DNA of 64,000 nt. Source: Planctomycetales bacterium. GTDB lineage: Bacteria; Planctomycetota; Planctomycetia; Planctomycetales; Planctomycetaceae. The stretch's first letter is position 1. Every line of letters starts with the position of its first letter. The position numbers and the translations under genes were made by a program. The stretch spans positions 62,001 to 126,000 of the forward strand of contig JAPLOA010000056.1 of assembly GCA_026400835.1 (NCBI GenBank), given 5' to 3'. Below the pieces are notes generated by a model. The model did no database searches and was not told where the DNA came from. It saw nothing but the letters and a program-made list of their open reading frames with translations. Shown here piece after piece: positions 1-64,000 of this stretch.

Positions 1-11
1 TTCTGAGTGTT

Positions 12-57
12 TCGTAGTGCGTGACAAGTTCGCCGCGGCAAGCTTGTCGCACACTAC
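12..57. repeat. Imperfect hairpin downstream of the ABC-F gene
   Basis: Two 16-nt arms, CGTAGTGCGTGACAAG at 12-27 and its near-complement at 42-57, differ at two positions, both of which can form G-U pairs in RNA. They enclose a short GC-rich loop. The hairpin lies about 95 nt beyond the stop of the minus-strand ABC-F gene, so it could act as a terminator. It may also be a dispersed palindromic repeat, because no U-tract is obvious. Confidence 0.5.
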
Positions 58-152
58 GGTGAGTCCCATTTTAAACAATGTGCCGCCGGGCGGACACGCA
101 GCGGCTCACCCACTCGGAGGGCTGACGCCCATCCGCTCGCCGCAATGCGGTG

Positions 153-2081
153 TTACGGGCCGTTTTCAAGCTCTTCCCATCGGAGAAAACAGTGCTCCAG
201 TTTTGCACCAACACTGGCCAGCTCTGAGGTCACTTTGGCGATCTTGTCGCCGCCGCTCTGATAAAAACCAGAAGTCGCCATTTCCTTCTCAAGCTCTTTC
301 TGGCGTTTCTCCAGAGAAGCAATCAGTTCCGGCAACTGGTCCAGTTCACGCTGCTCCTTAAAATTAAGGCGGCGTGTTTTGGCGACGGCTGAAGTCGTTG
401 CAGAAGAGCTTGTCTGTTCTGCAGGTTTAGCAACACTGCTGCCAGCGACCGGCGCATTCGCGTCGACGGCGTTCTCACGCTGCTCCTTGATCCGAATCCA
501 GTCATCATAACCGCCGTCGTATTCACCCAGAACACCGTTACCTTCAAACACGATCGTGCTGGTAACCACATTGTTCAGGAATGCTCGATCGTGGCTGACC
601 AGCAGCACGGTCCCCGGGAACGCCGGCAGCATGTCTTCCAGCAGTTCCAGAGTCTCGGCATCCAGATCGTTTGTAGGTTCGTCGAGCACCAAAATGTTGG
701 CAGGCTTCGACATCATTTTGGCCAGCAACAGACGATTGCGCTCTCCCCCGCTCAAGAACTGGACCAGCGTTTGTGCTCGTTCAGGTGAGAACAAGAAGTC
801 CTGCAGAAAGCCCATGATGTGTCGCTTCTGACCGTTAATCATCAGAAAGTCGGTACCATCACTGATGTTTTCACGAGCTGATCTGGTTTCGTCCAACTGA
901 TTTCGCAACTGATCGAAATAGCCCACCGCCAGATTCGTCCCGAGGCGAACTTTCCCCTGACTTGGTGTCAGTTGTCCCAACAGAAGCCGCAGCAGCGTTG
1001 ACTTGCCAGCCCCGTTCGGCCCCACAATCCCAATCTTGTCGCCGCGAAATACGGTGGTGGAAAAGTTATTGATGACCGGTTCACCGCTGAACGCATGAGT
1101 CACCTCTTCCAGACGAGCCACCAACGCACCGGATCGCTCGGCCTCCAGGATCTGCATTTTCGCAGTTCCCATTTTCTGCCGACGTTGCTGTCTCTGCTCA
1201 CGCATCTCTTTCAATACTCGAACACGACCTTCGTTGCGTGTTCGGCGAGCTTTCACGCCCTGACGAATCCAGCGTTCCTCTTCCGCCAGTTTTTTATCAA
1301 ACTGAGACTGCTCCTCGGCTTCGGCCGCGAGCAACTGATCACGACGCTTTAGAAACGTCTGATAGTCGCATGTCCAGTCGAAGACTCGACCACGATCCAC
1401 TTCGACGATTCTGTTTGCCATATCCTGAAGAAACACGCGGTCGTGAGTCACGAAGATCAGCGTGCCCGGGAATCGCTTCAGAAAGCCCTGCAGCCAGACA
1501 ATGGAATCGATATCGAGATGGTTCGTTGGTTCGTCCAGCAGCAGAATATCGGGCTCGCGAATCATCGCCGCCGCCAGGAGAACTCGACGCTTCATACCCG
1601 CCGACAGTGACATGAAAGGCTGATCAGCCGGCAGTTGCATCTCCAGCAGCAAATCCTCCAGGCGATCCGCGCCGGACCATTCATCGGCGTCGGCCAGATC
1701 CTGGCTGGCTTTTTCATAAGCCTTGTCTTCAGCCGGAGTCAGTGCGACGCCCTCATGGAGCTTGCGACCGATATTGCGATAGTCGGCGATTGCTTTTCCC
1801 AGCTTGCCAAAGCCCTCGGCCGCGACTTCGTAGGCAGTGAGATCACCGCCCTGCGGAACCTCCTGATCAAGTCTCGCGATGATGGCTTCGGCCTGCAGGT
1901 CGACGGAACCGTCGTCGGGACGCAGCAGCCCCGAGATCAGTTTCATCAGCGTTGACTTGCCGGCGCCGTTGCGTCCGACGAGGCCAATGCGTTCCCCGCG
2001 CTCGATGTGCAGGGTGATGCCTTCGAGAAGGTTGGGTTTCGAATACGTAAACGACAAATTATTGAGGCTCAGAAGTGGCAT
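153..2081 (-). CDS. uup: ABC-F family ATP-binding protein (Uup-like)
   Basis: A soluble protein of 642 aa with two ABC ATPase domains and no membrane segment, the architecture of ABC-F proteins that act on ribosomes or, for Uup, on translation and DNA transactions. Domain 1 has Walker A GRNGAGKST at 36-44, the signature SLSAG near 158 and DEPTNHLD at 183-190. The inter-domain arm spans about 240-320. Domain 2 has GPNGAGKST at 354-362, FLSGGER near 442 and DEPTNDLD at 467-474. A charged linker and C-terminal coiled coil (about 570-640) favour Uup over the shorter EttA type. The ATG start gives the domain its usual N-terminus, although no clear Shine-Dalgarno sequence precedes it. It is a single gene, divergent from the NIPSNAP gene. 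The family assignment is firm; the exact subfamily is inferred. Confidence 0.95.
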   Translation of the reverse strand: MPLLSLNNLSFTYSKPNLLEGITLHIERGERIGLVGRNGAGKSTLMKLISGLLRPDDGSVDLQAEAIIARLDQEVPQGGDLTAYEVAAEGFGKLGKAIADYRNIGRKLHEGVALTPAEDKAYEKASQDLADADEWSGADRLEDLLLEMQLPADQPFMSLSAGMKRRVLLAAAMIREPDILLLDEPTNHLDIDSIVWLQGFLKRFPGTLIFVTHDRVFLQDMANRIVEVDRGRVFDWTCDYQTFLKRRDQLLAAEAEEQSQFDKKLAEEERWIRQGVKARRTRNEGRVRVLKEMREQRQQRRQKMGTAKMQILEAERSGALVARLEEVTHAFSGEPVINNFSTTVFRGDKIGIVGPNGAGKSTLLRLLLGQLTPSQGKVRLGTNLAVGYFDQLRNQLDETRSARENISDGTDFLMINGQKRHIMGFLQDFLFSPERAQTLVQFLSGGERNRLLLAKMMSKPANILVLDEPTNDLDAETLELLEDMLPAFPGTVLLVSHDRAFLNNVVTSTIVFEGNGVLGEYDGGYDDWIRIKEQRENAVDANAPVAGSSVAKPAEQTSSSATTSAVAKTRRLNFKEQRELDQLPELIASLEKRQKELEKEMATSGFYQSGGDKIAKVTSELASVGAKLEHCFLRWEELENGP

Positions 2082-2233
2082 GGGGCGGACTGTAGCCGAA
2101 GATCAGAGCCCTGCGAATCCTGTCGCCCGGGATTATCATCTCAGAAACAACCGGCCTGCTGATTCACGTCGGAATCCATCATTTGCTAACATCCGACCGG
2201 TTTTGACTTACCGCATCAATCAGGAGCTGCTTT

Positions 2234-2695
2234 ATGAATTCCGTTAAATTTTGGTGTGGACTTGGACTGGGCGTCGCTCTGACGTTTTCCCTGTCTCAGT
2301 CTTCCTCATTGACACAGTCGACAATCTTCCGATCCGCTCAGGCCGCCGATGAAAAGCCAAAGGAAACTCCGCCAGTGCTCTACGAACTCCGCACCTATAT
2401 CTCGCCGGAAGGGAAGCTCGACGAGCTGAACGCCCGATTCCGTAATCACACGCTGGCCCTGTTCGAAAAACACGGCATGAAGAATATCATGTACTGGCTG
2501 CCTGTCGACAAGCCGAACACGCTGATCTATGTCATCGCTCACAAGGACAAAGCCGCCGCCGAAGCCTCATGGGCTGCATTCCGCGAAGATCCAGTCTGGA
2601 AGAAAGTTGCCGAGGAAACTCAGAAGAATGGCAAGATCGTGGAAAAGGTCGAATCAGTCTACATGACTGCGACTGATTATTCTCCAATGAAGTAA
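2234..2695 (+). CDS. Secreted NIPSNAP-family protein
   Basis: A 153-aa protein with an N-terminal signal peptide (hydrophobic residues about 7-25, Ala-rich cleavage region near 38) and one NIPSNAP-type ferredoxin-like domain. The domain starts at the YELRTYISPEGKLDEL stretch and contains the HGMKNIMYW and LIYVIAHKD strands. The family is a dimeric alpha/beta-barrel fold of unclear enzymatic role; planctomycetes often carry exported copies. AGGAG at about 2221-2225 lies 8 nt upstream of the ATG and supports this start. A strong hairpin follows the stop, so the gene is probably monocistronic. No substrate can be assigned from sequence. Confidence 0.9.
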   Translation: MNSVKFWCGLGLGVALTFSLSQSSSLTQSTIFRSAQAADEKPKETPPVLYELRTYISPEGKLDELNARFRNHTLALFEKHGMKNIMYWLPVDKPNTLIYVIAHKDKAAAEASWAAFREDPVWKKVAEETQKNGKIVEKVESVYMTATDYSPMK

Positions 2696-2718
2696 TTCCA
2701 GTCGCCACAACGACAAAC

Positions 2719-2752
2719 AGGTTTCCCGTGCCATGAATTGCACGGGAAACCT
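2719..2752 (+). terminator. Stem-loop after the NIPSNAP gene
   Basis: Perfect 12-bp inverted repeat aggtttcccgtg (2719-2730) / cacgggaaacct (2741-2752), extendable by one inner C-G pair, with a loop of about 8 nt. It begins 24 nt after the stop codon. There is no long T-run, so it is a hairpin terminator or 3' stabiliser rather than a textbook intrinsic terminator. Confidence 0.6.
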
Positions 2753-2877
2753 GAGTCTCTGTGATACCACGAAATTCTGCGATTCTGTTTCGTCCGCGGC
2801 CGCGGCCGCCAGGGAGGCATTGCGATTTAACAACCCCGCGAACAAGCTCCCTCGTTTCGTGCCGTGTAGAGAACAAC

Positions 2878-3807
2878 CTACTGCACAAGTCCCCTGGTGA
2901 GCTGCAGGAACGCAGTTTCCAGGTTGACTTCTTCTTCGCGGAACAAAGTAATCCGGAAGCCCGCGTTGACCAGTTCAGTCGGCAGAGCGCTGTAATCTTC
3001 GACGGTTGGCTTCATCGTGACTTCCAGAAGCTGGTCTTTTGTAATGTTCACAGACTCAACTTCGTCCAACTGCTCGAACAGCTTTGCGGCGGCATCCGTT
3101 CGCTCCTTGACGCGAATATTGAGCATAATGCGCTGGCGAGCTTTCCGCATGACTTCGGCCACGTTGCCGTCAACAATCATGTGGCCCTTTTCGATCATGC
3201 CAACGCGAGTACACACATCGGCCAGTTCCGGCAGAATGTGGCTGCTGACGATGACCGTCTTTTTCAATTCGCCGAGACGTTTAAGCAGATTACGAATCTC
3301 GATTCGAGCACGCGGGTCAAGACCGCTGGCCGGTTCATCCAGCAACAGTACCTGAGGTTCGTGCAGCAATGTCCGTGCGAGACCGATACGTTGCGTCTGA
3401 CCGCGAGACAATTCGTTGACCATGGCATCCCGCTTGAAGGCCATGTCGACCAGTTCCAGTTTCTCTTCGCAGACTTTGCGTCGACTGGGTCCGTTGATTC
3501 GATAGGCAGCCGCGAAGAATTCGAGGTACTCGATGACGGTCATGTCATCGTATACACCAAAGAAGTCCGGCATAAACCCGACCAGCCGACGAATCTCCTC
3601 CTGATCCGTGTAGATCGACTTGCCGCAAACGTACGCTTCACCGTGATCCGGATTCAGCAACGTCGCGATCATCCGCATCGTTGTCGTTTTGCCGGATCCG
3701 TTCGGACCGATGAATCCAAACACATCGCCTTCGGCCAGTTTCAGTGTGATATCGTTCGCAGCAATCAGATTGCCGTAACGTTTGGTCAGATTTCGTGTTT
3801 CAATCAT
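2878..3807 (-). CDS. ABC transporter ATP-binding protein (orphan)
   Basis: A 309-aa ATPase with a single ABC domain: Walker A GPNGSGKTT at 34-42, a Q-loop around residue 82, the signature LSRGQTQR at 133-140, Walker B LLLDEPASGLD at 154-164 and a switch His in the SSHI motif. The C-terminal ~90 residues form the regulatory extension seen in DrrA/CcmA/NatA-type exporters, which usually pair with a separate ABC-2 permease. No permease gene is adjacent on either side, which is unusual for the class; the partner is probably encoded elsewhere. The ATG start matches the usual METxNLTKRYG opening. Substrate unknown. Confidence 0.93.
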   Translation of the reverse strand: MIETRNLTKRYGNLIAANDITLKLAEGDVFGFIGPNGSGKTTTMRMIATLLNPDHGEAYVCGKSIYTDQEEIRRLVGFMPDFFGVYDDMTVIEYLEFFAAAYRINGPSRRKVCEEKLELVDMAFKRDAMVNELSRGQTQRIGLARTLLHEPQVLLLDEPASGLDPRARIEIRNLLKRLGELKKTVIVSSHILPELADVCTRVGMIEKGHMIVDGNVAEVMRKARQRIMLNIRVKERTDAAAKLFEQLDEVESVNITKDQLLEVTMKPTVEDYSALPTELVNAGFRITLFREEEVNLETAFLQLTRGLVQ

Positions 3808-4453
3808 CGGTACACCTGAGTTCCATGGAGTATTGCGGCCACAACAGACCGCGTCCTGACTCCGAGCAGATTACGGGGCTGACGGTCTTACGCCAATCCG
3901 CGGTTTTCGTTTGCAGAATGTTGCCTGCGGGCGGCGATTGCACCCGGATTTCCACGTTTCCGCAAGCAAAAGCGGCGGAATCTCCAGAGAACCACGAAAT
4001 CCCGAGCCCTGTTATGCCAGGAGGTTGTTTCAAGTCGAGGTTGCCGCCCCTACGGATTCAGTATTCCGAGGCATTTGTGGGTCTGACGGGAGTCCGTCTC
4101 GGTTTTCGGAGGTATCTCGAGTCTCCCCCGCGACATCCACGCAACACGGTGCACTGGCATCGGCCTGTCCAGCCTCCGCACTGTGTGAATGGAGGCCCGG
4201 GGGTTCGTGTGAGACCTTAACAACAGAGGATAGCCTCGCTCGTGGCCGCCAACAGAATATCCGCTGATGAAGGCCAGCAAAGGCGGATGAACGCTTTTCT
4301 TCGGGTCTATCCTCCTTCACATGTTTCTGACAAACTTGTGACAGGCCGCTCACCACTGTTTTCCGCGAATTGCGTCCAATACACACAGGTCGCCTGCGAC
4401 CACGATTCCAGTATTCACGACCTTCAATTTCAGGACCTACAGGGAGAGTCAGT
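3808..4453. other. Intergenic region with no gene recognised
   Basis: A 646-nt divergent spacer between the ABC ATPase (minus) and the VWA protein (plus). The open frames here have no start signals, no family resemblance and unusual composition, and they overlap one another. It should contain both promoters, but no -35/-10 pair can be picked with confidence. Short inverted motifs occur (for example ctgacgggagtccgtctcgg near 4084), with no recognisable function. Confidence 0.5.
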
Positions 4454-5878
4454 ATGAAAAACTTGATGTCATGGAACGCAGTCTCGCGTTTAATTTTGGC
4501 GACGCTTTGTCTGTTTCCGAGTCTTCGAGTTGCCGAGGCGTCCGAAAAGATCGCTGCGAACGACGACGGTTTGAAGCTGACTCTCAATGCCCGGCCAGCG
4601 TACTCGGTGCTGAAAGCCGGTGAAAAGCAGACAGCATGGATGCGAGTTGGCCTGACGGGATTTCATCTCAAGCCGGAAGGCGAACGCGCGCCGATCAATG
4701 TGGCGATCGTACTGGACCGATCCGGTTCAATGCAGGGTGAGAAGATCGAGAAGGCCCGCGAAGCCGCCATCAATGCTCTCGATCTGCTCAAACCGACGGA
4801 CATCGTTTCCATCATTGCCTACGACACCGACGTCAGTGTTCTCGTACCCGCAACAAAACTGACCGACAAGGAACAGGTCGTCGGAGTCATTCGCGGCATC
4901 CAGGCCAACGGCAATACTGCACTCTTTGGAGGCGTCAGCAAGGGAGCGGCCGAGGTTCGCAAGTTCCTCGATGACAAACATGTGAATCGCATCATTCTGC
5001 TGTCCGACGGTCTGGCAAACGTTGGCCCATCGTCCCCCGGAGAACTTGGGGATCTGGGAACATCACTCAAGAAAGAGAATATCAGCGTCTCCACTTTGGG
5101 CCTGGGATCAGGATATAATGAAGACCTGATGGTGAATTTAGCTGGCAAGAGCGGTGGAAATCATCAATTCATCGAGAACGCTTCTGAGCTCGCCAGCATC
5201 TTTCGTCGCGAATTTGACGAAGCCCTGTCGGTGGTTGCTCAGGAGATTGATCTGAAGATTGAAATTCCAGAGGGCATTCGACCGGTGCGAGTCCTGGGAA
5301 ATGCGGCCGACATCAACGGCCAAAGCGTGGTAACTCGCCTTGCTCAGGTTTACAGCGATCAGCAAAAGCATGTTGTGATCGAAGTCGAAATTCCCGCCTC
5401 AATGGCCGTTGAAGGAATCGACGGCAATGATGGGACAAAGCCTGTGACCCTGGCGAAGGTGGCGGTCACTTATGCCAACATGTGCAATCACAAATCAGAA
5501 ACACTCGAAGGCAGCGTGGCTGTGGCCTTCAGCTCTGACAAGGAGAAAGTCAGAGCCAGCAGAGACAACTCGGTCATGGCCGACGTGGTAGCGTTGCTGG
5601 CCAATGAGCGCAATAAGCTGGCGACTCAGTTCCTGGATCAGGGCGACATTGAAGCCTGCCGCAGAACACTTCAGGAGAATGCGTCTTATCTGAGTGAAAA
5701 TGGAGCAGAGCTGAAGGTCGATGCCCTGGAGATCTTTGCCGAGACCAATCGATCCCAGTTGAGACGCCTGGAAGGCATCACATCAAACGCCGCGCCAGCT
5801 GCCATGTTGTCGCGCAAGATTCAGCGCGACAGCCAGTTGAAGGTCGAACAGCAGGCTCCGTCGGCTGTGAAGCCGTAA
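4454..5878 (+). CDS. Secreted VWA-domain protein
   Basis: A 474-aa exported protein with a signal peptide (about 1-30, ending near VAEASE) followed by a von Willebrand factor A domain. The MIDAS motif DRSGSM is at residues 88-93 in IVLDRSGSMQGEKI, with further metal-site residues in GNTALFGG and LLSDGLAN. The C-terminal part (about 270-474) is the mixed beta/helical region common to bacterial extracellular VWA proteins of the YfbK type. The frame is open 28 codons further upstream, but ATG 4454 is preceded by AGGGAGAG at 4441 and gives a clean signal peptide, so it is chosen. It probably binds a metal-coordinated protein ligand outside the cytoplasm; the ligand is unknown. Confidence 0.9.
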   Translation: MKNLMSWNAVSRLILATLCLFPSLRVAEASEKIAANDDGLKLTLNARPAYSVLKAGEKQTAWMRVGLTGFHLKPEGERAPINVAIVLDRSGSMQGEKIEKAREAAINALDLLKPTDIVSIIAYDTDVSVLVPATKLTDKEQVVGVIRGIQANGNTALFGGVSKGAAEVRKFLDDKHVNRIILLSDGLANVGPSSPGELGDLGTSLKKENISVSTLGLGSGYNEDLMVNLAGKSGGNHQFIENASELASIFRREFDEALSVVAQEIDLKIEIPEGIRPVRVLGNAADINGQSVVTRLAQVYSDQQKHVVIEVEIPASMAVEGIDGNDGTKPVTLAKVAVTYANMCNHKSETLEGSVAVAFSSDKEKVRASRDNSVMADVVALLANERNKLATQFLDQGDIEACRRTLQENASYLSENGAELKVDALEIFAETNRSQLRRLEGITSNAAPAAMLSRKIQRDSQLKVEQQAPSAVKP

Positions 5879-5899
5879 AAGATTGTTCTGGCTCTGCAC

Positions 5900-5931
5900 C
5901 ATCCGCCACCGGGTTTCCCCGGTGGCGGATG
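5900..5931. terminator. Bidirectional terminator hairpin
   Basis: Perfect 14-bp GC-rich stem (catccgccaccggg at 5900-5913 and its complement at 5918-5931) with a TTTC loop, placed between the convergent VWA gene and the large minus-strand gene. The position suits both transcripts. There is no extended T-run on either side. Confidence 0.75.
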
Positions 5932-5961
5932 GGCCTGATATCCTGTGCGGATGATTGTTCT

Positions 5962-8900
5962 CTATTGAGTGACCAACGCCGCTTGTTTCCGAATTTCTGC
6001 GTTGGAGTGTTCTCGCAACTTCAGCACCATCTCGTTCTTCTTCAGTTCCGGTGGCAAGCTGGAATTCTCGATCGCCTGCAACGTGAGAAGGATCTTCGCG
6101 TCATCTCGCAGCATGCCTTCCAGCGCCAACCTGCGATTATGGTCTGACAAGTAACCGTAAGCACCGATCAGCATTTCAGCGGCCGTTACATCACGGACGT
6201 CCGCCAGCCCACTGACAGCACCCATTTGAAGTTCGTCGTGGACACCTTTCTGCAGATACTTCTCCAGTTGTGGCTTTGCCATGGACCAATCCCGCAGCGC
6301 AACCATTCGAAGGGCATCGTAGCGAGTTCCCGTCGGAACTGATTCATCGTCTGCCATCATTGACGATTCAAGCAGAGCGTGATCCCATCCCGCCTGCAGA
6401 GGCTGGTCACCTTGAAGGATCGTTTTCAGCACCTCATCCGGCCAGTGTCCAGCCAACGTCAGGCCATTAATGAGTCCTCCGCCGATAACCACCGATTGCC
6501 AGTGTTCAAGACGCTTTTCTGAGGCTGGCAAACTGACCCGCAGCACAGTCTTGACGTTTCCCGCATCTGCCGACTTTCCAACGGCGATAGCAACTCGCCA
6601 GATCCACGGAATGCGTCGATACTCTTCCTTGCTGCCGGACTCTTCCGGAAGTCCCACGGCCATGAGCGGGATAATCTCCGCTGCTTTTTCCAGATTGGCT
6701 GCGATCAGTTTTTCTCGATCGGCCGCAGCAGCATCGTCGTCGATTAATCGGGCCGCGATTTCCGCCGCTGTCACTGGTGGCTTTGATGGCTTTTCATTAT
6801 CGGCCACCATACCTGTGGCGAGCGGTACGCCGCCGATTTGAACCAGATGCAATGCTCGCAGATCGGCCAGGGCTGCCCGAAGATCACCCGCCGGACGAAT
6901 CACAACTTCCGACTCACCTTCCTGAATCAATGTCTTGCCAAGATACACAAGTTGATAACGACTCCAGGCTCCGGTGCTGCCGACGTTCCCTTGGATTGAC
7001 GGCTGCACTCCTTCAATCAAAAATCCATTACCGGCCGCGTTCGGATCACAGGCCCATTCGCCCCAAACAGCCAGTTCACGAGCATTCTCGGCCTGAATTC
7101 GCCAACGCACGACGTCATCTTTGTCATGCCAATAGCCGATGTTCTGGAACGGCGTTTCAAAGGTAATGTCGCCGCCATAAATTTCCGCCTGAGCTGCCTG
7201 CAGAGCCACATTGCCGGACGATGGTACCTTAACAATACCAGGCCTGTTGCCTTCGATGGATTTCGGCGGCTGACGAATTGTCTGTAGCCAGGCCCAGAGA
7301 TTATTCACATCCTCCGGCGATGCGTTCTGCTCAAATCCTTCCGGCATCAAAGACCTGCCCGTGCTGCGAATCTGTTCTATCTCGGATCGCAATACGGTCT
7401 CGCGTTTTCCCTCGGCGGCCAACAACGTCAGATTCGAAGCCGCCTCTTCAGCAATCAGGCCCGTCAAACTTCGGCCGTCATTCAACACCGCCACATAGGC
7501 TTGATAGCGGGGATCGATGGCCTGATTCGGATCGAGCATAGAAATCAACAACGCCTGCACGGGCTTGCCACTGTAAGCGGCGATCTCCGGTCCAACACTG
7601 TGGCCATTTTCCTGAAGTCGATGACAATGAGAACAGTGTTTCTGAAAGACCTGTCGTCCCAGATTGGGATCTCCCTTCTCGTTGATCGCGGCGGTGTAAC
7701 GATCAATCGCCGCCTGACGACCGGCCGAAGTTCGAGGCTTGAAACTTGCCGTGGCCGCATTGCGAATGATCTCATCCTGATGATCCAACAAAGCTTGTTG
7801 CTGAGCCAAATCCAGTTCCGCCGCCGAGACTGTTCCAGCCGCAATGGCAGACAAAAGCTTCTGAGTCCAGTTGGCTCGTGACAGCATCATCGCGATCGCT
7901 TCTTTGCGAACTCGTGGTTCATGTGTCGCCCAATGAGACAGGAGAATTTCTGCGATGTTTTCGCTGCCATCTTTGCTTAACGCAGCAATCACGGCGGACT
8001 GCATTGTTGGTCCACTGCGAGGAGTCAAAAGCTCAATCAGAACATCGGTCTTCGGCATGTTGAACATCCGTCCCTGAGCCAGCAACTTGACGCCAGCGAC
8101 GCGGACTTTCTCATCCTTTTCTTCATTCCTGGCGACGGATTCCGCCACCGCAATCACTTGTGACCAATCGCCCACGATGACGGGGCTGTTTGGTTTCAGC
8201 GTCGATTCCGGCCGACCTCGATACGCATCGACGAAAGCCGATAACCGCCCCAGAGAGACAGCGGCGGAATCTGTTGTTACGTCAGAAACAGCGACCCGAC
8301 AAAGGTATGCAAATAAGGAGATCAGCGTCTTTTCATCAGCCAGAGTTGCGGCATTCATCAACAGGCGATTCCAGTTTGCTGTACCTGCGGAGGTCATTGA
8401 CACTTCTCTGAGCACTGCAGACATGTTCGATGTTGTGAGTGAACTCTCGATGGCGGAATCCAGCTGACTCCCCGATGCTTCACGCGCCCCAACTGCAGCT
8501 AAAGTCTTCGCGGCATCTTCGGCATTCATAAATCCGGCCGCATACGCAACCTGCATCAGCACCTGAGTATCCGGGTCGGCCGCCAATTCCTGAACCGCTG
8601 CAACAAGTTCCGGAGACTTGTCGAACATCGACTCACTGACTCGTACTGCGTCACGACGCACATGGGTATCCTGATCATGCAGTGCCAGCTTCACATTCTC
8701 AGCCGTCGCTGTTTTCAGATTCGCCAGGGTCGCGAGAGCCTGAAGACGCACGGCAGGATTTTTCGATTCGGTACAGAGCTTCTGCAATGCCTGTATCGCT
8801 GCGACTTCCTGATTCCATTGAATCAACTGCTGCACAAGATCTCGCTGAGTGCCATTCGGCGTGTCCATCGCGGCCGCCAGGTCAGCACCACTCAACTTAT

Positions 8901-11445
8901 TCAGCAGAACCATGGGTCGCGCAGGAGTCTGTTCGGGAACGACGCGATAGATTCGGCCCATCGTCGAGCCGGCTCGAGTATCCAGCGTGGCCAGAGTATC
9001 CGGCGGAATCCAGATCGGATGCTCAATCACATAGCGATACATGTCGACCACCCACAGCGCGCCGTCCGGGCCGGTGCGAGCCTGAACGGGGCGAAACCAG
9101 GGATCCGTCGAGGCCAGAAATTCTCGATCCAGCTCATCATCGTCGCGGCGAGATTTAAACGTGGCAGCCTGAGGAATCAACATCTGACGATGAACCAGAT
9201 TATTCACAGGCTCACAGGTGAACGCATTCTGAGAAACATCGGCCCCCAATAAATCATCTCGATAAATCCCCAATCCGCACGCTGCCGTTGGTCGCCCCGG
9301 CGGACCTGACAACATAAACAACACCTGATTGGAAATCGAAAACAACTGCCCCGGGTTCTGTTCGGTGTTGATCCCGACCACCGTCTGCGCAGCCGTCAAC
9401 CACGGATTGCGATCCAGATAATGACTGGCCAACGGATAATGCAGCAGCAACGCGCTGTTATTGCAGCCGAACCAGTCGCCCCAGTCATTACGAACCCGCC
9501 CCTGCTGAGTTGCCCCGGCTGCTGGCTCAATGACTCCCGTATCCGGATTGAAACGAAAATCGCGCTGACCGAGAGCCAATGTCGTTCCGGTTTTCGTGCT
9601 GGTGATCTGACCGCCAAACAAACCGCACGAACCATAAACCCAGCCATCGAGACCATATTCGAGACTGTTAACGCGAGCCTGAAAATTATGAGTCGCAAAG
9701 CCGGTCAGAAGCTTCTCAACCTTGTCCGCTTCGCCATCACCGTTGGTGTCTTCGGCATACAACACGTCCGGAGCCGCACAGACCAATAACCCGTTACGCC
9801 AGACCGTGACGCCTGTGGGAAACGGAATGCCGGTCAGAAAAATCTCAGAGCGATCAAATTGACCGTCGTGATTGTCATCGTACACACATCGAATCTGTCC
9901 TCCACTTTCTCCATCCGCGCGGCCCTGAGGATAGTCGTTCATTTCGGCCACCCAAAGATGTCCATCGGGGCCAAATGCGATCGCGACAGGGCTTTCAATG
10001 AGAGGTTCCGTAGCCGCCAATTCGACTCGATATCCGGCCGTCGTCTTCAGAGACAACAATGCCTCCATGGGAGCCAACGGTCTCACGCCGTTAGTTCTGG
10101 CTAAGTCGACAACGGGTGCAAACTGATCCCTCAGCTGCCCGAAGACTGCGTCGAAGATGGTTTGCTCAAGACCCGTGGCATACGCGCCGGGAATGTCATA
10201 ATAGACCATCGCTCCGCCACCTTCGTAGCCACCTTCCCGGAGGATTCTTTCTGACGGCACATAACCCGGACAGGCATTGGCATACGCATTCATCCACACT
10301 CGGGAACCATCAAGTTCCTGCTTCAGCCTCTTTGCATAGTCGACAACCACTTCGCCCGGCAGGAAGACCCAGGCGAGTTCATCGCCGAAGGCGATTGTCT
10401 GGATCGGATAGCTGATCTCTGTCATCAGCGCTTCACCACGATCAAGTCGTGCCAGTTGAGCGCGAGCATGATATCCGATGGCATTGTCGGCTTTCGCTCG
10501 CTCCTGCCATTCTTCGCGAGACGGCAGCGGAGCCAGCGGCAAGGTGACTCTTTGAATCGCCGTAATCGGTGCTTTCGTGAGCGGACGAAGCGGGCCGGCG
10601 AGTACTCTTTGTACTTCCTCGGCAAGTTCCTGGCCCAAACCGTCGGCCACATCGAACTTCGAACCCAGCACGCCGCCGCGAGGATTTGAATCCGCTCCGC
10701 AACCAATAGAAATCAAAGCCGTACAGCCGGGATTGCGGCGTTGAATATGTTCCATCGCATAACCGGCCCAGTCACCACTGATCATGTCGTCGCTGAGCGT
10801 CACGCAATGGCACGCATAGTTTGTAAACACCGCTCTCAACCTGCCGTCTTCACCGTGTACCGCCAGCACCGGCACATCATGGTCGACCGGGCCATCTTTG
10901 GTGCGACGATTAAACGCAAAACGGACATTCCCCACGGCCCACGAAAGACTTGATGGCTTGCGGTCGGCCAGTGCATCGACCGCAACTTTCACCAGCTTTG
11001 CCTCCAGTTCGTCGCTGTAGGTGAGAATATGCTGCCAGTGATCGTCGGGAATCGGTTTGCCAAACAAAGTATTCGCGCAGTTGCGAATCATTGGGCCGCT
11101 GTGAGTATGCGAAGCACAAATGGCGAGTCGACTTCTTTCCAGGCCATGAGCCTTCAACTTCTCCGCAATTCTCTCAGTGAGATCGTCAGGAATTCCCAGC
11201 GTATCAACGGTGATCACAACGACCGTATCGGCGTCAGAAGTTCCCACCGCCAGAGCTTTCGCCCAGAGCTGTTGTCGGACGCCTTCTGATTCTTTGACAC
11301 GCCCGCCGAAGCCGTTGAGTCGAATCGGGAACGACGGCGTCACGTCTATAGCAGAGATACCAACTTGAAATCGTGTTGGCTGCTCTGCTGCTGCAAACGA
11401 CGAGAAAGCTGCCAGAGCCCATGCGAGTACAATTAATCGCGACAT
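5962..11445 (-). CDS. Neutral-ceramidase-like / PVC-type dehydrogenase / cytochrome c fusion protein
   Basis: A very large exported protein of about 1827 aa. After a signal peptide (about 1-20) comes a neutral/alkaline ceramidase-like domain (about 25-440) with the metal-site motif SHTHSG at about 112-117, ACHC near 212 and SGDWAG near 223. Next is a PVC-type membrane-bound dehydrogenase beta-propeller (about 460-860, starting GYRVELAATEPLIESPVAIAFGPDG in three parts), then HEAT-like repeats (about 870-1230). A single haem c site CSHCH at about 1271-1275 begins a PVC haem domain, and about 400 further residues hold a sugar-binding-like segment and repeat helices. ATG 11445 is preferred over GTG 11475 for the cleaner signal peptide and GGGGAT upstream. 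It probably acts in the periplasm as a lipid- or polyol-degrading oxidative enzyme; the substrate is inferred only. Confidence 0.9.
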   Translation of the reverse strand: MSRLIVLAWALAAFSSFAAAEQPTRFQVGISAIDVTPSFPIRLNGFGGRVKESEGVRQQLWAKALAVGTSDADTVVVITVDTLGIPDDLTERIAEKLKAHGLERSRLAICASHTHSGPMIRNCANTLFGKPIPDDHWQHILTYSDELEAKLVKVAVDALADRKPSSLSWAVGNVRFAFNRRTKDGPVDHDVPVLAVHGEDGRLRAVFTNYACHCVTLSDDMISGDWAGYAMEHIQRRNPGCTALISIGCGADSNPRGGVLGSKFDVADGLGQELAEEVQRVLAGPLRPLTKAPITAIQRVTLPLAPLPSREEWQERAKADNAIGYHARAQLARLDRGEALMTEISYPIQTIAFGDELAWVFLPGEVVVDYAKRLKQELDGSRVWMNAYANACPGYVPSERILREGGYEGGGAMVYYDIPGAYATGLEQTIFDAVFGQLRDQFAPVVDLARTNGVRPLAPMEALLSLKTTAGYRVELAATEPLIESPVAIAFGPDGHLWVAEMNDYPQGRADGESGGQIRCVYDDNHDGQFDRSEIFLTGIPFPTGVTVWRNGLLVCAAPDVLYAEDTNGDGEADKVEKLLTGFATHNFQARVNSLEYGLDGWVYGSCGLFGGQITSTKTGTTLALGQRDFRFNPDTGVIEPAAGATQQGRVRNDWGDWFGCNNSALLLHYPLASHYLDRNPWLTAAQTVVGINTEQNPGQLFSISNQVLFMLSGPPGRPTAACGLGIYRDDLLGADVSQNAFTCEPVNNLVHRQMLIPQAATFKSRRDDDELDREFLASTDPWFRPVQARTGPDGALWVVDMYRYVIEHPIWIPPDTLATLDTRAGSTMGRIYRVVPEQTPARPMVLLNKLSGADLAAAMDTPNGTQRDLVQQLIQWNQEVAAIQALQKLCTESKNPAVRLQALATLANLKTATAENVKLALHDQDTHVRRDAVRVSESMFDKSPELVAAVQELAADPDTQVLMQVAYAAGFMNAEDAAKTLAAVGAREASGSQLDSAIESSLTTSNMSAVLREVSMTSAGTANWNRLLMNAATLADEKTLISLFAYLCRVAVSDVTTDSAAVSLGRLSAFVDAYRGRPESTLKPNSPVIVGDWSQVIAVAESVARNEEKDEKVRVAGVKLLAQGRMFNMPKTDVLIELLTPRSGPTMQSAVIAALSKDGSENIAEILLSHWATHEPRVRKEAIAMMLSRANWTQKLLSAIAAGTVSAAELDLAQQQALLDHQDEIIRNAATASFKPRTSAGRQAAIDRYTAAINEKGDPNLGRQVFQKHCSHCHRLQENGHSVGPEIAAYSGKPVQALLISMLDPNQAIDPRYQAYVAVLNDGRSLTGLIAEEAASNLTLLAAEGKRETVLRSEIEQIRSTGRSLMPEGFEQNASPEDVNNLWAWLQTIRQPPKSIEGNRPGIVKVPSSGNVALQAAQAEIYGGDITFETPFQNIGYWHDKDDVVRWRIQAENARELAVWGEWACDPNAAGNGFLIEGVQPSIQGNVGSTGAWSRYQLVYLGKTLIQEGESEVVIRPAGDLRAALADLRALHLVQIGGVPLATGMVADNEKPSKPPVTAAEIAARLIDDDAAAADREKLIAANLEKAAEIIPLMAVGLPEESGSKEEYRRIPWIWRVAIAVGKSADAGNVKTVLRVSLPASEKRLEHWQSVVIGGGLINGLTLAGHWPDEVLKTILQGDQPLQAGWDHALLESSMMADDESVPTGTRYDALRMVALRDWSMAKPQLEKYLQKGVHDELQMGAVSGLADVRDVTAAEMLIGAYGYLSDHNRRLALEGMLRDDAKILLTLQAIENSSLPPELKKNEMVLKLREHSNAEIRKQAALVTQ

Positions 11446-11810
11446 CGAAAGCATCCCCGATGAGGAGTGTGTCACAGTTGATTTTTAACTGCCTGAAAGC
11501 GGTCGCAACGGGCTGCCAGTGTATGAACACCAGTCACACCGATTTGCAAGGTTTCCAGCACGGCGAGGTATACCTGAGTCATGCGTCTGATGTCGAATGA
11601 CAGCCGACGACGAAGAAAATGTTCCGCAACGCGGAAGCATTCAATTTGTCAACCTGTTCACTCGCAATGGCGACTTCGTTACGGTTCACGGGTGAGATGC
11701 AGAACGCGAATGAGCTCGCGATGCAGCTGGTCAGTTTGGTTATATGCTTCATGAACCAGCAAAACGGCGGTCGCGAAAGAGCCAGCTTCAGCCCTGAGTT
11801 TCAGAAACTC
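11446..11810. other. Intergenic region with no gene recognised
   Basis: About 365 nt between the end of the MlrC-like gene and the start of the large fusion gene, both on the minus strand. The short open frames present have no Shine-Dalgarno sequence and no family resemblance. It must hold the promoter of the fusion gene, but none is assignable by eye. Confidence 0.5.
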
Positions 11811-13295
11811 TCAGTTCGGGATCTCCAAAGGAAAGAACTCGCGTGATCGTTTGCGGTACGGCAGTTTAGCGAAATCGTGAGTCTGAATCCCCTGAGCATC
11901 GACGTTGATAATCGTTTCCGCAAAACGTCCGAAGCTGGCTCGAAAATGCGCGGCTGATTTTACGGCAATGTACTTCATTTGTTCGCATTGAATCCCGAGT
12001 GTTCTCGCGAAGGCCGGGCCTAATGGCTGTTCCTTAGCGTTGACCACCACTACGGAAACTCCACCCTGCTTCAGCCAGGCGGAGCGTCCCATGTTTCCCG
12101 TCAGTCCGGCATACATCGGGCCGTCGTAGGTAAAGTCGCCGTTTGATAAAGACATGACCTGTGCGACCATCAGGACAGGCGGCCCCTGGATCGGATCAGA
12201 CTTTCCACCGACAGCAACGGAAACTTGTTGGCCAACTCCGGCCGCAAAAGCCATCTCGACGACTTCCGGATCGACCATGTACAGCAGCACTGCATCCTGC
12301 AGATTGAGTTCGAGAAACGTGCGCAGTATCTCGGTCGAATCTCCCGGGGAACCACCGCCAGTGTTGTCCGCATGATCCGCCAGCACGATGGGAAACTTAC
12401 CGATCGACTCCCCTTGTCGGATGGCCTCCTTCACCGCGACGGGTTTTGTTATCCAGAGTTGGCGGTGCTCCCAGATCCAGTCACCCAGCTCATCGGCTGT
12501 CGCTCGCGCGAGTGTAGGATCATCATTCGTGACGACGATCACACTGGCTCCCATGTCAGGAACATCGGCCCATGGAAATCCGGTTGCTACAGTGATCGCA
12601 AGAATTCCCGGGCGAGATTCCATCGCATGCACGCGTTGCATGAGTTCGCTCATCGGCCGGTTCGCTGTGACCTGACAGATGACATTCCAAAACAGCGGCA
12701 GTTGTCGAAGTGCCATCACCGGGCGAACTTCGCCGCGCAGGATCGAGACGATCAGGTCAGCGGCCTCGAGACCTCGTTCCGCCATGTCAACATGCGGATA
12801 AGTATCGAAACCAATGATCGCGCTCGCGTTGTCGACGCGAAGTTGTGAGTGATTGCCATGAAGATCCTGAGTCACCACGATGGGCCGATCAGAACCAAGA
12901 TAAGTTCTCACGGCGGCGATGAAGTCCCCATCACCGTCGTCGATCCCCTCAACAACCATCGCGCCGTGAAGATCGAGCAGTACTCCATCCACAGGTCCGT
13001 CCGTTTCTTCGGCAAGCTTCAAACGCTGCAGGAACTCCGCCTTCAGACGTTCATAATCCTGTCGCACAATCAGACCGCTGGGATAGGCGAACGTCCACAG
13101 CACAGGCACGACTTCAAAACCATGTTTCGTGGCGCCATCGATAAAACCGCCCGCGCAGATGTTGGATGCTGTAAAACGATCAATCACGGCCTGCCCGCGG
13201 AACAGACCAAATCCGGACTCGAAATCTTTCAGAGTCGTCGGCGTCTTGACAAATGTGCTGGTCTCATGAGAAATTCCACCAATCGCTATTCGCAT
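11811..13295 (-). CDS. M81 family metallopeptidase (MlrC-like)
   Basis: A 494-aa protein with the two-part MlrC architecture: an N-terminal domain opening with GGISHETSTFVKTPTTL, containing DLHGAMVVEGIDDGDGDF and DTYPHVDMAERG, which carry the family's conserved acidic and His metal-binding residues, and a C-terminal domain with DHADNTGGGSPGDST. The family is named for microcystinase C, which cleaves linearised microcystin or its peptide products; most planctomycete members are of unknown substrate and sit in catabolic gene neighbourhoods. No signal peptide is visible, so it is probably cytoplasmic. ATG 13295 is chosen over a GTG one codon upstream. It stands alone. Confidence 0.93.
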   Translation of the reverse strand: MRIAIGGISHETSTFVKTPTTLKDFESGFGLFRGQAVIDRFTASNICAGGFIDGATKHGFEVVPVLWTFAYPSGLIVRQDYERLKAEFLQRLKLAEETDGPVDGVLLDLHGAMVVEGIDDGDGDFIAAVRTYLGSDRPIVVTQDLHGNHSQLRVDNASAIIGFDTYPHVDMAERGLEAADLIVSILRGEVRPVMALRQLPLFWNVICQVTANRPMSELMQRVHAMESRPGILAITVATGFPWADVPDMGASVIVVTNDDPTLARATADELGDWIWEHRQLWITKPVAVKEAIRQGESIGKFPIVLADHADNTGGGSPGDSTEILRTFLELNLQDAVLLYMVDPEVVEMAFAAGVGQQVSVAVGGKSDPIQGPPVLMVAQVMSLSNGDFTYDGPMYAGLTGNMGRSAWLKQGGVSVVVVNAKEQPLGPAFARTLGIQCEQMKYIAVKSAAHFRASFGRFAETIINVDAQGIQTHDFAKLPYRKRSREFFPLEIPN

Positions 13296-13733
13296 CACAT
13301 GCCCCCGGAGTGACCAGACAGAGTTTCAGCCGTGCATGGCGTTCTGTCGTTCGACGAGTCGTTCGAGAACTCGGAACACCTGTCAGGAGTATGGTTGGTT
13401 TCTCATTCAAGCACCAGGCTGCAGTGAGTTTCTGCCTCCTGATTGACGTTGAACGCGGCGCGGTGTCTGAGATCTTCTCGACAGTTCGCTGCACATTCAT
13501 GGCATTCCCTTGATGGCAGTCGGAGCACGCCACAGTTGCGGGCTTACTCCATGGCACGCGCGCTATCTCGGTTCACTCTCAAGGCTACGGCATATTCAGA
13601 ATGCCGGCAAGCTTTCACAGCGATTGCGATTTGACGCTGGCTTGAGATACGCACAAGGAAGAATGGACAAGGACCGACTTTATGCTTCTCTTAAAGCCAC
13701 GCTCATTTGTTCCACTCGTCTTTGCAACGCGGA
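13296..13733. other. Intergenic region with no convincing gene
   Basis: A 438-nt spacer between two minus-strand genes. A minus-strand frame over 13264-13557 contains one CSDCHQ string resembling a haem site, but it overlaps the MlrC start, lacks any other cytochrome feature and has no Shine-Dalgarno sequence. Nothing else recognisable. Confidence 0.45.
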
Positions 13734-14918
13734 CTATCGAGCCGACTTCGCTTCAGCAAGCGCCTGCATCTCTTCAGCGACATCTGCAGGGTCTTCGAGA
13801 AACTGCTTCAGATTCTCTTCAGTACTGAACAACCACAGACGCTTTCGGAAGAACGCGGCGTACTCCAGCTTGCCCATCACTCGCTCCTCGTCGTTCAGCA
13901 TGGCCACGGAGCAAATCCCGTCGAACAACGGCCAGTAGTCATTTGGCTTAGCAAGGAAAGTCTGCTTGGCCTCTTCAGAACTAAAGTGCAGCACGTGGCC
14001 ACGATACTTTGTCTGATGACGCGGTGAGCCATCAATGATTTCTCGGCTCTCAACGGCCGTTACCAGGCAATGGCCCTCGAATTCCGGTGCATCCATTACC
14101 TCACCAGGCACGATCCTGCGTGGCGATGTTTTGGGTTCCGATATCTTCTTCTGGCTCACGGTCGCAAAGAAATCGTCATCTTCAGCGGCAGGTGTTGACT
14201 CATCCACTTCCGCAGTCATCTCGTCTTCCGGCGTGTCGTTAGCAGCGGGTTCAAATGCTTCCCGCTCGGCGACAGTCACAAACTCTGGCTCAGATTCCTG
14301 CTCCGTGGCTTCCTCTTCCATAGCCTGCTCTTCCGTAGCTTCTTCAGCCATCGGCTGCTCAGCCTCGATCGCTTCGAATTCCAGTTCCTGCTTCGGTGGA
14401 CGAGTTTGGGCTGAGGCAACGGCCGACGCAGGTCTTGCAATTACGGGTTGCTGAACCTGGCGTTTGGCCGCAGGATTCTGTGAGACTTGCTGCTGGTTAG
14501 CCCCGGAGTTCTTGTCCAGCTTCGTCAGGAGGGCTTCCGGGGTCTGAAAGCCGGGGATGCGTTCGATGATCTGCAGTGTCGGAGAGACAACCAGAATGGC
14601 TGGAAGTCCCTTGATATCCAGATCGGCGACCAACTGTTTGTGCTCGTCCGCGTCAACTCGTACGGCAACGTAATTCTCGTTCACGAACTTCACAACGCGT
14701 CGATCAACGAAGGTCGTTTTCTCCATCCGCTTGCAATACACACACCAGTCAGCTGTAAACTCCAGCAGCACAGGCTGTCCCGTTGAGGCCGCCCGTTGCA
14801 GAGAACTTTCGATATCAGTGGACCAGGGAATCTCATTCCCGGCGACGAATTGAGTCAAGCTCATCACCACGGCAAGAGTGACGAACGAAATATGACGTGG
14901 CAGGCATTGAAGCGACAT
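13734..14918 (-). CDS. Exported thioredoxin-fold protein with C-terminal YHS-like domain
   Basis: A 394-aa protein. The N-terminal signal peptide (about 1-27) is followed by a thioredoxin-like domain (about 28-135) with the redox pair Cys59-Cys62 in DWCVYCKRM, of the DsbD-gamma/thioredoxin_7 type. A linker (about 140-285) is extremely rich in Glu and Ala and low in complexity. The C-terminal ~110 residues (GHCLVTAVESREIIDGS onward) form the YHS-like domain found in planctomycete thioredoxin proteins, with Cys residues in GHC and DGIC. The frame is open to 15233, but ATG 14918 starts the signal peptide directly and the upstream residues look non-coding. Likely a periplasmic disulphide reductase or metal-handling protein. 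Confidence 0.88.
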   Translation of the reverse strand: MSLQCLPRHISFVTLAVVMSLTQFVAGNEIPWSTDIESSLQRAASTGQPVLLEFTADWCVYCKRMEKTTFVDRRVVKFVNENYVAVRVDADEHKQLVADLDIKGLPAILVVSPTLQIIERIPGFQTPEALLTKLDKNSGANQQQVSQNPAAKRQVQQPVIARPASAVASAQTRPPKQELEFEAIEAEQPMAEEATEEQAMEEEATEQESEPEFVTVAEREAFEPAANDTPEDEMTAEVDESTPAAEDDDFFATVSQKKISEPKTSPRRIVPGEVMDAPEFEGHCLVTAVESREIIDGSPRHQTKYRGHVLHFSSEEAKQTFLAKPNDYWPLFDGICSVAMLNDEERVMGKLEYAAFFRKRLWLFSTEENLKQFLEDPADVAEEMQALAEAKSAR

Positions 14919-15230
14919 CGATGAGCCCCATCCGTTGGGCGTGAAAAACTTAACTCCGTTTTCTGTATCGGACAGGAACACGCGATTCGTGCGACTGTTC
15001 GATGCAAAACAAGGGACATTCCTCAAACCCCGCACAACCTGAACGGATTGGGTTGCGGAGAATTTCGCCGCCGCATCAACCCTTGCGGCAAATACTGCGG
15101 CGTGAGCACTTGTTGCGATGTTGGGCAGATCAGACTCACATCGGTTTGCATCTTGACGAGCGGGAGGAGACACATTCTGCCTGATCGCACTTTCGCACTG
15201 AGGACCAGTCCCGAAATAAGTTCCCGAAAT

Positions 15231-15250
15231 CACAACCCGCTGCGTGAGTT
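15231..15250. repeat. REP-like palindrome, half copy
   Basis: cacaacccgctgcgtgagtt matches the left arm of the REP-like family and is followed by the same 'tgaagttg' flank seen beside the copies at 22.3 and 58.2 kb. No right arm follows at the expected distance. Confidence 0.6.
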
Positions 15251-15309
15251 CTGAAGTTGCGCATTTCAGACCTTCGGTTGATCAAGCTTCCAAAAACAGA
15301 GGGATTTGT

Positions 15310-15393
15310 CACAACCCGAAGCGTCAGCGAGGAATTTGCGGAAACACTGGCGAAACGCAAAAACTCAATCCCTCACTGACGTGTCGAGTTGTG
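15310..15393. repeat. REP/ERIC-like palindromic repeat, full copy
   Basis: 84 bp with left arm CACAACCCGAAGCGTCAGCG and a right arm that is its imperfect reverse complement (ending gacgtgtcgagttgtg). It lies in the divergent spacer upstream of both the thioredoxin-fold and GH-like genes. The same arms recur at 22271, 24288, 58177 and 58269. Confidence 0.85.
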
Positions 15394-15553
15394 AAAAGCC
15401 ATTCAATCAACAGCCTGTCTGGCGAAACTTGCGTGCGATGCTATGAGAATTTGCGACTGTCCATTGTCATCACATGCACACAGATCGAGGAAAGCCGCGA
15501 TGCCCCGGTCGGCAGGCAGGTCGGCTGAAGTTAACAACTTCACTCCCGCAAAA

Positions 15554-15697
15554 GGGTGTAGTCGCGGATGATTGTTCACTTGGGAGGGCGAGGCCCCCGC
15601 CGAGCCACTGCACTGCGGAAACGCACGGCTCGGCAGGAGCCTCGCCCTCCCGCAATTGCACTTCGTTGTGGGCTACCGAAATCCGCGACTGCACCCC
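15554..15697. mobile_element. MITE-like palindromic element, copy 1
   Basis: A 144-bp unit with 16-bp terminal inverted repeats (gggtgtagtcgcggat and atccgcgactgcaccc, 15/16 complementary). An inner perfect 13-bp inverted repeat (15582-15594 with 15639-15651) lets the whole element fold as one nested hairpin. The 6-mer gcaaaa directly abuts the left end (15548-15553) and recurs at 15700-15705, like a target-site duplication. It contains no transposase; any mobility would need enzymes in trans. It shares most of its sequence with 26232-26374. Confidence 0.8.
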
Positions 15698-15815
15698 CTG
15701 CAAAACATCGTCTTCCGGAAACTTGCAGTGTGACGGTGAATCCTCGAGCATGCACGCCCAGACTTTGCTCTGCCCGCCATCAGTCGCTTACCCGCTGCTA
15801 CTCAGGATCTTCTGC

Positions 15816-17357
15816 ATGAACACGGACATCTCCCGACTGGGACTAGTGATCGTCGCAATTTTGTTTCTCAATCCGATCAGTCATAAGGCTTATGGGCAGA
15901 GGAATGATGTTATCAACCTGGGAGCTCAGCGAGAACTGTTTATCGACGATCATCTGATTGGCGCGATGAAGAATGCGCAGTTGCTGGTGCATGCACCAGT
16001 CCGAGAAGACATCGCCGTGACGTGCGATGCACCATGGGAAGGCAACGGCTGCGGATACTACACCGTGCTCCATGACAAACAGGAATCGAAGTATCGCATG
16101 TATTATCACGCATGGCAGATTCCAACCGGAATTGAACCCGGCGGTCCGCTGACGATTGGCTACTTTGAGAGCAGCGACGGGATCAAATGGGATCGCCCGA
16201 ACCTTGGACTTTGCGAGTTCAACGGTTCAAAAGACAACAATATTATGCTCGACAAAATGGGGGACGGAGGACTCTGCCATGACTTCTCACCGTTTATCGA
16301 CCCGAACCCGAGGGCTACGCCGGAAGCTCGCTACAAAGCGACCGGAGCTGGGTTTGACTGCATGAAGGGCGTCTGGGCGTATCAGTCGCCCGATGGAATT
16401 CATTGGAAGCCAATGAAGGACAAGCCCGTTTTTGACAAGGGTATTTTTGACTCGCAGAATATTTCGTTCTGGTCGACCAAAGAGCAGAAGTATGTGCTTT
16501 ACTATCGCATTTTTTCCGGTGAGGGAACAACCGGCACTCGTCTGGTCAATCGCGCGGTTTCGGACGATTTTGTGAATTGGACGGATGAAGGGACAATTCA
16601 GTTTCCTGAAGGCGAAGGCCCCGAGCAACTGGCTCAGTTTTATGTGAACCAGATCAAGCCTTACGAACGAGCACCTCAGATTTACCTGGGATTCCCCGCG
16701 CGTTACGTGGACCATGGACTGACGGCATCAACTCCGCTTTTGCCGGAATGGAGTCTGCGCGAAAAACGCATGACAGTGGCACCGCGTTATGGGACGGCGG
16801 TGACAGATTCGGTGTACATCACCAGTCGAGACGGTAAGACGTTTCGTCAGAGCAACGATGTATTCCTGCGGCCCGGCTTGAGAACTGAACATAACTGGTC
16901 GTATGGCGATAATTATATAGCGTGGCACGTGGTCGAAACGGACTCCACGAAAGATGATACCCCACGTGAGCTGTCGTTGTATGCGACGGAATCGTATTTC
17001 ACAGGCCGTGATTCTCGCCTGCGTCGTTATTCGCTCCGAATCGACGGCTTTGCGTCGGTCCATGCCAAACTGCAGAAAGGTGAACTGCAAACGAAGCCGA
17101 TTACATTCACTGGCAAAGAACTCTCGATTAACGTTGCGACCAGTGCGGCGGGAATGGTCCGAGTGGCGATCTGCAATCCTGACGGGTCTGCGATTCCCGG
17201 GTTTACTTTGGAGGACTGTGACCTCATCTACGGCGATTCAATTGATCGCAAAGTCACATGGAAGAACAATGCCAGCGTCGAATCACTGATCGGCCATCCG
17301 GTGATTCTGCGCTTCGCAATGAAAGAGGCGGATCTGTATTCCCTTATCTTTCAATAG
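15816..17357 (+). CDS. Exported GH32/GH43-like beta-propeller protein
   Basis: A 513-aa protein with an N-terminal signal peptide (about 1-29, ending KAYGQ) followed by a beta-propeller-like body. It opens with LGAQRELFIDDHLIG, typical of a planctomycete family related to glycoside hydrolase families 32/43, and contains the repeated propeller strand pattern YRMYYHAW, YFESSDGIKWDRPNLGL, WAYQSPDGIHWKP and VLYYRIF. The Asp-rich blades suit a glycan-binding or hydrolysing role, but the catalytic triad cannot be assigned confidently. ATG 15816 is used because the longer frame to 15474 is translated MITE sequence. It is convergent with the beta-helix gene 29 nt downstream. Confidence 0.8.
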   Translation: MNTDISRLGLVIVAILFLNPISHKAYGQRNDVINLGAQRELFIDDHLIGAMKNAQLLVHAPVREDIAVTCDAPWEGNGCGYYTVLHDKQESKYRMYYHAWQIPTGIEPGGPLTIGYFESSDGIKWDRPNLGLCEFNGSKDNNIMLDKMGDGGLCHDFSPFIDPNPRATPEARYKATGAGFDCMKGVWAYQSPDGIHWKPMKDKPVFDKGIFDSQNISFWSTKEQKYVLYYRIFSGEGTTGTRLVNRAVSDDFVNWTDEGTIQFPEGEGPEQLAQFYVNQIKPYERAPQIYLGFPARYVDHGLTASTPLLPEWSLREKRMTVAPRYGTAVTDSVYITSRDGKTFRQSNDVFLRPGLRTEHNWSYGDNYIAWHVVETDSTKDDTPRELSLYATESYFTGRDSRLRRYSLRIDGFASVHAKLQKGELQTKPITFTGKELSINVATSAAGMVRVAICNPDGSAIPGFTLEDCDLIYGDSIDRKVTWKNNASVESLIGHPVILRFAMKEADLYSLIFQ

Positions 17358-17386
17358 TGGCGTGCAGCATCTCAGCTCCCGTGCCG

Positions 17387-18826
17387 CTATTTCTCACCGA
17401 GTAACACGTTGGCATAGCTTCCCGGCAAGTCCGGTAGCCCGCTGAGCAGTGACTCGGTGGCGCCGGCCAGGATATTGCCCGAAACCAGGTTTTGCTGACT
17501 CTCTCCGGTCAGGCGGATGGCTTGCCGCATCGTGGGCGTGGCACGACGGTCGACAATCGTGTTGTTTGTAATACGACAACGCTGGCAATCCTGCAGCTCC
17601 ACGCCGCGATGGACTGGATCCATTATCTGGCAATCCGTCATTCCGCAATCCGTGCAGCGAACAAACATTACCGCCGCGCCGGCGTCGGGACTTCCTGCGG
17701 AGAATCGTTGAGTCGTCAGGCTGCTGAGCAGAACGTTATCGCAGTCTTCGAACCGCAGGCCATCCTTCGGCACTTCCGAATCCATACCTCGCCAGCCAAA
17801 CGAGTTTCCGCTGACGACGATTCCCGAACACTGCGCAGCAAAGATACTCAGGTTGGTTGAATCATAAATCGTGTTCCCGGTCAGTGTGACTCGGGAGACG
17901 TTCTGTAACTCGACCGCTCGCCACTGACTGCCCAGCACGTTGCCCGTGATGTTAATCAGGTGAGCAGTGTCCGGAGTATTGCTCGCTGGCGCATCGGCGA
18001 GTTGTGGACGCTTCACAGCCGCCCCAACGACACGAATATTGGCTCCGCCGTCCTGAACAGTGGCCTGGATCGTGTTACCGCTGATTGTGACTTCGCTGAT
18101 AACTCCTTCTGTAGCGTCGAACCAGATTTCTGAGCCGCCAGGATGCCGGGATAAAGATGCCGCATCGGGCGATGCGTTGGGACCTCCAGCCGTGGCGTTG
18201 TTGTATTCAATGTCGTTGCCCACGATCTGCAGGTTATGCACGTCGCCGCCGAGTGATTTGATTCCGGCGATCTTGTTCCAACTGATGTGACAACCGTGCA
18301 CGATAATCTGATGCAAATTACAGTGATCGAAGAACAAGCCGATCTCGTGATTGTCATACAAATGCGAATCGGCGAGCAGAAAATCGCGATTGCGTTCCAC
18401 CAGATGCACGGCAATGCGACACTGTCGAATCAGCACCTGCGAAACAATGCATTTCATTGTTCTGCGCAGTTCAATACCAACGGAGTTTGCATTTTCGCCC
18501 ACAATCTCAAGGCCGGAGATAATCGGGAGGCGTTCCTTATCCCACGTGTGAGGTTGTACGCTGCCGGGAAACGCGGTGCCCTGATGATCGCCAAGGATTC
18601 TGATCGCCGGCCCTTCGCCCGCCATGATGATTCGCGAGGTTCCATTCTCACCGCGAACAGCCCCGTAGCCCCGTTTCGCCAGATCCAGTACGAGCGGTTT
18701 GGTGATGCGATAGGTGCCCTTGTTCAGTCGCAGAATGCCGTCCCCGGAATCCAACGTATGTTGCAGCGCGTCGGTGTCGTCCGTTACTCCGTCGCCAACC
18801 GCACCAAATCCGAACACATTGGCCAT
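17387..18826 (-). CDS. Right-handed parallel beta-helix protein (pectate lyase superfamily)
   Basis: A 479-aa protein that opens with the pectate_lyase_3 signature NVFGFGAVGDGVTDDTDALQ in its first 25 residues, then GTYRI and a long series of short Asn/Val/Ile-rich coils (GNDIEYN, SGNTIQA, TGNVLGS, TGNTIYD, SGNSFGW) that form a right-handed beta-helix. Members are glycan-processing or adhesive. No signal peptide precedes the fold at this start, and the 21-codon extension to 18889 does not supply one, so the location is uncertain. AGAGGA lies about 9 nt upstream of ATG 18826 and supports it. No neighbour suggests a pathway beyond the convergent GH-like gene. Confidence 0.85.
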   Translation of the reverse strand: MANVFGFGAVGDGVTDDTDALQHTLDSGDGILRLNKGTYRITKPLVLDLAKRGYGAVRGENGTSRIIMAGEGPAIRILGDHQGTAFPGSVQPHTWDKERLPIISGLEIVGENANSVGIELRRTMKCIVSQVLIRQCRIAVHLVERNRDFLLADSHLYDNHEIGLFFDHCNLHQIIVHGCHISWNKIAGIKSLGGDVHNLQIVGNDIEYNNATAGGPNASPDAASLSRHPGGSEIWFDATEGVISEVTISGNTIQATVQDGGANIRVVGAAVKRPQLADAPASNTPDTAHLINITGNVLGSQWRAVELQNVSRVTLTGNTIYDSTNLSIFAAQCSGIVVSGNSFGWRGMDSEVPKDGLRFEDCDNVLLSSLTTQRFSAGSPDAGAAVMFVRCTDCGMTDCQIMDPVHRGVELQDCQRCRITNNTIVDRRATPTMRQAIRLTGESQQNLVSGNILAGATESLLSGLPDLPGSYANVLLGEK

Positions 18827-19077
18827 GAGATGATCCTCTTTGAATTCGTCACATGAACTCGCCAGGTCGCAACCACCCTGCGTGGCCACTTGAGGTGTTG
18901 ATTTTGCCTGATTTCCTGTCGAATCAAAGTTCCCAACGAATCAGGGTTCGCTCGATCGCGGGAAGAAGCCGCCGCAGGTATTCTGTTTTGACCCTCATTT
19001 GAGGCGGTTCGGTACTAAAGTTCAATCGTGGCGATGCGACTTAACAAGACAATACCTTTCAGGCGAGATGTTTGCAG

Positions 19078-19890
19078 ATGCAGATCCCGAATCATCGACG
19101 GTTGTTTTTTCTTCTGCTTTTTGTGTTGCCATTGTTCACGATGCTCGAGGTTGCGGGCGAAGAACCCCGCACTCTGCGAGTGCTGTGCTATAACATTCAT
19201 TATGGTCAGGGCAATGACGGGGAGTATAACCTGCAGCGACTGGCGAATGTGATTAACGCTGCAAAGCCGGATCTCGTGGCATTGCAGGAAGTGGACGTTG
19301 GTGTCAAACGTTCCGGACGGCTGCACGAAGTGAAGATCCTCGGAGAACTGACGAATCTGAAGTCTCATTTCGGGCCGACGCAGCATTATGAAGGCGGCCT
19401 GTTCGGCAATGCGGTGCTGACAAATCTTCCCGTGGAAAGTACCCTGATTCAGCCGCTGCCGTACACCGAAGCGACTCCGGAAGTCACGACTTATCCTCGT
19501 GGAGCCATTTCGGTCGTTGTGACGTTGCCCAATGGCGAGCGACTGAATTTTATCAGTACTCATTTTCAGCACAATGTGGAGGCGGATCGAGTTGCGGAAG
19601 CCAGGGCGATCAATCAGCTGTTCGGCGTCGACAAGATGATGACAATTCTTGCGGGCGATATGAATGCCGAGCCTGGGTCGGAACCGATTCGGATCCTTGA
19701 TGAAAAGTGGAAGAATGCGATCGATGCAGGAGCCGCGCCGAGTGCTCCGTCCGCGAATCCTCGCTCACGAATCGACTATATCTTCTATCGCGGGGAGTCG
19801 TTGAAGATGATCTCCTCCGAAGTTATCGCGGAACCGATGGCATCGGATCATTGTCCGGTACTGGCCGTGTTTGAATTCAGGAATCCATGA
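19078..19890 (+). CDS. Exported endonuclease/exonuclease/phosphatase-family hydrolase
   Basis: A 270-aa protein with an N-terminal signal or anchor (hydrophobic residues about 8-25) followed by the EEP fold: LRVLCYNIHYGQG (Asn metal ligand), DLVALQEVD (catalytic Glu), ILAGDMNAEPGS (Asp and Asn), SRIDYIFYR and a terminal SDHCPVLAVFE (Asp-His). All the hallmark metal and catalytic residues are present, so it should be a Mg-dependent phosphodiesterase. The exported location suggests extracellular nucleic acid or phosphoester breakdown rather than DNA repair. ATG 19078 has AGGCGAG about 10 nt upstream; a TTG two codons earlier is less likely. Single gene. Confidence 0.92.
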   Translation: MQIPNHRRLFFLLLFVLPLFTMLEVAGEEPRTLRVLCYNIHYGQGNDGEYNLQRLANVINAAKPDLVALQEVDVGVKRSGRLHEVKILGELTNLKSHFGPTQHYEGGLFGNAVLTNLPVESTLIQPLPYTEATPEVTTYPRGAISVVVTLPNGERLNFISTHFQHNVEADRVAEARAINQLFGVDKMMTILAGDMNAEPGSEPIRILDEKWKNAIDAGAAPSAPSANPRSRIDYIFYRGESLKMISSEVIAEPMASDHCPVLAVFEFRNP

Positions 19891-20056
19891 TTACTTCAGG
19901 TGTTTGCGGAGAGCTGTTCCCGGGGTCTGGTCCGGAAACAACATCCAGTCCAGATCGCCTGCCATTTCTGGAGAACTTCAGGGGAATGGTCCCCTGGGAA
20001 AACAGACAACGGTGAACGTTTTTCGATTCTATTGAACTCAGCGTGATCGCCCGTGG

Positions 20057-22171
20057 ATGACTGCCCTGGAGACTGGTATCATCCGCGGCATGACAACTTC
20101 TCATAAAACCAGCCTCCCAATTCTCAATTCTTCCGTGGCCGACGCCGATCCGCTGGCCGCTTTGAAAATCCAGGATCGCCGCGCGCGGGATGCAAAGCCG
20201 CTGCCGATGACCATGGCCGAGGCGAAGGAACGCGGCTGGGATGAACTCGATGTTGTGATCATCACGGGCGATGCGTACATCGATCATCCCAGTTTTGCCA
20301 TGGCGATTCTCGGCAGAACCCTGGAGGCGGGCGGTTTTCGGGTTGGCATTGTCAGTCAGCCGGACTGGCGTTCGTGCGACGCATGGAAGACCTTTGGGAA
20401 ACCACGACTATTCTTCGCGATCAGCGCGGGGAATATGGATTCGATGATTAACCACTACACGGCGAACCGCAAAGTCCGCAACGATGATGCCTATTCGCCT
20501 GGCGGTCGAATCGGGTTGCGTCCTGATCGGGCCACGCTGGGCTACTGTCAGCGGGCTCGTGAAGCGTTTCCGGGTGTGCCTGTGATTGCTGGTGGTGTGG
20601 AAGCTTCGTTGCGACGACTGGCTCACTACGATTATTGGAGCGACAAAGTCCGCCGTTCGATTCTATTGGATGCCAAGGCTGATCTTGTGGGATTCGGAAT
20701 GGGCGAAGACACCATTCTGGAGATCGCTCGCCGATTGGCTGCTGGCGAAACCGTCCGCGACCTTCGCGATATGCGCGGGATGGCCTATGTCCTGGGGGCA
20801 AAGGAGTCGGAAGAAAAATTCGGCGATGATTCCAGGTCGCCCGAGTTCCTGCGATTGCCCAGTTTCGAAATGGTCGCTTCGGACAAGATGCAGTTCGCGG
20901 AAGCCACGAAGATCATTCACAACGAAACCAACCCGTACAACGCCAAAGGTCTGGTCCAGTTTCACGATCGTCAGGCGGTTGTCTGCAATCCGCCTCGCTT
21001 GCCGATTTCCAAGCCCGCGATGGATGCGATTTATGGCATGCCGTATACGCGACGTCCGCATCCTACTTACACGGAGAAGATCCCTGCCTTTGAGATGATC
21101 AAGGACTCGGTCACCATCATGCGCGGCTGTTTTGGTGGCTGCACATTTTGTTCAATCACGACGCATCAGGGACGCATCATTCAGTCTCGAAGTCACGAAT
21201 CAGTGCTCGGTGAAATCAAGACGATGACAGAGGATCCTCAGTTTAAGGGCGTGATCAGCGACATTGGCGGGCCGACAGCCAATATGTACGAGATGCGATG
21301 CAGTCGACCTGAAGTCGAGGCCAAATGCCGACGGCAGTCCTGTGTCCATCCAACGATCTGCAAACTGCTGGGGACGGACCACGGGCCTCTGGTCAAGCTG
21401 ATGAAGGATGCACGTGAAACCCCAGGCATCAAAAAGGTGTTCGTTGCCAGCGGGATTCGCATGGATCTGGCTCGACGATCTCCGGAATACATGAAGGATC
21501 TCGTGCGGCATCACGTGGGCGGACATCTGAAGGTCGCTCCGGAACATTCCGACGCAGGAGTGCTGGAGCTGATGCGAAAACCGGCCAGCGACGACTTCGA
21601 TAAGTTCGCCGAAGTGTTTGATCGCGAATCCAAAGCGGCTGGCAAGAAGCAGTACATCATCCCGTATTACATCGCCAGCCATCCGGGCAGCGACCTGAAT
21701 GCGATGATTGATCTGGCGTTGTTCCTGAAACGCAATCACTATCGACCGGACCAGGTGCAGGACTTCATTCCGGCCCCGTTCGATGTGGCGACTGCGATGT
21801 ACTACACGGGCATTGATCCATTCACAAAGAAGCCCGTGTATGTTGCTCAGCATCTGCGAGACCGGAAGTTGCAGCGTGCGCTGATGCAGTTCTTCAAGCC
21901 GGAGAACTACTTTGATGTCCGCAAGGCTCTGGAGCAGGCCGGTCGACAGGATCTGATCGGTTCAGGATGCGATTGTCTGATCCCTGCCAATCCGCCCAAA
22001 GAAGCACTCGACAAGCGACGTTCGGAAGCAAACACTCGAGTCCGCGGGGATTACGTGCACACAATTCCAGCCGCAGAGGGCTCCAAACCAAAAGGCAAGG
22101 GCTCAAAGAAGCAGTCACGCAACGCCCCGGGAAAAGGCTATCGCCCTGGACGATCAAGCGCGAAGGATTAG
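20057..22171 (+). CDS. ygiQ: YgiQ-family radical SAM protein
   Basis: A 704-aa member of the UPF0313/YgiQ family. The N-terminal B12-binding-like region contains [17 protein letters not shown] and [17 protein letters not shown], followed by [18 protein letters not shown], all strongly conserved in the family. The radical SAM cluster motif C358-x3-C362-x2-C365 (GCFGGCTFC) starts the TIM-barrel domain. The C-terminal ~60 residues are a basic, low-complexity tail. ATG 20057 and ATG 20090 (MTTSHK) are both possible and neither has a good Shine-Dalgarno sequence. The cellular role of YgiQ is not settled. Predicted cytoplasmic and monocistronic. Confidence 0.95.
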
Positions 22172-22270
22172 TGGCAGCGTCTCGTATTGAGTTGAAGTAC
22201 TCGCACGGCAACTTGGCAAGGACAGCGACGTGCCAACTCGCGGGTTTTGAAGTTGCGAGTTTGTGCCTAT

Positions 22271-22354
22271 CCCAACCCGACGCGTCAGCGAGGGACTGCG
22301 TTTTTTCGCTTCGGCAGTGTTTGCAAAAATCCCTCGCTGACGCTTCGGGTTATG
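22271..22354. repeat. REP/ERIC-like palindromic repeat, full copy
   Basis: 84 bp. The left arm cccaacccgacgcgtcagcg and the right arm ccctcgctgacgcttcgggt are near-perfect inverted copies around an AT-rich centre. It is preceded by the same 'ttttgaagttg' flank found at 58241-58255, so the family consensus extends outside the palindrome. It lies 100 nt after the ygiQ stop. Confidence 0.85.
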
Positions 22355-22460
22355 AGAACTGCCTACGTTCTCGAATGGCTGCTCTACCTTGACGCGAAAC
22401 GAGCAACTTCAAAACGCCTGGCTTTGTGCGATGCGTTTCTGAAGCCGCTTTTGCGCGAAC

Positions 22461-22489
22461 CCGGAAAAAATCTATTCGGATTTTTCCGG
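22461..22489 (+). terminator. Terminator-like hairpin
   Basis: Nine-bp stem ccggaaaaa (22461-22469) / tttttccgg (22481-22489) around an 11-nt loop, with T residues inside the descending arm. It is 290 nt past ygiQ, so it may end that transcript or a short leader. Confidence 0.4.
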
Positions 22490-22672
22490 CTGCGGCAACT
22501 CATCCAGCAACATGAATTCGGCCTTGAAGGTCGAGTCTGCGGTGCTTGAGTGAGCAGCAGATTTCGGCATGCTGGTTGCTTACGTGGAAACGTGGACTGC
22601 CAGAATGATCGGATGTGGGGTAGTGCTCCCTGCGGCAGAGAATCCTTTTCAGATTTTGGAGTATGTACAATT

Positions 22673-24163
22673 ATGAAGTCACTGCGATTGCCTCTCGCAG
22701 CGACCGGTGTCGCTGCCTTATTGGGTTCAGTTCTGTGGAATCATGGCGGGCGGAGCATCAGCACGTTTGCCGACGAAGCGACGGAGCGGCCTCCAACGCT
22801 GGCTCGCGCGGAGGAGCTGTCGACAGGATTTCGCTGGGTCGCGAAACAGACCCTGCCGTCGATCGTTTCTGTTCGCACGATTCGCAAGGTGCAGAGCCCT
22901 CAGTTAAGTCAGTTTGAGGATCAATTTGGCGGCATCCCCGGCGGCGGACAGTTTGATGATCTGCTTGGCCAGCTTCGCGAGCGCATGCGGGAACAGCAGG
23001 GCGATGGCTCTCAGGGGATCGCTACTGGCGAAGGTTCCGGCTTCATTGTGTCGTCTGATGGTCTCATCATGACCAACGCGCATGTGGTGCGTGGTGCCGA
23101 TGAAGTTTCCGTGACGCTTGACGATGGCACGGAGCATATCGCGACTGATATCAAGGCGGATGATTTTGCCGACGTTGCTGTGCTGCGAATTAAAGTCGAT
23201 CGGCAGTTACCCGCATTGAAGCTGGGAGATGATTCCCAAATGGAAATCGGAGACTGGGTCCTCGCTTTCGGCAGTCCATTCGGATTGGATCGCACGGTGA
23301 CCCAGGGCATTATCAGCGCGAAGTCACGGGGATTGAAAAATCTTCCTTCGCGACAGGAGTTTCTGCAAACGGATGCGGCCATCAATCCTGGCAACAGCGG
23401 TGGTCCGCTGGTTAATCTCGCTGGTGAAGTGATTGGTATCAACACGGCGATTGAAACTCGCAGTGGCGGATACGATGGTGTTGGCTTTGCTGTGCCGGTC
23501 AGTCTTGCCAAGTGGGTCGGCGATCAATTGGCCAATGATGGAAAAGTTCGCCGAGCCTATCTGGGAGTCAAGCCGGATGATGTTGATTCTGACATCGCAA
23601 AGGCTCTGGAGCTGCCGACGTCCAAAGGTGTGATTGTTTCAGAAGTCACGAAGGGGTCACCGGCAGAACAGGCAGGTGTCAAAGTTCAGGACGTGATTCT
23701 GAAGCTGAATAACCGAGCCGTCAGCAATCGACAGCAGTTGATTACCGTGGCTGAGCGTCTCAGCATCGGAGAATCCTATCCGCTGGTTGTGCTTCGCGAT
23801 GGCAAAGAGATTGAGCTGACAGTCGTGGCCGCCGAATTTCCTGAACAGGTTGCTCAAGCCAGTCAGCAGGTTGATGCCCTTGGTGCCGAAGTTCAGGAAC
23901 TCACCCCGGAGCTCGCGCGGGAACTGGAACTGGATACCGACACCGGCGTGGTCGTGACAAATGTGCAGCGAGGAAGTCTTGCGGCTCGAATCGGTTTGCG
24001 GCCGGGAGTTGTCATCGCACGCATCGGGAAAATGGAAGTCAACACGCTGGAAGACTTTGAAAAAGGCCTGCAGGCCGCGAAAGAAAAACGCCAATTGGTT
24101 CTTCTTGTAAAAACCGCCAACGGCACGCAATTGATCAGCGTACCATTCAACAGCGAGGAATAA
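22673..24163 (+). CDS. HtrA/DegP-type serine protease with two PDZ domains
   Basis: A 496-aa envelope protease. An N-terminal signal or anchor (about 1-24) is followed by a trypsin-like domain with the triad His137 (TNAHVV), Asp167 (DFADVAVLRI) and Ser242 (NPGNSGGP), then PDZ1 (about 285-380, containing YLGVKPDD and GSPAEQAGVKVQDVI) and PDZ2 (about 390-490). A Gly/Gln-rich Q-linker (about 70-110) precedes the protease, as in DegP/DegS homologues. It degrades misfolded periplasmic proteins. ATG 22673 has GGAG 11 nt upstream and starts the signal peptide; the frame open to 22550 adds residues without a fold. A strong intrinsic terminator follows. Confidence 0.95.
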   Translation: MKSLRLPLAATGVAALLGSVLWNHGGRSISTFADEATERPPTLARAEELSTGFRWVAKQTLPSIVSVRTIRKVQSPQLSQFEDQFGGIPGGGQFDDLLGQLRERMREQQGDGSQGIATGEGSGFIVSSDGLIMTNAHVVRGADEVSVTLDDGTEHIATDIKADDFADVAVLRIKVDRQLPALKLGDDSQMEIGDWVLAFGSPFGLDRTVTQGIISAKSRGLKNLPSRQEFLQTDAAINPGNSGGPLVNLAGEVIGINTAIETRSGGYDGVGFAVPVSLAKWVGDQLANDGKVRRAYLGVKPDDVDSDIAKALELPTSKGVIVSEVTKGSPAEQAGVKVQDVILKLNNRAVSNRQQLITVAERLSIGESYPLVVLRDGKEIELTVVAAEFPEQVAQASQQVDALGAEVQELTPELARELELDTDTGVVVTNVQRGSLAARIGLRPGVVIARIGKMEVNTLEDFEKGLQAAKEKRQLVLLVKTANGTQLISVPFNSEE

Positions 24164-24232
24164 TGGCCTCGCCCCTGAAGAAGGAAAAGGACGAACAGAC
24201 GACCCCATTCATGTCGGGGCAAAGACATGAAC

Positions 24233-24265
24233 GAAGCGGACAGGCAACTGTCCGCTTCTTTTTTT
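24233..24265 (+). terminator. Intrinsic terminator of the HtrA gene
   Basis: Perfect 11-bp stem gaagcggacag / ctgtccgcttc with a GCAA tetraloop (24244-24247), immediately followed by seven T residues (24259-24265). It is a textbook Rho-independent terminator, 70 nt beyond the HtrA stop. Confidence 0.9.
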
Positions 24266-24287
24266 GGGCTCGAGTTTAATGGGGTTT

Positions 24288-24364
24288 CACAACCCGAAAC
24301 GTCAGTGAGGGATAAAAGTTGCCGCGCTTTCAACAACAATCCCTCGCTCACGCAGCGGGTTGGG
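24288..24364. repeat. REP/ERIC-like palindromic repeat, full copy
   Basis: 77 bp, slightly shorter than the other copies: left arm cacaacccgaaacgtcagtg and right arm ccctcgctcacgcagcgggt. It sits between the HtrA terminator and the 3' end of the convergent DUF1501 gene, so it is intergenic like every other copy in the window. Confidence 0.8.
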
Positions 24365-24441
24365 ATTAGATCAACACCCCGTGAAGTCCCTGGTTTGTTA
24401 TTCGCGTGAAATAAACCAACCAGAACGGGAAGCCGTTGCCT

Positions 24442-25866
24442 TCAGAACAGATCCGAAATCACACTGCCTTCAGCCAGCAGATCGTATGGGCGGTTCTCCG
24501 CGTCAAAGGCCTGCAGGTCAGTAACGCCCATGGCATGATAAACAGTCTTCGTGATATCTGCGGGTGTCAGAGGTTTTTCGGAGGGATACTCTCCGTAACG
24601 ATCGCTGGACCCATAGGTCTGTCCGCCTCGAATTCCACCTCCAGCCATGATATCCGTCAGGCAATGCGTCCAGTGATCTCGGCCAGCACCGCTGACTCCA
24701 CCGGAACGCGGATCGCCAATCTTTGGCTTGCGTCCCATTTCACTGGTGACCAGAAGCAGAGTTTCGTCCAGCATGCCGCGATCCGCCAGGTCTTCAACCA
24801 ACGCAGAGAAACCTCGGTCAAACTGAGGCAGCAAGTCATCCTTGAGACAGCCAAAGTTGTTGCCATGAGTATCCCAGCCGCCACCACTGGCGCACTTGCG
24901 CTCATTGGCGGCTTTTTCATCACCTTTCCAGAAGACCGTGACGAAGGGGACGCCCGCTTCGACCAGGCGGCGAGCCAACAGCAAACTTGTTCCGTTGATG
25001 CCTTCGCCGTAGCGTTGGCGAACTGAGACGGGTTCTGTTGAAAGGTCAAACGCTTCCGTAGTTCCGGATGCCATCAGCAGCGACATCGCGCGAGCCTGCT
25101 GGCGGTTCCATTTTTGAACTCCGGCATACTGATCGAATTCTCGATGAGCCGCATCGATCTGTTTCAATAATGATCCACGATTATTTAATCGCTGCTGGGA
25201 CACGTCGCCGTCCAGTACCAGAGCCGGCGCATGAAACTTCAGTGGATTCTCGCGAGAGCCATCAACGTAAAGTGGATCGTGTTCAATGCCCAGACGAGCC
25301 GAGAACTGCCCGGGGCGAGTGTAAGCCGGTGCGCCTTCCATGTGCGGCAAAGTAATCGCGTTCGTGAGCTGTGGATGCGGTGGCCTCCTGGCGGCGACGA
25401 CTGTTCCCATATAAGGCCAGTCCGAAGGATAAGGCGTCCGGCTGTTCCCCAGGGAAAGGAATGTCGGATCGGGAACATGTCCGGTCAGGTTGTAGTAGTA
25501 ACCAGCGTGATGATCATTGGTGCTGACAGATCCTCCGATGGAATTGATGACGGCCAGATGATGAGCCTGGCGAGCCAGCAGCGGCAGATGCTCGCTCAGA
25601 ACAACTCCCGGAGCCGACGTGGCAATTGGCTGAAAGGGTCCGCGATACTCCAGCGGAGCGGTCGGTTTCATGTCCCACATATCCAGGTGAGACGCTCCGC
25701 CGCTCAGAAAGAAGAGGATTGTGGACTTTGCAGTTCCCGGTGAACTGGCCGCTCCGGCTGTGTCTTTCGCTTGAACGGGGCGACCGAATTTGAGTCCGGC
25801 AAATCCCATCCCGGATGCAACAAGAAACGATCGGCGAGGAATGCCGTGAGGATTCTGCAGGCTCAT
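24442..25866 (-). CDS. DUF1501 domain protein with Tat-type signal
   Basis: A 474-aa protein with a twin-arginine leader (PRRSFLVASGMGFAGL at about 10-25) and the DUF1501 alkaline-phosphatase-like fold: ILFFLSGGASHLDMWDMKP, SIGGSVSTNDHHAGYYYNLTGH, GWDTHGNNF, LLLVTSEMGRKPK and GRDHWTHCLTDIMAGGGI. The conserved Asp and His positions match the metal-binding residues of sulfatase/phosphatase folds. In planctomycetes DUF1501 genes usually follow a DUF1549/DUF1553 cytochrome gene; none is present here, so this copy is solitary. ATG 25866 places the Tat motif correctly; the frame open to 25971 gives an unlikely 35-residue N-extension. Predicted periplasmic hydrolase of unknown substrate. Confidence 0.93.
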   Translation of the reverse strand: MSLQNPHGIPRRSFLVASGMGFAGLKFGRPVQAKDTAGAASSPGTAKSTILFFLSGGASHLDMWDMKPTAPLEYRGPFQPIATSAPGVVLSEHLPLLARQAHHLAVINSIGGSVSTNDHHAGYYYNLTGHVPDPTFLSLGNSRTPYPSDWPYMGTVVAARRPPHPQLTNAITLPHMEGAPAYTRPGQFSARLGIEHDPLYVDGSRENPLKFHAPALVLDGDVSQQRLNNRGSLLKQIDAAHREFDQYAGVQKWNRQQARAMSLLMASGTTEAFDLSTEPVSVRQRYGEGINGTSLLLARRLVEAGVPFVTVFWKGDEKAANERKCASGGGWDTHGNNFGCLKDDLLPQFDRGFSALVEDLADRGMLDETLLLVTSEMGRKPKIGDPRSGGVSGAGRDHWTHCLTDIMAGGGIRGGQTYGSSDRYGEYPSEKPLTPADITKTVYHAMGVTDLQAFDAENRPYDLLAEGSVISDLF

Positions 25867-26231
25867 GGGACGATCATCCCCGGGAGGAAAGAATTGGTAA
25901 GCTTTTGGTGGCTTGGGTTTGCATTCGCCGGAGGTGGGAGGCCGAAGCCTGAATTGGCGTCCGCAATTCACGATGTGGCGTCGCTTCTGAAGTGTATCGT
26001 CAAAACAGGCCCGTGCGCAAGTCCGGATTGGGTGTCATCGCAGAATTTGGCTGCTCCTGCCTACCGGGAACTTGTCGGTGCTGATCAGGAACAACGCTCG
26101 ATCATGTTCGTCAAACCGCCCGGAGTAAGTTTTCGCCGCAGCCTGGCTGCTATTCTTGTTTTCAAGGCGATATCGTCGCCACGGAGGCGGCATCCAGACA
26201 GGCAATTTGCGAATCGGCAGCTAGTCGATGG

Positions 26232-26374
26232 GGGTGTAGTCGCGGATTATTGTAAACTTTGGAGGGGGAGGCTCATGCCGAGCCACTGCACTGCGGAAAC
26301 GCACGGCTCGGCAGGAGCCTCGCCCTCCCGGAATTTCACTTCGTTGCGAGCCTCCGAAATCCGCGACTGCACCC
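26232..26374. mobile_element. MITE-like palindromic element, copy 2
   Basis: A 143-bp unit with the same 16-bp terminal inverted repeats as 15554-15697 and an almost identical central part (both read ccactgcactgcggaaacgc). The direct repeat cgatgggg occurs at 26226-26233 and 26377-26384, flanking the unit with the same 2-3 nt right-side offset as copy 1, consistent with target duplication. No coding capacity. Confidence 0.8.
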
Positions 26375-26479
26375 AGCGATGGGGTAATTGGTTTGGCGAG
26401 GTTCGGTTAGCCCCGTTTTCATGGTAGACTCTCAGAGTCGAATCGAAGCGTTCGCTACGGTGTCGGCGGAGGTATCAAA

Positions 26480-26578
26480 ATGAAGGCTTTCTTTTTCGCC
26501 TGCGAACTGAAGCGTTACAAGGCATCGTGCAATGTGGTCAATGCGGCCAACAGAAGGCAAATGCCGTTCTCATCGTAA
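26480..26578 (+). CDS. Possible 32-aa small protein or leader ORF
   Basis: A 33-codon frame (starts MKAFFFACELK, ends MPFSS) preceded by a perfect GGAGGT at 26468-26473 with 6-nt spacing, the strongest ribosome binding site in this part of the window. It lies about 190 nt upstream of the membrane-protein gene. The product is basic with two Cys and a short hydrophobic start, and resembles nothing I recognise. It could be a genuine small protein, a leader peptide, or chance. Confidence 0.35.
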   Translation: MKAFFFACELKRYKASCNVVNAANRRQMPFSS

Positions 26579-26770
26579 GTGTCTATCTATCAGTTAGTTA
26601 CGATTATCTCCCGTCACAATCGCTGGTCGAGGCATAAAGACCCGGCAGAAAAGATCTGCTTTTATTACCATACGGGCAGAAGTTAACAGTTATCGAGATT
26701 GAGGCGATAGCTGAATGCACTTCTGGAATCGGCTGGCGTCTTAGGCTCAGCTCATTGCAGGGATTCATGG

Positions 26771-27742
26771 ATGAACAAGGATGCTGTACGAGTCAATCAG
26801 ATTGATCTGCCGGCGGTATTTCCGTCCGTGCGGTTGCTGGAATCGTTGCGGGCCGCGTGGTCGATTCCCTGTCTGATAGTGGCGTTCCTTGTTTATGCCG
26901 GGTTTCAGCTTAATCCCGTCGAAACCTTCGAAAACGAGTCGCTTGATCTCACGTCTGCTGTATCAACTTTTGGATCCGCAACCCTCGCTCAGTGGGTTTT
27001 CAGCATTGAAGTGATTCTCGTGTACGGAATGACCCGTGGATTCGCGGTCCTTGGGTTGCTGGTTCTTCGTATGCTGTTTCTTGGGTTTGCTGCAGTCGGG
27101 ATTGCACGCTTTACGGCGTTATTGGTCAATCGGCATGAACATTCAGGCGGCCTGCAGATTCTTCGCTTTATGGTGGGATGCTGGAAGCCGATTGTTGTTT
27201 CGACATTCCTGACGACAGCAATCGTCCTTCTGGGGGTGCTGTGCTTTCAATTCGCAGGATATCTGCCGACATGGAGCTCCAGAGGATCCAATCATGCTGA
27301 TGCATTGAATATTCTGTTCTGGTTGTATTCTTTGCTGACACTCGTCGGGCTTTATGTCGTGCTGGCTGGCTGGCTGCTGGGGTTGTCGGCGATTGCCATC
27401 GACGGTGTTGATGGAGCGGAAGCTCTTAGTCGTGGTATCAGTTTTGTGTTGTCTCGTTTTCGCAGAACGTCCTGCTTCCTGATCTTGATTGGCCTGCTCG
27501 CGAACGTCGCAGGCAGGATCACTGCTGTCTGTGTGACCGTGTCAGGAAGTGTGGCCCTGCGATCGATCAGCAAGAGTTCTCAGATCCCGCCCATGGTTTC
27601 CGAGGGGTTTGCTTCATTCCGAACCGGGCTGACAGAGTGCGTTCATCTGAGCGTTTTCTGCTGTGGTCTTGCGATCGCTTACCTGATACTGCGACAGATG
27701 ATCGACAACGTTGATCTACGCGAGATTTTTGATCGGAAGTAG
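26771..27742 (+). CDS. Polytopic membrane protein of unknown function
   Basis: A 323-aa protein with about six hydrophobic segments: about 32-48, 78-98, 100-120, 148-170, 190-220 and 235-265, plus a terminal one near 290-310. The loops are short and there is no recognisable catalytic motif or extracellular domain. The distribution resembles small YIP1/DUF-type integral membrane proteins common in planctomycetes, but I cannot name the family. ATG 26771 has AGGGA about 9 nt upstream. It is convergent with the ATP-grasp gene 27 nt downstream, so it is transcribed alone. Confidence 0.75.
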   Translation: MNKDAVRVNQIDLPAVFPSVRLLESLRAAWSIPCLIVAFLVYAGFQLNPVETFENESLDLTSAVSTFGSATLAQWVFSIEVILVYGMTRGFAVLGLLVLRMLFLGFAAVGIARFTALLVNRHEHSGGLQILRFMVGCWKPIVVSTFLTTAIVLLGVLCFQFAGYLPTWSSRGSNHADALNILFWLYSLLTLVGLYVVLAGWLLGLSAIAIDGVDGAEALSRGISFVLSRFRRTSCFLILIGLLANVAGRITAVCVTVSGSVALRSISKSSQIPPMVSEGFASFRTGLTECVHLSVFCCGLAIAYLILRQMIDNVDLREIFDRK

Positions 27743-27769
27743 CCCACGATCATCAATGATCAACAGTGA

Positions 27770-29074
27770 TTAGAGATAATACGGAGCTCCACCGTCCGGC
27801 TGACAAGGTCGGCTGATGAATCCCGGGATCAGTCGGAAGCGATTCATCATCGTCGCAAAGACTCGCAGGCTGTGCCCCGGAACGTCACTTTCCTCCAGCA
27901 GCGGGCGAGCCACGTACGCGGAAGGATTCTTGCGCAGTCTTATGAGCAGGTCTGCAAACTCCACCGCCGTGCCAGTTCGACCAAAGAAAGGCCGTGCCGG
28001 ATGCAGGGGATCATTTGTGCGGATGGCATAGTTCTTAACGTTAGCCATCACATGTCGCAGCACTGAGGGATCCTCGCATTCGAGGACCGAGGCAGATTCC
28101 AGAATCGGTTCTTCCCCAAGGAATTCCAGGATCATATCCGGAATGTACTTACCGAAGGTTCGGCAACTCGCGAGACTCACTCCCGGAGGACTCAACACAT
28201 CCACGCCGCCGTTCTTCCACGCTTTCACCAGACCAGGAACACCGACAAGTGAATCAGGACGGAAGCAGTTAGGGTCCAGTAGATCATCATCAATGCGGCG
28301 CACGATGGTCGACACCGGAAGTTCTTTGCCGCTCATGCGGAGGAAAACCGAATTGCCACGAACACAGAGATCAGAACCTCGCGCGGTCTGAATATTCAAA
28401 CTGTTTGCGATAAACTCGTTCCCGGGCCCCGCGGAAGTAAACGCTCCCGGAGTCAACAGGACAGCAATTCCGCCGCTTCCGGATTTCCTCGGCAATGACA
28501 GCAGAGGCAAGCCTTGACCTTCCGCCGCAAAAGATGACAAAGCCTGCAGCCCCGTCGGAAGGGAGAAATTCTGATCGAAGACAGCCAGTTCTCCATTGGC
28601 CTTGAGATGAATATCGGTGGAGCCAAACCACGTCCATGCAACTTCAGCTCGGACAGAGTCGGACAGAGGCTGCAACTCTGATCGAATACGAGAAGACAGG
28701 AAACCGCACTCCATCAGATAAGCTGGTACTCGACGACCGCATACGATTTCCTCCAGGCACGCACTGATCGCTTCAAACCTCTGTCGAAGTCCCCGGTCAA
28801 GAATTCGCCATTGAGTTTCGTTCAGAGTAACATTTGCCCCGGAAGAACTTTTTTGCGCATCACTTGCCAGGCGACTCGAAAAATCAGTCGGCTCCGAAGA
28901 TGTACAAAAGGCCTGAACTACGTCTTCAAGTTTAATGGCCTGCTGAATGCTCGTTCCCTGCGCGGCGGCTGCCTGTAGAAAGGGCACTTGATTTCTGTAT
29001 ATGGTCTGAGGATTTCCAGACAGCCCGGTTTTTGGGCTGATGGCCATCATCGAATTGTCGCCTTCACGCAACAT
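27770..29074 (-). CDS. Circularly permuted ATP-grasp type 2 protein (solitary)
   Basis: A 434-aa protein with hallmarks of the circularly permuted ATP-grasp (DUF404/DUF407) family: AYLMECGF, DIHLKANGELAVFDQNFSLPTGLQ, VLLTPGAFTSAGPGNEFIAN, GSDLCVRGNSVFLR, the metal/ATP core RRIDDDLLDPNCFRPDSLVGVPGL, and FGKYIPDMILEFLGEEPIL. Relatives are thought to form amide bonds and normally sit beside alpha-E (DUF403) and transglutaminase-like genes; none is present here. The C-terminus ends soon after RVFATMMNRFRLIPGF, a little shorter than usual. ATG 29074 is chosen because AGGAA lies 9-10 nt upstream; GTG 29083 is too close to it. The frame remains open upstream into the kinase gene without a standard start codon. 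The ligase reaction is inferred from the family. Confidence 0.85.
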   Translation of the reverse strand: MLREGDNSMMAISPKTGLSGNPQTIYRNQVPFLQAAAAQGTSIQQAIKLEDVVQAFCTSSEPTDFSSRLASDAQKSSSGANVTLNETQWRILDRGLRQRFEAISACLEEIVCGRRVPAYLMECGFLSSRIRSELQPLSDSVRAEVAWTWFGSTDIHLKANGELAVFDQNFSLPTGLQALSSFAAEGQGLPLLSLPRKSGSGGIAVLLTPGAFTSAGPGNEFIANSLNIQTARGSDLCVRGNSVFLRMSGKELPVSTIVRRIDDDLLDPNCFRPDSLVGVPGLVKAWKNGGVDVLSPPGVSLASCRTFGKYIPDMILEFLGEEPILESASVLECEDPSVLRHVMANVKNYAIRTNDPLHPARPFFGRTGTAVEFADLLIRLRKNPSAYVARPLLEESDVPGHSLRVFATMMNRFRLIPGFISRPCQPDGGAPYYL

Positions 29075-29196
29075 GGCAAGCACTTCCTGAACGGTTTCCG
29101 CATTTCTCAGCCGGACATGGAATTGCTGAGACGCAAAGCCTATGCCAGATTCCAGGGAGTGCGGACAGGATCGGAAAATAGTCTGCCGAAGGCGGG

Positions 29197-32100
29197 TTAC
29201 TTTCCGGGGGAGTCCGGCAGAATCAAAATTCGAGCCTGACGAATCTCAATGGATGTCGTGTTCGCTCGCTGCAGTGGGATCAACAATCCTACGCGTCCCG
29301 GTTTCAGCAGGGGAACTGCGGCAGACATCACGGATACGCCGTTCAGGCGTACACTGATCTGCGAGGAATCGACAAGGATTTCGAATTCATGGGAGCCAGT
29401 CACCGGCAAGTTAACTCCGCTGACCGCCGGGCTCTGGATCTGGCCGCTGGGAACCGAAAGAATTCTGCCGAAGTCCTGTTTATCCAGTGAAAGCAGATTC
29501 GCGTCCAGATTCTGTTCTTTTCCAGCACCCAAAACCAACATGATGGGAGTCGACCTGGCCACGACTTTCATGCGAATCAGATATCGTCCTGTGTCATGGC
29601 CTGGATCAATGATCCCTACGCTGACATTCGCGTCCTGCTGCGGAGCTTCCATACGAAGCCGCTGCCGTTCAACCTGCCAAAGTCCCCGACCATCATCAGG
29701 AATTCCGGCCCCTCCCGATGCCACGTACTGCAACGCATTGATATCTCGAAACAGATCACCGAACTGCCACTGTTCCAGACGCCGTGATAGCTCGGAGGTC
29801 TTCAAGTTCGATGCGATCGCATTTTCAACCGACAATTCTTCAGCGATCTCTTTGCATTTCTGCACGTCATCAGCCAACTGCTTGACCACAGAAGCCTTGT
29901 CGACCTTCTTCAGCAACTGATCCGGTGGTGTCAACAGTCTGGCAACTTCTGCGTACTTCTTTTGGTTGGCGGCCACCAGCGCGAGTCGCAAACAATGCTC
30001 AATCACAGCATCGGCCTGATTCGCGTTAAGCGATGAACTCCGTACGGCAGCCGCCAATTCAACAGCCGTGGTTAACTCAACGGTTTCGTAACGCAATGCT
30101 CGCAGGCGGTTCGCTTTCAGGCTGACATCGGCAGCTCGACTCTTCTCTGCCAGTTCTTCAACCAGATCCAGCAACGCAAAGTCCGTTGCGCTGCTGGACT
30201 GTTCTTCGGAACGATCAAGCAGTTGATTGGCCAGGCTGGCACGTTCACCGGAAGATTTGGCTGCCGCCAGTTCGCGTTTGAAGAGTTCACGCAATTCAGC
30301 CTCTGCAGCGGACACCTCTGACTCAGCAGGAACCTTTGGTACGACGGGTTTGGGCTGGGCATCTTTCACGTTGACCACGATGACCAGACCTCGATTCTGA
30401 TCAAAATTCATCATCACGTTTGGCAATAGAGATTCCGGTGCGAGACCAATCTCATAGCGACCGGACGCATCAGGCGGAACACTCCATGTCAGCACTGCTC
30501 GTCGCGCATCAACGGTCACTCCGGGTGGTGAGCCTTCTTTGACAACAATGCGAAGTGCCCGTCCATAAAACTTTGGAGGACGCTCGATCAGAGTCAGTTT
30601 AAACGTCTCACCAGCGATGGCTGTTTGTTCGGGAAACGAGGGCAAACTGAATACTGGCTTTACGAGGATAACGAGTGAGCCTCGCGCGACTTCCTTCGAT
30701 GTGGCTGGATCGTAGAGCTGCAGTCCAACGATGTGTCGGCCCGATTCGTCCTCCGGCGGAGTCCATGCGAACAGGCCGGTTGTCGGGTCCAGTGTCATGC
30801 CCGGAAGCGCTCCCGAACCAAGTCGATAGATCAAGCCCGAAGCAGCATCAGGAGCTGGCGATGCAACGATCGTGGTTTTGAACTCCTGCCCTGGATCAAC
30901 CAACTGCTGTTCTCGATCAGGCAACGTAAACCGAGGAGCCATGGCGGCCACCGTGACGATCAGCTTTGTCGATGCAATGACTTTTGAAATGTTCTGATTG
31001 ATATAAGCCAACTCGACGCTGATCTCATAGTCAGCAGCGGCCTGAGCACCGGGGATCTCCCAGGAAACCAGCCCGGACTTTTCATCAACCTTCACACCAG
31101 CCGGAGTTCCTTTGCCAGCGCGAAATCGGAGACTTCCCTCTGCTGGAGCTTCGGGGGCCGCACCACCAAACTCCGGTTGATACTGAACGGTCGTTCCGGG
31201 CTGTGACGTGACCGGCGCGGCGGCCTGCAATTCCACGGACGGAACGCTGATGGCCTTGTTCGCGTTGAGGACTTTGACCGGAATGACTTCATCGTCTGAT
31301 TTGTGATTGACCATCACAAACAACGTAATCAGAGCAATCAATGTACTGGCGGACGCAAGGGCAATGACTCCGGCCGTCAAATTCTTCTTTTTCACCGGGC
31401 GTCGAGGACCAGTCAGTTTGCGTTCGACCTGAGGCAGAACTGGCAATGTGGAATTCAATGCCTGTCCCTGGCTGCCATTGGTTGTCAGCATCAGATCGAC
31501 GGCCGCCCCGCTATCCATTTCCCGAAGGAACTGCTGATAACCAGCATCCTGCGCGTCACCACTCTCGGCCGCACTGGCAAGATCGAGCAGGATGGCGTCA
31601 TCGGCCCCGGCCTCTCGAAGAGCTTGTTTGAGTCCTTCAACGGTCAAAGGTTTACTGAAGGGCTCAAGGGCATCCACCAGTTCCTGCGGAGTTTGAAAAC
31701 GTCCGGCAGGATCTCGCAACGTCATGCGCCGAACAATCGCGTCAATGGGATCCGGCACGTCGCCCCGCAGACTTTTGACTGATGGGGCGTCCTTGGAACA
31801 GCGAGCCATCAACACCTGAAGCGGATTGTCGCCAGGGAAGGGAACGCGACCAGTCAAAAGACGAAACAGAGTACACCCAAGGCTATAAACATCGCTGCGA
31901 ATATCGACCGCGGCTGTGTCCCAGCCCTGTTCCGGCGACATGTAATCCGGTGTGCCCATCACCTGACCGGCTTTAGTGACCGAAGTGCGTTCTTCCCCGT
32001 CGGTGCTCAATCGAACCAGTCCCATATCCATAATCTTGACGACACCGTTGCCGTCCGTAGACCAGTCGACAATCAGATTGCCCGGCTTCAGATCACGGTG

Positions 32101-32703
32101 AACCATCTTCTGTTCATGAGCATGCTGCAGCCCGATCGCCGCCTGCCGCACTACGTCACAGGCCATGGCGACAGGAATCAGGGAAACACGTGACACAATG
32201 CGATCCACCTGATCGCCATTCACGTATTCCATCACCATGAAATCCACTTTGCCGACTCGCCCGGCATCAAGTGTTCTGACAATGTGCTTGTTATTCAGCA
32301 ATGAAGACGCGCGGATCTCACGGCGGAAGCGATTCACGAGAGTCTGATTCGCCGTCAGCTTACGCGACATCACTTTGATGGCCACGGTCGCACCGGAGAT
32401 TGTGTCGATCGCACGAAAGACGTGCCCCATACCACCTTTGCCGACGGGTGTCAGCAGTCGATATTTTTCGAGGATGAATCCAGTCTGCCCTTTGAGCAGT
32501 TGATTGGCCTGCCATTGAGTAATCAAATTCTGCGAAACAAACTTCGCCGCGACTGCTTCAGCGGTGACATCACCGGTGGAAGAAGTCTTTGCGGAGTCAC
32601 GCAGCTTCTTCACCACATCCTGCGCAGACTCGATCTGGGGCGGGGCAAGGAGTCCGCTTTTCTTAAGGAGTGTCAGGAATTCGGTATAATGCAAATCCGG
32701 CAT
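29197..32703 (-). CDS. Receptor-type Ser/Thr protein kinase with Ig-like ectodomain
   Basis: A 1168-aa single-pass receptor kinase. A short N-terminal helical region (about 1-75) precedes a Hanks-type kinase domain (about 82-345): glycine loop GKGGMG at 88-93, Lys110, HRDLKPGN at 202-209, DMG in place of DFG at 226-228, and APE-like SPEQ. The transmembrane helix is about 437-462. The extracellular side has four or more putative Ig/cadherin-like repeats (about 500-770), a Glu/Ala/Leu-rich helical region (about 790-960) and a C-terminal beta-sandwich resembling a lectin-like domain. It should phosphorylate Ser/Thr targets in response to an external ligand. No partner is encoded nearby. The start lacks a good Shine-Dalgarno sequence. 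Confidence 0.95.
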   Translation of the reverse strand: MPDLHYTEFLTLLKKSGLLAPPQIESAQDVVKKLRDSAKTSSTGDVTAEAVAAKFVSQNLITQWQANQLLKGQTGFILEKYRLLTPVGKGGMGHVFRAIDTISGATVAIKVMSRKLTANQTLVNRFRREIRASSLLNNKHIVRTLDAGRVGKVDFMVMEYVNGDQVDRIVSRVSLIPVAMACDVVRQAAIGLQHAHEQKMVHRDLKPGNLIVDWSTDGNGVVKIMDMGLVRLSTDGEERTSVTKAGQVMGTPDYMSPEQGWDTAAVDIRSDVYSLGCTLFRLLTGRVPFPGDNPLQVLMARCSKDAPSVKSLRGDVPDPIDAIVRRMTLRDPAGRFQTPQELVDALEPFSKPLTVEGLKQALREAGADDAILLDLASAAESGDAQDAGYQQFLREMDSGAAVDLMLTTNGSQGQALNSTLPVLPQVERKLTGPRRPVKKKNLTAGVIALASASTLIALITLFVMVNHKSDDEVIPVKVLNANKAISVPSVELQAAAPVTSQPGTTVQYQPEFGGAAPEAPAEGSLRFRAGKGTPAGVKVDEKSGLVSWEIPGAQAAADYEISVELAYINQNISKVIASTKLIVTVAAMAPRFTLPDREQQLVDPGQEFKTTIVASPAPDAASGLIYRLGSGALPGMTLDPTTGLFAWTPPEDESGRHIVGLQLYDPATSKEVARGSLVILVKPVFSLPSFPEQTAIAGETFKLTLIERPPKFYGRALRIVVKEGSPPGVTVDARRAVLTWSVPPDASGRYEIGLAPESLLPNVMMNFDQNRGLVIVVNVKDAQPKPVVPKVPAESEVSAAEAELRELFKRELAAAKSSGERASLANQLLDRSEEQSSSATDFALLDLVEELAEKSRAADVSLKANRLRALRYETVELTTAVELAAAVRSSSLNANQADAVIEHCLRLALVAANQKKYAEVARLLTPPDQLLKKVDKASVVKQLADDVQKCKEIAEELSVENAIASNLKTSELSRRLEQWQFGDLFRDINALQYVASGGAGIPDDGRGLWQVERQRLRMEAPQQDANVSVGIIDPGHDTGRYLIRMKVVARSTPIMLVLGAGKEQNLDANLLSLDKQDFGRILSVPSGQIQSPAVSGVNLPVTGSHEFEILVDSSQISVRLNGVSVMSAAVPLLKPGRVGLLIPLQRANTTSIEIRQARILILPDSPGK

Positions 32704-32781
32704 TGCTGCTTTGTAATCGCAGCCATGCCGGATTTGAATGGTATCGACCTGTCAGATTGCCGAACAAAGGCGGAACAAAAG

Positions 32782-32846
32782 AACCCATTGCGGCCCGTGA
32801 CTCCGTTGGCTCCTCGGAACCTCGAAGAATCGAGCAGCAATGGGTT
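32782..32846. repeat. Long-arm inverted repeat between kinase and small secreted gene
   Basis: Perfect 10-bp arms aacccattgc (32782-32791) and gcaatgggtt (32837-32846) enclose 45 nt that contain a further small hairpin (ctcg-N6-cgag). Placed just downstream of the minus-strand small-protein gene, it may be that gene's terminator structure. Confidence 0.4.
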
Positions 32847-32878
32847 GGCCATTTGCAGCCTTCGCCCGGGACTTTGTC

Positions 32879-33214
32879 CTAGTGGCAGTGGCGATGTCCG
32901 TGACCGTATCCGCCGCCGTAGCCACCACCATACACTGGAACCCGGTAAACGGGCACGGAGTAAACAGGGACGGGCCGGTAGACTGGGTAGCCACCGTAGC
33001 CGTGACCATGGCCGCCGTAACCGCCACCGTAGCCATAAGGATTGCCGAAACCGCCTCGTCCGCTGCTGTAAGCGAAGTTGTTATACCCGTTGCCGAACGA
33101 GATCGAAAAGCTGCTGGCCGAACGGCCGTAATGGCGATGGTCAGCCTTCGCCGTTGAAGCACCCGCTGCAGCCATTCCCACCAGTACCGCCACAATCATC
33201 ATGAATCGTTTCAT
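32879..33214 (-). CDS. Small secreted Gly/Tyr/His-rich protein
   Basis: A 111-aa protein with a signal peptide (about 1-24, ending STAKA) and a low-complexity mature part: GYGGGYGG runs, then PVYRPVPVYSVPVYRVPVYGG valine/proline/tyrosine repeats in short units and a terminal histidine cluster HGHRHCH. The composition suggests an extracellular structural or metal-binding peptide; no enzyme motif is present. GAGGTGA lies 6 nt upstream of the ATG, an excellent ribosome binding site. Such proteins recur in planctomycetes with unknown function. Confidence 0.8.
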   Translation of the reverse strand: MKRFMMIVAVLVGMAAAGASTAKADHRHYGRSASSFSISFGNGYNNFAYSSGRGGFGNPYGYGGGYGGHGHGYGGYPVYRPVPVYSVPVYRVPVYGGGYGGGYGHGHRHCH

Positions 33215-33598
33215 TGTCAGTCACCTCGTATTGAGTTGAGTTGGGGAAAAAGGGCCCGAATGTTCTTTGTCATTCCTTGTGACCGGACATAGAAGTGATT
33301 CATCCAGACATTTGCTCCGTGGCTGGCTCGCACACATCCTGACTCCAAATCACTCGGGCTCGTCGCGTCCAATATGGATACCCGGTTCCCTCCGAGATTG
33401 TTTGCGAGGGAAACGAAAAGCGAAGCGGATGCCAATCACTTAAATGTTTTTGAAGCGATTTCGTAAATCATTCCAGCGATTGTATTTATGGCAACTATTC
33501 GGCTAGATTCCCTGTTGCAGTTGGCTAGTGATGAAATCATCACAATGATGTCGACTGATGTCAGATTGAATACAAAATTGAGTAGCAGGTTCGAGTGA
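33215..33598. other. Divergent promoter region, AT-rich
   Basis: A 384-nt spacer between the small secreted gene (minus) and the permease (plus), AT-rich over about 33430-33560. It includes the dyad at 33528-33543. No gene recognised. Confidence 0.5.
33528..33543. promoter_or_regulatory. Operator-like dyad upstream of the permease
   Basis: gtgatgaaatcatcac has perfect 6-bp arms (gtgatg / catcac) separated by aaat, centred about 63 nt upstream of the permease ATG. The size and position suit a dimeric transcription factor site. No regulator gene is adjacent, so the link is only positional. Confidence 0.35.
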
Positions 33599-35188
33599 AT
33601 GGCTCACAAGATTCCCACGGAAGAGCTGGCCGATAACTCGCGCCCGGGCTGGCTGCTGCCGGTGCTGGTTTCAGTTTCGATTGCGATCTTCTTGTTGCCA
33701 ACTCCGGCCGGCATGCCCGCGGCCGCTCATCGGTTGATTGCAGTCGCCACTCTGATGGCCGGTCTTTGGATGACGCAGGCGATCCCGTTGGCGGCGACCA
33801 GTCTGCTGCCGTTGGCTCTGTTTCCGCTGTTGGGCATTCAGTCCGCGAAGGAGACCAGCAAAGCGTTTGTTGAGGACAGCTTGTTTCTCTACATCGGCGG
33901 AATGATCATCGCTCTTGGGATCGAACGCTGGGGACTACACCGCAGGATGGCTCTCCATATTGTTGAGCTATTTGGCGTGAGCCCAAAAAAAATGGTCCTG
34001 GGGTTCTCCATTGCGACCTTCGGTTTGTCCATGTGGATCAGCAACACGGCCACCACCATGTTAATGCTGCCGATTGGGCTGGCGATGCTGAAAATCCTGG
34101 ACGAGGGACAAGAGGACACGACGCCGCTGCGTTCGAAACAACTCGCAGTGCCCCTGCTGTTGACTTTAGCCTACGCGGCGACATTAGGAGGCATGGCGAC
34201 TCTGGTTGGCAGCCCTACGAATAGTCAAGCCATCGGCATCTATCGCAAGCAACTGCCAGACGCGCCGGAGGTTTATTTCTCCGAATGGCTGCTGAGTTGT
34301 GGTCCGATTGCTCTTTTTTACCTTGGTGTGGTCTGGCTTGTTTTGACCTGGGGGCTCCCGGGGAAATCTGATCAGGACGATCGATTACAAAAGGCGTTGC
34401 GGGAGCGATTGAAGGCACTCGGTCGCGTGACCGCGCCGGAATTGCGAATGACGATTGTGTTTGCTTTGACCGCAGTCCTGTGGGTGACTCGACAGCCATT
34501 AAAAGTTGGTGACTTCACAATCCTGCCCGGCTGGCTGCAGTATTATGAGCAGATGTTTGTCTGGCTCTCATCTCGCATGGGAACGCCTGAGGCGAAACTA
34601 CCCGCGAAAGATATGATCACGGACTCCACCGTCGCGATGTTGATGGCGGTGCTGTTGTTCCTGTTGCCATCGGGAAAGCGTGATGGGAATTCCCGCTCAA
34701 TCCCTTTGATGGACTGGACGACTGCCAATCGATTGCCGTGGGACATGATTCTGTTGTTCGGCGGTGGCTTTGCATTGGCTTCGGGCTTTGAGTCGACTCA
34801 GTTGGCCGTTTGGCTTGGGGCGGCATTGCAGGCACCGTTGCAGACGCTGCCAGCGTGGCTGGTGGTGGCAATCATTTGCGCGATTCTTATTATGATGACA
34901 GAACTCACCAGCAACGTCGCCACAGTCAGTGCCGTGTTGCCAACTTTGCTGGCGATGGCAGAACCACTGGGGCTTGATCCTCGAATGTTATTCGTTCCCG
35001 CAACACTGGCGGCCAGTGCTGGATTTATGATGCCGGTGGGAACGCCGCCGAACGCGATTGTGTTCAGCACGGGACGCATTCCATCTGGGGAAATGGCCCG
35101 GAGAGGACTGCTGCTGAACATCCTCGGCGTCCCGATCCTGACCGCCGGGACGTATCTGTTGATTCGTCCGGTAATGGGGATTCCGTGA
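33599..35188 (+). CDS. DASS/SLC13-family sodium:anion symporter
   Basis: A 529-aa inner-membrane carrier with about 11-12 hydrophobic segments. It carries both DASS signature regions: MWISNTATTMLMLPIGLAML (SNTATTMLMLP-type motif, about 141-160) and ELTSNVATVSAVLPTLLAMA (SNVA motif, about 440-460), with VGSPTNSQ and MMPVGTPPNAIVFSTG completing the substrate and sodium sites. The family takes up dicarboxylates, citrate or sulfate with sodium. The substrate cannot be fixed. The last 57 residues are duplicated exactly at 51198-51368, at the protein level, by a relic fragment. Confidence 0.95.
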   Translation: MAHKIPTEELADNSRPGWLLPVLVSVSIAIFLLPTPAGMPAAAHRLIAVATLMAGLWMTQAIPLAATSLLPLALFPLLGIQSAKETSKAFVEDSLFLYIGGMIIALGIERWGLHRRMALHIVELFGVSPKKMVLGFSIATFGLSMWISNTATTMLMLPIGLAMLKILDEGQEDTTPLRSKQLAVPLLLTLAYAATLGGMATLVGSPTNSQAIGIYRKQLPDAPEVYFSEWLLSCGPIALFYLGVVWLVLTWGLPGKSDQDDRLQKALRERLKALGRVTAPELRMTIVFALTAVLWVTRQPLKVGDFTILPGWLQYYEQMFVWLSSRMGTPEAKLPAKDMITDSTVAMLMAVLLFLLPSGKRDGNSRSIPLMDWTTANRLPWDMILLFGGGFALASGFESTQLAVWLGAALQAPLQTLPAWLVVAIICAILIMMTELTSNVATVSAVLPTLLAMAEPLGLDPRMLFVPATLAASAGFMMPVGTPPNAIVFSTGRIPSGEMARRGLLLNILGVPILTAGTYLLIRPVMGIP

Positions 35189-35468
35189 GATCGGCACTTT
35201 GTTCTCAGCGAGACCGTGTTCGACTGTCCTCAGATCGCAGGGAAGCTGAGGAGTTCACGGATTTCGAATGGCCGCATGCCGGCCGGTCGCATCCGGGATC
35301 TGGTCACCTCTTTCGCATCCAGCAGATAAACCAGATTCTCACTGGCCGACGCGTGAACTCGAAAGCGATTCGTTTCACCAGCCGCAATCAGTGTGAGTGA
35401 GATCGGGACGCAGTTCGCAATCGCACCTCGATGAGGCCTGGCCCGTTGAATCCAGGATTCCGAAACAA

Positions 35469-38400
35469 CTAACGTGGTGTTAAATGCGGTGCGTACCACG
35501 TCCTGATCGTTCCGTCATGCAGCGCCGCAAACAGGCGTGAACCGTCAGGTGAAAAGGCGACTCGATTCACTGATGAACCAAGTTGGTCAAACGCCAGCAC
35601 TTTCCTGCCGGAAGGGACATGCCAAAGAGAGACGGCTCCATCATCTCCTCCCACAGCCAACTTGCCACCGTCGGGAGAAAAGGCGAGCGAACGAATTTCA
35701 ACGCCATGGTTCACAGCTTCAAAGAAAACGGTATCTGTTGGAATGTGCCACAGACGCACGGTGCCATGTTTCATACCAAGTGCCAGCAACTCATTGGCCT
35801 GGACCGTGACGATCCGTTGAGTGTTCGTCGCTTCGGCATCAGTTGCCGTCGGTGATCGGAACTCTACACTTGCAGCGACGGCATTCGTTCCTGGCACAGG
35901 AACTCGCAAACCAGCAGGAGCGAATGCCAGGCTATGTACACCTTCCGGCTCTGTTCTTTCGCGAACGATATGGCCATTGGCATCCCAGACCAGGATTCTT
36001 CTGTCGCTACCCGACGACACCAATTGACCATCCGTCGTCCATGTCAGAGCGCGCACTGTATCCTGGTGGCCTTCACGTATTCCAGCCTCGCTAAAGTTCG
36101 GAACATTCCAGAGGCGAATGATCTTGTCTCGTCCTCCAGTGGCCAGCATACGGCTGTCCGGTGAAAAGGCCAGTGCTCGCAGATCGTGGGTATGCCCGGA
36201 TAATGTGGCCACGGGATTCAACGACTCTTTGTCGTAGACAACGATCTCATCATCATAACCCCCGGCAGCAACCCAGCGTCCATCCGGTGAAACAGCAACA
36301 CACGAAACAAGGATAGAACGCGGACTGCTGGAATTCTTCTCGGTACTCGTCGCAACGTCCCACGACCGAAGAAAGTGATCATCGCCAACACTAAACAGTG
36401 TGGAACCATCACTGGACAAGGCCAGATCCCACACTTCCGTTGGCCGATGACCAATGAATTCGTGATACGGTGCAACTACTTCCGGACGCCAGATATTCAA
36501 CGCTCCACCGCCGTGGCCGACGATCCAACCGGCGCCAGCATCGGACTTCAGCGGTTTCAAGAACGGGATGTCTCTTTTGGCCTGGTACGGGAGCGTCTGT
36601 GATGTGTCAGCAGCAAAGTCCCAGAGCCGAAATTCATATCGAGTTTGCTGTACCGTTTCTTTTATGGGCATGGTGGCGTTCAGTGCGGAATCCAATTCTG
36701 CCAGGGTCAAACCGAGTCCCAAATTCGTGCCCGTAGAATCAAACGAGATCGCGTTGATAGGCCGCGAAAATTCTTCCGTCGCTCGCACCATCTCTCCGGT
36801 TTTTAGATCCCAGATTTCTGCCCAAAACAAATCACCAATCAGAGTCATGGCGAGATAGCGTCCGTCCGGGCTGAATACCATGTGATGAACCCTTCCTCGA
36901 CTCCACCGAATTGGTGTGAGGGGACCAAATGCCATCTCCGACTTGCTTGCGTCCTCCAAAGCCACGGTACCCAATGAAGTCATCAACACATGAGAATGCG
37001 CTGGTGAAAACGCATCAGTCACGGCAACCATGAGGTTTGTGCCGTCGGGCGAAAATCTGATTGAAGAAATTGAACGGCCGGGAACCGTGGCTTCCCCTGC
37101 AAGCAATGTGCGGAAAGAGGAGTCATCGTTGATCACAGTGTCTGTATCCGGCAGCCAAATCTGGATGAATGGCACACTCGCGTTCGTGGTAGATTGGCTA
37201 TTGCCAGCAACCACTACGGCATTGCCATCATTGGAGATGGCCACAGCATTAATGTTGTCATCCGGAAATGAGCGATGCATTAACACTCTATTTGATTCAG
37301 GATCGCAGACAGTCACGTCGCTCATCACTGCTCGATCCACAATTTTTGCAATGACCGCACGCCGGCAGTCTTTTGAAAACGCTGCCTGGATTCGATGTCC
37401 CTCACCGGCAAGCTTCCAGGTCGATTCAAGAACTCCCGAATTCAGGTGCCAACGACGGATGGTATTGTCTTCACCAATTGACCAGGCACGTTCACCGTCG
37501 TTTGTGATGGACAGAGCACAAACGAATTCTGAATGTCCGATCAGAGGTCGCAACGACTGTCCCTGACCCCACAGATACCTCCATGCAAACCCTCGTAACT
37601 CGTCATCATGCCAGGACAAAAATGGCAGAAGCACCTGGTTCATCAAGGCAATATCGCCGCGTTGCCACGCCTCGGAAGCCTGCATCATGGCAGCGGAGTA
37701 TTCACCTTGCTGAGCCAGCCAGGCAACGTCTCGATATCGTGACTCGCTCTGCACGGCTTCAATACGACTTGCATTCGCCTGTTGCAAAGAATCATCCGCC
37801 CGCTGCTTTTCTGCCATCAACTGTTTGACCGTCATCGACAGCATCGTGCTTTGTTTATAACTGGCCCGTTCGTTTCGAATTGCCTGAACAAAGACCACCA
37901 GCACCAGCAGTGTCAGCATTCCCAGAAGAGCCGAGCGTTTACGATTTCCGGCAACCCAACGATAGAACTGTTCGTGGATCGGAACAGGACGAGCCAGTGT
38001 CGGACGGCCGTCCAGGTATCTCGACAAGTCGTCTCGCAGTTCCCCGGCTGAGCAATAGCGATCCTCAGGACGCAGTCGCAGGCACTTGAGACAGATGGTT
38101 TCCAGGTCTTTTGAAACATCTGCTCTGGCGGATCGGAAAGACGGTACGGAATTTTCTGATGCAACAATCCGCGACTGAAGGCTGTCAGCATCCGCAAACG
38201 GAACCGCTCCAGTCAAAAGTTCATGAAGCACAACACCCAGCGAGTAGATGTCGGTGGCCGGCCCCTGCAAACGAACCTTCCCGTTAAGCTGTTCGGGAGA
38301 CATATATTTGGGAGTGCCGACCAGCATGCCGGAACGACTCAAAGCCGCATCATCGTCTGCCACGCGAGCCAGTCCGAAATCCGTGATACGAGGAACCAGG

Positions 38401-39176
38401 GCTGCCTGTATCGGAGTCTGCTGTCTGGCCTGTTCCTGCAAGGCAGCGTCTGGCGATCGAGTGCTCTCTGTCGACTGAAAGTCAGAATTCGCATTCCAGG
38501 CGACTCCAACAGGATTCTGCAGCAAAATGTTGTCGGGCTTGAGATCACGATGAAGCACACCGTGATCATGAGCATGCTGGACGGCGTCCGCCAGGCTGCG
38601 AACAATCTTCGCAGCCGATACCACGCTCGGCCGCTGGCGTTTGACGAGATCGCTCAGGCGTTCGCCATCAACAAACTCAGCCACCTGATAGGGAATCCCG
38701 TGAACATCGCCCGACTCCAGTACACGGACGATGCCCGGATGATTCAGCATCGCGGCCGCTCGGCATTCTCTGAGAAACCGGTCGTGCAACTCCTGCGACT
38801 GAAAGATCGTCGCCAGCGGCATCTTAATCGCCACGGGTCTTCGAAGCATCGGATCTTCAGCAAGGAACACAACGCCAAAACCACCGGATCCCAGACGGCG
38901 GATCACTCGAAACCGGCCAATCTGACGTGGAGTTTCTTCGCGTCTTCCGCTCGCCGACGTGGCGGCTTGCCTGCGACGATCCTGATCCAGTAATTGCAGA
39001 CAACTTTGAACTCGATCAAACCGTTGCTGGAAATCAGCATCTGCCAGAGTCGAAACGAAAGGCTGTGATGAGACCGAAGACGCGTTCGAAGCCGTTGCTA
39101 AAGCTTCATCAAACTTAGCCAGCAATTCAATGAATTGTGATTCCGGATCTAACGGCACTTGCTTCATGAGTCGCAT
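35469..39176 (-). CDS. Ser/Thr protein kinase with C-terminal WD40 propellers
   Basis: A protein of about 1235 aa. The kinase domain (about 88-365) has glycine loop GSGGFG at 96-101, Lys118, HRDLKPDN at 209-216, an ITDFGLARV activation-loop start and YMSPEQL. A transmembrane helix (about 425-450, SALLGMLTLLVLVVFV) and a coiled coil follow, then WD40 repeats (about 560-1230) with typical GHTHDLRALAFSPDSRMLATGG units. The start overlaps the sigma-factor stop by about 50 nt, so the two are translationally linked. ATG 39176 has AGGA 5 nt upstream; ATG 39167 is the alternative. Sigma plus WD40 kinase is a recurrent planctomycete pair, suggesting that the kinase feeds into sigma control. Confidence 0.93.
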   Translation of the reverse strand: MRLMKQVPLDPESQFIELLAKFDEALATASNASSVSSQPFVSTLADADFQQRFDRVQSCLQLLDQDRRRQAATSASGRREETPRQIGRFRVIRRLGSGGFGVVFLAEDPMLRRPVAIKMPLATIFQSQELHDRFLRECRAAAMLNHPGIVRVLESGDVHGIPYQVAEFVDGERLSDLVKRQRPSVVSAAKIVRSLADAVQHAHDHGVLHRDLKPDNILLQNPVGVAWNANSDFQSTESTRSPDAALQEQARQQTPIQAALVPRITDFGLARVADDDAALSRSGMLVGTPKYMSPEQLNGKVRLQGPATDIYSLGVVLHELLTGAVPFADADSLQSRIVASENSVPSFRSARADVSKDLETICLKCLRLRPEDRYCSAGELRDDLSRYLDGRPTLARPVPIHEQFYRWVAGNRKRSALLGMLTLLVLVVFVQAIRNERASYKQSTMLSMTVKQLMAEKQRADDSLQQANASRIEAVQSESRYRDVAWLAQQGEYSAAMMQASEAWQRGDIALMNQVLLPFLSWHDDELRGFAWRYLWGQGQSLRPLIGHSEFVCALSITNDGERAWSIGEDNTIRRWHLNSGVLESTWKLAGEGHRIQAAFSKDCRRAVIAKIVDRAVMSDVTVCDPESNRVLMHRSFPDDNINAVAISNDGNAVVVAGNSQSTTNASVPFIQIWLPDTDTVINDDSSFRTLLAGEATVPGRSISSIRFSPDGTNLMVAVTDAFSPAHSHVLMTSLGTVALEDASKSEMAFGPLTPIRWSRGRVHHMVFSPDGRYLAMTLIGDLFWAEIWDLKTGEMVRATEEFSRPINAISFDSTGTNLGLGLTLAELDSALNATMPIKETVQQTRYEFRLWDFAADTSQTLPYQAKRDIPFLKPLKSDAGAGWIVGHGGGALNIWRPEVVAPYHEFIGHRPTEVWDLALSSDGSTLFSVGDDHFLRSWDVATSTEKNSSSPRSILVSCVAVSPDGRWVAAGGYDDEIVVYDKESLNPVATLSGHTHDLRALAFSPDSRMLATGGRDKIIRLWNVPNFSEAGIREGHQDTVRALTWTTDGQLVSSGSDRRILVWDANGHIVRERTEPEGVHSLAFAPAGLRVPVPGTNAVAASVEFRSPTATDAEATNTQRIVTVQANELLALGMKHGTVRLWHIPTDTVFFEAVNHGVEIRSLAFSPDGGKLAVGGDDGAVSLWHVPSGRKVLAFDQLGSSVNRVAFSPDGSRLFAALHDGTIRTWYAPHLTPR

Positions 39177-39786
39177 CCAGTTCCTGCTGCAACAATTCCA
39201 CAGCCCGCGCCCAAAGCTTGCGAGCCGCCTCGGCCGAGCGTTCCAAACGCTGGCCAATGTCTTCGAATGACGCTCGATCGTAATTGCGCCATTGAATGAC
39301 GTCCTGATAATGTCCGGGTAACTTTTGAATCGCCAGCTGCAAGGCATCCAGCTGTTCGTTCTTCATCACAATGCTGCTGGCCGTCCTGCCTCTGTCGGCG
39401 ATCAGGGGCATGCGATTCAGGTCTCCATGTGCAGCCGGAATCTCTCGCGAAATATTCCGTTTTTCTGTTCCGTGATAACTGCGAATCACATTAGCAACGT
39501 TGTTCAACAACAGCCGTCGCAACCAGGCTTGAAAGTCCTGAGGCGACTTGCCTGTGAACTGCCCAAAGTCTCGCTTCGCTTCCAAAAACGAATCCTGAAC
39601 CAAATCGGAAGCACTCGTCTTAACCTTGATGTCGGAGCCCAGTTCTTCGCTGGCCAACAAATTCAGGTAGGCAGAATATCCCTGCAGCAACTGCCCCAGC
39701 GAACTGTTCGACCCGGCCTGAGCCTCCATCAAGAGTATAAGAGTTTGACGTTCTGAATCGGATAGACAGGCTTCCATGATGGACAT
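39127..39786 (-). CDS. ECF-type sigma factor (Sig-70_plancto1-like)
   Basis: A protein of about 219 aa. Region 2 contains SASDLVQDSFLEAKRDFGQFTGKSPQDFQAWLRRLL, close to the planctomycete ECF group (TIGR02984-like) SDVVQETFLKAHRDFGQF pattern. Region 4 is the helix-turn-helix SFEDIGQRLERSAEAARKLWARAVELLQQEL. The frame is open to 39873, but ATG 39786 (or 39777) gives the usual family length. The stop lies inside the kinase gene start, so the pair is one operon with coupling. It should redirect RNA polymerase to a regulon that I cannot define; no anti-sigma gene is evident, and the kinase may play that role. Confidence 0.9.
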   Translation of the reverse strand: MSIMEACLSDSERQTLILLMEAQAGSNSSLGQLLQGYSAYLNLLASEELGSDIKVKTSASDLVQDSFLEAKRDFGQFTGKSPQDFQAWLRRLLLNNVANVIRSYHGTEKRNISREIPAAHGDLNRMPLIADRGRTASSIVMKNEQLDALQLAIQKLPGHYQDVIQWRNYDRASFEDIGQRLERSAEAARKLWARAVELLQQELDATHEASAVRSGITIH

Positions 39787-40066
39787 CAGATCCCTATCGA
39801 AACAAGGCACGATGCGAGGCAAATCCGGACGGAAATTCTGTCGCGATCTTATGACATCCCCCACCGAAAGCAATTTCCAACTTCTGCGGAAGGATGAGCA
39901 TTCAGCAAAAGTTTCCAGTTCTCGCGTCCGGTCGTCAAAGTCGCCGTGCCTTGAGAGGTACTGCTTCTCATCAATGTTTGGCAGCCCGATGCAACTTGAA
40001 ACTCAATGTCAGGAAGTTTCTGGCACTGAAGGTTGAGTCGCATTTCGAAATGACACTCAAGCCAAA

Positions 40067-40104
40067 GGCGAGGCTGCCCGCGCTGCAATGTCCGCAGCCT
40101 CGCC
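40067..40104. repeat. Strong hairpin in the sigma/remnant spacer
   Basis: Perfect 11-bp stem ggcgaggctgc (40067-40077) / gcagcctcgcc (40094-40104) with a 16-nt loop, about 280 nt upstream of the sigma start. No T-tract follows. It could be a terminator, a regulatory structure, or part of another palindromic repeat. Confidence 0.45.
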
Positions 40105-40167
40105 TGCGGCGTTCTGGGAAGTTGCCAGTGATTCTCGGTAGAAGTTTTGAGCATTGATTCTTCAACA

Positions 40168-40554
40168 ATGATGACAAGCACACCCGCTCTAGAAATCACG
40201 ACATCGCGTCAGTTCACAAACTGGATGGCTGAGCAGAAGCTTAGCCTAAGCTTCACCACCTATCAGGCGGGGAAGCTGCTCCTGCTGGGTCTTCAGCCCG
40301 ACGGGCGATTGTCCGTCTTTGAACGCACGTTCAATCGTTGCCTTGGCTTATGGAGCAACGGACAAACGATGTGGATGACGTCGTTGTACCAGCTCTGGCG
40401 ATTCGAAAACGTTCTGTCATCTGGACAGCTGTCATCTGGACATGATTGCATGTACGTGCCTCAAGTGGGCTATACGACTGGCGATCTGGACATTCATGAC
40501 ATCGCGGTTGAAGCTGTCGGTCTAGTCGTATTTGTTAAACCACTGCTGATGTAG
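40168..40554 (+). pseudogene. Truncated TIGR03032-family gene
   Basis: A 128-aa product covering only the N-terminal third of a TIGR03032 protein (usually about 350 aa): TSRQFTNWMAEQKLSLSFTTYQAG, LLLGLQPDGRLSVFERTFNR, YQLWRFENVL and YVPQVGYTTGDLDIHDIAVEAVG follow the family closely. After GLVVFVKPLLM the frame stops, where full-length proteins continue into the rest of the propeller-like fold. The following DNA in the other frames does not resume the family sequence, so this is a C-terminal deletion, not a simple frameshift. A TTG start at 40147 is possible. It lies directly upstream of the damaged giant gene. Conserved residues suggest recent loss. Confidence 0.8.
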
Positions 40555-40688
40555 CCCGCCAAAAATGAAAACAGCAGGCACTCGGAGTTTCAGTTCCCTT
40601 CGAAAAAGGGTTTCCGAACGCGTTCCGTTGGATTCTCAATTTATCGTTGAGCTCTCTTTTCATCCAAAAACACCTGAAGGTCCATGTC

Positions 40689-41834
40689 ATGTCAGACTTC
40701 TTGAATAATATTCGCAACCTGCTGTTCTCTAATCGACAGAAAATGTCAGCTCGAAAGCGACAACGACTCATTGCAGGCTACCTCACGAAGCCTTGGCGTC
40801 CCGTCAGCACACGGCGTCAAAGACATGAGCAGTGCCCTTCATTCGAGCAACTCGAAGTCCGAACGCTTCTGACTGACGTGTCCCCGTTGATCGACATTGA
40901 AACAACTCCACAAAGTGGAAGCCCAACCAGCGGGGTGGATGTAAATGGAGTTGTCTATTTCTCCGCGGAATCACATGGATCCGGACGAGAGCTTTGGAAG
41001 ACTAACGGTACAGCAGCCGGGACGTCCATGGTGGCCGACATTCACCCATTTGGGAGCTCAAATCCAATCGGTCTGACAAATGTAAACGGCACCCTCTACT
41101 TTACTGCCACCAACAATGCAAATGGTGCGGAGCTCTGGAAAACCGACGGGACTGCGGCCGGTACTCAAATGATTAAGGACATTGCGCCAGGACTATTGGG
41201 CTCATCCCCAGGTGCCATGTTTGTTGTCGATAACAATCTAGTGTTTACCGCGACTGGAAACGAAGGCACGGAACTTTGGAAAAGTGATGGAACGGCTGCT
41301 GGCACTGTCCTGCTAAAGGACATTCGCCCTGGCGTGCAGGGTTCAGCCGTCAGCAATTTTGTCCTTGTGAGTAATACGCTCTACTTCGCGGCCAACGATG
41401 GTAGCTTTGGAACTGAATTATGGCGCAGCGATGGCACCACCGCTGGAACTTACAGGGTAAGTGACATAGCGCCGGGAGCACTGAGTTCTTCGCCGAGTGC
41501 CGTTACGAGCTTAGGTAGTGAGTTGATTTTCTCCGCGAACGATGGATCAAGTGGTCGCGAATTGTGGAAATCCACTGGAGCCGCTGGAAATGTGTCCCTT
41601 GTGAAGGATATCCAGCTGGGTTCTGCGAGTTCATTCCCTGACCGCTTCGGTGTGTTTAATGGTTTCGTCTACTTTAGTTCGCAGGAAAGCGTCAATGGTT
41701 CGGAGTTATGGCGGACCGACGGAACCGTGAGCGGCACGACCCTTGTCAGCGACGTCCGACCAGGAACCAATGGAAGCGTTCCGACGTTTCTCGCAAACCT
41801 TGGCAGCAGATTTCTGTTCCGCGCATCGACATAA
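40689..41834 (+). pseudogene. Giant ELWxxDGT surface protein, N-terminal part (in-frame stop)
   Basis: 381 codons from ATG 40689 (AAGG 8 nt upstream) to a TAA at 41832-41834. The N-terminus has basic residues and FEQLEVRTLL, the LEPRxLL-like motif of planctomycete extracellular proteins, followed by six ELW-type repeats (ELWKTNGTAAGT, ELWKSDGTAAGT, ELWRSDGTTAGT and similar). The frame continues without any shift after the TAA: FRAST, stop, LGTELFVSDGTTVG completes the next repeat precisely. The gene is therefore interrupted by a single nonsense codon (CAA to TAA is one simple route). Whether this is a real mutation, readthrough, or a sequence error cannot be decided here. Confidence 0.85.
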
Positions 41835-44800
41835 TTGGGCACAGAATTGTTTGTTAGTGACGGCACGACGGTCGGAACCACACTGCTACTTGACATTTTT
41901 CCGGGATCATCCAGTTCCACACCAACCGTATTTGGAACGATCGAATCGAATGTTTATTTCAGCGCTACCAACAGTTCTGGCACCGAGTTATGGAAAACTG
42001 ACGGCACTTTGGCTGGAACGGCCATGGTCAAAGACATCTGGGTTGGAGGTAGTGCAAATGTGGCCAATCTGGTTGTTTCTGGAACTAGACTCTTCTTCTC
42101 CGCCACGGATGGTTTGACTGGCTCTGAACTTTGGAAGAGTGACGGGACAACAGCCGGCACTGTATTGGTTAAAGACATATTCTCCGGCACCCTGGATTCG
42201 AACGCCGGAAACGCGCTTGCTGCGGTCGGCGGGAAAAGTTTCTTCGCAGCGAATACTGCGAGTACAGGATCTGAACTGTGGGTCACGTCAGGCAGTGCCG
42301 CCTCAACCAGCATGGTCATTGATATTCTGCCAGGCTCTCAAAGCGGCTTAGGAAGCAGTTTTACGACCAGCACTCACCCGATTGTGGGCATGAACGGGCA
42401 AGCCTACTTTGCAGCCAAATCAAGCACGACGCTCGGCGTGGAACTCTGGAAATCTGATGGAACAGCGGCTGGCACCGCTATGGTTAAAGACATAAATCCT
42501 CTTGGTGACTCGTCTCCTGCAGATCTCATCAATGTTAATGGTACGTTGTTCTTTACAGCCCAGAACAGCTCAGGGGGAATTGATCTGTGGAAGAGTGACG
42601 GCACTTCGAGTGGTACTGTGCTTCTCAGGAATCTTTCTTCAAGTCGATTTCCGACTCGTTTTTCCTCTCCAAGGGCAGTGGGCAATACGCTGTATTTCGT
42701 CGGTTACGACATCACGACGGGAAACGAGCTGTGGAAGAGTGACGGGACGGTCCTCGGTACGACCATCGTCACCGATATAAATCCAGGGTCTGGATCATCT
42801 TCGCCCGGAAACTTTGTAGAACACAACGGGCAAGTTTATTTCACGGCGTTTTCCGGAACCAGTACCCAAATATGGAAAACAAATGGCAGTGCGGCAGGCA
42901 CTGTCATAGCCAGCAACATTGGTGCAAATTCACTGTTTGTCTCTGATGGACTTTTCTATATGTCTGGGTATGGTCCAGTCAACGATGCGACAAGCAGTGA
43001 ACTTTGGAAATGGGATGGTACCAGCAATGTTCCCGTATTTGTGAAGGACATTGCCCCAGGGCTGACCGGGTCGAGTCCGAGCGACTTCCACCAAATGAAC
43101 GGATACGTTTTGTTTCAGGCACAAAATGATGCAACGGGGCGCGAACTTTGGCGAACAGACGGAACGTCAGCTGGCACAGCCATGGTCAAGGATATTGCAG
43201 CGGGTACTGAAGGAGCACTCATTTCGAACATGGTTGCAATTAACGGGCAGTTGTACTTCCGTGTAAGCAATAGCGTTACGGGAACCGCGTTGATGCGCAG
43301 TGATGGCACGGCAATTGGTACAACTGCGATTACGACACGGAACGTTAACAATCTTACGGCCGTTGGTAGTAGTCTGTACTTTAATGGCAGCTCTCAGGAG
43401 TTTGGTTCAGAGCTCTACCGTTACGAAGCAATCAGCCTCGTGCCGACCAATATCGGGCTCAGCAATAGCACCATCGCTGAGAATTCGGCTACAGGCACTA
43501 CCGTTGGAAGCCTCATCGCTTCTGGGTCGGATACTTTGGCAACAACTTTCGCCCTTGCTCCAAACGCGCTGGATAACGCAAAGTTTTCGCTGGCGGGGAC
43601 GGAACTTAGAACCGCAGAGGTCTTTGACTATGAAGCCGTCAGTCATTACGTCGTTCGAGTGACTGCGACCAGTGCCGGTGTCACGATTACCCGCGATCTT
43701 TCCATCTTCGTGGGTGCGGTTAACGAGTTTAATCCCCAATTGAAATCACCGCTTGGACTCAGCGTTGCTGAGAACACGCTCACTGCGGCCACCTTTTCAG
43801 CGACGGATCTTGATTCACCCACTCCTTCGTTCACCTACAGTATTCTTGGCGGTGCGGATGCGGCGCGGTTCACAGTGTCTGGCAACCGGCTATCGTTTGC
43901 AGCCTCTCCCAATTTCGAAGCACCGGCGGATGCCGATGCCAACAATCAGTATGTCGTTCAAGTCGCCGTCAGCGATGGCAGCCGAAGTCAGACAAACACG
44001 TTGACGATCAGTGTTACCAATGTCAATGAGGCCCCTGCGAATATCGCACTCAGCAACCTGACGTTCGCCGAATCGCTTCCGGCCGGGAGTGTGGTTGGAA
44101 CCCTGTCAGCCACGGATGCCGATGGTCCATTGCCAATCACTTTCGCGTTCGCATCTTCCGCGAACGACAACGTTGATTTTGAGATCGTTGGAAATCAGTT
44201 GAGAACTCGTCGCGAGTTTGACTACGAGACCCTCGCCGATCGGGACCTTTCCATTCAACTTGTGGCTCGCGACGGTCTGAACGCAGCGAGCGTATTGAGA
44301 ACGCTGAATCTCTCCGTGACGGATGCGTCAGAGCGACCGGTTGCGAATGATCTGACTCTGTCGACAAACAGAAATGTTGCTTTACCGCTCACGCTAGGGG
44401 GCGATGCCGTCAATCCGACGTTCACGATCACTCAACAGCCATCCAAAGGGACTCTGACCGGAACCGCTCCGAATCTGATCTACACACCAAACACCAATGC
44501 TGTCGGCGATGATGAATTCTTCTATACGATCAGCAATGGTAGCCAAACATCCTATGAGGCGCGCGTATCGATCAGTGTGCTGAGTGTACTTCCAACGGCA
44601 ACGTTTGAGTTTGCTCAGATCGGGTTGATTGAGGCCTACCCAAATGGCATTTTGCCGGCACGAGTGAATCTGAACGCTCCTGTATTGACCGACACAATCA
44701 TTAAACTGGCTCTTACAACTGGTGGTACGGCAACTGTCGATCAGGATTTCGCGATACCTTCCTCTGTTCTGGTTCGAGCCGGTGAGTCCACTGGTATAGC

Positions 44801-47800
44801 TTTGGTTAATATCATCAACGACGAGATCGATGAAGCCAACGAGTTCTTCACGGTCCGGATCGATGCGGCTCCGGACTATCTTGTAGGATCGCAATCCACG
44901 TACCAGGTTATCGTTGCCGACGATGATGCTCCACCGGACATCTCGCTGGAGAAGACCAGCCTGACGCTTGATGAAGCAAACACATCAACCACGGTGCGAC
45001 TGCGGCTTTCGGCCATTGCAACACAAGACATTCTCGTCCCGTGGACGCTGACAACGCAAGGGGCGACACTCGGCAGCGACTTTACTCTGGCGGGGGGAGG
45101 TGTGTTTTCGGGCGGCGACAACTACCTTCGAATTCCAGCCGGCGCCAACACCGCATTTCTCACGATTCATCTCACCGACGATACGGCGATAGAGAACCCG
45201 GAGTCGCTGAAAATTCAGTTCAATGCTCCTGCCTACGGCACGTTGAAGACCCCGGCAGACAGCGCCTATACACTGACTATTCGGGACAACGACGAGCGGA
45301 TCATTTCATTGCAGCGAAGTCTGGTGACGGTCGGCGAAGCCGCAGGGACTTACACTTTGACTGCAGTTGCCAGTCCACCATTCACCGAGGCGACCACTGT
45401 TCCGGTCTTGTTCGGCGGTTCCGCAGTTTCGACAAGTGTTGGCCGTGACTACTCAGTGGGTTCGCCGGGTGCGTTTGTATTTAGTGCCAATCAATCCACG
45501 GCCTCACTATCGCTAACCATCGTGGACGACTCCACTGCTGAACGCGAAGAGGGCATCATGGTTGCACTTCTGGACGACTCGACGTCCTACAAACTTGGAT
45601 CGATCGCCCAAACGTTCATCACGATCACCGATAACGACACATCACTTCTCTCGTTCAGTACAGCATCGTCCGACCCATGGGAGAACGCTGGTAATCAAAC
45701 GGTGAGTGTGTCTCTGACGAAAGCACTTTCTGAGCCAATCACGATTCCACTCGTTTTAACGACGGGAACTGGTTTCGCGACGAAGAATACGGACTTCAGA
45801 TTCAACACGACTTCGCTCACGATTCCTGCCGGTCAAACTTCCGCCTCAGCAACGCTGGAGATTCTGAACGATGGGGCAAACGAAGGCAATGAAACGATTC
45901 GAATTGCATTCGGAACGCTTCCCGCAAACGCTCTCGTTTCCGTTGGTACTAATTCGAGTTCGACAATCGTCATTCGCGATGATGACCCACTTTTGTCGAT
46001 CCGAGCAGTCAGTTCGAGTGTTCCAGAGAATGGGACGGCTGAGTTCGATCTATTGCTGTCGGCGCCAACCTGGAACGGTGTCACAGCTTTCGTTTTCCTC
46101 GGAGGGACTGCGGTATTGAATACCGACTACACAAGGCAGCGTAGTGATTCTTTCATTAATTATCTTGGCATGCCGGAGCATCTTAATTATCCGTTTCTTG
46201 CAGTTATCCCACCGTCAATCACGTCACTGAGGCTTCGCCTGCCAATTGTCAATGATTCCCAGGCGGAGAACACTGAGACCATCACGGCCGCTTTCACGGT
46301 ATCGAGTGGCGCGCTGCAGGCACCGGCGAACGCCGCCACCGTTTCCATCAATGATGATGATCAGAACGCTGTCGCATTCTCGACGGCAAGCGGGAATATT
46401 TCAGAAGCAGCAACGACTACACGGTTGGGTTTGCGTCGTATATACAAGAACCGACAGCATACGGTCTCTGTGGCAATGGCTCAGGCCGCAACACGCGACA
46501 TTAATGTTGCGATCGCTTTCGGTGGAACGGCAGAGTTTGGCGTCGATTATAAAGTCCTCGATCTTGATGCGAAGAGCGGCCTGATCATTCGCAAAGGCAA
46601 CAAGTCAGCGAGTTTTCTTTTGGAGATTATCCGGGATTCAGTTTTCGAAGGCGATGAAACTATCAAGGCTGCGATTGTCGCCGTGACCGCTCCCGGCACT
46701 CTGGTGAATCCTGCTTCGACGCGGGAATTCAAAATCCTGGACGATGACAAGCCGAGCGGCGGCAGTACATTTGCTTTATGGGGCGGCGAAGAGGATCTGG
46801 AAGCAATTGCCGCATATCGGGCATCCATTGTTCAGTCGAACCAGGCACTGGTCCTGGCGGGAACCGTTGCCATTACGACAAGTCCGTCCGTCGGGTTGAT
46901 TCCATTCGAAACAACGACGACGGCCAAATTGTCAGGAACGGCTGTGTTCGACATCAACGGAAAAACTTCTTTTCTGCCCGGCACAATCCTCGTGGCGACC
47001 GGCAGCAAAGGGCCCGTGGAAGGCGGTCTGGCATTCTTCGATGCAAACTTCAATGGCGTACTCGACTTTTTTGATGCCAACGGCAATGGGCTTCAGGATG
47101 ACGATGAGGTTTCGGAACTCCCGGCAACAACTGCCGCTGATGGATCGTTCGCCTTCGAACTGGATGACTTCGATACCGACAATAACGGAGTGGACGCCAG
47201 CGAAGGCCGGCTGGTCTTGTCTGGTGGCACCGATCTTTCAACAGGACTCGTTGGACTCATTCCACTGACAGCTCCGATTGGTCTGTTTAATATTACGCCC
47301 CTTTCGACCATTGCTGAAAGTCTGGTCCGGTTGAACCAATGGACCGTCTCTGAAGCCGTGCAGAGAACGACACAGGCATTCGGAATCAGCAACTACAACC
47401 TTGCGGAAGGCGTATCGCTCTACCAGGTACTTGGTAATGACGGCCTGGCGGCGCAGGCGTACTCGACCCACGTTCAGATTTATTCCGTGGCGGTCGGCCT
47501 TGCAGAGTTCCTGGCCGGTGTCTCGGGACGTGACGTCGCACTTCTGGGAAGCCTGATCTTTGATGAGATCGCCAGGTTCATTTCGACCGAAGGGAGTACC
47601 ATCGATCTCACAAGCCCCGAAGTCATCAGTGCGATCGCTCAATCCGTCATTGAGAAGCAGGCGATCGATCCAATAACGGTGGAGAATTCCAATGCCGTGT
47701 CGTCGGCAATCGTGAATGGAATTCTGGAGTTGCAGAAAGTGCAACTGGCTTCAGATGGTGCCGATGCAGGAGAAGCCTTCCTGTCCAGTATTTACAAGGC

Positions 47801-50114
47801 GAAGAAAGTTGTTCAGGGGATCCTTCCGGCAGATTTGCACTTGCTGGGCTCTGGGAATCAAACCGCAGCATTCATTAACGGCAAATATACCACTACCGGA
47901 ATCGCTGGTTTGGTTGCCATGCAAACGGCGACGGTGATTGTTCCTCCAGTTGTCGGTATCGATTCACTTGCCATTGTTGAAGGCGATAACGGATTGCAGA
48001 ACCTTGTGTTTACTGCCACGCTGATTGGGAAACACAGTTATCCGGTGAGCGTCGACTACGCGACTGCTGATGCCACGGCCACTGCCACCGCCGATGCTTT
48101 GGGAGACTATCGGGCTCAAAGCGGAACCTTGACCTGGGCCGCCAACAACAACGATTTGAAGTACATCTCGATTCCGATCGAGGGCGACACAGCTTTTGAG
48201 GCCGATGAGTTCTTCCGCATCCTTCTTGGAAACCCGACGGGGCTTGTGATTCGACAGGCGGAAGGGCGAGGATTCATCAGCAACAATGACCTGCTAACCT
48301 TGACAACGTCAGCTCCAGAGAGTCAAGCTGCCAACGAGCTGCTTGTCTCTCTGAGCAGCGGCAAGGCTCAGATCAATGAAAACGGTCAGGAAATTCTTGA
48401 CGGGCCATTCTTGATGCCGGTTCAGGCCGAGTTCAGTGGCCAGCCGAACTTTCCGGATCAGTGGACCGTCGATTTTTCGAAGAATCACTTTCGTGCTGAC
48501 ACCTGGACCTTTGATGGAAACGTTGGTCCCTCCGACGAACTCACTGTCGCTGCAGGTTCCTTCACCGAGATCGAATACTCGATCCTGACTTCCAGCAATT
48601 CCAGTATCAAGCTTCGGGATGAATCACTTGTCGGCCAGATTTCCCTGAACGCAGTGAATATGGAATCGTCAAGACTGCATGTTTCCGAAATAAACGACCT
48701 GATTGTGCGCATTCCAGGGAGCATTGCATCCCTAGTGATTGAAGACGTACACATCAGTGAAACCGGGCGGATGCGGATTCGTAGTACCGACGGGTCGTTT
48801 GCTCCGATTGAGTTCACAAATCCAACCGGCTCCATTCGCCTGGTTCTGGATTCCGCCAGCACTCTTGTGGCCGAACTGTCACGGGATCCGGGCTTCTCCG
48901 GTACGATTGATGTGACGTTCTCCGATGTCACCAAACCGATCAGCTCCGTATCTCCGCTCCCGTCTCAGTCGACGCTGTCCTTTGTTGTCACTGCGACGGG
49001 AACCGATCCAAATGGCAGCGAAGGAAGTGCCTCTGGTCTCAAGGAGTACGATCTCTATGTCTCATCGGGCGGAGCATTCACGAAGTTCGCCACGGTGCCA
49101 GCAGGGTCTCCTACAACAACGTTTACGGGTTCGGCGAACACAACGTATTGGTTCCGAAGTCTAGGGCGTGACAATGCGGGGAATGTGGAATCCAAAACAA
49201 CGTCGGATACGTTCACTCGCATCGGCGACGTTGTGCCTCCGAGCACAAACGTGACGTCCGCAGTGCCCACTTCGAACGGGCTGTTTACCATCCAGATGAC
49301 GGGCACAAAAATTGGCGGTACACCACTCACGGCGTTCGATGTGTATGTTTCCATCGATGGAAATACACCGCTGCTCGCAGGCACCACAAGCAGCCTGGCT
49401 CTGGGCGGCGGCAACTATTCCGGTCAGATCCAGTTCCAGGGACCACTCGACAGCACCAGCCATACCTACCGCTTCTTCAGTCGAGGACGCGACTCCGCCG
49501 GTAATGTCGAGCCAGCACCGGTCAGCGGAGATGTCTCGGTCACGTACTCTTTTGCGGCAGCCGCATTGACTGCGACTGCGATCGATGTGCAGAACGGTGT
49601 GAATCAGCGTTCGTACGTGAGATATCTTGATGTGCTGTTCAGTTCGTCGACCGGGCTCAGCAATCTGCTTTCGACGGATCACGTGAAAGTCGAACGCTAC
49701 GGAATAGATGCCACGGTGCTCGCTCCGGGAATGGGGACACCAGTCACCGGCTTTACTCTGTCACAGCAGGGAAATCGACTGCGACTGGATTTCGGTGCGA
49801 ACGGGCTTGGCGGTTTGCGACAGGCAGGCAACGGCTTCTACCGTGTTTATCTGGACCTCGATTTAACCGCCGCGTTCAATGATATTCCTGATCGGTCGTT
49901 TGAGTTCCATCGTCTGTTCGGCGATGCGACCGGAGATGGAAAAGTCGACGTGGCCGACACGAATCTCGTGACCAGCCAGATCGGTCGTACCGGTGTGAAT
50001 CTGGACGGAGATCTCGACGGCAACGGATCAGTGAACTCAACCGATCGACTCTTCACGACACAGCAGCGAGGAAGGAAGCTGCTGGACGATATGCTCGGCT
50101 TCCTTGACGACTAA
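41835..50114 (+). pseudogene. Giant ELWxxDGT/cadherin/Calx-beta/dockerin-like protein, remainder
   Basis: 2759 codons in the same frame as the part before the TAA, with no signal peptide of its own, so restart at the TTG codon would give a non-exported protein. Order: about 12 ELW-type repeats (to 43.43 kb); three cadherin-like domains and one cadherin_5-like domain (43.4-44.6 kb); about seven Calx-beta-like domains with DxD calcium motifs (44.6-46.75 kb and 47.95-48.3 kb); a planctomycete conserved region with DANFNGVLDFFDANGNGLQDDD (46.8-47.9 kb); FnIII-like sections; and a final dockerin-like pair (GDATGDGKVDVADTN, GDLDGNGSVNSTDRL). The intact protein would be about 3140 aa: a calcium-binding, repeat-rich surface adhesin. 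Confidence 0.85.
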
Positions 50115-50132
50115 TCGCCGACAGGAAACAGG

Positions 50133-50160
50133 CACAGCATGGGGGGCACCTCATGCTGTG
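50133..50160 (+). terminator. Stem-loop after the giant gene
   Basis: Nine-bp stem cacagcatg (50133-50141) / catgctgtg (50152-50160) around a G-rich loop, with an outer gacagg / cctgtc pairing near 50120 and 50163. It begins about 20 nt after the stop and is probably its terminator. Confidence 0.6.
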
Positions 50161-50334
50161 ATCCTGTCCCCCCCGGGAACCTAATGGAATGCCTTGCAAC
50201 AACTGAACGATAAGACGCATGAACCCAACTGTCGTCTTGCAAAAAAAAAAGCGGTCCAACGGAGTGTTCACCGCTCAAAGCACGAACTGTATGGATTTCT
50301 GATCTGATTGTTTTTCCGCGGTAGAGTATTTTTC

Positions 50335-51051
50335 ATGCGTTACTTCTGTTTATGGATCGTGGCTGTTCTTGTGCTGCCTGCTTCCGCGAAATCGGACATT
50401 ATCATTACTGTTCAGAACGCGAACCTCACCACGAATGGAACGGGCTTTGTTGATGTGCTGATCAGCAGTTCCCTGGCCAGTGAGCAACTGGCCCAGACCA
50501 CGTTCGCGTTCTCGATTGGTGGTTCACCGAACCTACGAGGCTCTCTGGAGTTCCTTGAGGAACTGGATGACGCAAACTACTCCCCGCCCAACTATGTGTT
50601 CGGACCAGCGACAGGGAACTTTGGCGATTTCCTGAATTCTCCGACAGAGATTTCCGGGGGCGATACTTTTGAGGCCGGGGAGACCAACGTCACACTCACG
50701 CCAACAGCGAAGACGCTTGTTCGATTGAATCTGAAGCACACCGCGATCGGTGATCCTGAGCTCGCCGTGGGAGGAAGTTTTACAGTCAGCCTGAGTCCAC
50801 CTGTCAGCGGACATTTTTCGTCCGTGGACGATGCGGGAACGCCCGGAGATACCTTGGACGATGTTTTTACTCCACTGAACATTGATCCGCTTTCGTCTTT
50901 CACCGGGACCATCACCATTACATCAGCCGCCGTTCCTGAGCCATCAACTTTTGCCGTTCTCGCAATGCTTGGAGTCGGTGCCATCGGACGAAAACTGCGA
51001 CAGCGAAAGATGCTTCAGACGAATCTCGAACCATCGTCATCTCAGGACTGA
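50335..51051 (+). CDS. PEP-CTERM sorted extracellular protein
   Basis: A 238-aa protein with an N-terminal signal peptide (about 1-19, LPASA cleavage) and a C-terminal sorting signal: VPEPSTFAVLAMLGVGAIGRKLRQRK, i.e. PEP motif, hydrophobic helix, basic tail. The mature part is Thr/Ser/Gly-rich beta-sandwich sequence (cohesin-like pattern TVQNANLTTNGTGFVDVLISS and TLVRLNLKHTAIGDP), as in many PEP-CTERM proteins. Processing needs an exosortase, not seen in this window. ATG 50335 is favoured over a TTG at 50308. Its position right after the dockerin-ended giant gene suggests a shared extracellular role, but that is inference. Confidence 0.9.
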   Translation: MRYFCLWIVAVLVLPASAKSDIIITVQNANLTTNGTGFVDVLISSSLASEQLAQTTFAFSIGGSPNLRGSLEFLEELDDANYSPPNYVFGPATGNFGDFLNSPTEISGGDTFEAGETNVTLTPTAKTLVRLNLKHTAIGDPELAVGGSFTVSLSPPVSGHFSSVDDAGTPGDTLDDVFTPLNIDPLSSFTGTITITSAAVPEPSTFAVLAMLGVGAIGRKLRQRKMLQTNLEPSSSQD

Positions 51052-51197
51052 AGCGAAGCTCCCTCCATGACTCCGGAGTTATTCAATGGGGACCAGCTAC
51101 GGGGCATCCGCGATGACCTATGATCTCTGAACGCCTGAAGGACGGCCGTAGCGGCATTCTGGCAAGGAATGACGAAAACGGACTTAACGCTGACAGT

Positions 51198-51368
51198 GCA
51201 GGGTTCATGATGCCAGTGGGAACGCCGCCCAATGCAATCGTATTCAGCACGGGCCGCATTCCATCGGGGGAAATGGCGCGGCGAGGACTGCTGCTGAATA
51301 TTCTTGGCGTTCCGATCCTGACTGCCGGGACTTATCTGTTGATTCGCCCGGTGATGGGGATTCCCTGA
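51198..51368 (+). pseudogene. C-terminal relic of a second DASS permease
   Basis: The last 57 codons encode a peptide identical to residues 473-529 of the permease at 33599-35188 (SAGFMMPVGTPPNAIVFS... to ...RPVMGIP). At the DNA level the two differ at 22 codons, every one synonymous. Upstream of 51198 the similarity stops at once; the rest of the gene is gone. A frame open from 51120 would add 26 unrelated residues. The fragment was therefore part of a functional gene under strong protein-level constraint until a recent deletion, or was imported as a fragment from a related strain. It has no start of its own and no expected function. Confidence 0.85.
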
Positions 51369-51495
51369 GAACGGCGATCCACTAATCATCGCGATCGCCA
51401 TTCTTTCTGTTCTTCACAGCCACCGGCGGCAAGTTGGCGGTCGATTTCAGCGTCACGGCAGCATCAGCGAAAGTTTTCGCGGCATGCGGCACGAG

Positions 51496-51530
51496 ACTCA
51501 AAAACTCAATCCATCATTGACGTTCCAACT
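51496..51530. repeat. REP-like palindrome, degenerate half copy
   Basis: The segment around actcaatccatcattgacg resembles the right arm of the REP-like family (aatccctcactgacg in the copy at 15310) with several mismatches. It lies between the permease relic and the 3' end of the 684-aa gene. Confidence 0.45.
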
Positions 51531-51587
51531 CGCGAAAACTGATAAATCAAAAACATGGAAATGCGTTACTTCAGATTGACCAGAGCG

Positions 51588-53642
51588 TTACTTCGACGGC
51601 TCTGAATCCTTGACCGTAACATTGTTTTTGACAAGTTCGTCGATCGTCATCACCATTGCGGCCGCGTAGCCTCTGGCGACGGCGTCACCGACGGAACCGC
51701 GAGCCACAAGTCCGGATTCATCCGTGTCGACAGTGAAGCTGGAAGCGCGTGAGCCACCAAGCGACATGGCTCGCTGAAAGACCTCGTTATGCGAATCATC
51801 CGCTTCTTCTTCGTCGGTGTCCGGATTCCCCATGAAATCATCCGCCATGAACGACACCAGTGATGAAATACTGGAGTAGAAATGCTGATGGAAAGTTGTG
51901 AGCCCCGTGGCATCATCCTGTGGATAATCGGCCCATCGCTGCAGATCAACAGCGGCCGTAAACACCGGCGTGGAGATTCGGCCAGCTGCTTCGCGACAAC
52001 GAGTCACCGACTGATGAATGATCTCATGAGCATTCTCGCCGCCTACCGCAAACCACAAACATGAATCGACATTGGCGAGGTAGACGTGAGAGAGCTTGAC
52101 CGGCTCCAGCTCCGAATCCTCGGGAATCAGCATCTTCAGCATCGACATATCATGGAGCTGGACCATTTCGCTTTGAACATCCAGTTCCTCGTCGTCTTTT
52201 AGTACGCCTTGAGTCGCCGCGAGAAGTTCTGGATCGTCATTCAGTTGCATGCCTCCATAGATCACGCCGCCGGATTCTTTTGACCAGCCAAGTTTCACAC
52301 AAATTTCGACGTTTCCATGTTCTGCCACGGAGGCGATTGACCGGGACCACTCGAGAAATACGGCGCGCTCCGCTTCAGAAACATCTGGACTGCTGGAAAT
52401 CTCGTCCGACAAAATGGCTACGCCGGCACTCACGACGTTTCGCCATTCCTCCGGCAAGTGAGCGGCCAAGTACAGCGTTGCCGCAGCATCGTCGTTCAAA
52501 ATCGGGGCGAAGCGACGTTCGGCCGATGAGATATCACGGAAGGTACGACCAAGGTCGCTGTTTCTTCGGGAACTGATCCGAAACTCACCCTGAACAGGAC
52601 TTTCATCGAACGCAAGTTTCAGCCAGGCAGAGACTTTTTCGGTATCGAACATGGCGGAGCGAACGAGTGCGAGTCCAGCATCACCTGCACTCCGTCGATA
52701 GGCATAGTCTACGTCGGGCTCATCATCTTCCTGTTGCAGTTCTGCTCCGGCTGCGGTGCTGAGTGCATTCCAGCCAAGCATTCGCACGCCCATCGGAATT
52801 CGATCCGGATGAAATGTCACTTCGCCATTCACGTCCGCGTTGTCCATCTGACGCAAGGAATCGCCCGGCGGCAGTTTCATGGTATGCAGGGCTTTGGTTG
52901 GGCTCTCGAACATGAATCCATCATGAAAGCGAAAATAGCTCGTCGACTGCGAAGAGTATTCCCGGAACGTTTTGCCATTCTCTTCGATCACTTTTCCTTC
53001 ACCTTCATCAGAATTGGAGCCAATTAAGATTCCCGTCCCTGACGAAGCCCCAAGAGAGATCGTCACATTGCCAGAACTGGAAGGTGATGCCTCATCAACG
53101 CCGATTTCAGCATTGTCGGCGAAGGAACTATCAGCGGTTTCGGCGGATTCGTCAACGACCTCCGAATTGCCCACGGGCTTAATCGCGTTTTCTTCGACTC
53201 GCCACGTATTCGTGACCAACATCGAATACAGATCACCAGAACCATCCAGCTTTGAAACAGGTCCGGCACTCTCAGATCGCGTGTTAATCAGTCGCACAAA
53301 TTCCGCATGATCGACGACTTCCGAAAACTGCACCTGTTCCACTGATGGCAACAATCCTTCCCCGAGGTACACAAGACATCCGGAAGCGGGATTCTCGCGT
53401 TTCGTGACAGACGCTTTCAGCTCGTCGCTGTTAAGCGCTTCGGTAATCGCGCTACCAATCCCGAGGTCGTCGCGGAGTTTCCGGAAGTACGTTTCAGTCG
53501 ACTTTGCGTAGAGCCCGACGTAACGAACCACCACAATCGGTTGCTCGGCTAGCCGAGGCGCCTCGTCGGCCACGGCCGATCCGGAAAGCATCACACAGGA
53601 AAACATCACAATCGTGAAACAGAGAATGCAGCGATTGAACAT
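51588..53642 (-). CDS. Large exported protein of unknown function
   Basis: A 684-aa protein with a signal peptide (about 1-25, GSAVADEA). The mature part has no recognisable domain: a mixed alpha/beta N-terminal segment (about 30-140), a Ser/Glu/Asp-rich linker (about 165-225), and a long C-terminal region (about 230-684) with repeated acidic stretches (DDEPDVD, EEEADDSHNEV). No catalytic, zinc or haem motif is seen. GGAGG with 7-nt spacing supports ATG 53642. The style is typical of planctomycete-specific secreted proteins, and I do not recognise the family. Confidence 0.75.
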   Translation of the reverse strand: MFNRCILCFTIVMFSCVMLSGSAVADEAPRLAEQPIVVVRYVGLYAKSTETYFRKLRDDLGIGSAITEALNSDELKASVTKRENPASGCLVYLGEGLLPSVEQVQFSEVVDHAEFVRLINTRSESAGPVSKLDGSGDLYSMLVTNTWRVEENAIKPVGNSEVVDESAETADSSFADNAEIGVDEASPSSSGNVTISLGASSGTGILIGSNSDEGEGKVIEENGKTFREYSSQSTSYFRFHDGFMFESPTKALHTMKLPPGDSLRQMDNADVNGEVTFHPDRIPMGVRMLGWNALSTAAGAELQQEDDEPDVDYAYRRSAGDAGLALVRSAMFDTEKVSAWLKLAFDESPVQGEFRISSRRNSDLGRTFRDISSAERRFAPILNDDAAATLYLAAHLPEEWRNVVSAGVAILSDEISSSPDVSEAERAVFLEWSRSIASVAEHGNVEICVKLGWSKESGGVIYGGMQLNDDPELLAATQGVLKDDEELDVQSEMVQLHDMSMLKMLIPEDSELEPVKLSHVYLANVDSCLWFAVGGENAHEIIHQSVTRCREAAGRISTPVFTAAVDLQRWADYPQDDATGLTTFHQHFYSSISSLVSFMADDFMGNPDTDEEEADDSHNEVFQRAMSLGGSRASSFTVDTDESGLVARGSVGDAVARGYAAAMVMTIDELVKNNVTVKDSEPSK

Positions 53643-54034
53643 GTTCTGGCCTCCGTGCCAGGGGACGCGACGTTAGTTATGCGAGGCGGTTTCCTGGCGG
53701 AACAGTGTGAGACGTTTGATGAGTGCCCGTCCGGGATGACACGTACTGGTCGGCGTTCACTGCTGACGATTCAGCTCATGTCACTGCGAGCAAAGTTTGG
53801 CAGCATTCTGCGGGACCTGTCGCTTCTCAAGCCTGAAGCACGCAGAGGATCCAATAATCCTTTTCGTTTTGTAAGCAATTCTTGCCGTCTGAGCGAGAGC
53901 AACGGTCTGCAACGTTCGCGATTCTGGTCAACTGCCCTGCCATTTAGTCCGCCCACGTGTACAATCCGAGTCTCAATTTTTGCTTTTTTTGCTTAACTTA
54001 TTCATCAGGGAAATAGAAAAAGGATCATCAGGAA
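53643..54034. other. Divergent promoter region of the fae homologue
   Basis: A 392-nt spacer between the 684-aa gene (minus) and the fae homologue (plus). An AT-rich tract occurs at about 53970-54030, and AAGGA and AGGAA lie just upstream of ATG 54035. A 113-codon plus-strand frame here has no Shine-Dalgarno sequence and no family resemblance. No gene called. Confidence 0.5.
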
Positions 54035-54580
54035 ATGTCTCAGAGGATCGTAATGCGTACCGGGGAAGCTCTGGTTGAAGACGAAGCAGGCTGGTCAGCG
54101 GCCGAGCCGGAAGTTGTCATCGGTGAGCTGGATGGACCTGTTGGAAATGCCATCGCAAACCTGATGGGCGATCAGAGCAAGGGCCACTCCAAGGTTTTTG
54201 CAATTCTGAATTGCGATGTGCAGATTCGTCCAGTCACTGTGATGGTCAGCAAGGTCACAGTGAACAATGAAAAGTACACCAACATCCTGATGGGAACCGT
54301 CCAGGCCGCGATCGCCAACGGAGTTCTGGATTCCGTCCGCAACGGAGACATCCCGAAGGAGAAGGCCAACGATCTCGGAATCATCGTGTCCGTTTGGCTG
54401 GATCCGTCCGTGGTGTCAGAAGAGGTCGACTTTAACATTCTCTTCAAAACTCACCGCGCGGCGATTACCAAAGCCATCGGCAAAGCCATGCGCAACGAAC
54501 CTTCAATCGACTGGTTGCTGGAGAATCAGGATAAGGTGACACACTGCTTCCATCAGATGGCAGTCGACGGGCAGATCTGA
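54035..54580 (+). CDS. Formaldehyde-activating enzyme homologue (Fae-like)
   Basis: A 181-aa protein with the Fae fold: GEALV at 10-14, GPVGNAIAN, FAILNCDVQIRPVTVMVSKVTVNNEKYTNILMGTVQAAIANGVLDSV, IPKEKANDLGIIVSVWLDPSV and KTHRAAITKAI. True Fae condenses formaldehyde with tetrahydromethanopterin in the C1 pathway that planctomycetes share with methylotrophs. By my alignment the segment holding the catalytic acid/base His of Methylorubrum Fae (VAHIDLIIG) reads AAEPEVVIG here, i.e. Glu24 in place of His with a two-residue insertion. That points to a non-canonical paralogue (Fae2/Fae-like), perhaps a sensor or carrier. No other C1 gene is next to it. Confidence 0.85.
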   Translation: MSQRIVMRTGEALVEDEAGWSAAEPEVVIGELDGPVGNAIANLMGDQSKGHSKVFAILNCDVQIRPVTVMVSKVTVNNEKYTNILMGTVQAAIANGVLDSVRNGDIPKEKANDLGIIVSVWLDPSVVSEEVDFNILFKTHRAAITKAIGKAMRNEPSIDWLLENQDKVTHCFHQMAVDGQI

Positions 54581-54610
54581 CAGGGGCTTGCTCCGTTTAA
54601 CTCATCACTT

Positions 54611-54694
54611 GGCATCTCGTAGAGTTGGCTTCAGCCGACTTACTGAGAATGTCGCATCCTGTAGAGTTGGCTTCAGCCAACTTACTGCGAAGCG
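54611..54694. repeat. Two tandem 42-bp units with a hairpin core
   Basis: Two consecutive units (54611-54652 and 54653-54694) each contain gtagagttggcttcagcc followed by gacttactg or aacttactg. The second core, gttggcttcagccaac, is a perfect 6-bp hairpin with a TTCA loop; the first differs by one base. It lies 174 nt upstream of the DUF6807 gene and 30 nt after the fae homologue. Confidence 0.75.
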
Positions 54695-54868
54695 TTTCAG
54701 GAACACCGCTGACTAAAGTCGTCGCTCACACGAAACACCAATGCCCGCCGTCTGACTGCAAAGTTGGCCGACGGGTTTTGCATTTGAGGAAAATCCGTTA
54801 CAAAGAACCTTGCTGTTGCCCGCCTGCGTTTTCATCCTCCCCGTACTTCCTGAACAGGAATCTTCTCC

Positions 54869-55798
54869 ATGCTTCGCCGAATTCTGCTGACCGCTGGAAT
54901 CCTGATCCTTCTTGCTGCTCGCGTTTCTTCGCCTCAAGCCAGTGCTGAAGACAAGGTCGCATTGAAGAATGAAGGCAAGACGCTGGAGATCACGATCAAT
55001 GATCAGCCGTTTGCAACATATAACTTTGGAGAAGATCTACCCAAGCCGTTTATGCTGCCTGTGCGATCTCCGTCCGGTATTGTCATCAATCGTGCGCTGG
55101 GAGACGCTTCCGACGCGGATCATCCCCATCACAAAGGCATGTGGAACGCCATTGATGAAGTGAATGAAGTGAAGTTCTGGGCGGAGAAAGGCCTGATTCA
55201 TAACGTTTCCGTCAAACCCTTGGCCAGCGGACCTACGGCATCGTTCGAAACTGTGAATGAATGGCGTCATCCGGAGACCGGGGTTCCTCAGTTGACCGAA
55301 ACCGCGATCATCACAATCCATCCGAATCGTCTGGTGGTGTACGACATGCATCTGGCGGCTTCGCACGTGGATGTCACCTTCGAAGACACCAAGGAAGGCC
55401 TGTTTGGATTTCGAGTCGCCCCGTCGATGAAAGAAAAGAACGGTGGTCATGTCGTGGCCTGTGACGGGACCGAAACGACGAAGGAATGCTGGGGCAAGGC
55501 GTACAACTGGATTGACTACTATGGCGACGTTGACGGCAAAACTGTGGGAGTCGCCATTATGGATCATCCAAAGAACTTTCGACCTTCGCGTTATCACGTT
55601 CGCGACTACGGTCTGTTTTCAATCAGCCCATTCGGCGAAAACGCCTATACCAACGGAGCCAGCCCGGCAGCTCCTCATCACCTGAAGAAAGGGGAAACTC
55701 TGCGACTGCGTTACGCGATGTTCTTCCATGACGGCGACACGAAGACAGCGAACGTGGCGGGTGCCTGGGACTTGTTTCTGAAGTCGGCAGGGGAGTAG
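54869..55798 (+). CDS. Exported DUF6807 (PmoA-like) protein
   Basis: A 309-aa protein with a signal peptide (about 1-26). The mature part has the DUF6807 motifs: QPFATYNFGEDLPKPFMLPVRSPSG in pieces, DADHPHHKGMWNAIDEVNEVKFWAE with its conserved HPHHKG histidines, and CWGKAYNWIDYYGDVDGKTVGVAIMDHPKNFRPSRYHVRDYG. The family was named PmoA by an older annotation but is unrelated to methane monooxygenase; it is a beta-sandwich probably acting on carbohydrate derivatives. AGGAA at 9-nt spacing supports ATG 54869. Convergent with the flagellar-side gene 36 nt downstream. Confidence 0.9.
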   Translation: MLRRILLTAGILILLAARVSSPQASAEDKVALKNEGKTLEITINDQPFATYNFGEDLPKPFMLPVRSPSGIVINRALGDASDADHPHHKGMWNAIDEVNEVKFWAEKGLIHNVSVKPLASGPTASFETVNEWRHPETGVPQLTETAIITIHPNRLVVYDMHLAASHVDVTFEDTKEGLFGFRVAPSMKEKNGGHVVACDGTETTKECWGKAYNWIDYYGDVDGKTVGVAIMDHPKNFRPSRYHVRDYGLFSISPFGENAYTNGASPAAPHHLKKGETLRLRYAMFFHDGDTKTANVAGAWDLFLKSAGE

Positions 55799-55834
55799 GA
55801 ATTTGCGGTTTTTGTTTTTCGATGCGCTTTGGAA

Positions 55835-56623
55835 TCAGCGTTTTGCTGTTCGGATGAAGATTGTTGTCAGGGGACGAGGACTTGTGGATCGCGTCCAGAT
55901 TCTACCGCTGGAGCTTAACAGAATCGGCTTACTGGAGTTGGCCTTGAGTGATTTCTGCAGTGACCGCTCAAGGTCGAAGGCTTTATCGGTCGCATGAGCC
56001 AGTGCGTCAGAAGCCGGCGTCGATGCCCAGACAACAATTTCAAGTTCTGCTGGTTGCTCTTGACTGAAGAGCCCGGCCTCCAGGCATGTTTTCAGAATTC
56101 GTTGGATGCCATTTCGAACGGCATTGTCTGATTGCTGCGATTGTGAATGAAGATCCAACGCGAGCTGACCATCGAACTCAACCGATCGCGAAATGTTGCA
56201 GAACCTTTCCAGTTCGGTCATCAGATGTGAAAACACCGGACCGTTCAAATCTACGGGGGAAACTTTGTCCGTAGTGAATCGCCCTGACTCTTCCTCTTCC
56301 GGTACCGTCAGGGTTGCTCCCCGAAGCAGCTTCTGGCGCGACACAATGCTGTTGATTCCGGACTGATCTGCAAGGTTCTCATTCGCGGCATCAGCTTCCT
56401 GACGAAAGCTGGCTGCGATCACTGCGAAGTCTTCCCGACCGAGATCGCGCAGCGATCCGCTAAAGGCGGTTGTCACTTCAGAAAGTTCTGCCCCGGACTG
56501 GTCACGGGAGACACTGATCAGTACGGCAAGAGTTGTGAAGACGCACAGCAACAGACCTGCAAGATTTATTGTTGATGCATGAAACGGCGATCGATGCGAC
56601 GCGGGAGTCAGTTGACGAATCAT
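55835..56623 (-). CDS. MotB-shaped single-pass membrane protein 2 (no channel Asp)
   Basis: A 262-aa protein with one N-terminal transmembrane helix (about 18-42, INLAGLLLCVFTTLAVLISVS) followed by a predicted periplasmic helical segment (SEVTTAFSGSLRDLG) and an alpha/beta C-terminal domain. Position and layout match MotB (helix, plug-like helix, OmpA-like domain), but the Asp that MotB carries early in its helix aligns with Gly, and the peptidoglycan-binding signature is not recognisable. Its ATG overlaps the stop of the preceding gene as ATGA, so the two are translationally coupled. It ends the flagellar operon. The stator role is inferred from context, not shown. Confidence 0.7.
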   Translation of the reverse strand: MIRQLTPASHRSPFHASTINLAGLLLCVFTTLAVLISVSRDQSGAELSEVTTAFSGSLRDLGREDFAVIAASFRQEADAANENLADQSGINSIVSRQKLLRGATLTVPEEEESGRFTTDKVSPVDLNGPVFSHLMTELERFCNISRSVEFDGQLALDLHSQSQQSDNAVRNGIQRILKTCLEAGLFSQEQPAELEIVVWASTPASDALAHATDKAFDLERSLQKSLKANSSKPILLSSSGRIWTRSTSPRPLTTIFIRTAKR

Positions 56624-57249
56624 GGTTGCGACTCCAGTCTGGCAATCATCTTCTTCGTTCGCAGGATGTGAATCTGAAGCTTATCCAGCGGCATACTGTC
56701 GACCAGGCTGATGGCCATCTCACTGATGTCCACGATCTGTTCCGGCTCTGCACTTTTGCGGATCGTGTCGAACCACTGCATCGCTATTCTCTTATTTCCG
56801 GGATTGACGCGTAGAGTCATCTGGAACTGCAGAGCCGATGCACGGCGTGACAGCACTTCGAGCAGTTCAACAGGAATCTGCGGTTTGGAGTGATCAGAAG
56901 TGTTCGTTGGCTCAATGTCGATTTCGATAGTCACTCGCTCCAGCGGTGCCACCTCTTCTGGATTATTCAGACGTCGCAGCCCCGCTTCCGTAGTCGCGAG
57001 AACGCTCACGCGGCTGGACGCGTTCTTCCGGGGACTGACATCCAGAAGAATGTCCTGCCTCAGATCTTCAGGCACCAGAATCTTAGCAGCCAGCGTCCGT
57101 TCGATTGCTCGCTGCTCAGAATGTGCCGCCGACTTCGACGCGAATGAAACCGCCAGAAACATAATCCCAATCAGCAACCCCGGCAACATAGCGCGGAAAG
57201 CATTGGTATAATTCGCGGAATGAAAAGATTTTCCGGTCTGGATGGCCAT
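56620..57249 (-). CDS. MotB-shaped single-pass membrane protein 1 (no channel Asp)
   Basis: A 209-aa protein with one transmembrane helix (about 20-40, AMLPGLLIGIMFLAVSF) and a periplasmic alpha/beta domain with strands VTIEIDIEP, FQMTLRVNP and LQIHIL separated by helices, a pattern compatible with a divergent OmpA/MotB fold. The helix start reads YTNAFRAML where MotB proteins have YADxxT-like sequence with the essential Asp; no Asp is present. GGGAG 10 nt upstream supports ATG 57249; the frame open to 57390 is not used. It lies 40 nt after motA and is coupled (ATGA) to the next gene. Role unknown. Confidence 0.7.
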   Translation of the reverse strand: MAIQTGKSFHSANYTNAFRAMLPGLLIGIMFLAVSFASKSAAHSEQRAIERTLAAKILVPEDLRQDILLDVSPRKNASSRVSVLATTEAGLRRLNNPEEVAPLERVTIEIDIEPTNTSDHSKPQIPVELLEVLSRRASALQFQMTLRVNPGNKRIAMQWFDTIRKSAEPEQIVDISEMAISLVDSMPLDKLQIHILRTKKMIARLESQP

Positions 57250-57289
57250 GCCGTGAAGACTCCCTGAAACCAACAATAGCGATGGCGCG

Positions 57290-58072
57290 TTAAGCTGCGC
57301 GATTTTTGTCGTCTGGTTTTGTGGTGCGTTCGCGAGGCGGAACCCACGCACGCAGCCTTTCCTCAACGATGTTCGGCGAATTCTCCTCAATCAACGCCAC
57401 GAATCCGTCCGTCATCACCTGGCGGATCAGCACCTCTTCGGCATGTCGTGCTTCCAGTTTTCCGGCAAGAGGTACACACAGCAGATTGGAGAACAAGGCA
57501 CCGTAGAGCGTGGTCAGTAGGGCTAGTGCTAATCCCGAGCCCAGCGTTCGTGGGTCGTCGAAACTTCGCAGCATCTGCACGAGCCCGATCAGAGTTCCGG
57601 TCATTCCCCACGCTGGTGCGGCAGAAGCCATCACTTCGAACAGTCGACGTCCCTGCAGGTGGCGATGTTCAATGGCGATGAGTTCACGCTGCAAAGCTTC
57701 ACGGACAAATGTGGCATCGCTCTCATTAGACGACATCTCCAGCCCGAATTTCATAAACGAATCGGATTCTTTTGCGGCTTCCTTCTCCAGAACTCCGGTC
57801 CCCTCTCGCCTCACGTGAGTTGCAATCGCGCGAAAACGACTGACGACTTCCGAAGCTTCCGGGAGACTTGTCACAAAGCAGGTCCGTGCCACAGCGAAGG
57901 CGGTTAGCACTCGCCTGGCCGGAAAATGAATCAGCACGGCTGAGAGTGTTCCTCCGATCGTGATGAATAACGAAGGCAGATGCAGCCATGCGGGATTATC
58001 ACCGGCCGAGAGCATCGCGGCGACAATCATTGCCAGTCCGGTGATAAGTCCGAAAAATGTGGCTATGTCCAT
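57290..58072 (-). CDS. motA: Flagellar motor stator protein MotA
   Basis: A 260-aa MotA/PomA with four hydrophobic segments (about 3-24, 34-52, 146-165, 180-200). Diagnostic residues: AAPAWGMTGTLIGLVQML (channel-lining Pro and Gly/Thr) and GSGLALALLTTLYGALFSNLLCVPLAGKLE. The cytoplasmic loop between segments 2 and 3 carries charged residues (EASEVVSRFRAIATHVRREG) as needed to act on FliG. It drives rotation with a MotB partner by ion flow. ATG 58072 is preferred to a GTG at 58084. No canonical motB follows; two small MotB-shaped genes do. REP-like repeats separate it from flhB. Confidence 0.95.
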   Translation of the reverse strand: MDIATFFGLITGLAMIVAAMLSAGDNPAWLHLPSLFITIGGTLSAVLIHFPARRVLTAFAVARTCFVTSLPEASEVVSRFRAIATHVRREGTGVLEKEAAKESDSFMKFGLEMSSNESDATFVREALQRELIAIEHRHLQGRRLFEVMASAAPAWGMTGTLIGLVQMLRSFDDPRTLGSGLALALLTTLYGALFSNLLCVPLAGKLEARHAEEVLIRQVMTDGFVALIEENSPNIVEERLRAWVPPRERTTKPDDKNRAA

Positions 58073-58176
58073 AGGAGTTCTCACGCTGCGAGAAGCATTC
58101 TGTTAATAGTTAAACACGAGTTCGCCTTCTGCTTTGTTGAGAACGAAACAGAGTGACGGTTCATCAATTTGTTAAT

Positions 58177-58255
58177 CACAACTTGAAACGTCAGTGAGGG
58201 ATTGCGGTTTCCGTTTTCATTGAGAGATCCCTAGCTCACGCGTTTTGAAGTTGTG
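58177..58255. repeat. REP/ERIC-like palindromic repeat, full copy
   Basis: 79 bp: left arm cacaacttgaaacgtcagtg and right arm ccctagctcacgcgttttg, more diverged than the neighbouring copy. It lies downstream of flhB and upstream of motA. Confidence 0.75.
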
Positions 58256-58268
58256 TATTTGTGGCCAT

Positions 58269-58352
58269 CACAACCCGACGCGTGAGCGAGGGATTGCGAT
58301 TTCTCACTTTACCAATGTCTCCGTTAATCCCTCGCTGACGCGTCGGGTTGTG
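58269..58352. repeat. REP/ERIC-like palindromic repeat, best copy
   Basis: 84 bp: left arm cacaacccgacgcgtgagcg and right arm ccctcgctgacgcgtcgggttgtg (shown in part), nearly perfect inverted copies around an AT-rich centre. With the copy at 58177 it forms a two-copy cluster. A further right arm (actcacgcttcgggttgtga, 58413-58433 region) follows. Confidence 0.85.
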
Positions 58353-58449
58353 ATAATTCCCCTTGTTTTCGCCCCATCGATCTTTACCAGTCTTGAACCA
58401 CGCAACTCAAAAACTCACGCTTCGGGTTGTGACTGAGTTAACTCAAGGT

Positions 58450-59511
58450 CTACGCGGCCTGTTTCGTTTTGTAGATCTGAGCAAGGATCTCCGCGATAGC
58501 ACGGAAGAAGTCGAAAGGAATCTCCTGACCAACATCGACCGATTTGAACAATGCACGAGCCAGAGGTTTTCGCTCCAGCACAGGAATGTTGTTCTCTTTC
58601 GCAATCCGGACAATATTCTTCGCGAAGACTCCCGCCCCTTTGGCAACGATGCGAGGAGCTTTCATCTGACCTGGCTCGTACTGAATCGCAATCGCAAGGT
58701 GCGTCGGATTGGTCAGAATCACAGTAGCTTTCGGAACATCTCGCACTGACTGACGCCGGCGAGCTTCTCTCTGCTTCTTCCGGATCGCGGCCTTGAGATG
58801 CGGGTCGCCGGAGTCATCTTTCTGTTCCTGTTTAATTTCTTCACGAGACATCATCAGCTTTTGCTCGTTGCGAAACCATTTGACCAGGTAGTCGATCAAC
58901 GCCAGCCCCAGAGAAACTCCCGCCATGGCAATGCAGACGTAAAGGCCCAGCCTCCATGCGGATTCAGTCAGCGACGCAACTGAGGCGTGATTCTGAACGG
59001 AAAACTCCGTCCGTTTGATCCAGAGGCAGATCGCCGAAACGCCCAGCAGCAGCGAGACTTTCGCAACGTTCATCAGGCCGGCAATGCCGGATTCCATAGA
59101 GACGATTTTCGAGAAGCCATTCTCGGGCAGCAGCCGCTCCCACTTGATCTCCAGGGCCTGAAACGAGACATGAAATCCAACCTGGGCGAATCCAAACGCC
59201 AGGCCAATCACCATGACCCCGGGAACAAGGAAGCCGCAGATCGCCACCAGTTCACTCGTCATCCAATGAGCACTCTCAGAGACGTGATGCACGCCCCAGG
59301 CTTCGGACGGAACTTCAGCAAACCAGCGACGAAATCCTTCCATCAGTCGCACCGCGATCGTGGAACCTGACCACAGCAGCACGAGGCAACCCGCCAGCAA
59401 CGCGATGGATGCCGTCAGGTCAGGACTGAAAACAACCTGCCCCTCTTCGCGTGCATCTTCGCGACGCTTTGGTGTTGGGGCTTCTGTCCCTGTATTCTCC
59501 GGACCTGCCAT
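58450..59511 (-). CDS. flhB: Flagellar export switch protein FlhB
   Basis: A 353-aa inner-membrane component of the flagellar type III export gate. Four transmembrane segments lie at about 33-53, 88-112, 148-165 and 188-210; a cytoplasmic linker follows and the autocleavage site NPTH is at residues 268-271, with the C-terminal domain (YEPGQMKAPRIVAKGAGVFA, LARALFKSVDVGQEIP) controlling the rod/hook to filament substrate switch. The start is immediately next to the fliR stop (TAAATG), so the two are cotranscribed. N-terminal residues 1-30 are Glu/Lys-rich, as usual for FlhB. Confidence 0.97.
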   Translation of the reverse strand: MAGPENTGTEAPTPKRREDAREEGQVVFSPDLTASIALLAGCLVLLWSGSTIAVRLMEGFRRWFAEVPSEAWGVHHVSESAHWMTSELVAICGFLVPGVMVIGLAFGFAQVGFHVSFQALEIKWERLLPENGFSKIVSMESGIAGLMNVAKVSLLLGVSAICLWIKRTEFSVQNHASVASLTESAWRLGLYVCIAMAGVSLGLALIDYLVKWFRNEQKLMMSREEIKQEQKDDSGDPHLKAAIRKKQREARRRQSVRDVPKATVILTNPTHLAIAIQYEPGQMKAPRIVAKGAGVFAKNIVRIAKENNIPVLERKPLARALFKSVDVGQEIPFDFFRAIAEILAQIYKTKQAA

Positions 59512-60285
59512 TTATGTGGCCTCCTGTCCGACAAAAAGGAGCAACCCCTGAACGGCACCACAGATGTCCGGGAAGAACAAAATCAAACCGCCGATGCCGG
59601 CCACCAGACGCATCGTCATGCCATACGACATGAAATTGAATTGAGGAGCTGTTCGCATGGTGATTAGTACCGTCAGTGAAACAACAAACAGCAGCACGCC
59701 CACCGGACCAATGATTACAAAGCCCTGATCAACGGATTGTGTCACGCTCCACAGAACGGTCTCCCACGAAGGCATCTCCCAGCCGGATGCCGCAGGACGA
59801 ACGACAAACGAGCGACCAATCATCCAGAACATGATGTGATGCAGATCCATCACGAAGAACATCAGCACCGCAATAGCTTCCAGAACCTGGGAAACAACGT
59901 TGCTGCTTTGCTGATCCATCGGCGACGCAAGGCCCGCCATCGTAAGTCCCATTTCCTGAGCAACCCACGCCCCTGCAACTCGCACGGGAACAAAACACAG
60001 ACTGAATATCCAGGCCAGACCTGCACCAAGAGCGGTTTCGCGGATCGTGAGCCAGGCCAGATGCAGCCAGGCACCGGCACTGGAGAAATCCCCGGCCGAC
60101 GATATCGCAATCTGCACGGCGTGTTGCGGGGCGATAACCGCAACCAGTGAAATTGCCAGCCCGATCTTGACTGTGGCCGGCATTCCCTGGCCATTCAGTG
60201 GTGGCAGGAACGCAATGAATGCTCCAACCCGGAAGAGAATGAGCAGCCAGGCGATGATCTGCGATTCGATGATGGTGATTGCCAT
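59512..60285 (-). CDS. fliR: Flagellar export protein FliR
   Basis: A 257-aa polytopic membrane protein of the export gate. It starts MAITIIESQIIAWLLILFRVGAFIAFLPPLNG in pieces and has six hydrophobic segments and the family features RVAGAWVAQEMGLTMAGL and FVVSLTVLITMRTAPQFNFMSYGM. ATG 60285 overlaps the fliQ stop by one base (TAATG), confirming this start over the longer frame to 60501, whose first 72 residues are fliQ read out of frame. flhB begins directly at its stop. Confidence 0.96.
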   Translation of the reverse strand: MAITIIESQIIAWLLILFRVGAFIAFLPPLNGQGMPATVKIGLAISLVAVIAPQHAVQIAISSAGDFSSAGAWLHLAWLTIRETALGAGLAWIFSLCFVPVRVAGAWVAQEMGLTMAGLASPMDQQSSNVVSQVLEAIAVLMFFVMDLHHIMFWMIGRSFVVRPAASGWEMPSWETVLWSVTQSVDQGFVIIGPVGVLLFVVSLTVLITMRTAPQFNFMSYGMTMRLVAGIGGLILFFPDICGAVQGLLLFVGQEAT

Positions 60286-60554
60286 TATTGAGTCACCAGA
60301 ATCATGCGTTCCATCATGCGTAACGTAAATGCTGAGGCCTGCTCCAGTGTCCACGGCAGAGTCAACAGCATCACGGCACCCACCGCGACGATGCGAGGAG
60401 CAAACGACAGAGTCTGTTCCTGTATGCTGGTGACTGTCTGCATCAGACTGACACCAAGACCGACGACAAGACTGACCGCGACAGCAGGCCCCGAAAGCCA
60501 CATAGATGTAATCAACAGGTCTTGCCCGATAGCGACGACGTCCAATGTTTCCAT
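60285..60554 (-). CDS. fliQ: Flagellar export protein FliQ
   Basis: An 89-aa protein with two hydrophobic helices (about 17-38 and 52-72) and the diagnostic loop VGLGVSLMQTVTSIQEQTLSFAPRI, nearly invariant in FliQ/SctS. It is a subunit of the export gate with FliP and FliR. It overlaps fliR by one base and follows the motE stop after 19 nt; fliO and fliP, which usually precede fliQ, are absent here and must lie elsewhere. Confidence 0.97.
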   Translation of the reverse strand: METLDVVAIGQDLLITSMWLSGPAVAVSLVVGLGVSLMQTVTSIQEQTLSFAPRIVAVGAVMLLTLPWTLEQASAFTLRMMERMILVTQ

Positions 60555-60573
60555 GGTTCGGACCCTTGTGTTC

Positions 60574-61761
60574 TTATGGCTTTTTCGCAGACTTTGTTTC
60601 GGTATTTCGAGTACTCATTCGCAGCAGAAATTTACTGGCCAGAGCTTCATCCTGCAGTGCATCCATGATGGCTCCGGATTTTCTTTGATCCATCATTCTC
60701 AGGATGTCCACGACCAGGTCCGTATTCCCCTGAGTGTCCATTTCGCGGAGATTCTTCGCCGCAGATTCCGGCGGCATTCCCTCCATGAACTTGGCAACTT
60801 CTTTTGGATTCTGAACCAGCGGAGCTGCATTAGGGTCCGCAGCTTCAGGAAGGCTGCGACCTGTTGTGCTGAGAAACGCACGCTTTTCCTGCTCGAGGAG
60901 AACTCGATCGGAGTCCAACTTATTGCGATCCTGTACCACCTGACGCTTGTCGCTGTCGACGCTTTCCTTATCCTTCAGCCAACTATCACGGTCCCGCGCC
61001 AATTTTTCACTGTCCTGATTGACTCGAGTCTGTGTGTCAGCAAAAGCTTTTCGATCGTCTTCCAATGCTTTTCGCTTGATCGCCAGTTCATTTTCTGTCT
61101 GTGTCAGCTTCAGCTTCTCAGCTTCCAGCGACTGTTTGGCGAGTTCCAGCTCGGACTGTTCTTTCTTCAGCTTGTCTGAGTCACCACTGAATGATGCTCG
61201 TTCGCGAAGCAACGATTCCGACTGAGCAGCAATACGAGCCAGCAATTCTTCCTTCGCAGCCCGCTGGTCACTCGTCTGAGCCAGCAGGTTTTCGACATCC
61301 TGCTGGGCAGACGCGAGGTCGGCCAGAACAAGACGCTGCTGAGATTCAATTTCTCGAAGTGATTCTTCGCGTTTGCGAATCGACTCATCCCGCGATTTGA
61401 GGCTCAGGCCCATCCGCACGATTTCTTCAACCGTCATTGGTGTCGAACGAACCGCCACCGGCAACTGATCATCGTGCTCGGTTGAACCATGATCTTTGAC
61501 ATGCCCGCCAGAGTGGCTGTCGGATCCGTGAACTTTGGCCGAATGATGTTCGGCTGTGTTTCCGTGCGAGTCCGCCTCACTGTCGCCATGACCATCGACA
61601 GGGTTTTCGCCGTGTTCACCAGCTTCACCGTCTTCCTCGCCTTCCGCATTCTCAGCGGTCGTTGCAGGCGGGGCGGACTTCTTCATCATGAACATGCCAA
61701 GTCCGGCCGTAACGCCAAACATCATTCCGCCGTACAGCAGCATTCCCAGAATCTTCTTCAT
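60574..61761 (-). CDS. MotE-like flagellar protein (coiled coil + MgtE_N-like domain)
   Basis: A 395-aa protein. An N-terminal transmembrane helix (about 5-24) is followed by a His/Asp/Glu/Gly-rich low-complexity stretch (about 30-100), a long charged coiled coil (about 108-290) and a C-terminal MgtE_N-like domain (FMEGMPPESAAKNLREMDTQGNTD in parts, about 322-385). This is the arrangement of MotE/FliJ-linked flagellar proteins, which in other bacteria help assemble or stabilise motor parts. The coiled coil is much longer than in classic MotE. Its start overlaps the fliJ stop as ATGA, so the two are coupled. Confidence 0.85.
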   Translation of the reverse strand: MKKILGMLLYGGMMFGVTAGLGMFMMKKSAPPATTAENAEGEEDGEAGEHGENPVDGHGDSEADSHGNTAEHHSAKVHGSDSHSGGHVKDHGSTEHDDQLPVAVRSTPMTVEEIVRMGLSLKSRDESIRKREESLREIESQQRLVLADLASAQQDVENLLAQTSDQRAAKEELLARIAAQSESLLRERASFSGDSDKLKKEQSELELAKQSLEAEKLKLTQTENELAIKRKALEDDRKAFADTQTRVNQDSEKLARDRDSWLKDKESVDSDKRQVVQDRNKLDSDRVLLEQEKRAFLSTTGRSLPEAADPNAAPLVQNPKEVAKFMEGMPPESAAKNLREMDTQGNTDLVVDILRMMDQRKSGAIMDALQDEALASKFLLRMSTRNTETKSAKKP

Positions 61762-62225
61762 GACTCGCTATCCTGATTGAGTTCCATCTTGCGGTAGTAG
61801 GTCTGTACGGCTTGTTCCAGGAGTTGATTCTCTTCAATTCGCAGCTGTGCTTTGCGATGCTCTGTCAGCTCTCGGTGGATCATCTCTTCCACAATTCTTA
61901 GCTCCGCTCTGGCTTCCTTGTGTTCCTGCAGAGCAATTTCCAGTCGGTCGTCGGCCAGTCTGAGTGCTTCGTTGTCCAGTTTGATCTGATGTTTCGCTCG
62001 TTCTATCTGTGTCGCCATCGACTGCAGAATCGATCCTGTGACGCCCAACTTTATCCCTGCGGCTGTTTCTGTCTCAAAACGAGACAGTCTAAGTTCCGCC
62101 TCATTCCGTCTTCGTTCGGCCTCAATCCTCTCCGCATTCCTCGCCGCCGCCGCTGCTCGACAAACATCTTCCTGTTGAGCCCTCAAGCGGCGAATTTTTT
62201 CGTATCGGGAAACAAAACGTTTCAT
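61758..62225 (-). CDS. fliJ: Flagellar export chaperone/ATPase cofactor FliJ
   Basis: A 155-aa, almost entirely helical, charged coiled-coil protein with the FliJ start pattern MKRFVSRYEKIRRLRAQQED and no hydrophobic segment. FliJ stimulates the FliI ATPase and links it to FlhA. It is ATGA-coupled to the downstream motE-like gene. Upstream, the heptamer repeat lies directly against the start codon and no Shine-Dalgarno sequence is visible there. Gene order fliI-fliJ is standard. Confidence 0.9.
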   Translation of the reverse strand: MKRFVSRYEKIRRLRAQQEDVCRAAAAARNAERIEAERRRNEAELRLSRFETETAAGIKLGVTGSILQSMATQIERAKHQIKLDNEALRLADDRLEIALQEHKEARAELRIVEEMIHRELTEHRKAQLRIEENQLLEQAVQTYYRKMELNQDSES

Positions 62226-62227
62226 TT

Positions 62228-62260
62228 TTGGTGCTTGGTGCTTGGTGCTTGGTGCTTGGT
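62228..62260. repeat. Heptanucleotide tandem repeat at the fliJ start
   Basis: Four exact units of TTGGTGC (62228-62255) plus a partial fifth. On the coding (minus) strand this reads GCACCAA repeated directly before the fliJ ATG (CAT at 62223-62225), occupying the place where a ribosome binding site would be. Confidence 0.9.
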
Positions 62261-62320
62261 TTGAGATTTACTACGTCTCGCCACTAGCTTCTATCAACTC
62301 GCCGCCAGCTTCTTACCTCG

Positions 62321-63640
62321 CTAAAACGGCCACCCGTCAGCAAGGGCCTTGAGTTGTTTCTGAGTGTCTTCCCACGATGATTTTCGATTCACTGTTTGCT
62401 GCAGGAACTTTTTGGCTTCCGGCATAATCTGAACCGCTCGATCAACCTGCTTTGATGTCCCGGCCTTGTAGGCTCCGATCTGAATCAGATCTGCGATGTC
62501 GGCATGAGTCGCCAACAGGGATCGCAGCTTCTGAGCATTCTTCTGGTGTTCGTCAGAAGTGACTTCCCGGAAAACTCGACTGACACTCGGCAGCACATCG
62601 ACTGCCGGAAAATGTCCGGTCGCGGCAATCTTTCGACTCAGAATAATGTGGCCGTCCAGAATTCCGCGTGCTGCGTCCGTGATGGGTTCATCCATATCGT
62701 CGCCGTCAACCAACACGGTGATCAGCCCTGTGATGGCTCCTTTCGGACCGCAGCCAAGACGCTCCAGAACGCTGGCCAGCAAAGACTGCACCGACGGTGG
62801 ATAACCTCGAGATCCCGGTGGTTCTCCCAGCAGCAAACCCAGTTCTCGCTGAGCAATCGCGAGGCGAGTCAGACTGTCCAGGAAGAACAGGACATGGGCT
62901 CCCTGATCCCGAAATTCTTCTGCAATTGTCGCTGCGGTCAGAACAGCCTTGATTCGCATGAGTGGAGTCTGATCGGAAGTCGCCACAACGACGACAGAAC
63001 GAGCAAGACCTTCTTCGCCAAGGCAGTCTTCGATGAACGGCAGAACTTCGCGACCACGTTCGCCAACGAGGGCGATCACGTTCACATCAGCTTCTGCATT
63101 TTTGGCGATTTCTCCCAGCAGCGTACTCTTGCCAACACCGCTGCCCGCGAATAGCCCCACACGTTGACCTCGACCAATCGTCAGCAACCCATCAATCACG
63201 CGCTGGCCGGTGACTAACGGCTGAGTAATCCGGCTGCGTTGCATTGCGTCGGGAACAGTCGCCGTCTCCGGTCGCCAGCGGCGAACTCGCAACGGACCAC
63301 GATGATCAATTGGACGGCCTATGCCGTCGATGACTCGAGTCAACAAACCGGACCCGACGGGAACAGATCGACTGCGACCATGACCAATAATCTCCAGCCC
63401 CGGCTGCAAACCAGCGGTGCTGTCGAAACACATCAACTGCGATTCCGTAGTGTCAAATCCAACGACTTCCGCAATGACCTGTTCGCCCGTTGGGAGCCCA
63501 ACAGAACAGGACTCTCCGACGAACGCAGGCATATCGGCCCGCAACAATCCTCGAACACTACGCAGTTTCCCGACGTTCCGGAAAGCGCTGCAGTGTCCGG
63601 GAAGTTGAGCCATCTCCTCGACGTTCAACCTGAGAGTCAT
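62321..63640 (-). CDS. fliI: Flagellum-specific ATPase FliI
   Basis: A 439-aa ATPase of the F1-beta/FliI class with Walker A AGSGVGKST at 165-173, Walker B LFFLDSLTR, the type III signature GEPPGSRGYPPSVQSLL and DGHIILSRKIA. It powers and releases export substrates. ATG 63640 has GGAG 7 nt upstream and gives the normal family length; the longer frame to 63769 is not used. The start overlaps the end of fliH by 83 nt, an operon arrangement with probable translational coupling. Confidence 0.97.
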   Translation of the reverse strand: MTLRLNVEEMAQLPGHCSAFRNVGKLRSVRGLLRADMPAFVGESCSVGLPTGEQVIAEVVGFDTTESQLMCFDSTAGLQPGLEIIGHGRSRSVPVGSGLLTRVIDGIGRPIDHRGPLRVRRWRPETATVPDAMQRSRITQPLVTGQRVIDGLLTIGRGQRVGLFAGSGVGKSTLLGEIAKNAEADVNVIALVGERGREVLPFIEDCLGEEGLARSVVVVATSDQTPLMRIKAVLTAATIAEEFRDQGAHVLFFLDSLTRLAIAQRELGLLLGEPPGSRGYPPSVQSLLASVLERLGCGPKGAITGLITVLVDGDDMDEPITDAARGILDGHIILSRKIAATGHFPAVDVLPSVSRVFREVTSDEHQKNAQKLRSLLATHADIADLIQIGAYKAGTSKQVDRAVQIMPEAKKFLQQTVNRKSSWEDTQKQLKALADGWPF

Positions 63641-64000
63641 CCAGTTTCTCCATCCATGAGCGGCGGATATTCTCCAGCCGCGATTCCAAATCCGATAACA
63701 CAATCCGACGACCCGACTCCACGCGGCATGAACCACGCGAAAGCGCGGAATCATCGAAGCACGAAACATTCTCCAACATCCTGCGGCCAGCAGGATCGCG
63801 CATCAGGTTCCTCAACAATTCATGATCAGCCGGGTTCAACCTTACTCGCACAGGCTGGTCGATCTCCAGCTGATGCAGCGCTTTGCGAATCAGGTCGTCG
63901 ACCGCGAAATCTCCGCGATCGATCGCGACACCCGTTAGCCATGAAGTTGCTGCCGTTGCCAGTTCCACAGCAACTTCCTGCATCTCATGCAAAGACTGAC
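63558..64000 (-). CDS. fliH: Flagellar assembly protein FliH, C-terminal part
   Basis: The gene enters from beyond the right edge; about 147 codons are visible to the stop at 63558. The visible part has the FliH C-terminal pattern: helical AVELATAATSWLTGVAIDRGDFAVDDLIRKALHQLEIDQPVRVRLNPADHELL (in parts), i.e. the helix and beta-strand domain that binds FliI, and a late VESGRRIVLSDLESRLENIRRSW segment like the GGCxI/D pattern. No start is visible in the window. Overlap with fliI supports the assignment; the sequence alone is weak because FliH is poorly conserved. Confidence 0.8.
   Translation of the reverse strand, partial: QSLHEMQEVAVELATAATSWLTGVAIDRGDFAVDDLIRKALHQLEIDQPVRVRLNPADHELLRNLMRDPAGRRMLENVSCFDDSALSRGSCRVESGRRIVLSDLESRLENIRRSWMEKLDDSQVERRGDGSTSRTLQRFPERRETA

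Follow-up and report, generated by a model that had tools for sequence, protein, structure and literature searches.

The motA-motB1-motB2 locus

The window (the whole analysed stretch of DNA, 64,000 nucleotides in length) carries on its minus strand a motA gene followed by two genes of the motB1 and motB2 type, referred to below as B1 and B2. The motA gene (57290..58072) encodes a PomA/MotP-like protein, designated MotA2, of 260 aa when read from its ATG; a GTG at 58084 is a possible alternative start. B1 (56620..57249; 209 aa, with an in-frame TTG upstream) and B2 (55835..56623; 262 aa) each encode a protein with one hydrophobic transmembrane (TM) helix, whose 20-residue core contains neither Asp nor Glu. 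The stop codon of B1 and the start codon of B2 overlap by 4 bases (ATGA, 56620..56623, minus strand), an arrangement that may couple the translation of the two genes. An overlap of the same type occurs in the related genomes G004, G011, G014 and G015; in G005 the genes are separated by a 2-base gap. All three open reading frames were located where the earlier note on this DNA had placed them, with the gene order, coordinates and overlap that it had reported.

The trio belongs to a cluster of flagellar genes, all on the minus strand. Directly upstream of motA lies flhB (58450..59511), recognized by its Pfam match (PF01312, 9.2e-101) and by synteny, preceded by fliR (59512..60282; PF01311, 1.4e-39), fliQ (60285..60554; PF01313, 8.8e-25), a fliJ-like gene (61758..62225; FliJ match of 3.1e-05, below the curated cut-off) and, upstream of the latter, fliI (from 62321). 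Past the end of the window, the same contig contains fliG, fliF, fliE, a flgC-like gene and a flgB-like gene (match below the cut-off). In the whole genome (G000; 7.58 Mb in 112 contigs), FliG was matched once and Flagellin_N twice, once strongly and once more weakly.

Two further features of the cluster were recorded. Between fliJ/fliI and fliQ, in the window (60574-61761, minus strand) and in most of the related flagellar clusters compared, there is a gene for a protein (395 aa in the window) that has a His/Glu-rich N-terminus and no Pfam match. The FliG proteins of the genus, including the copy just past the window end (L128:7529-8722), contain an insert of variable length after the N-terminal part, which is rich in Ala, Gln and Glu in the window's copy; the insert is shorter in G069, and FliG of G021, G028 and G032 has none. 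The C-terminal domain of FliG is kept.

The MotA protein of the trio

The earlier note had called motA clear, and profile searches bear this out: the protein matched Pfam MotA_ExbB (6.4e-24), and its best NCBIfam model was PomA (1.2e-63, residues 1-255, below the curated equivalog cut-off). Judged from these matches, MotA2 is a stator A subunit of the flagellar type. The TM3 and TM4 motifs are kept in the MotA2 of the Asp-less trios, and all seven Asp-less MotA2 rows show an Arg-Arg...Glu pattern, whose residues are taken to lie at the torque interface facing FliG. The role of R90 and E98 of Escherichia coli MotA in this interface is treated in passages of PMC4525482.

In the MotA2 tree, the seven Asp-less proteins form one side of a branch with 100/100 support, with the outgroups on the opposite side; the stem branch is long (1.17). 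The long branch of G005 is partly due to an unedited upstream open frame in its row. The closest named record found is a metagenome assembly of a "Planctomycetaceae bacterium", with a MotA 97% identical to that of the window. A contig with a motA 94% identical (L015) was deposited as Candidatus Kuenenia stuttgartiensis, a record name that looks wrong.

Distribution of the trio and of the channel aspartate

A B2-type gene was detected in 34 of 397 genomes, and several families of this planctomycete class have motA-motB1-motB2 trios. An alignment of the copies collected in the family and class surveys comprised 40 B1 sequences (38 readable at the column of the channel aspartate) and 41 B2 sequences (40 readable). 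This column contains Asp in 31/38 of the B1 and 33/40 of the B2 proteins, with seven exceptions in each set. The seven B1 exceptions all come from the genus of the window (G000, G004, G005, G011, G014, G015 and the flagellar copy of G012). Those in B2 comprise six copies from the same genus and one from another family (G041); the seventh B2 of the genus, that of G012, which is cut by a contig end, also lacks the aspartate. Moreover, no Asp or Glu was found anywhere in the 20-residue helix core of the seven B1 and six B2 proteins of the genus. Both aspartates are therefore missing, among the copies read, only in the window's genus, and there in 7/7 members with FliG.

The absence of the channel aspartate from both B proteins, claimed in the earlier note, was thus verified from the helix cores and from the aligned column. 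The residue is Gly in B2, as had been proposed; the Arg/Ala suggested for B1 was not recovered, since the two alignments differ in giving Gly or Met at this column, and neither has an acid there. The trio is also not peculiar to one genome, as motA and B1 are present in 7/7 genus members with a strong FliG match, which argues against chance.

In the trio of G041 (L062:6264-7666), B1 bears Asp but B2 bears Ser, possibly a half-way state. This genome has no strong MotA1 (the A subunit of the second stator described below), which indicates that MotA1 is no precondition for losing one aspartate.

Relationship of B1 and B2 to MotB

Had B1 and B2 been annotated by direct searches alone, no link to MotB would have emerged. 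Neither protein has a credible Pfam or NCBIfam match, none of the seven B1 and six B2 Asp-less rows matched Pfam at 0.01, a direct profile comparison of the window B1 and B2 families with ordinary MotB found nothing, and comparison of the B1 profile with PDB sequences gave nothing useful.

The link is provided by related genomes, in which both genes behind motA encode clear MotB plugs (B1 ...TYSDVITLLMTFFILLLTF, B2 ...SFGDTMTALLAFFIVLNSLA). In profile comparisons, the window B1 family matched the Asp-bearing B1 family (98.2%, E 2.7e-14; C-terminal part only) and the window B2 family matched the Asp-bearing B2 family (98.8%, E 6.1e-17; nearly the whole protein), as against 0.4% and 0.8% for the crossed pairings. 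The Asp-bearing families in turn matched ordinary planctomycete MotB, at 97.5% for B1 and at 91.8% for B2, where the match spans 37 columns around the helix, and the Asp-bearing B1 profile also matched solved MotB/PomB chains in their N-terminal part. Pfam MotB_plug was detected in 7/14 B1 rows and 7/13 B2 rows of the trio alignments, the Ser-bearing B2 of G041 among them; as none of the Asp-less rows (0/7 B1, 0/6 B2) gave such a match, the matching rows come from other loci. Pfam OmpA matched no row of the B1 or B2 alignments, the Asp-less rows included. As far as these profile relationships go, B1 and B2 are MotB-derived by way of their Asp-bearing counterparts, and the window pair descends from Asp-bearing pairs. 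The description of the two proteins as MotB-shaped therefore failed when tested directly against MotB and held through the intermediate trios. Identity of the pair with ExbD/TolR was considered and rejected, in view of the flagellar type of the MotA partner and of the MotB plug in the Asp-bearing counterparts.

Structural models of B1 and B2 were poor (mean pLDDT 56 and 58, respectively). The C-terminal halves of both have, at low confidence, the order beta-alpha-beta-alpha-beta-beta of OmpA-like domains. Foldseek searches with the B1 model gave OmpA-like domains as leading matches, with Salmonella MotB at rank 18 and a best E of 2e-3; those with the B2 model were led by TssL, SiiA, a Dot/Icm protein and OmpA-like domains, with Helicobacter pylori MotB from rank 20. 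The same lists hold unrelated folds, i.e. FtsZ (up to rank 3 for B1), RusA and chorismate mutase. An OmpA-like periplasmic fold is thus predicted for both proteins with low confidence. The single TM helix that had been ascribed to each stands; the periplasmic alpha/beta domain ascribed to them is seen in these low-confidence models only.

Conservation and selection

B1 and B2 are complete, open and adjacent in all five genomes of the genus in which the contig allows this to be seen (G000, G004, G011, G014, G015); in G005 and G012, B2 is open and runs off the contig end. The sequences have diverged considerably, the identity of window B1 and B2 being 84-90% to two near genus members and 19-26% to more distant ones. 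In all seven loci of the genus the trio lies directly behind flhB, as do the Asp-bearing trios at five of the eight loci examined (G021, G028, G032, G034, G069). The other three comprise G041, where the trio is in the cluster in a different order, G022, where the contig is too short, and an extra copy in G012 that lies outside the cluster.

B1 and B2 are neighbours at nearly every locus read, the exceptions being G074 (rearranged) and G182 (partial). At the G074 locus (L134, G074:C149, 4480-5776), B2 adjoins flgB/flgC-like genes, and neither B1 nor motA was found beside it. The extra trio of G012 (L060, G012:C169) is Asp-bearing, and the genome also has an Asp-less trio and MotA1. This contig has a GC content like that of other G012 stretches, its MotA is placed near G069 in the MotA tree, and of the flagellar genes of the window cluster only motA and B2 were matched on it. 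It may be contamination or a second copy.

Alignments of the three genes among G000, G015 and G004 contained no gaps, and dN/dS was 0.064-0.130 for motA, 0.237-0.288 for B1 and 0.224-0.324 for B2. The corresponding values for G014 versus G011 were 0.11, 0.23 and 0.35, at a dS of 1.0 to 1.5. All six Asp-less B pairs tested gave Fisher P <= 1.1e-5. In the three of seven pairs that were not saturated, Asp-bearing B genes had a dN/dS of 0.07-0.14, so that the ratio is about 1.6 to 5 times higher in the Asp-less genes, at unmatched divergence. MotA1 and the short MotB of the second stator gave 0.01 and 0.09 (one pair each), values as low as would be expected for a working drive. By these codon comparisons the trio genes are under purifying selection, the Asp-less pair being constrained, albeit less than a working pair. 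The idea of a decayed pair, also raised in the earlier note, is weakened by these results: no stops or frameshifts were found, the frames are open at 5/5 complete loci, and the dN/dS of the B genes (0.22-0.35) is well below 1.

The second stator

The earlier note had envisaged a MotB encoded elsewhere, and such a gene is present. A second stator locus at G000:C29:16283-17789 (L131:8284-9790) encodes an E. coli-type MotA, designated MotA1 (TIGR03818, E 1.4e-84, slightly below the curated cut-off), and a short MotB of 196 aa. The latter retains the aspartate (AYADF), is the only MotB_plug match in the window genome and has no Pfam match to the OmpA domain. Short MotB proteins (approximately 183-204 aa) were observed beside MotA1 in the seven genus genomes with MotA1, and also in g40, g42, g51, g66 and four f3 genomes. 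Other family members have a longer MotB; three longer forms tested matched Pfam OmpA and two short ones did not.

Strong FliG, MotA2 and MotA1 are found in the same 7 of 18 genomes of the genus; FliG matches are weak in two further genomes, and G017 (61% complete) matched flagellin but not FliG. In a set of 59 relatives, FliG (E < 1e-10) was detected in 43 genomes, MotA2, with two B genes or one, in 27 (without G038, whose match was its MotA1) and MotA1 in 13, when TIGR03818 matches weaker than E 1e-80 were left out. All 27 relatives with MotA2, whether in a trio or not, have FliG at E < 1e-10, and MotA2 and MotA1 occur together only in the seven genus genomes. Among 170 family genomes, the B2 profile identified 30 (approximately E 1e-21 or better, leaving out 11 weak partial matches of E 1e-5 to 1e-3) and TIGR03818 identified MotA1 in 25 (1e-30); trio and MotA1 coincide in seven, all of the window's genus. 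Outside the genus, none of 152 genomes shares the two, against 2.7 expected (P 0.043, relatedness ignored, with the MotA1-only genomes checked for the trio by the B2 profile only), which is only suggestive of mutual exclusion.

In the tree, the MotA1 proteins of the genus group with those of genus g42 (100/99), and the flagellar proteins of g42 (G069) are also close to those of the window. Within g42, G067 and G069 have an Asp-bearing trio; G068 and G070 have MotA1, and the B2 profile found no trio in either. The gene trees suggest, as the simplest history, that both stators were present in an ancestor and that losses then differed between lineages. MotA1 without a MotA2 match was also observed in five f3 genomes, and in four of these the MotB is 183-187 aa long.

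Proposed role of the Asp-less trio

To our knowledge, known flagellar stators drive rotation through the MotB aspartate, and a MotB without the channel acid is not expected to support ion-driven rotation. As there is no acid in either B helix, such rotation is not expected of MotA2. The need for this aspartate is set out in passages of PMC9389320. On the other hand, the position of the trio behind flhB, the purifying selection and its occurrence, within the genus, only with strong FliG make a non-conducting stator-like complex the most likely product of the locus. We therefore propose, as the best explanation of the homology, aspartate absence, co-occurrence, synteny and purifying selection shown above, that a former ion-driven stator of MotA, MotB1 and MotB2 has lost conduction and persists in the motor as a non-conducting part; we regard this as about evenly poised between right and wrong.

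The steps would be as follows. The ancestral stator would have consisted of MotA, MotB1 and MotB2, usually with Asp in both B subunits. In the genus ancestor, the flagellum would also have been served by a second stator, the E. coli-type MotA1 with the short Asp-bearing MotB, which may have become the driving one, the old stator then losing both its aspartates. The old complex would have been retained as a passive, regulatory or structural stator; most likely, its MotA ring would enclose a B1/B2 pair, reach into the periplasm and still touch FliG. It could idle or act as a brake while docked on FliG, or it could position or anchor the second stator, whose MotB has no OmpA domain. Assembly, non-conduction, docking at the motor and function of the complex are inferred throughout. 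The f3 genomes in which MotA1 and a short MotB occur without a MotA2 match weaken the anchoring idea. Furthermore, the loss of the aspartates is one event in one genus, so its coincidence with MotA1 is a single observation, and the pore motifs of MotA2 remain conserved, although a pure scaffold might do without them.

The heteromeric non-conducting stator partner suggested in the earlier note fares well as regards the missing aspartates; its heteromeric nature is plausible, since B1 and B2 are distinct paralogues that stand together in nearly all loci read. The Asp/Ser pair of G041 and the near-constant pairing of B1 with B2 likewise hint at heterodimers. A more specific version, which we put forward only tentatively, is an ion-blind pseudo-stator, in which a MotA ring with heteromeric B1/B2 would engage FliG and pass no current, acting as a brake, clutch, idler or anchor beside a conducting stator that has no OmpA-type anchor.

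The rapid evolution of B1 and B2 and their raised dN/dS also fit slow decay. The trio might thus be a gradually fading relic, under weakened constraint since the takeover by MotA1/MotB, with no function of its own at present and destined to be lost. The long stem branch of MotA2 (1.17) and the g42 genomes with MotA1 and no trio by the B2 profile (G068, G070) agree with such a course, as does the comparison with Asp-bearing copies, made at unmatched divergence. We nevertheless consider it rather unlikely, because the genes are open and adjacent in all five genomes where both are complete, B2 is open as far as the contig reaches in the remaining two, selection on the pair is purifying (P <= 1.1e-5) and motA remains constrained (dN/dS 0.06-0.13).

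It is improbable that the partners have been exchanged, so that MotA2 drives the motor with the short Asp-bearing MotB while B1 and B2 help to anchor or assemble the hybrid. The short MotB has its own adjacent and nearly invariant MotA1 (dN/dS 0.01), and the f3 genomes with MotA1, mostly with a short MotB, and no MotA2 indicate that it is independent of B1 and B2. Such an exchange would nonetheless account for the retention of the TM3/TM4 motifs and the torque-interface pattern in MotA2, and for the complementary features of a sole MotB_plug protein without OmpA and a B1/B2 pair with a predicted OmpA-like fold and no aspartate.

A new non-flagellar role, as an envelope or signalling complex merely left in the flagellar operon, would be in keeping with the divergent periplasmic domains and with the existence of non-flagellar MotAB relatives (ExbBD, TolQR and AglRQS, named in passages of PMC9389320); the co-occurrence with FliG in 7/7 genus genomes, the stable position behind flhB and the kept torque-interface pattern make it quite improbable. 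Finally, that B1 and B2 are unrelated membrane proteins merely resembling MotB, as the missing direct profile match might suggest, is hardly credible in view of their strong, specific one-to-one matches to Asp-bearing B1 and B2 in the same position and the OmpA-like folds among the Foldseek results.

Comparison with known systems

The nearest published arrangement that we found is the motA/motB1/motB2 operon of Aquifex aeolicus. According to PMC4525482, its two B proteins share 97% identity across the N-terminal and TM region; motility of E. coli was not rescued by whole Aquifex stators, and chimeras with the periplasmic region of E. coli MotB allowed slight spreading with either B. Unlike these, the planctomycete B1 and B2 families match no crossed counterpart and both are without the aspartate. 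The dual stators of Pseudomonas (MotAB/MotCD) and Bacillus (MotAB/MotPS) likewise provide two stator types per flagellum; in the accounts drawn on here both types are ion-driven, whereas the genus of the window has one set without the ion-binding residue. Myxococcus AglR with AglQ and AglS likewise combines one MotA-like and two MotB-like proteins. AglRQS is, however, a gliding motor, and in the parts of the review concerned (PMC9389320) both B proteins are described with the aspartate, unlike the window pair, and the choice between hetero- and homodimer is left open. MotK and MotE were considered as analogues and resemble other folds (passages of PMC10954123).

Both flagellar stator types TGI4 and TGI5 have been reported in Planctomycetota (PMC12505986). 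Judged from NCBIfam scores, an assignment of our own, the MotA of the window resembles TGI4, which is PomA-type, and the MotA1 at C29 resembles TGI5, which is of E. coli type. The portions of that account used here describe no second B gene, no Asp-less B and no flagellar B without an OmpA-like domain. A search of the open-licence literature found nothing on paired or Asp-less planctomycete MotB. Thus, the two-motB operon of Aquifex, AglRQS and dual stators are already known, and the Asp-less paired planctomycete B proteins were not found in print. If our explanation is correct, the window's genus possesses a natural stator set under selection with no aspartate in either B paralogue, which would point to a stator role apart from conduction. 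The Asp-bearing planctomycete trios, in turn, offer a natural system for asking whether the two B subunits of a stator can be different proteins.
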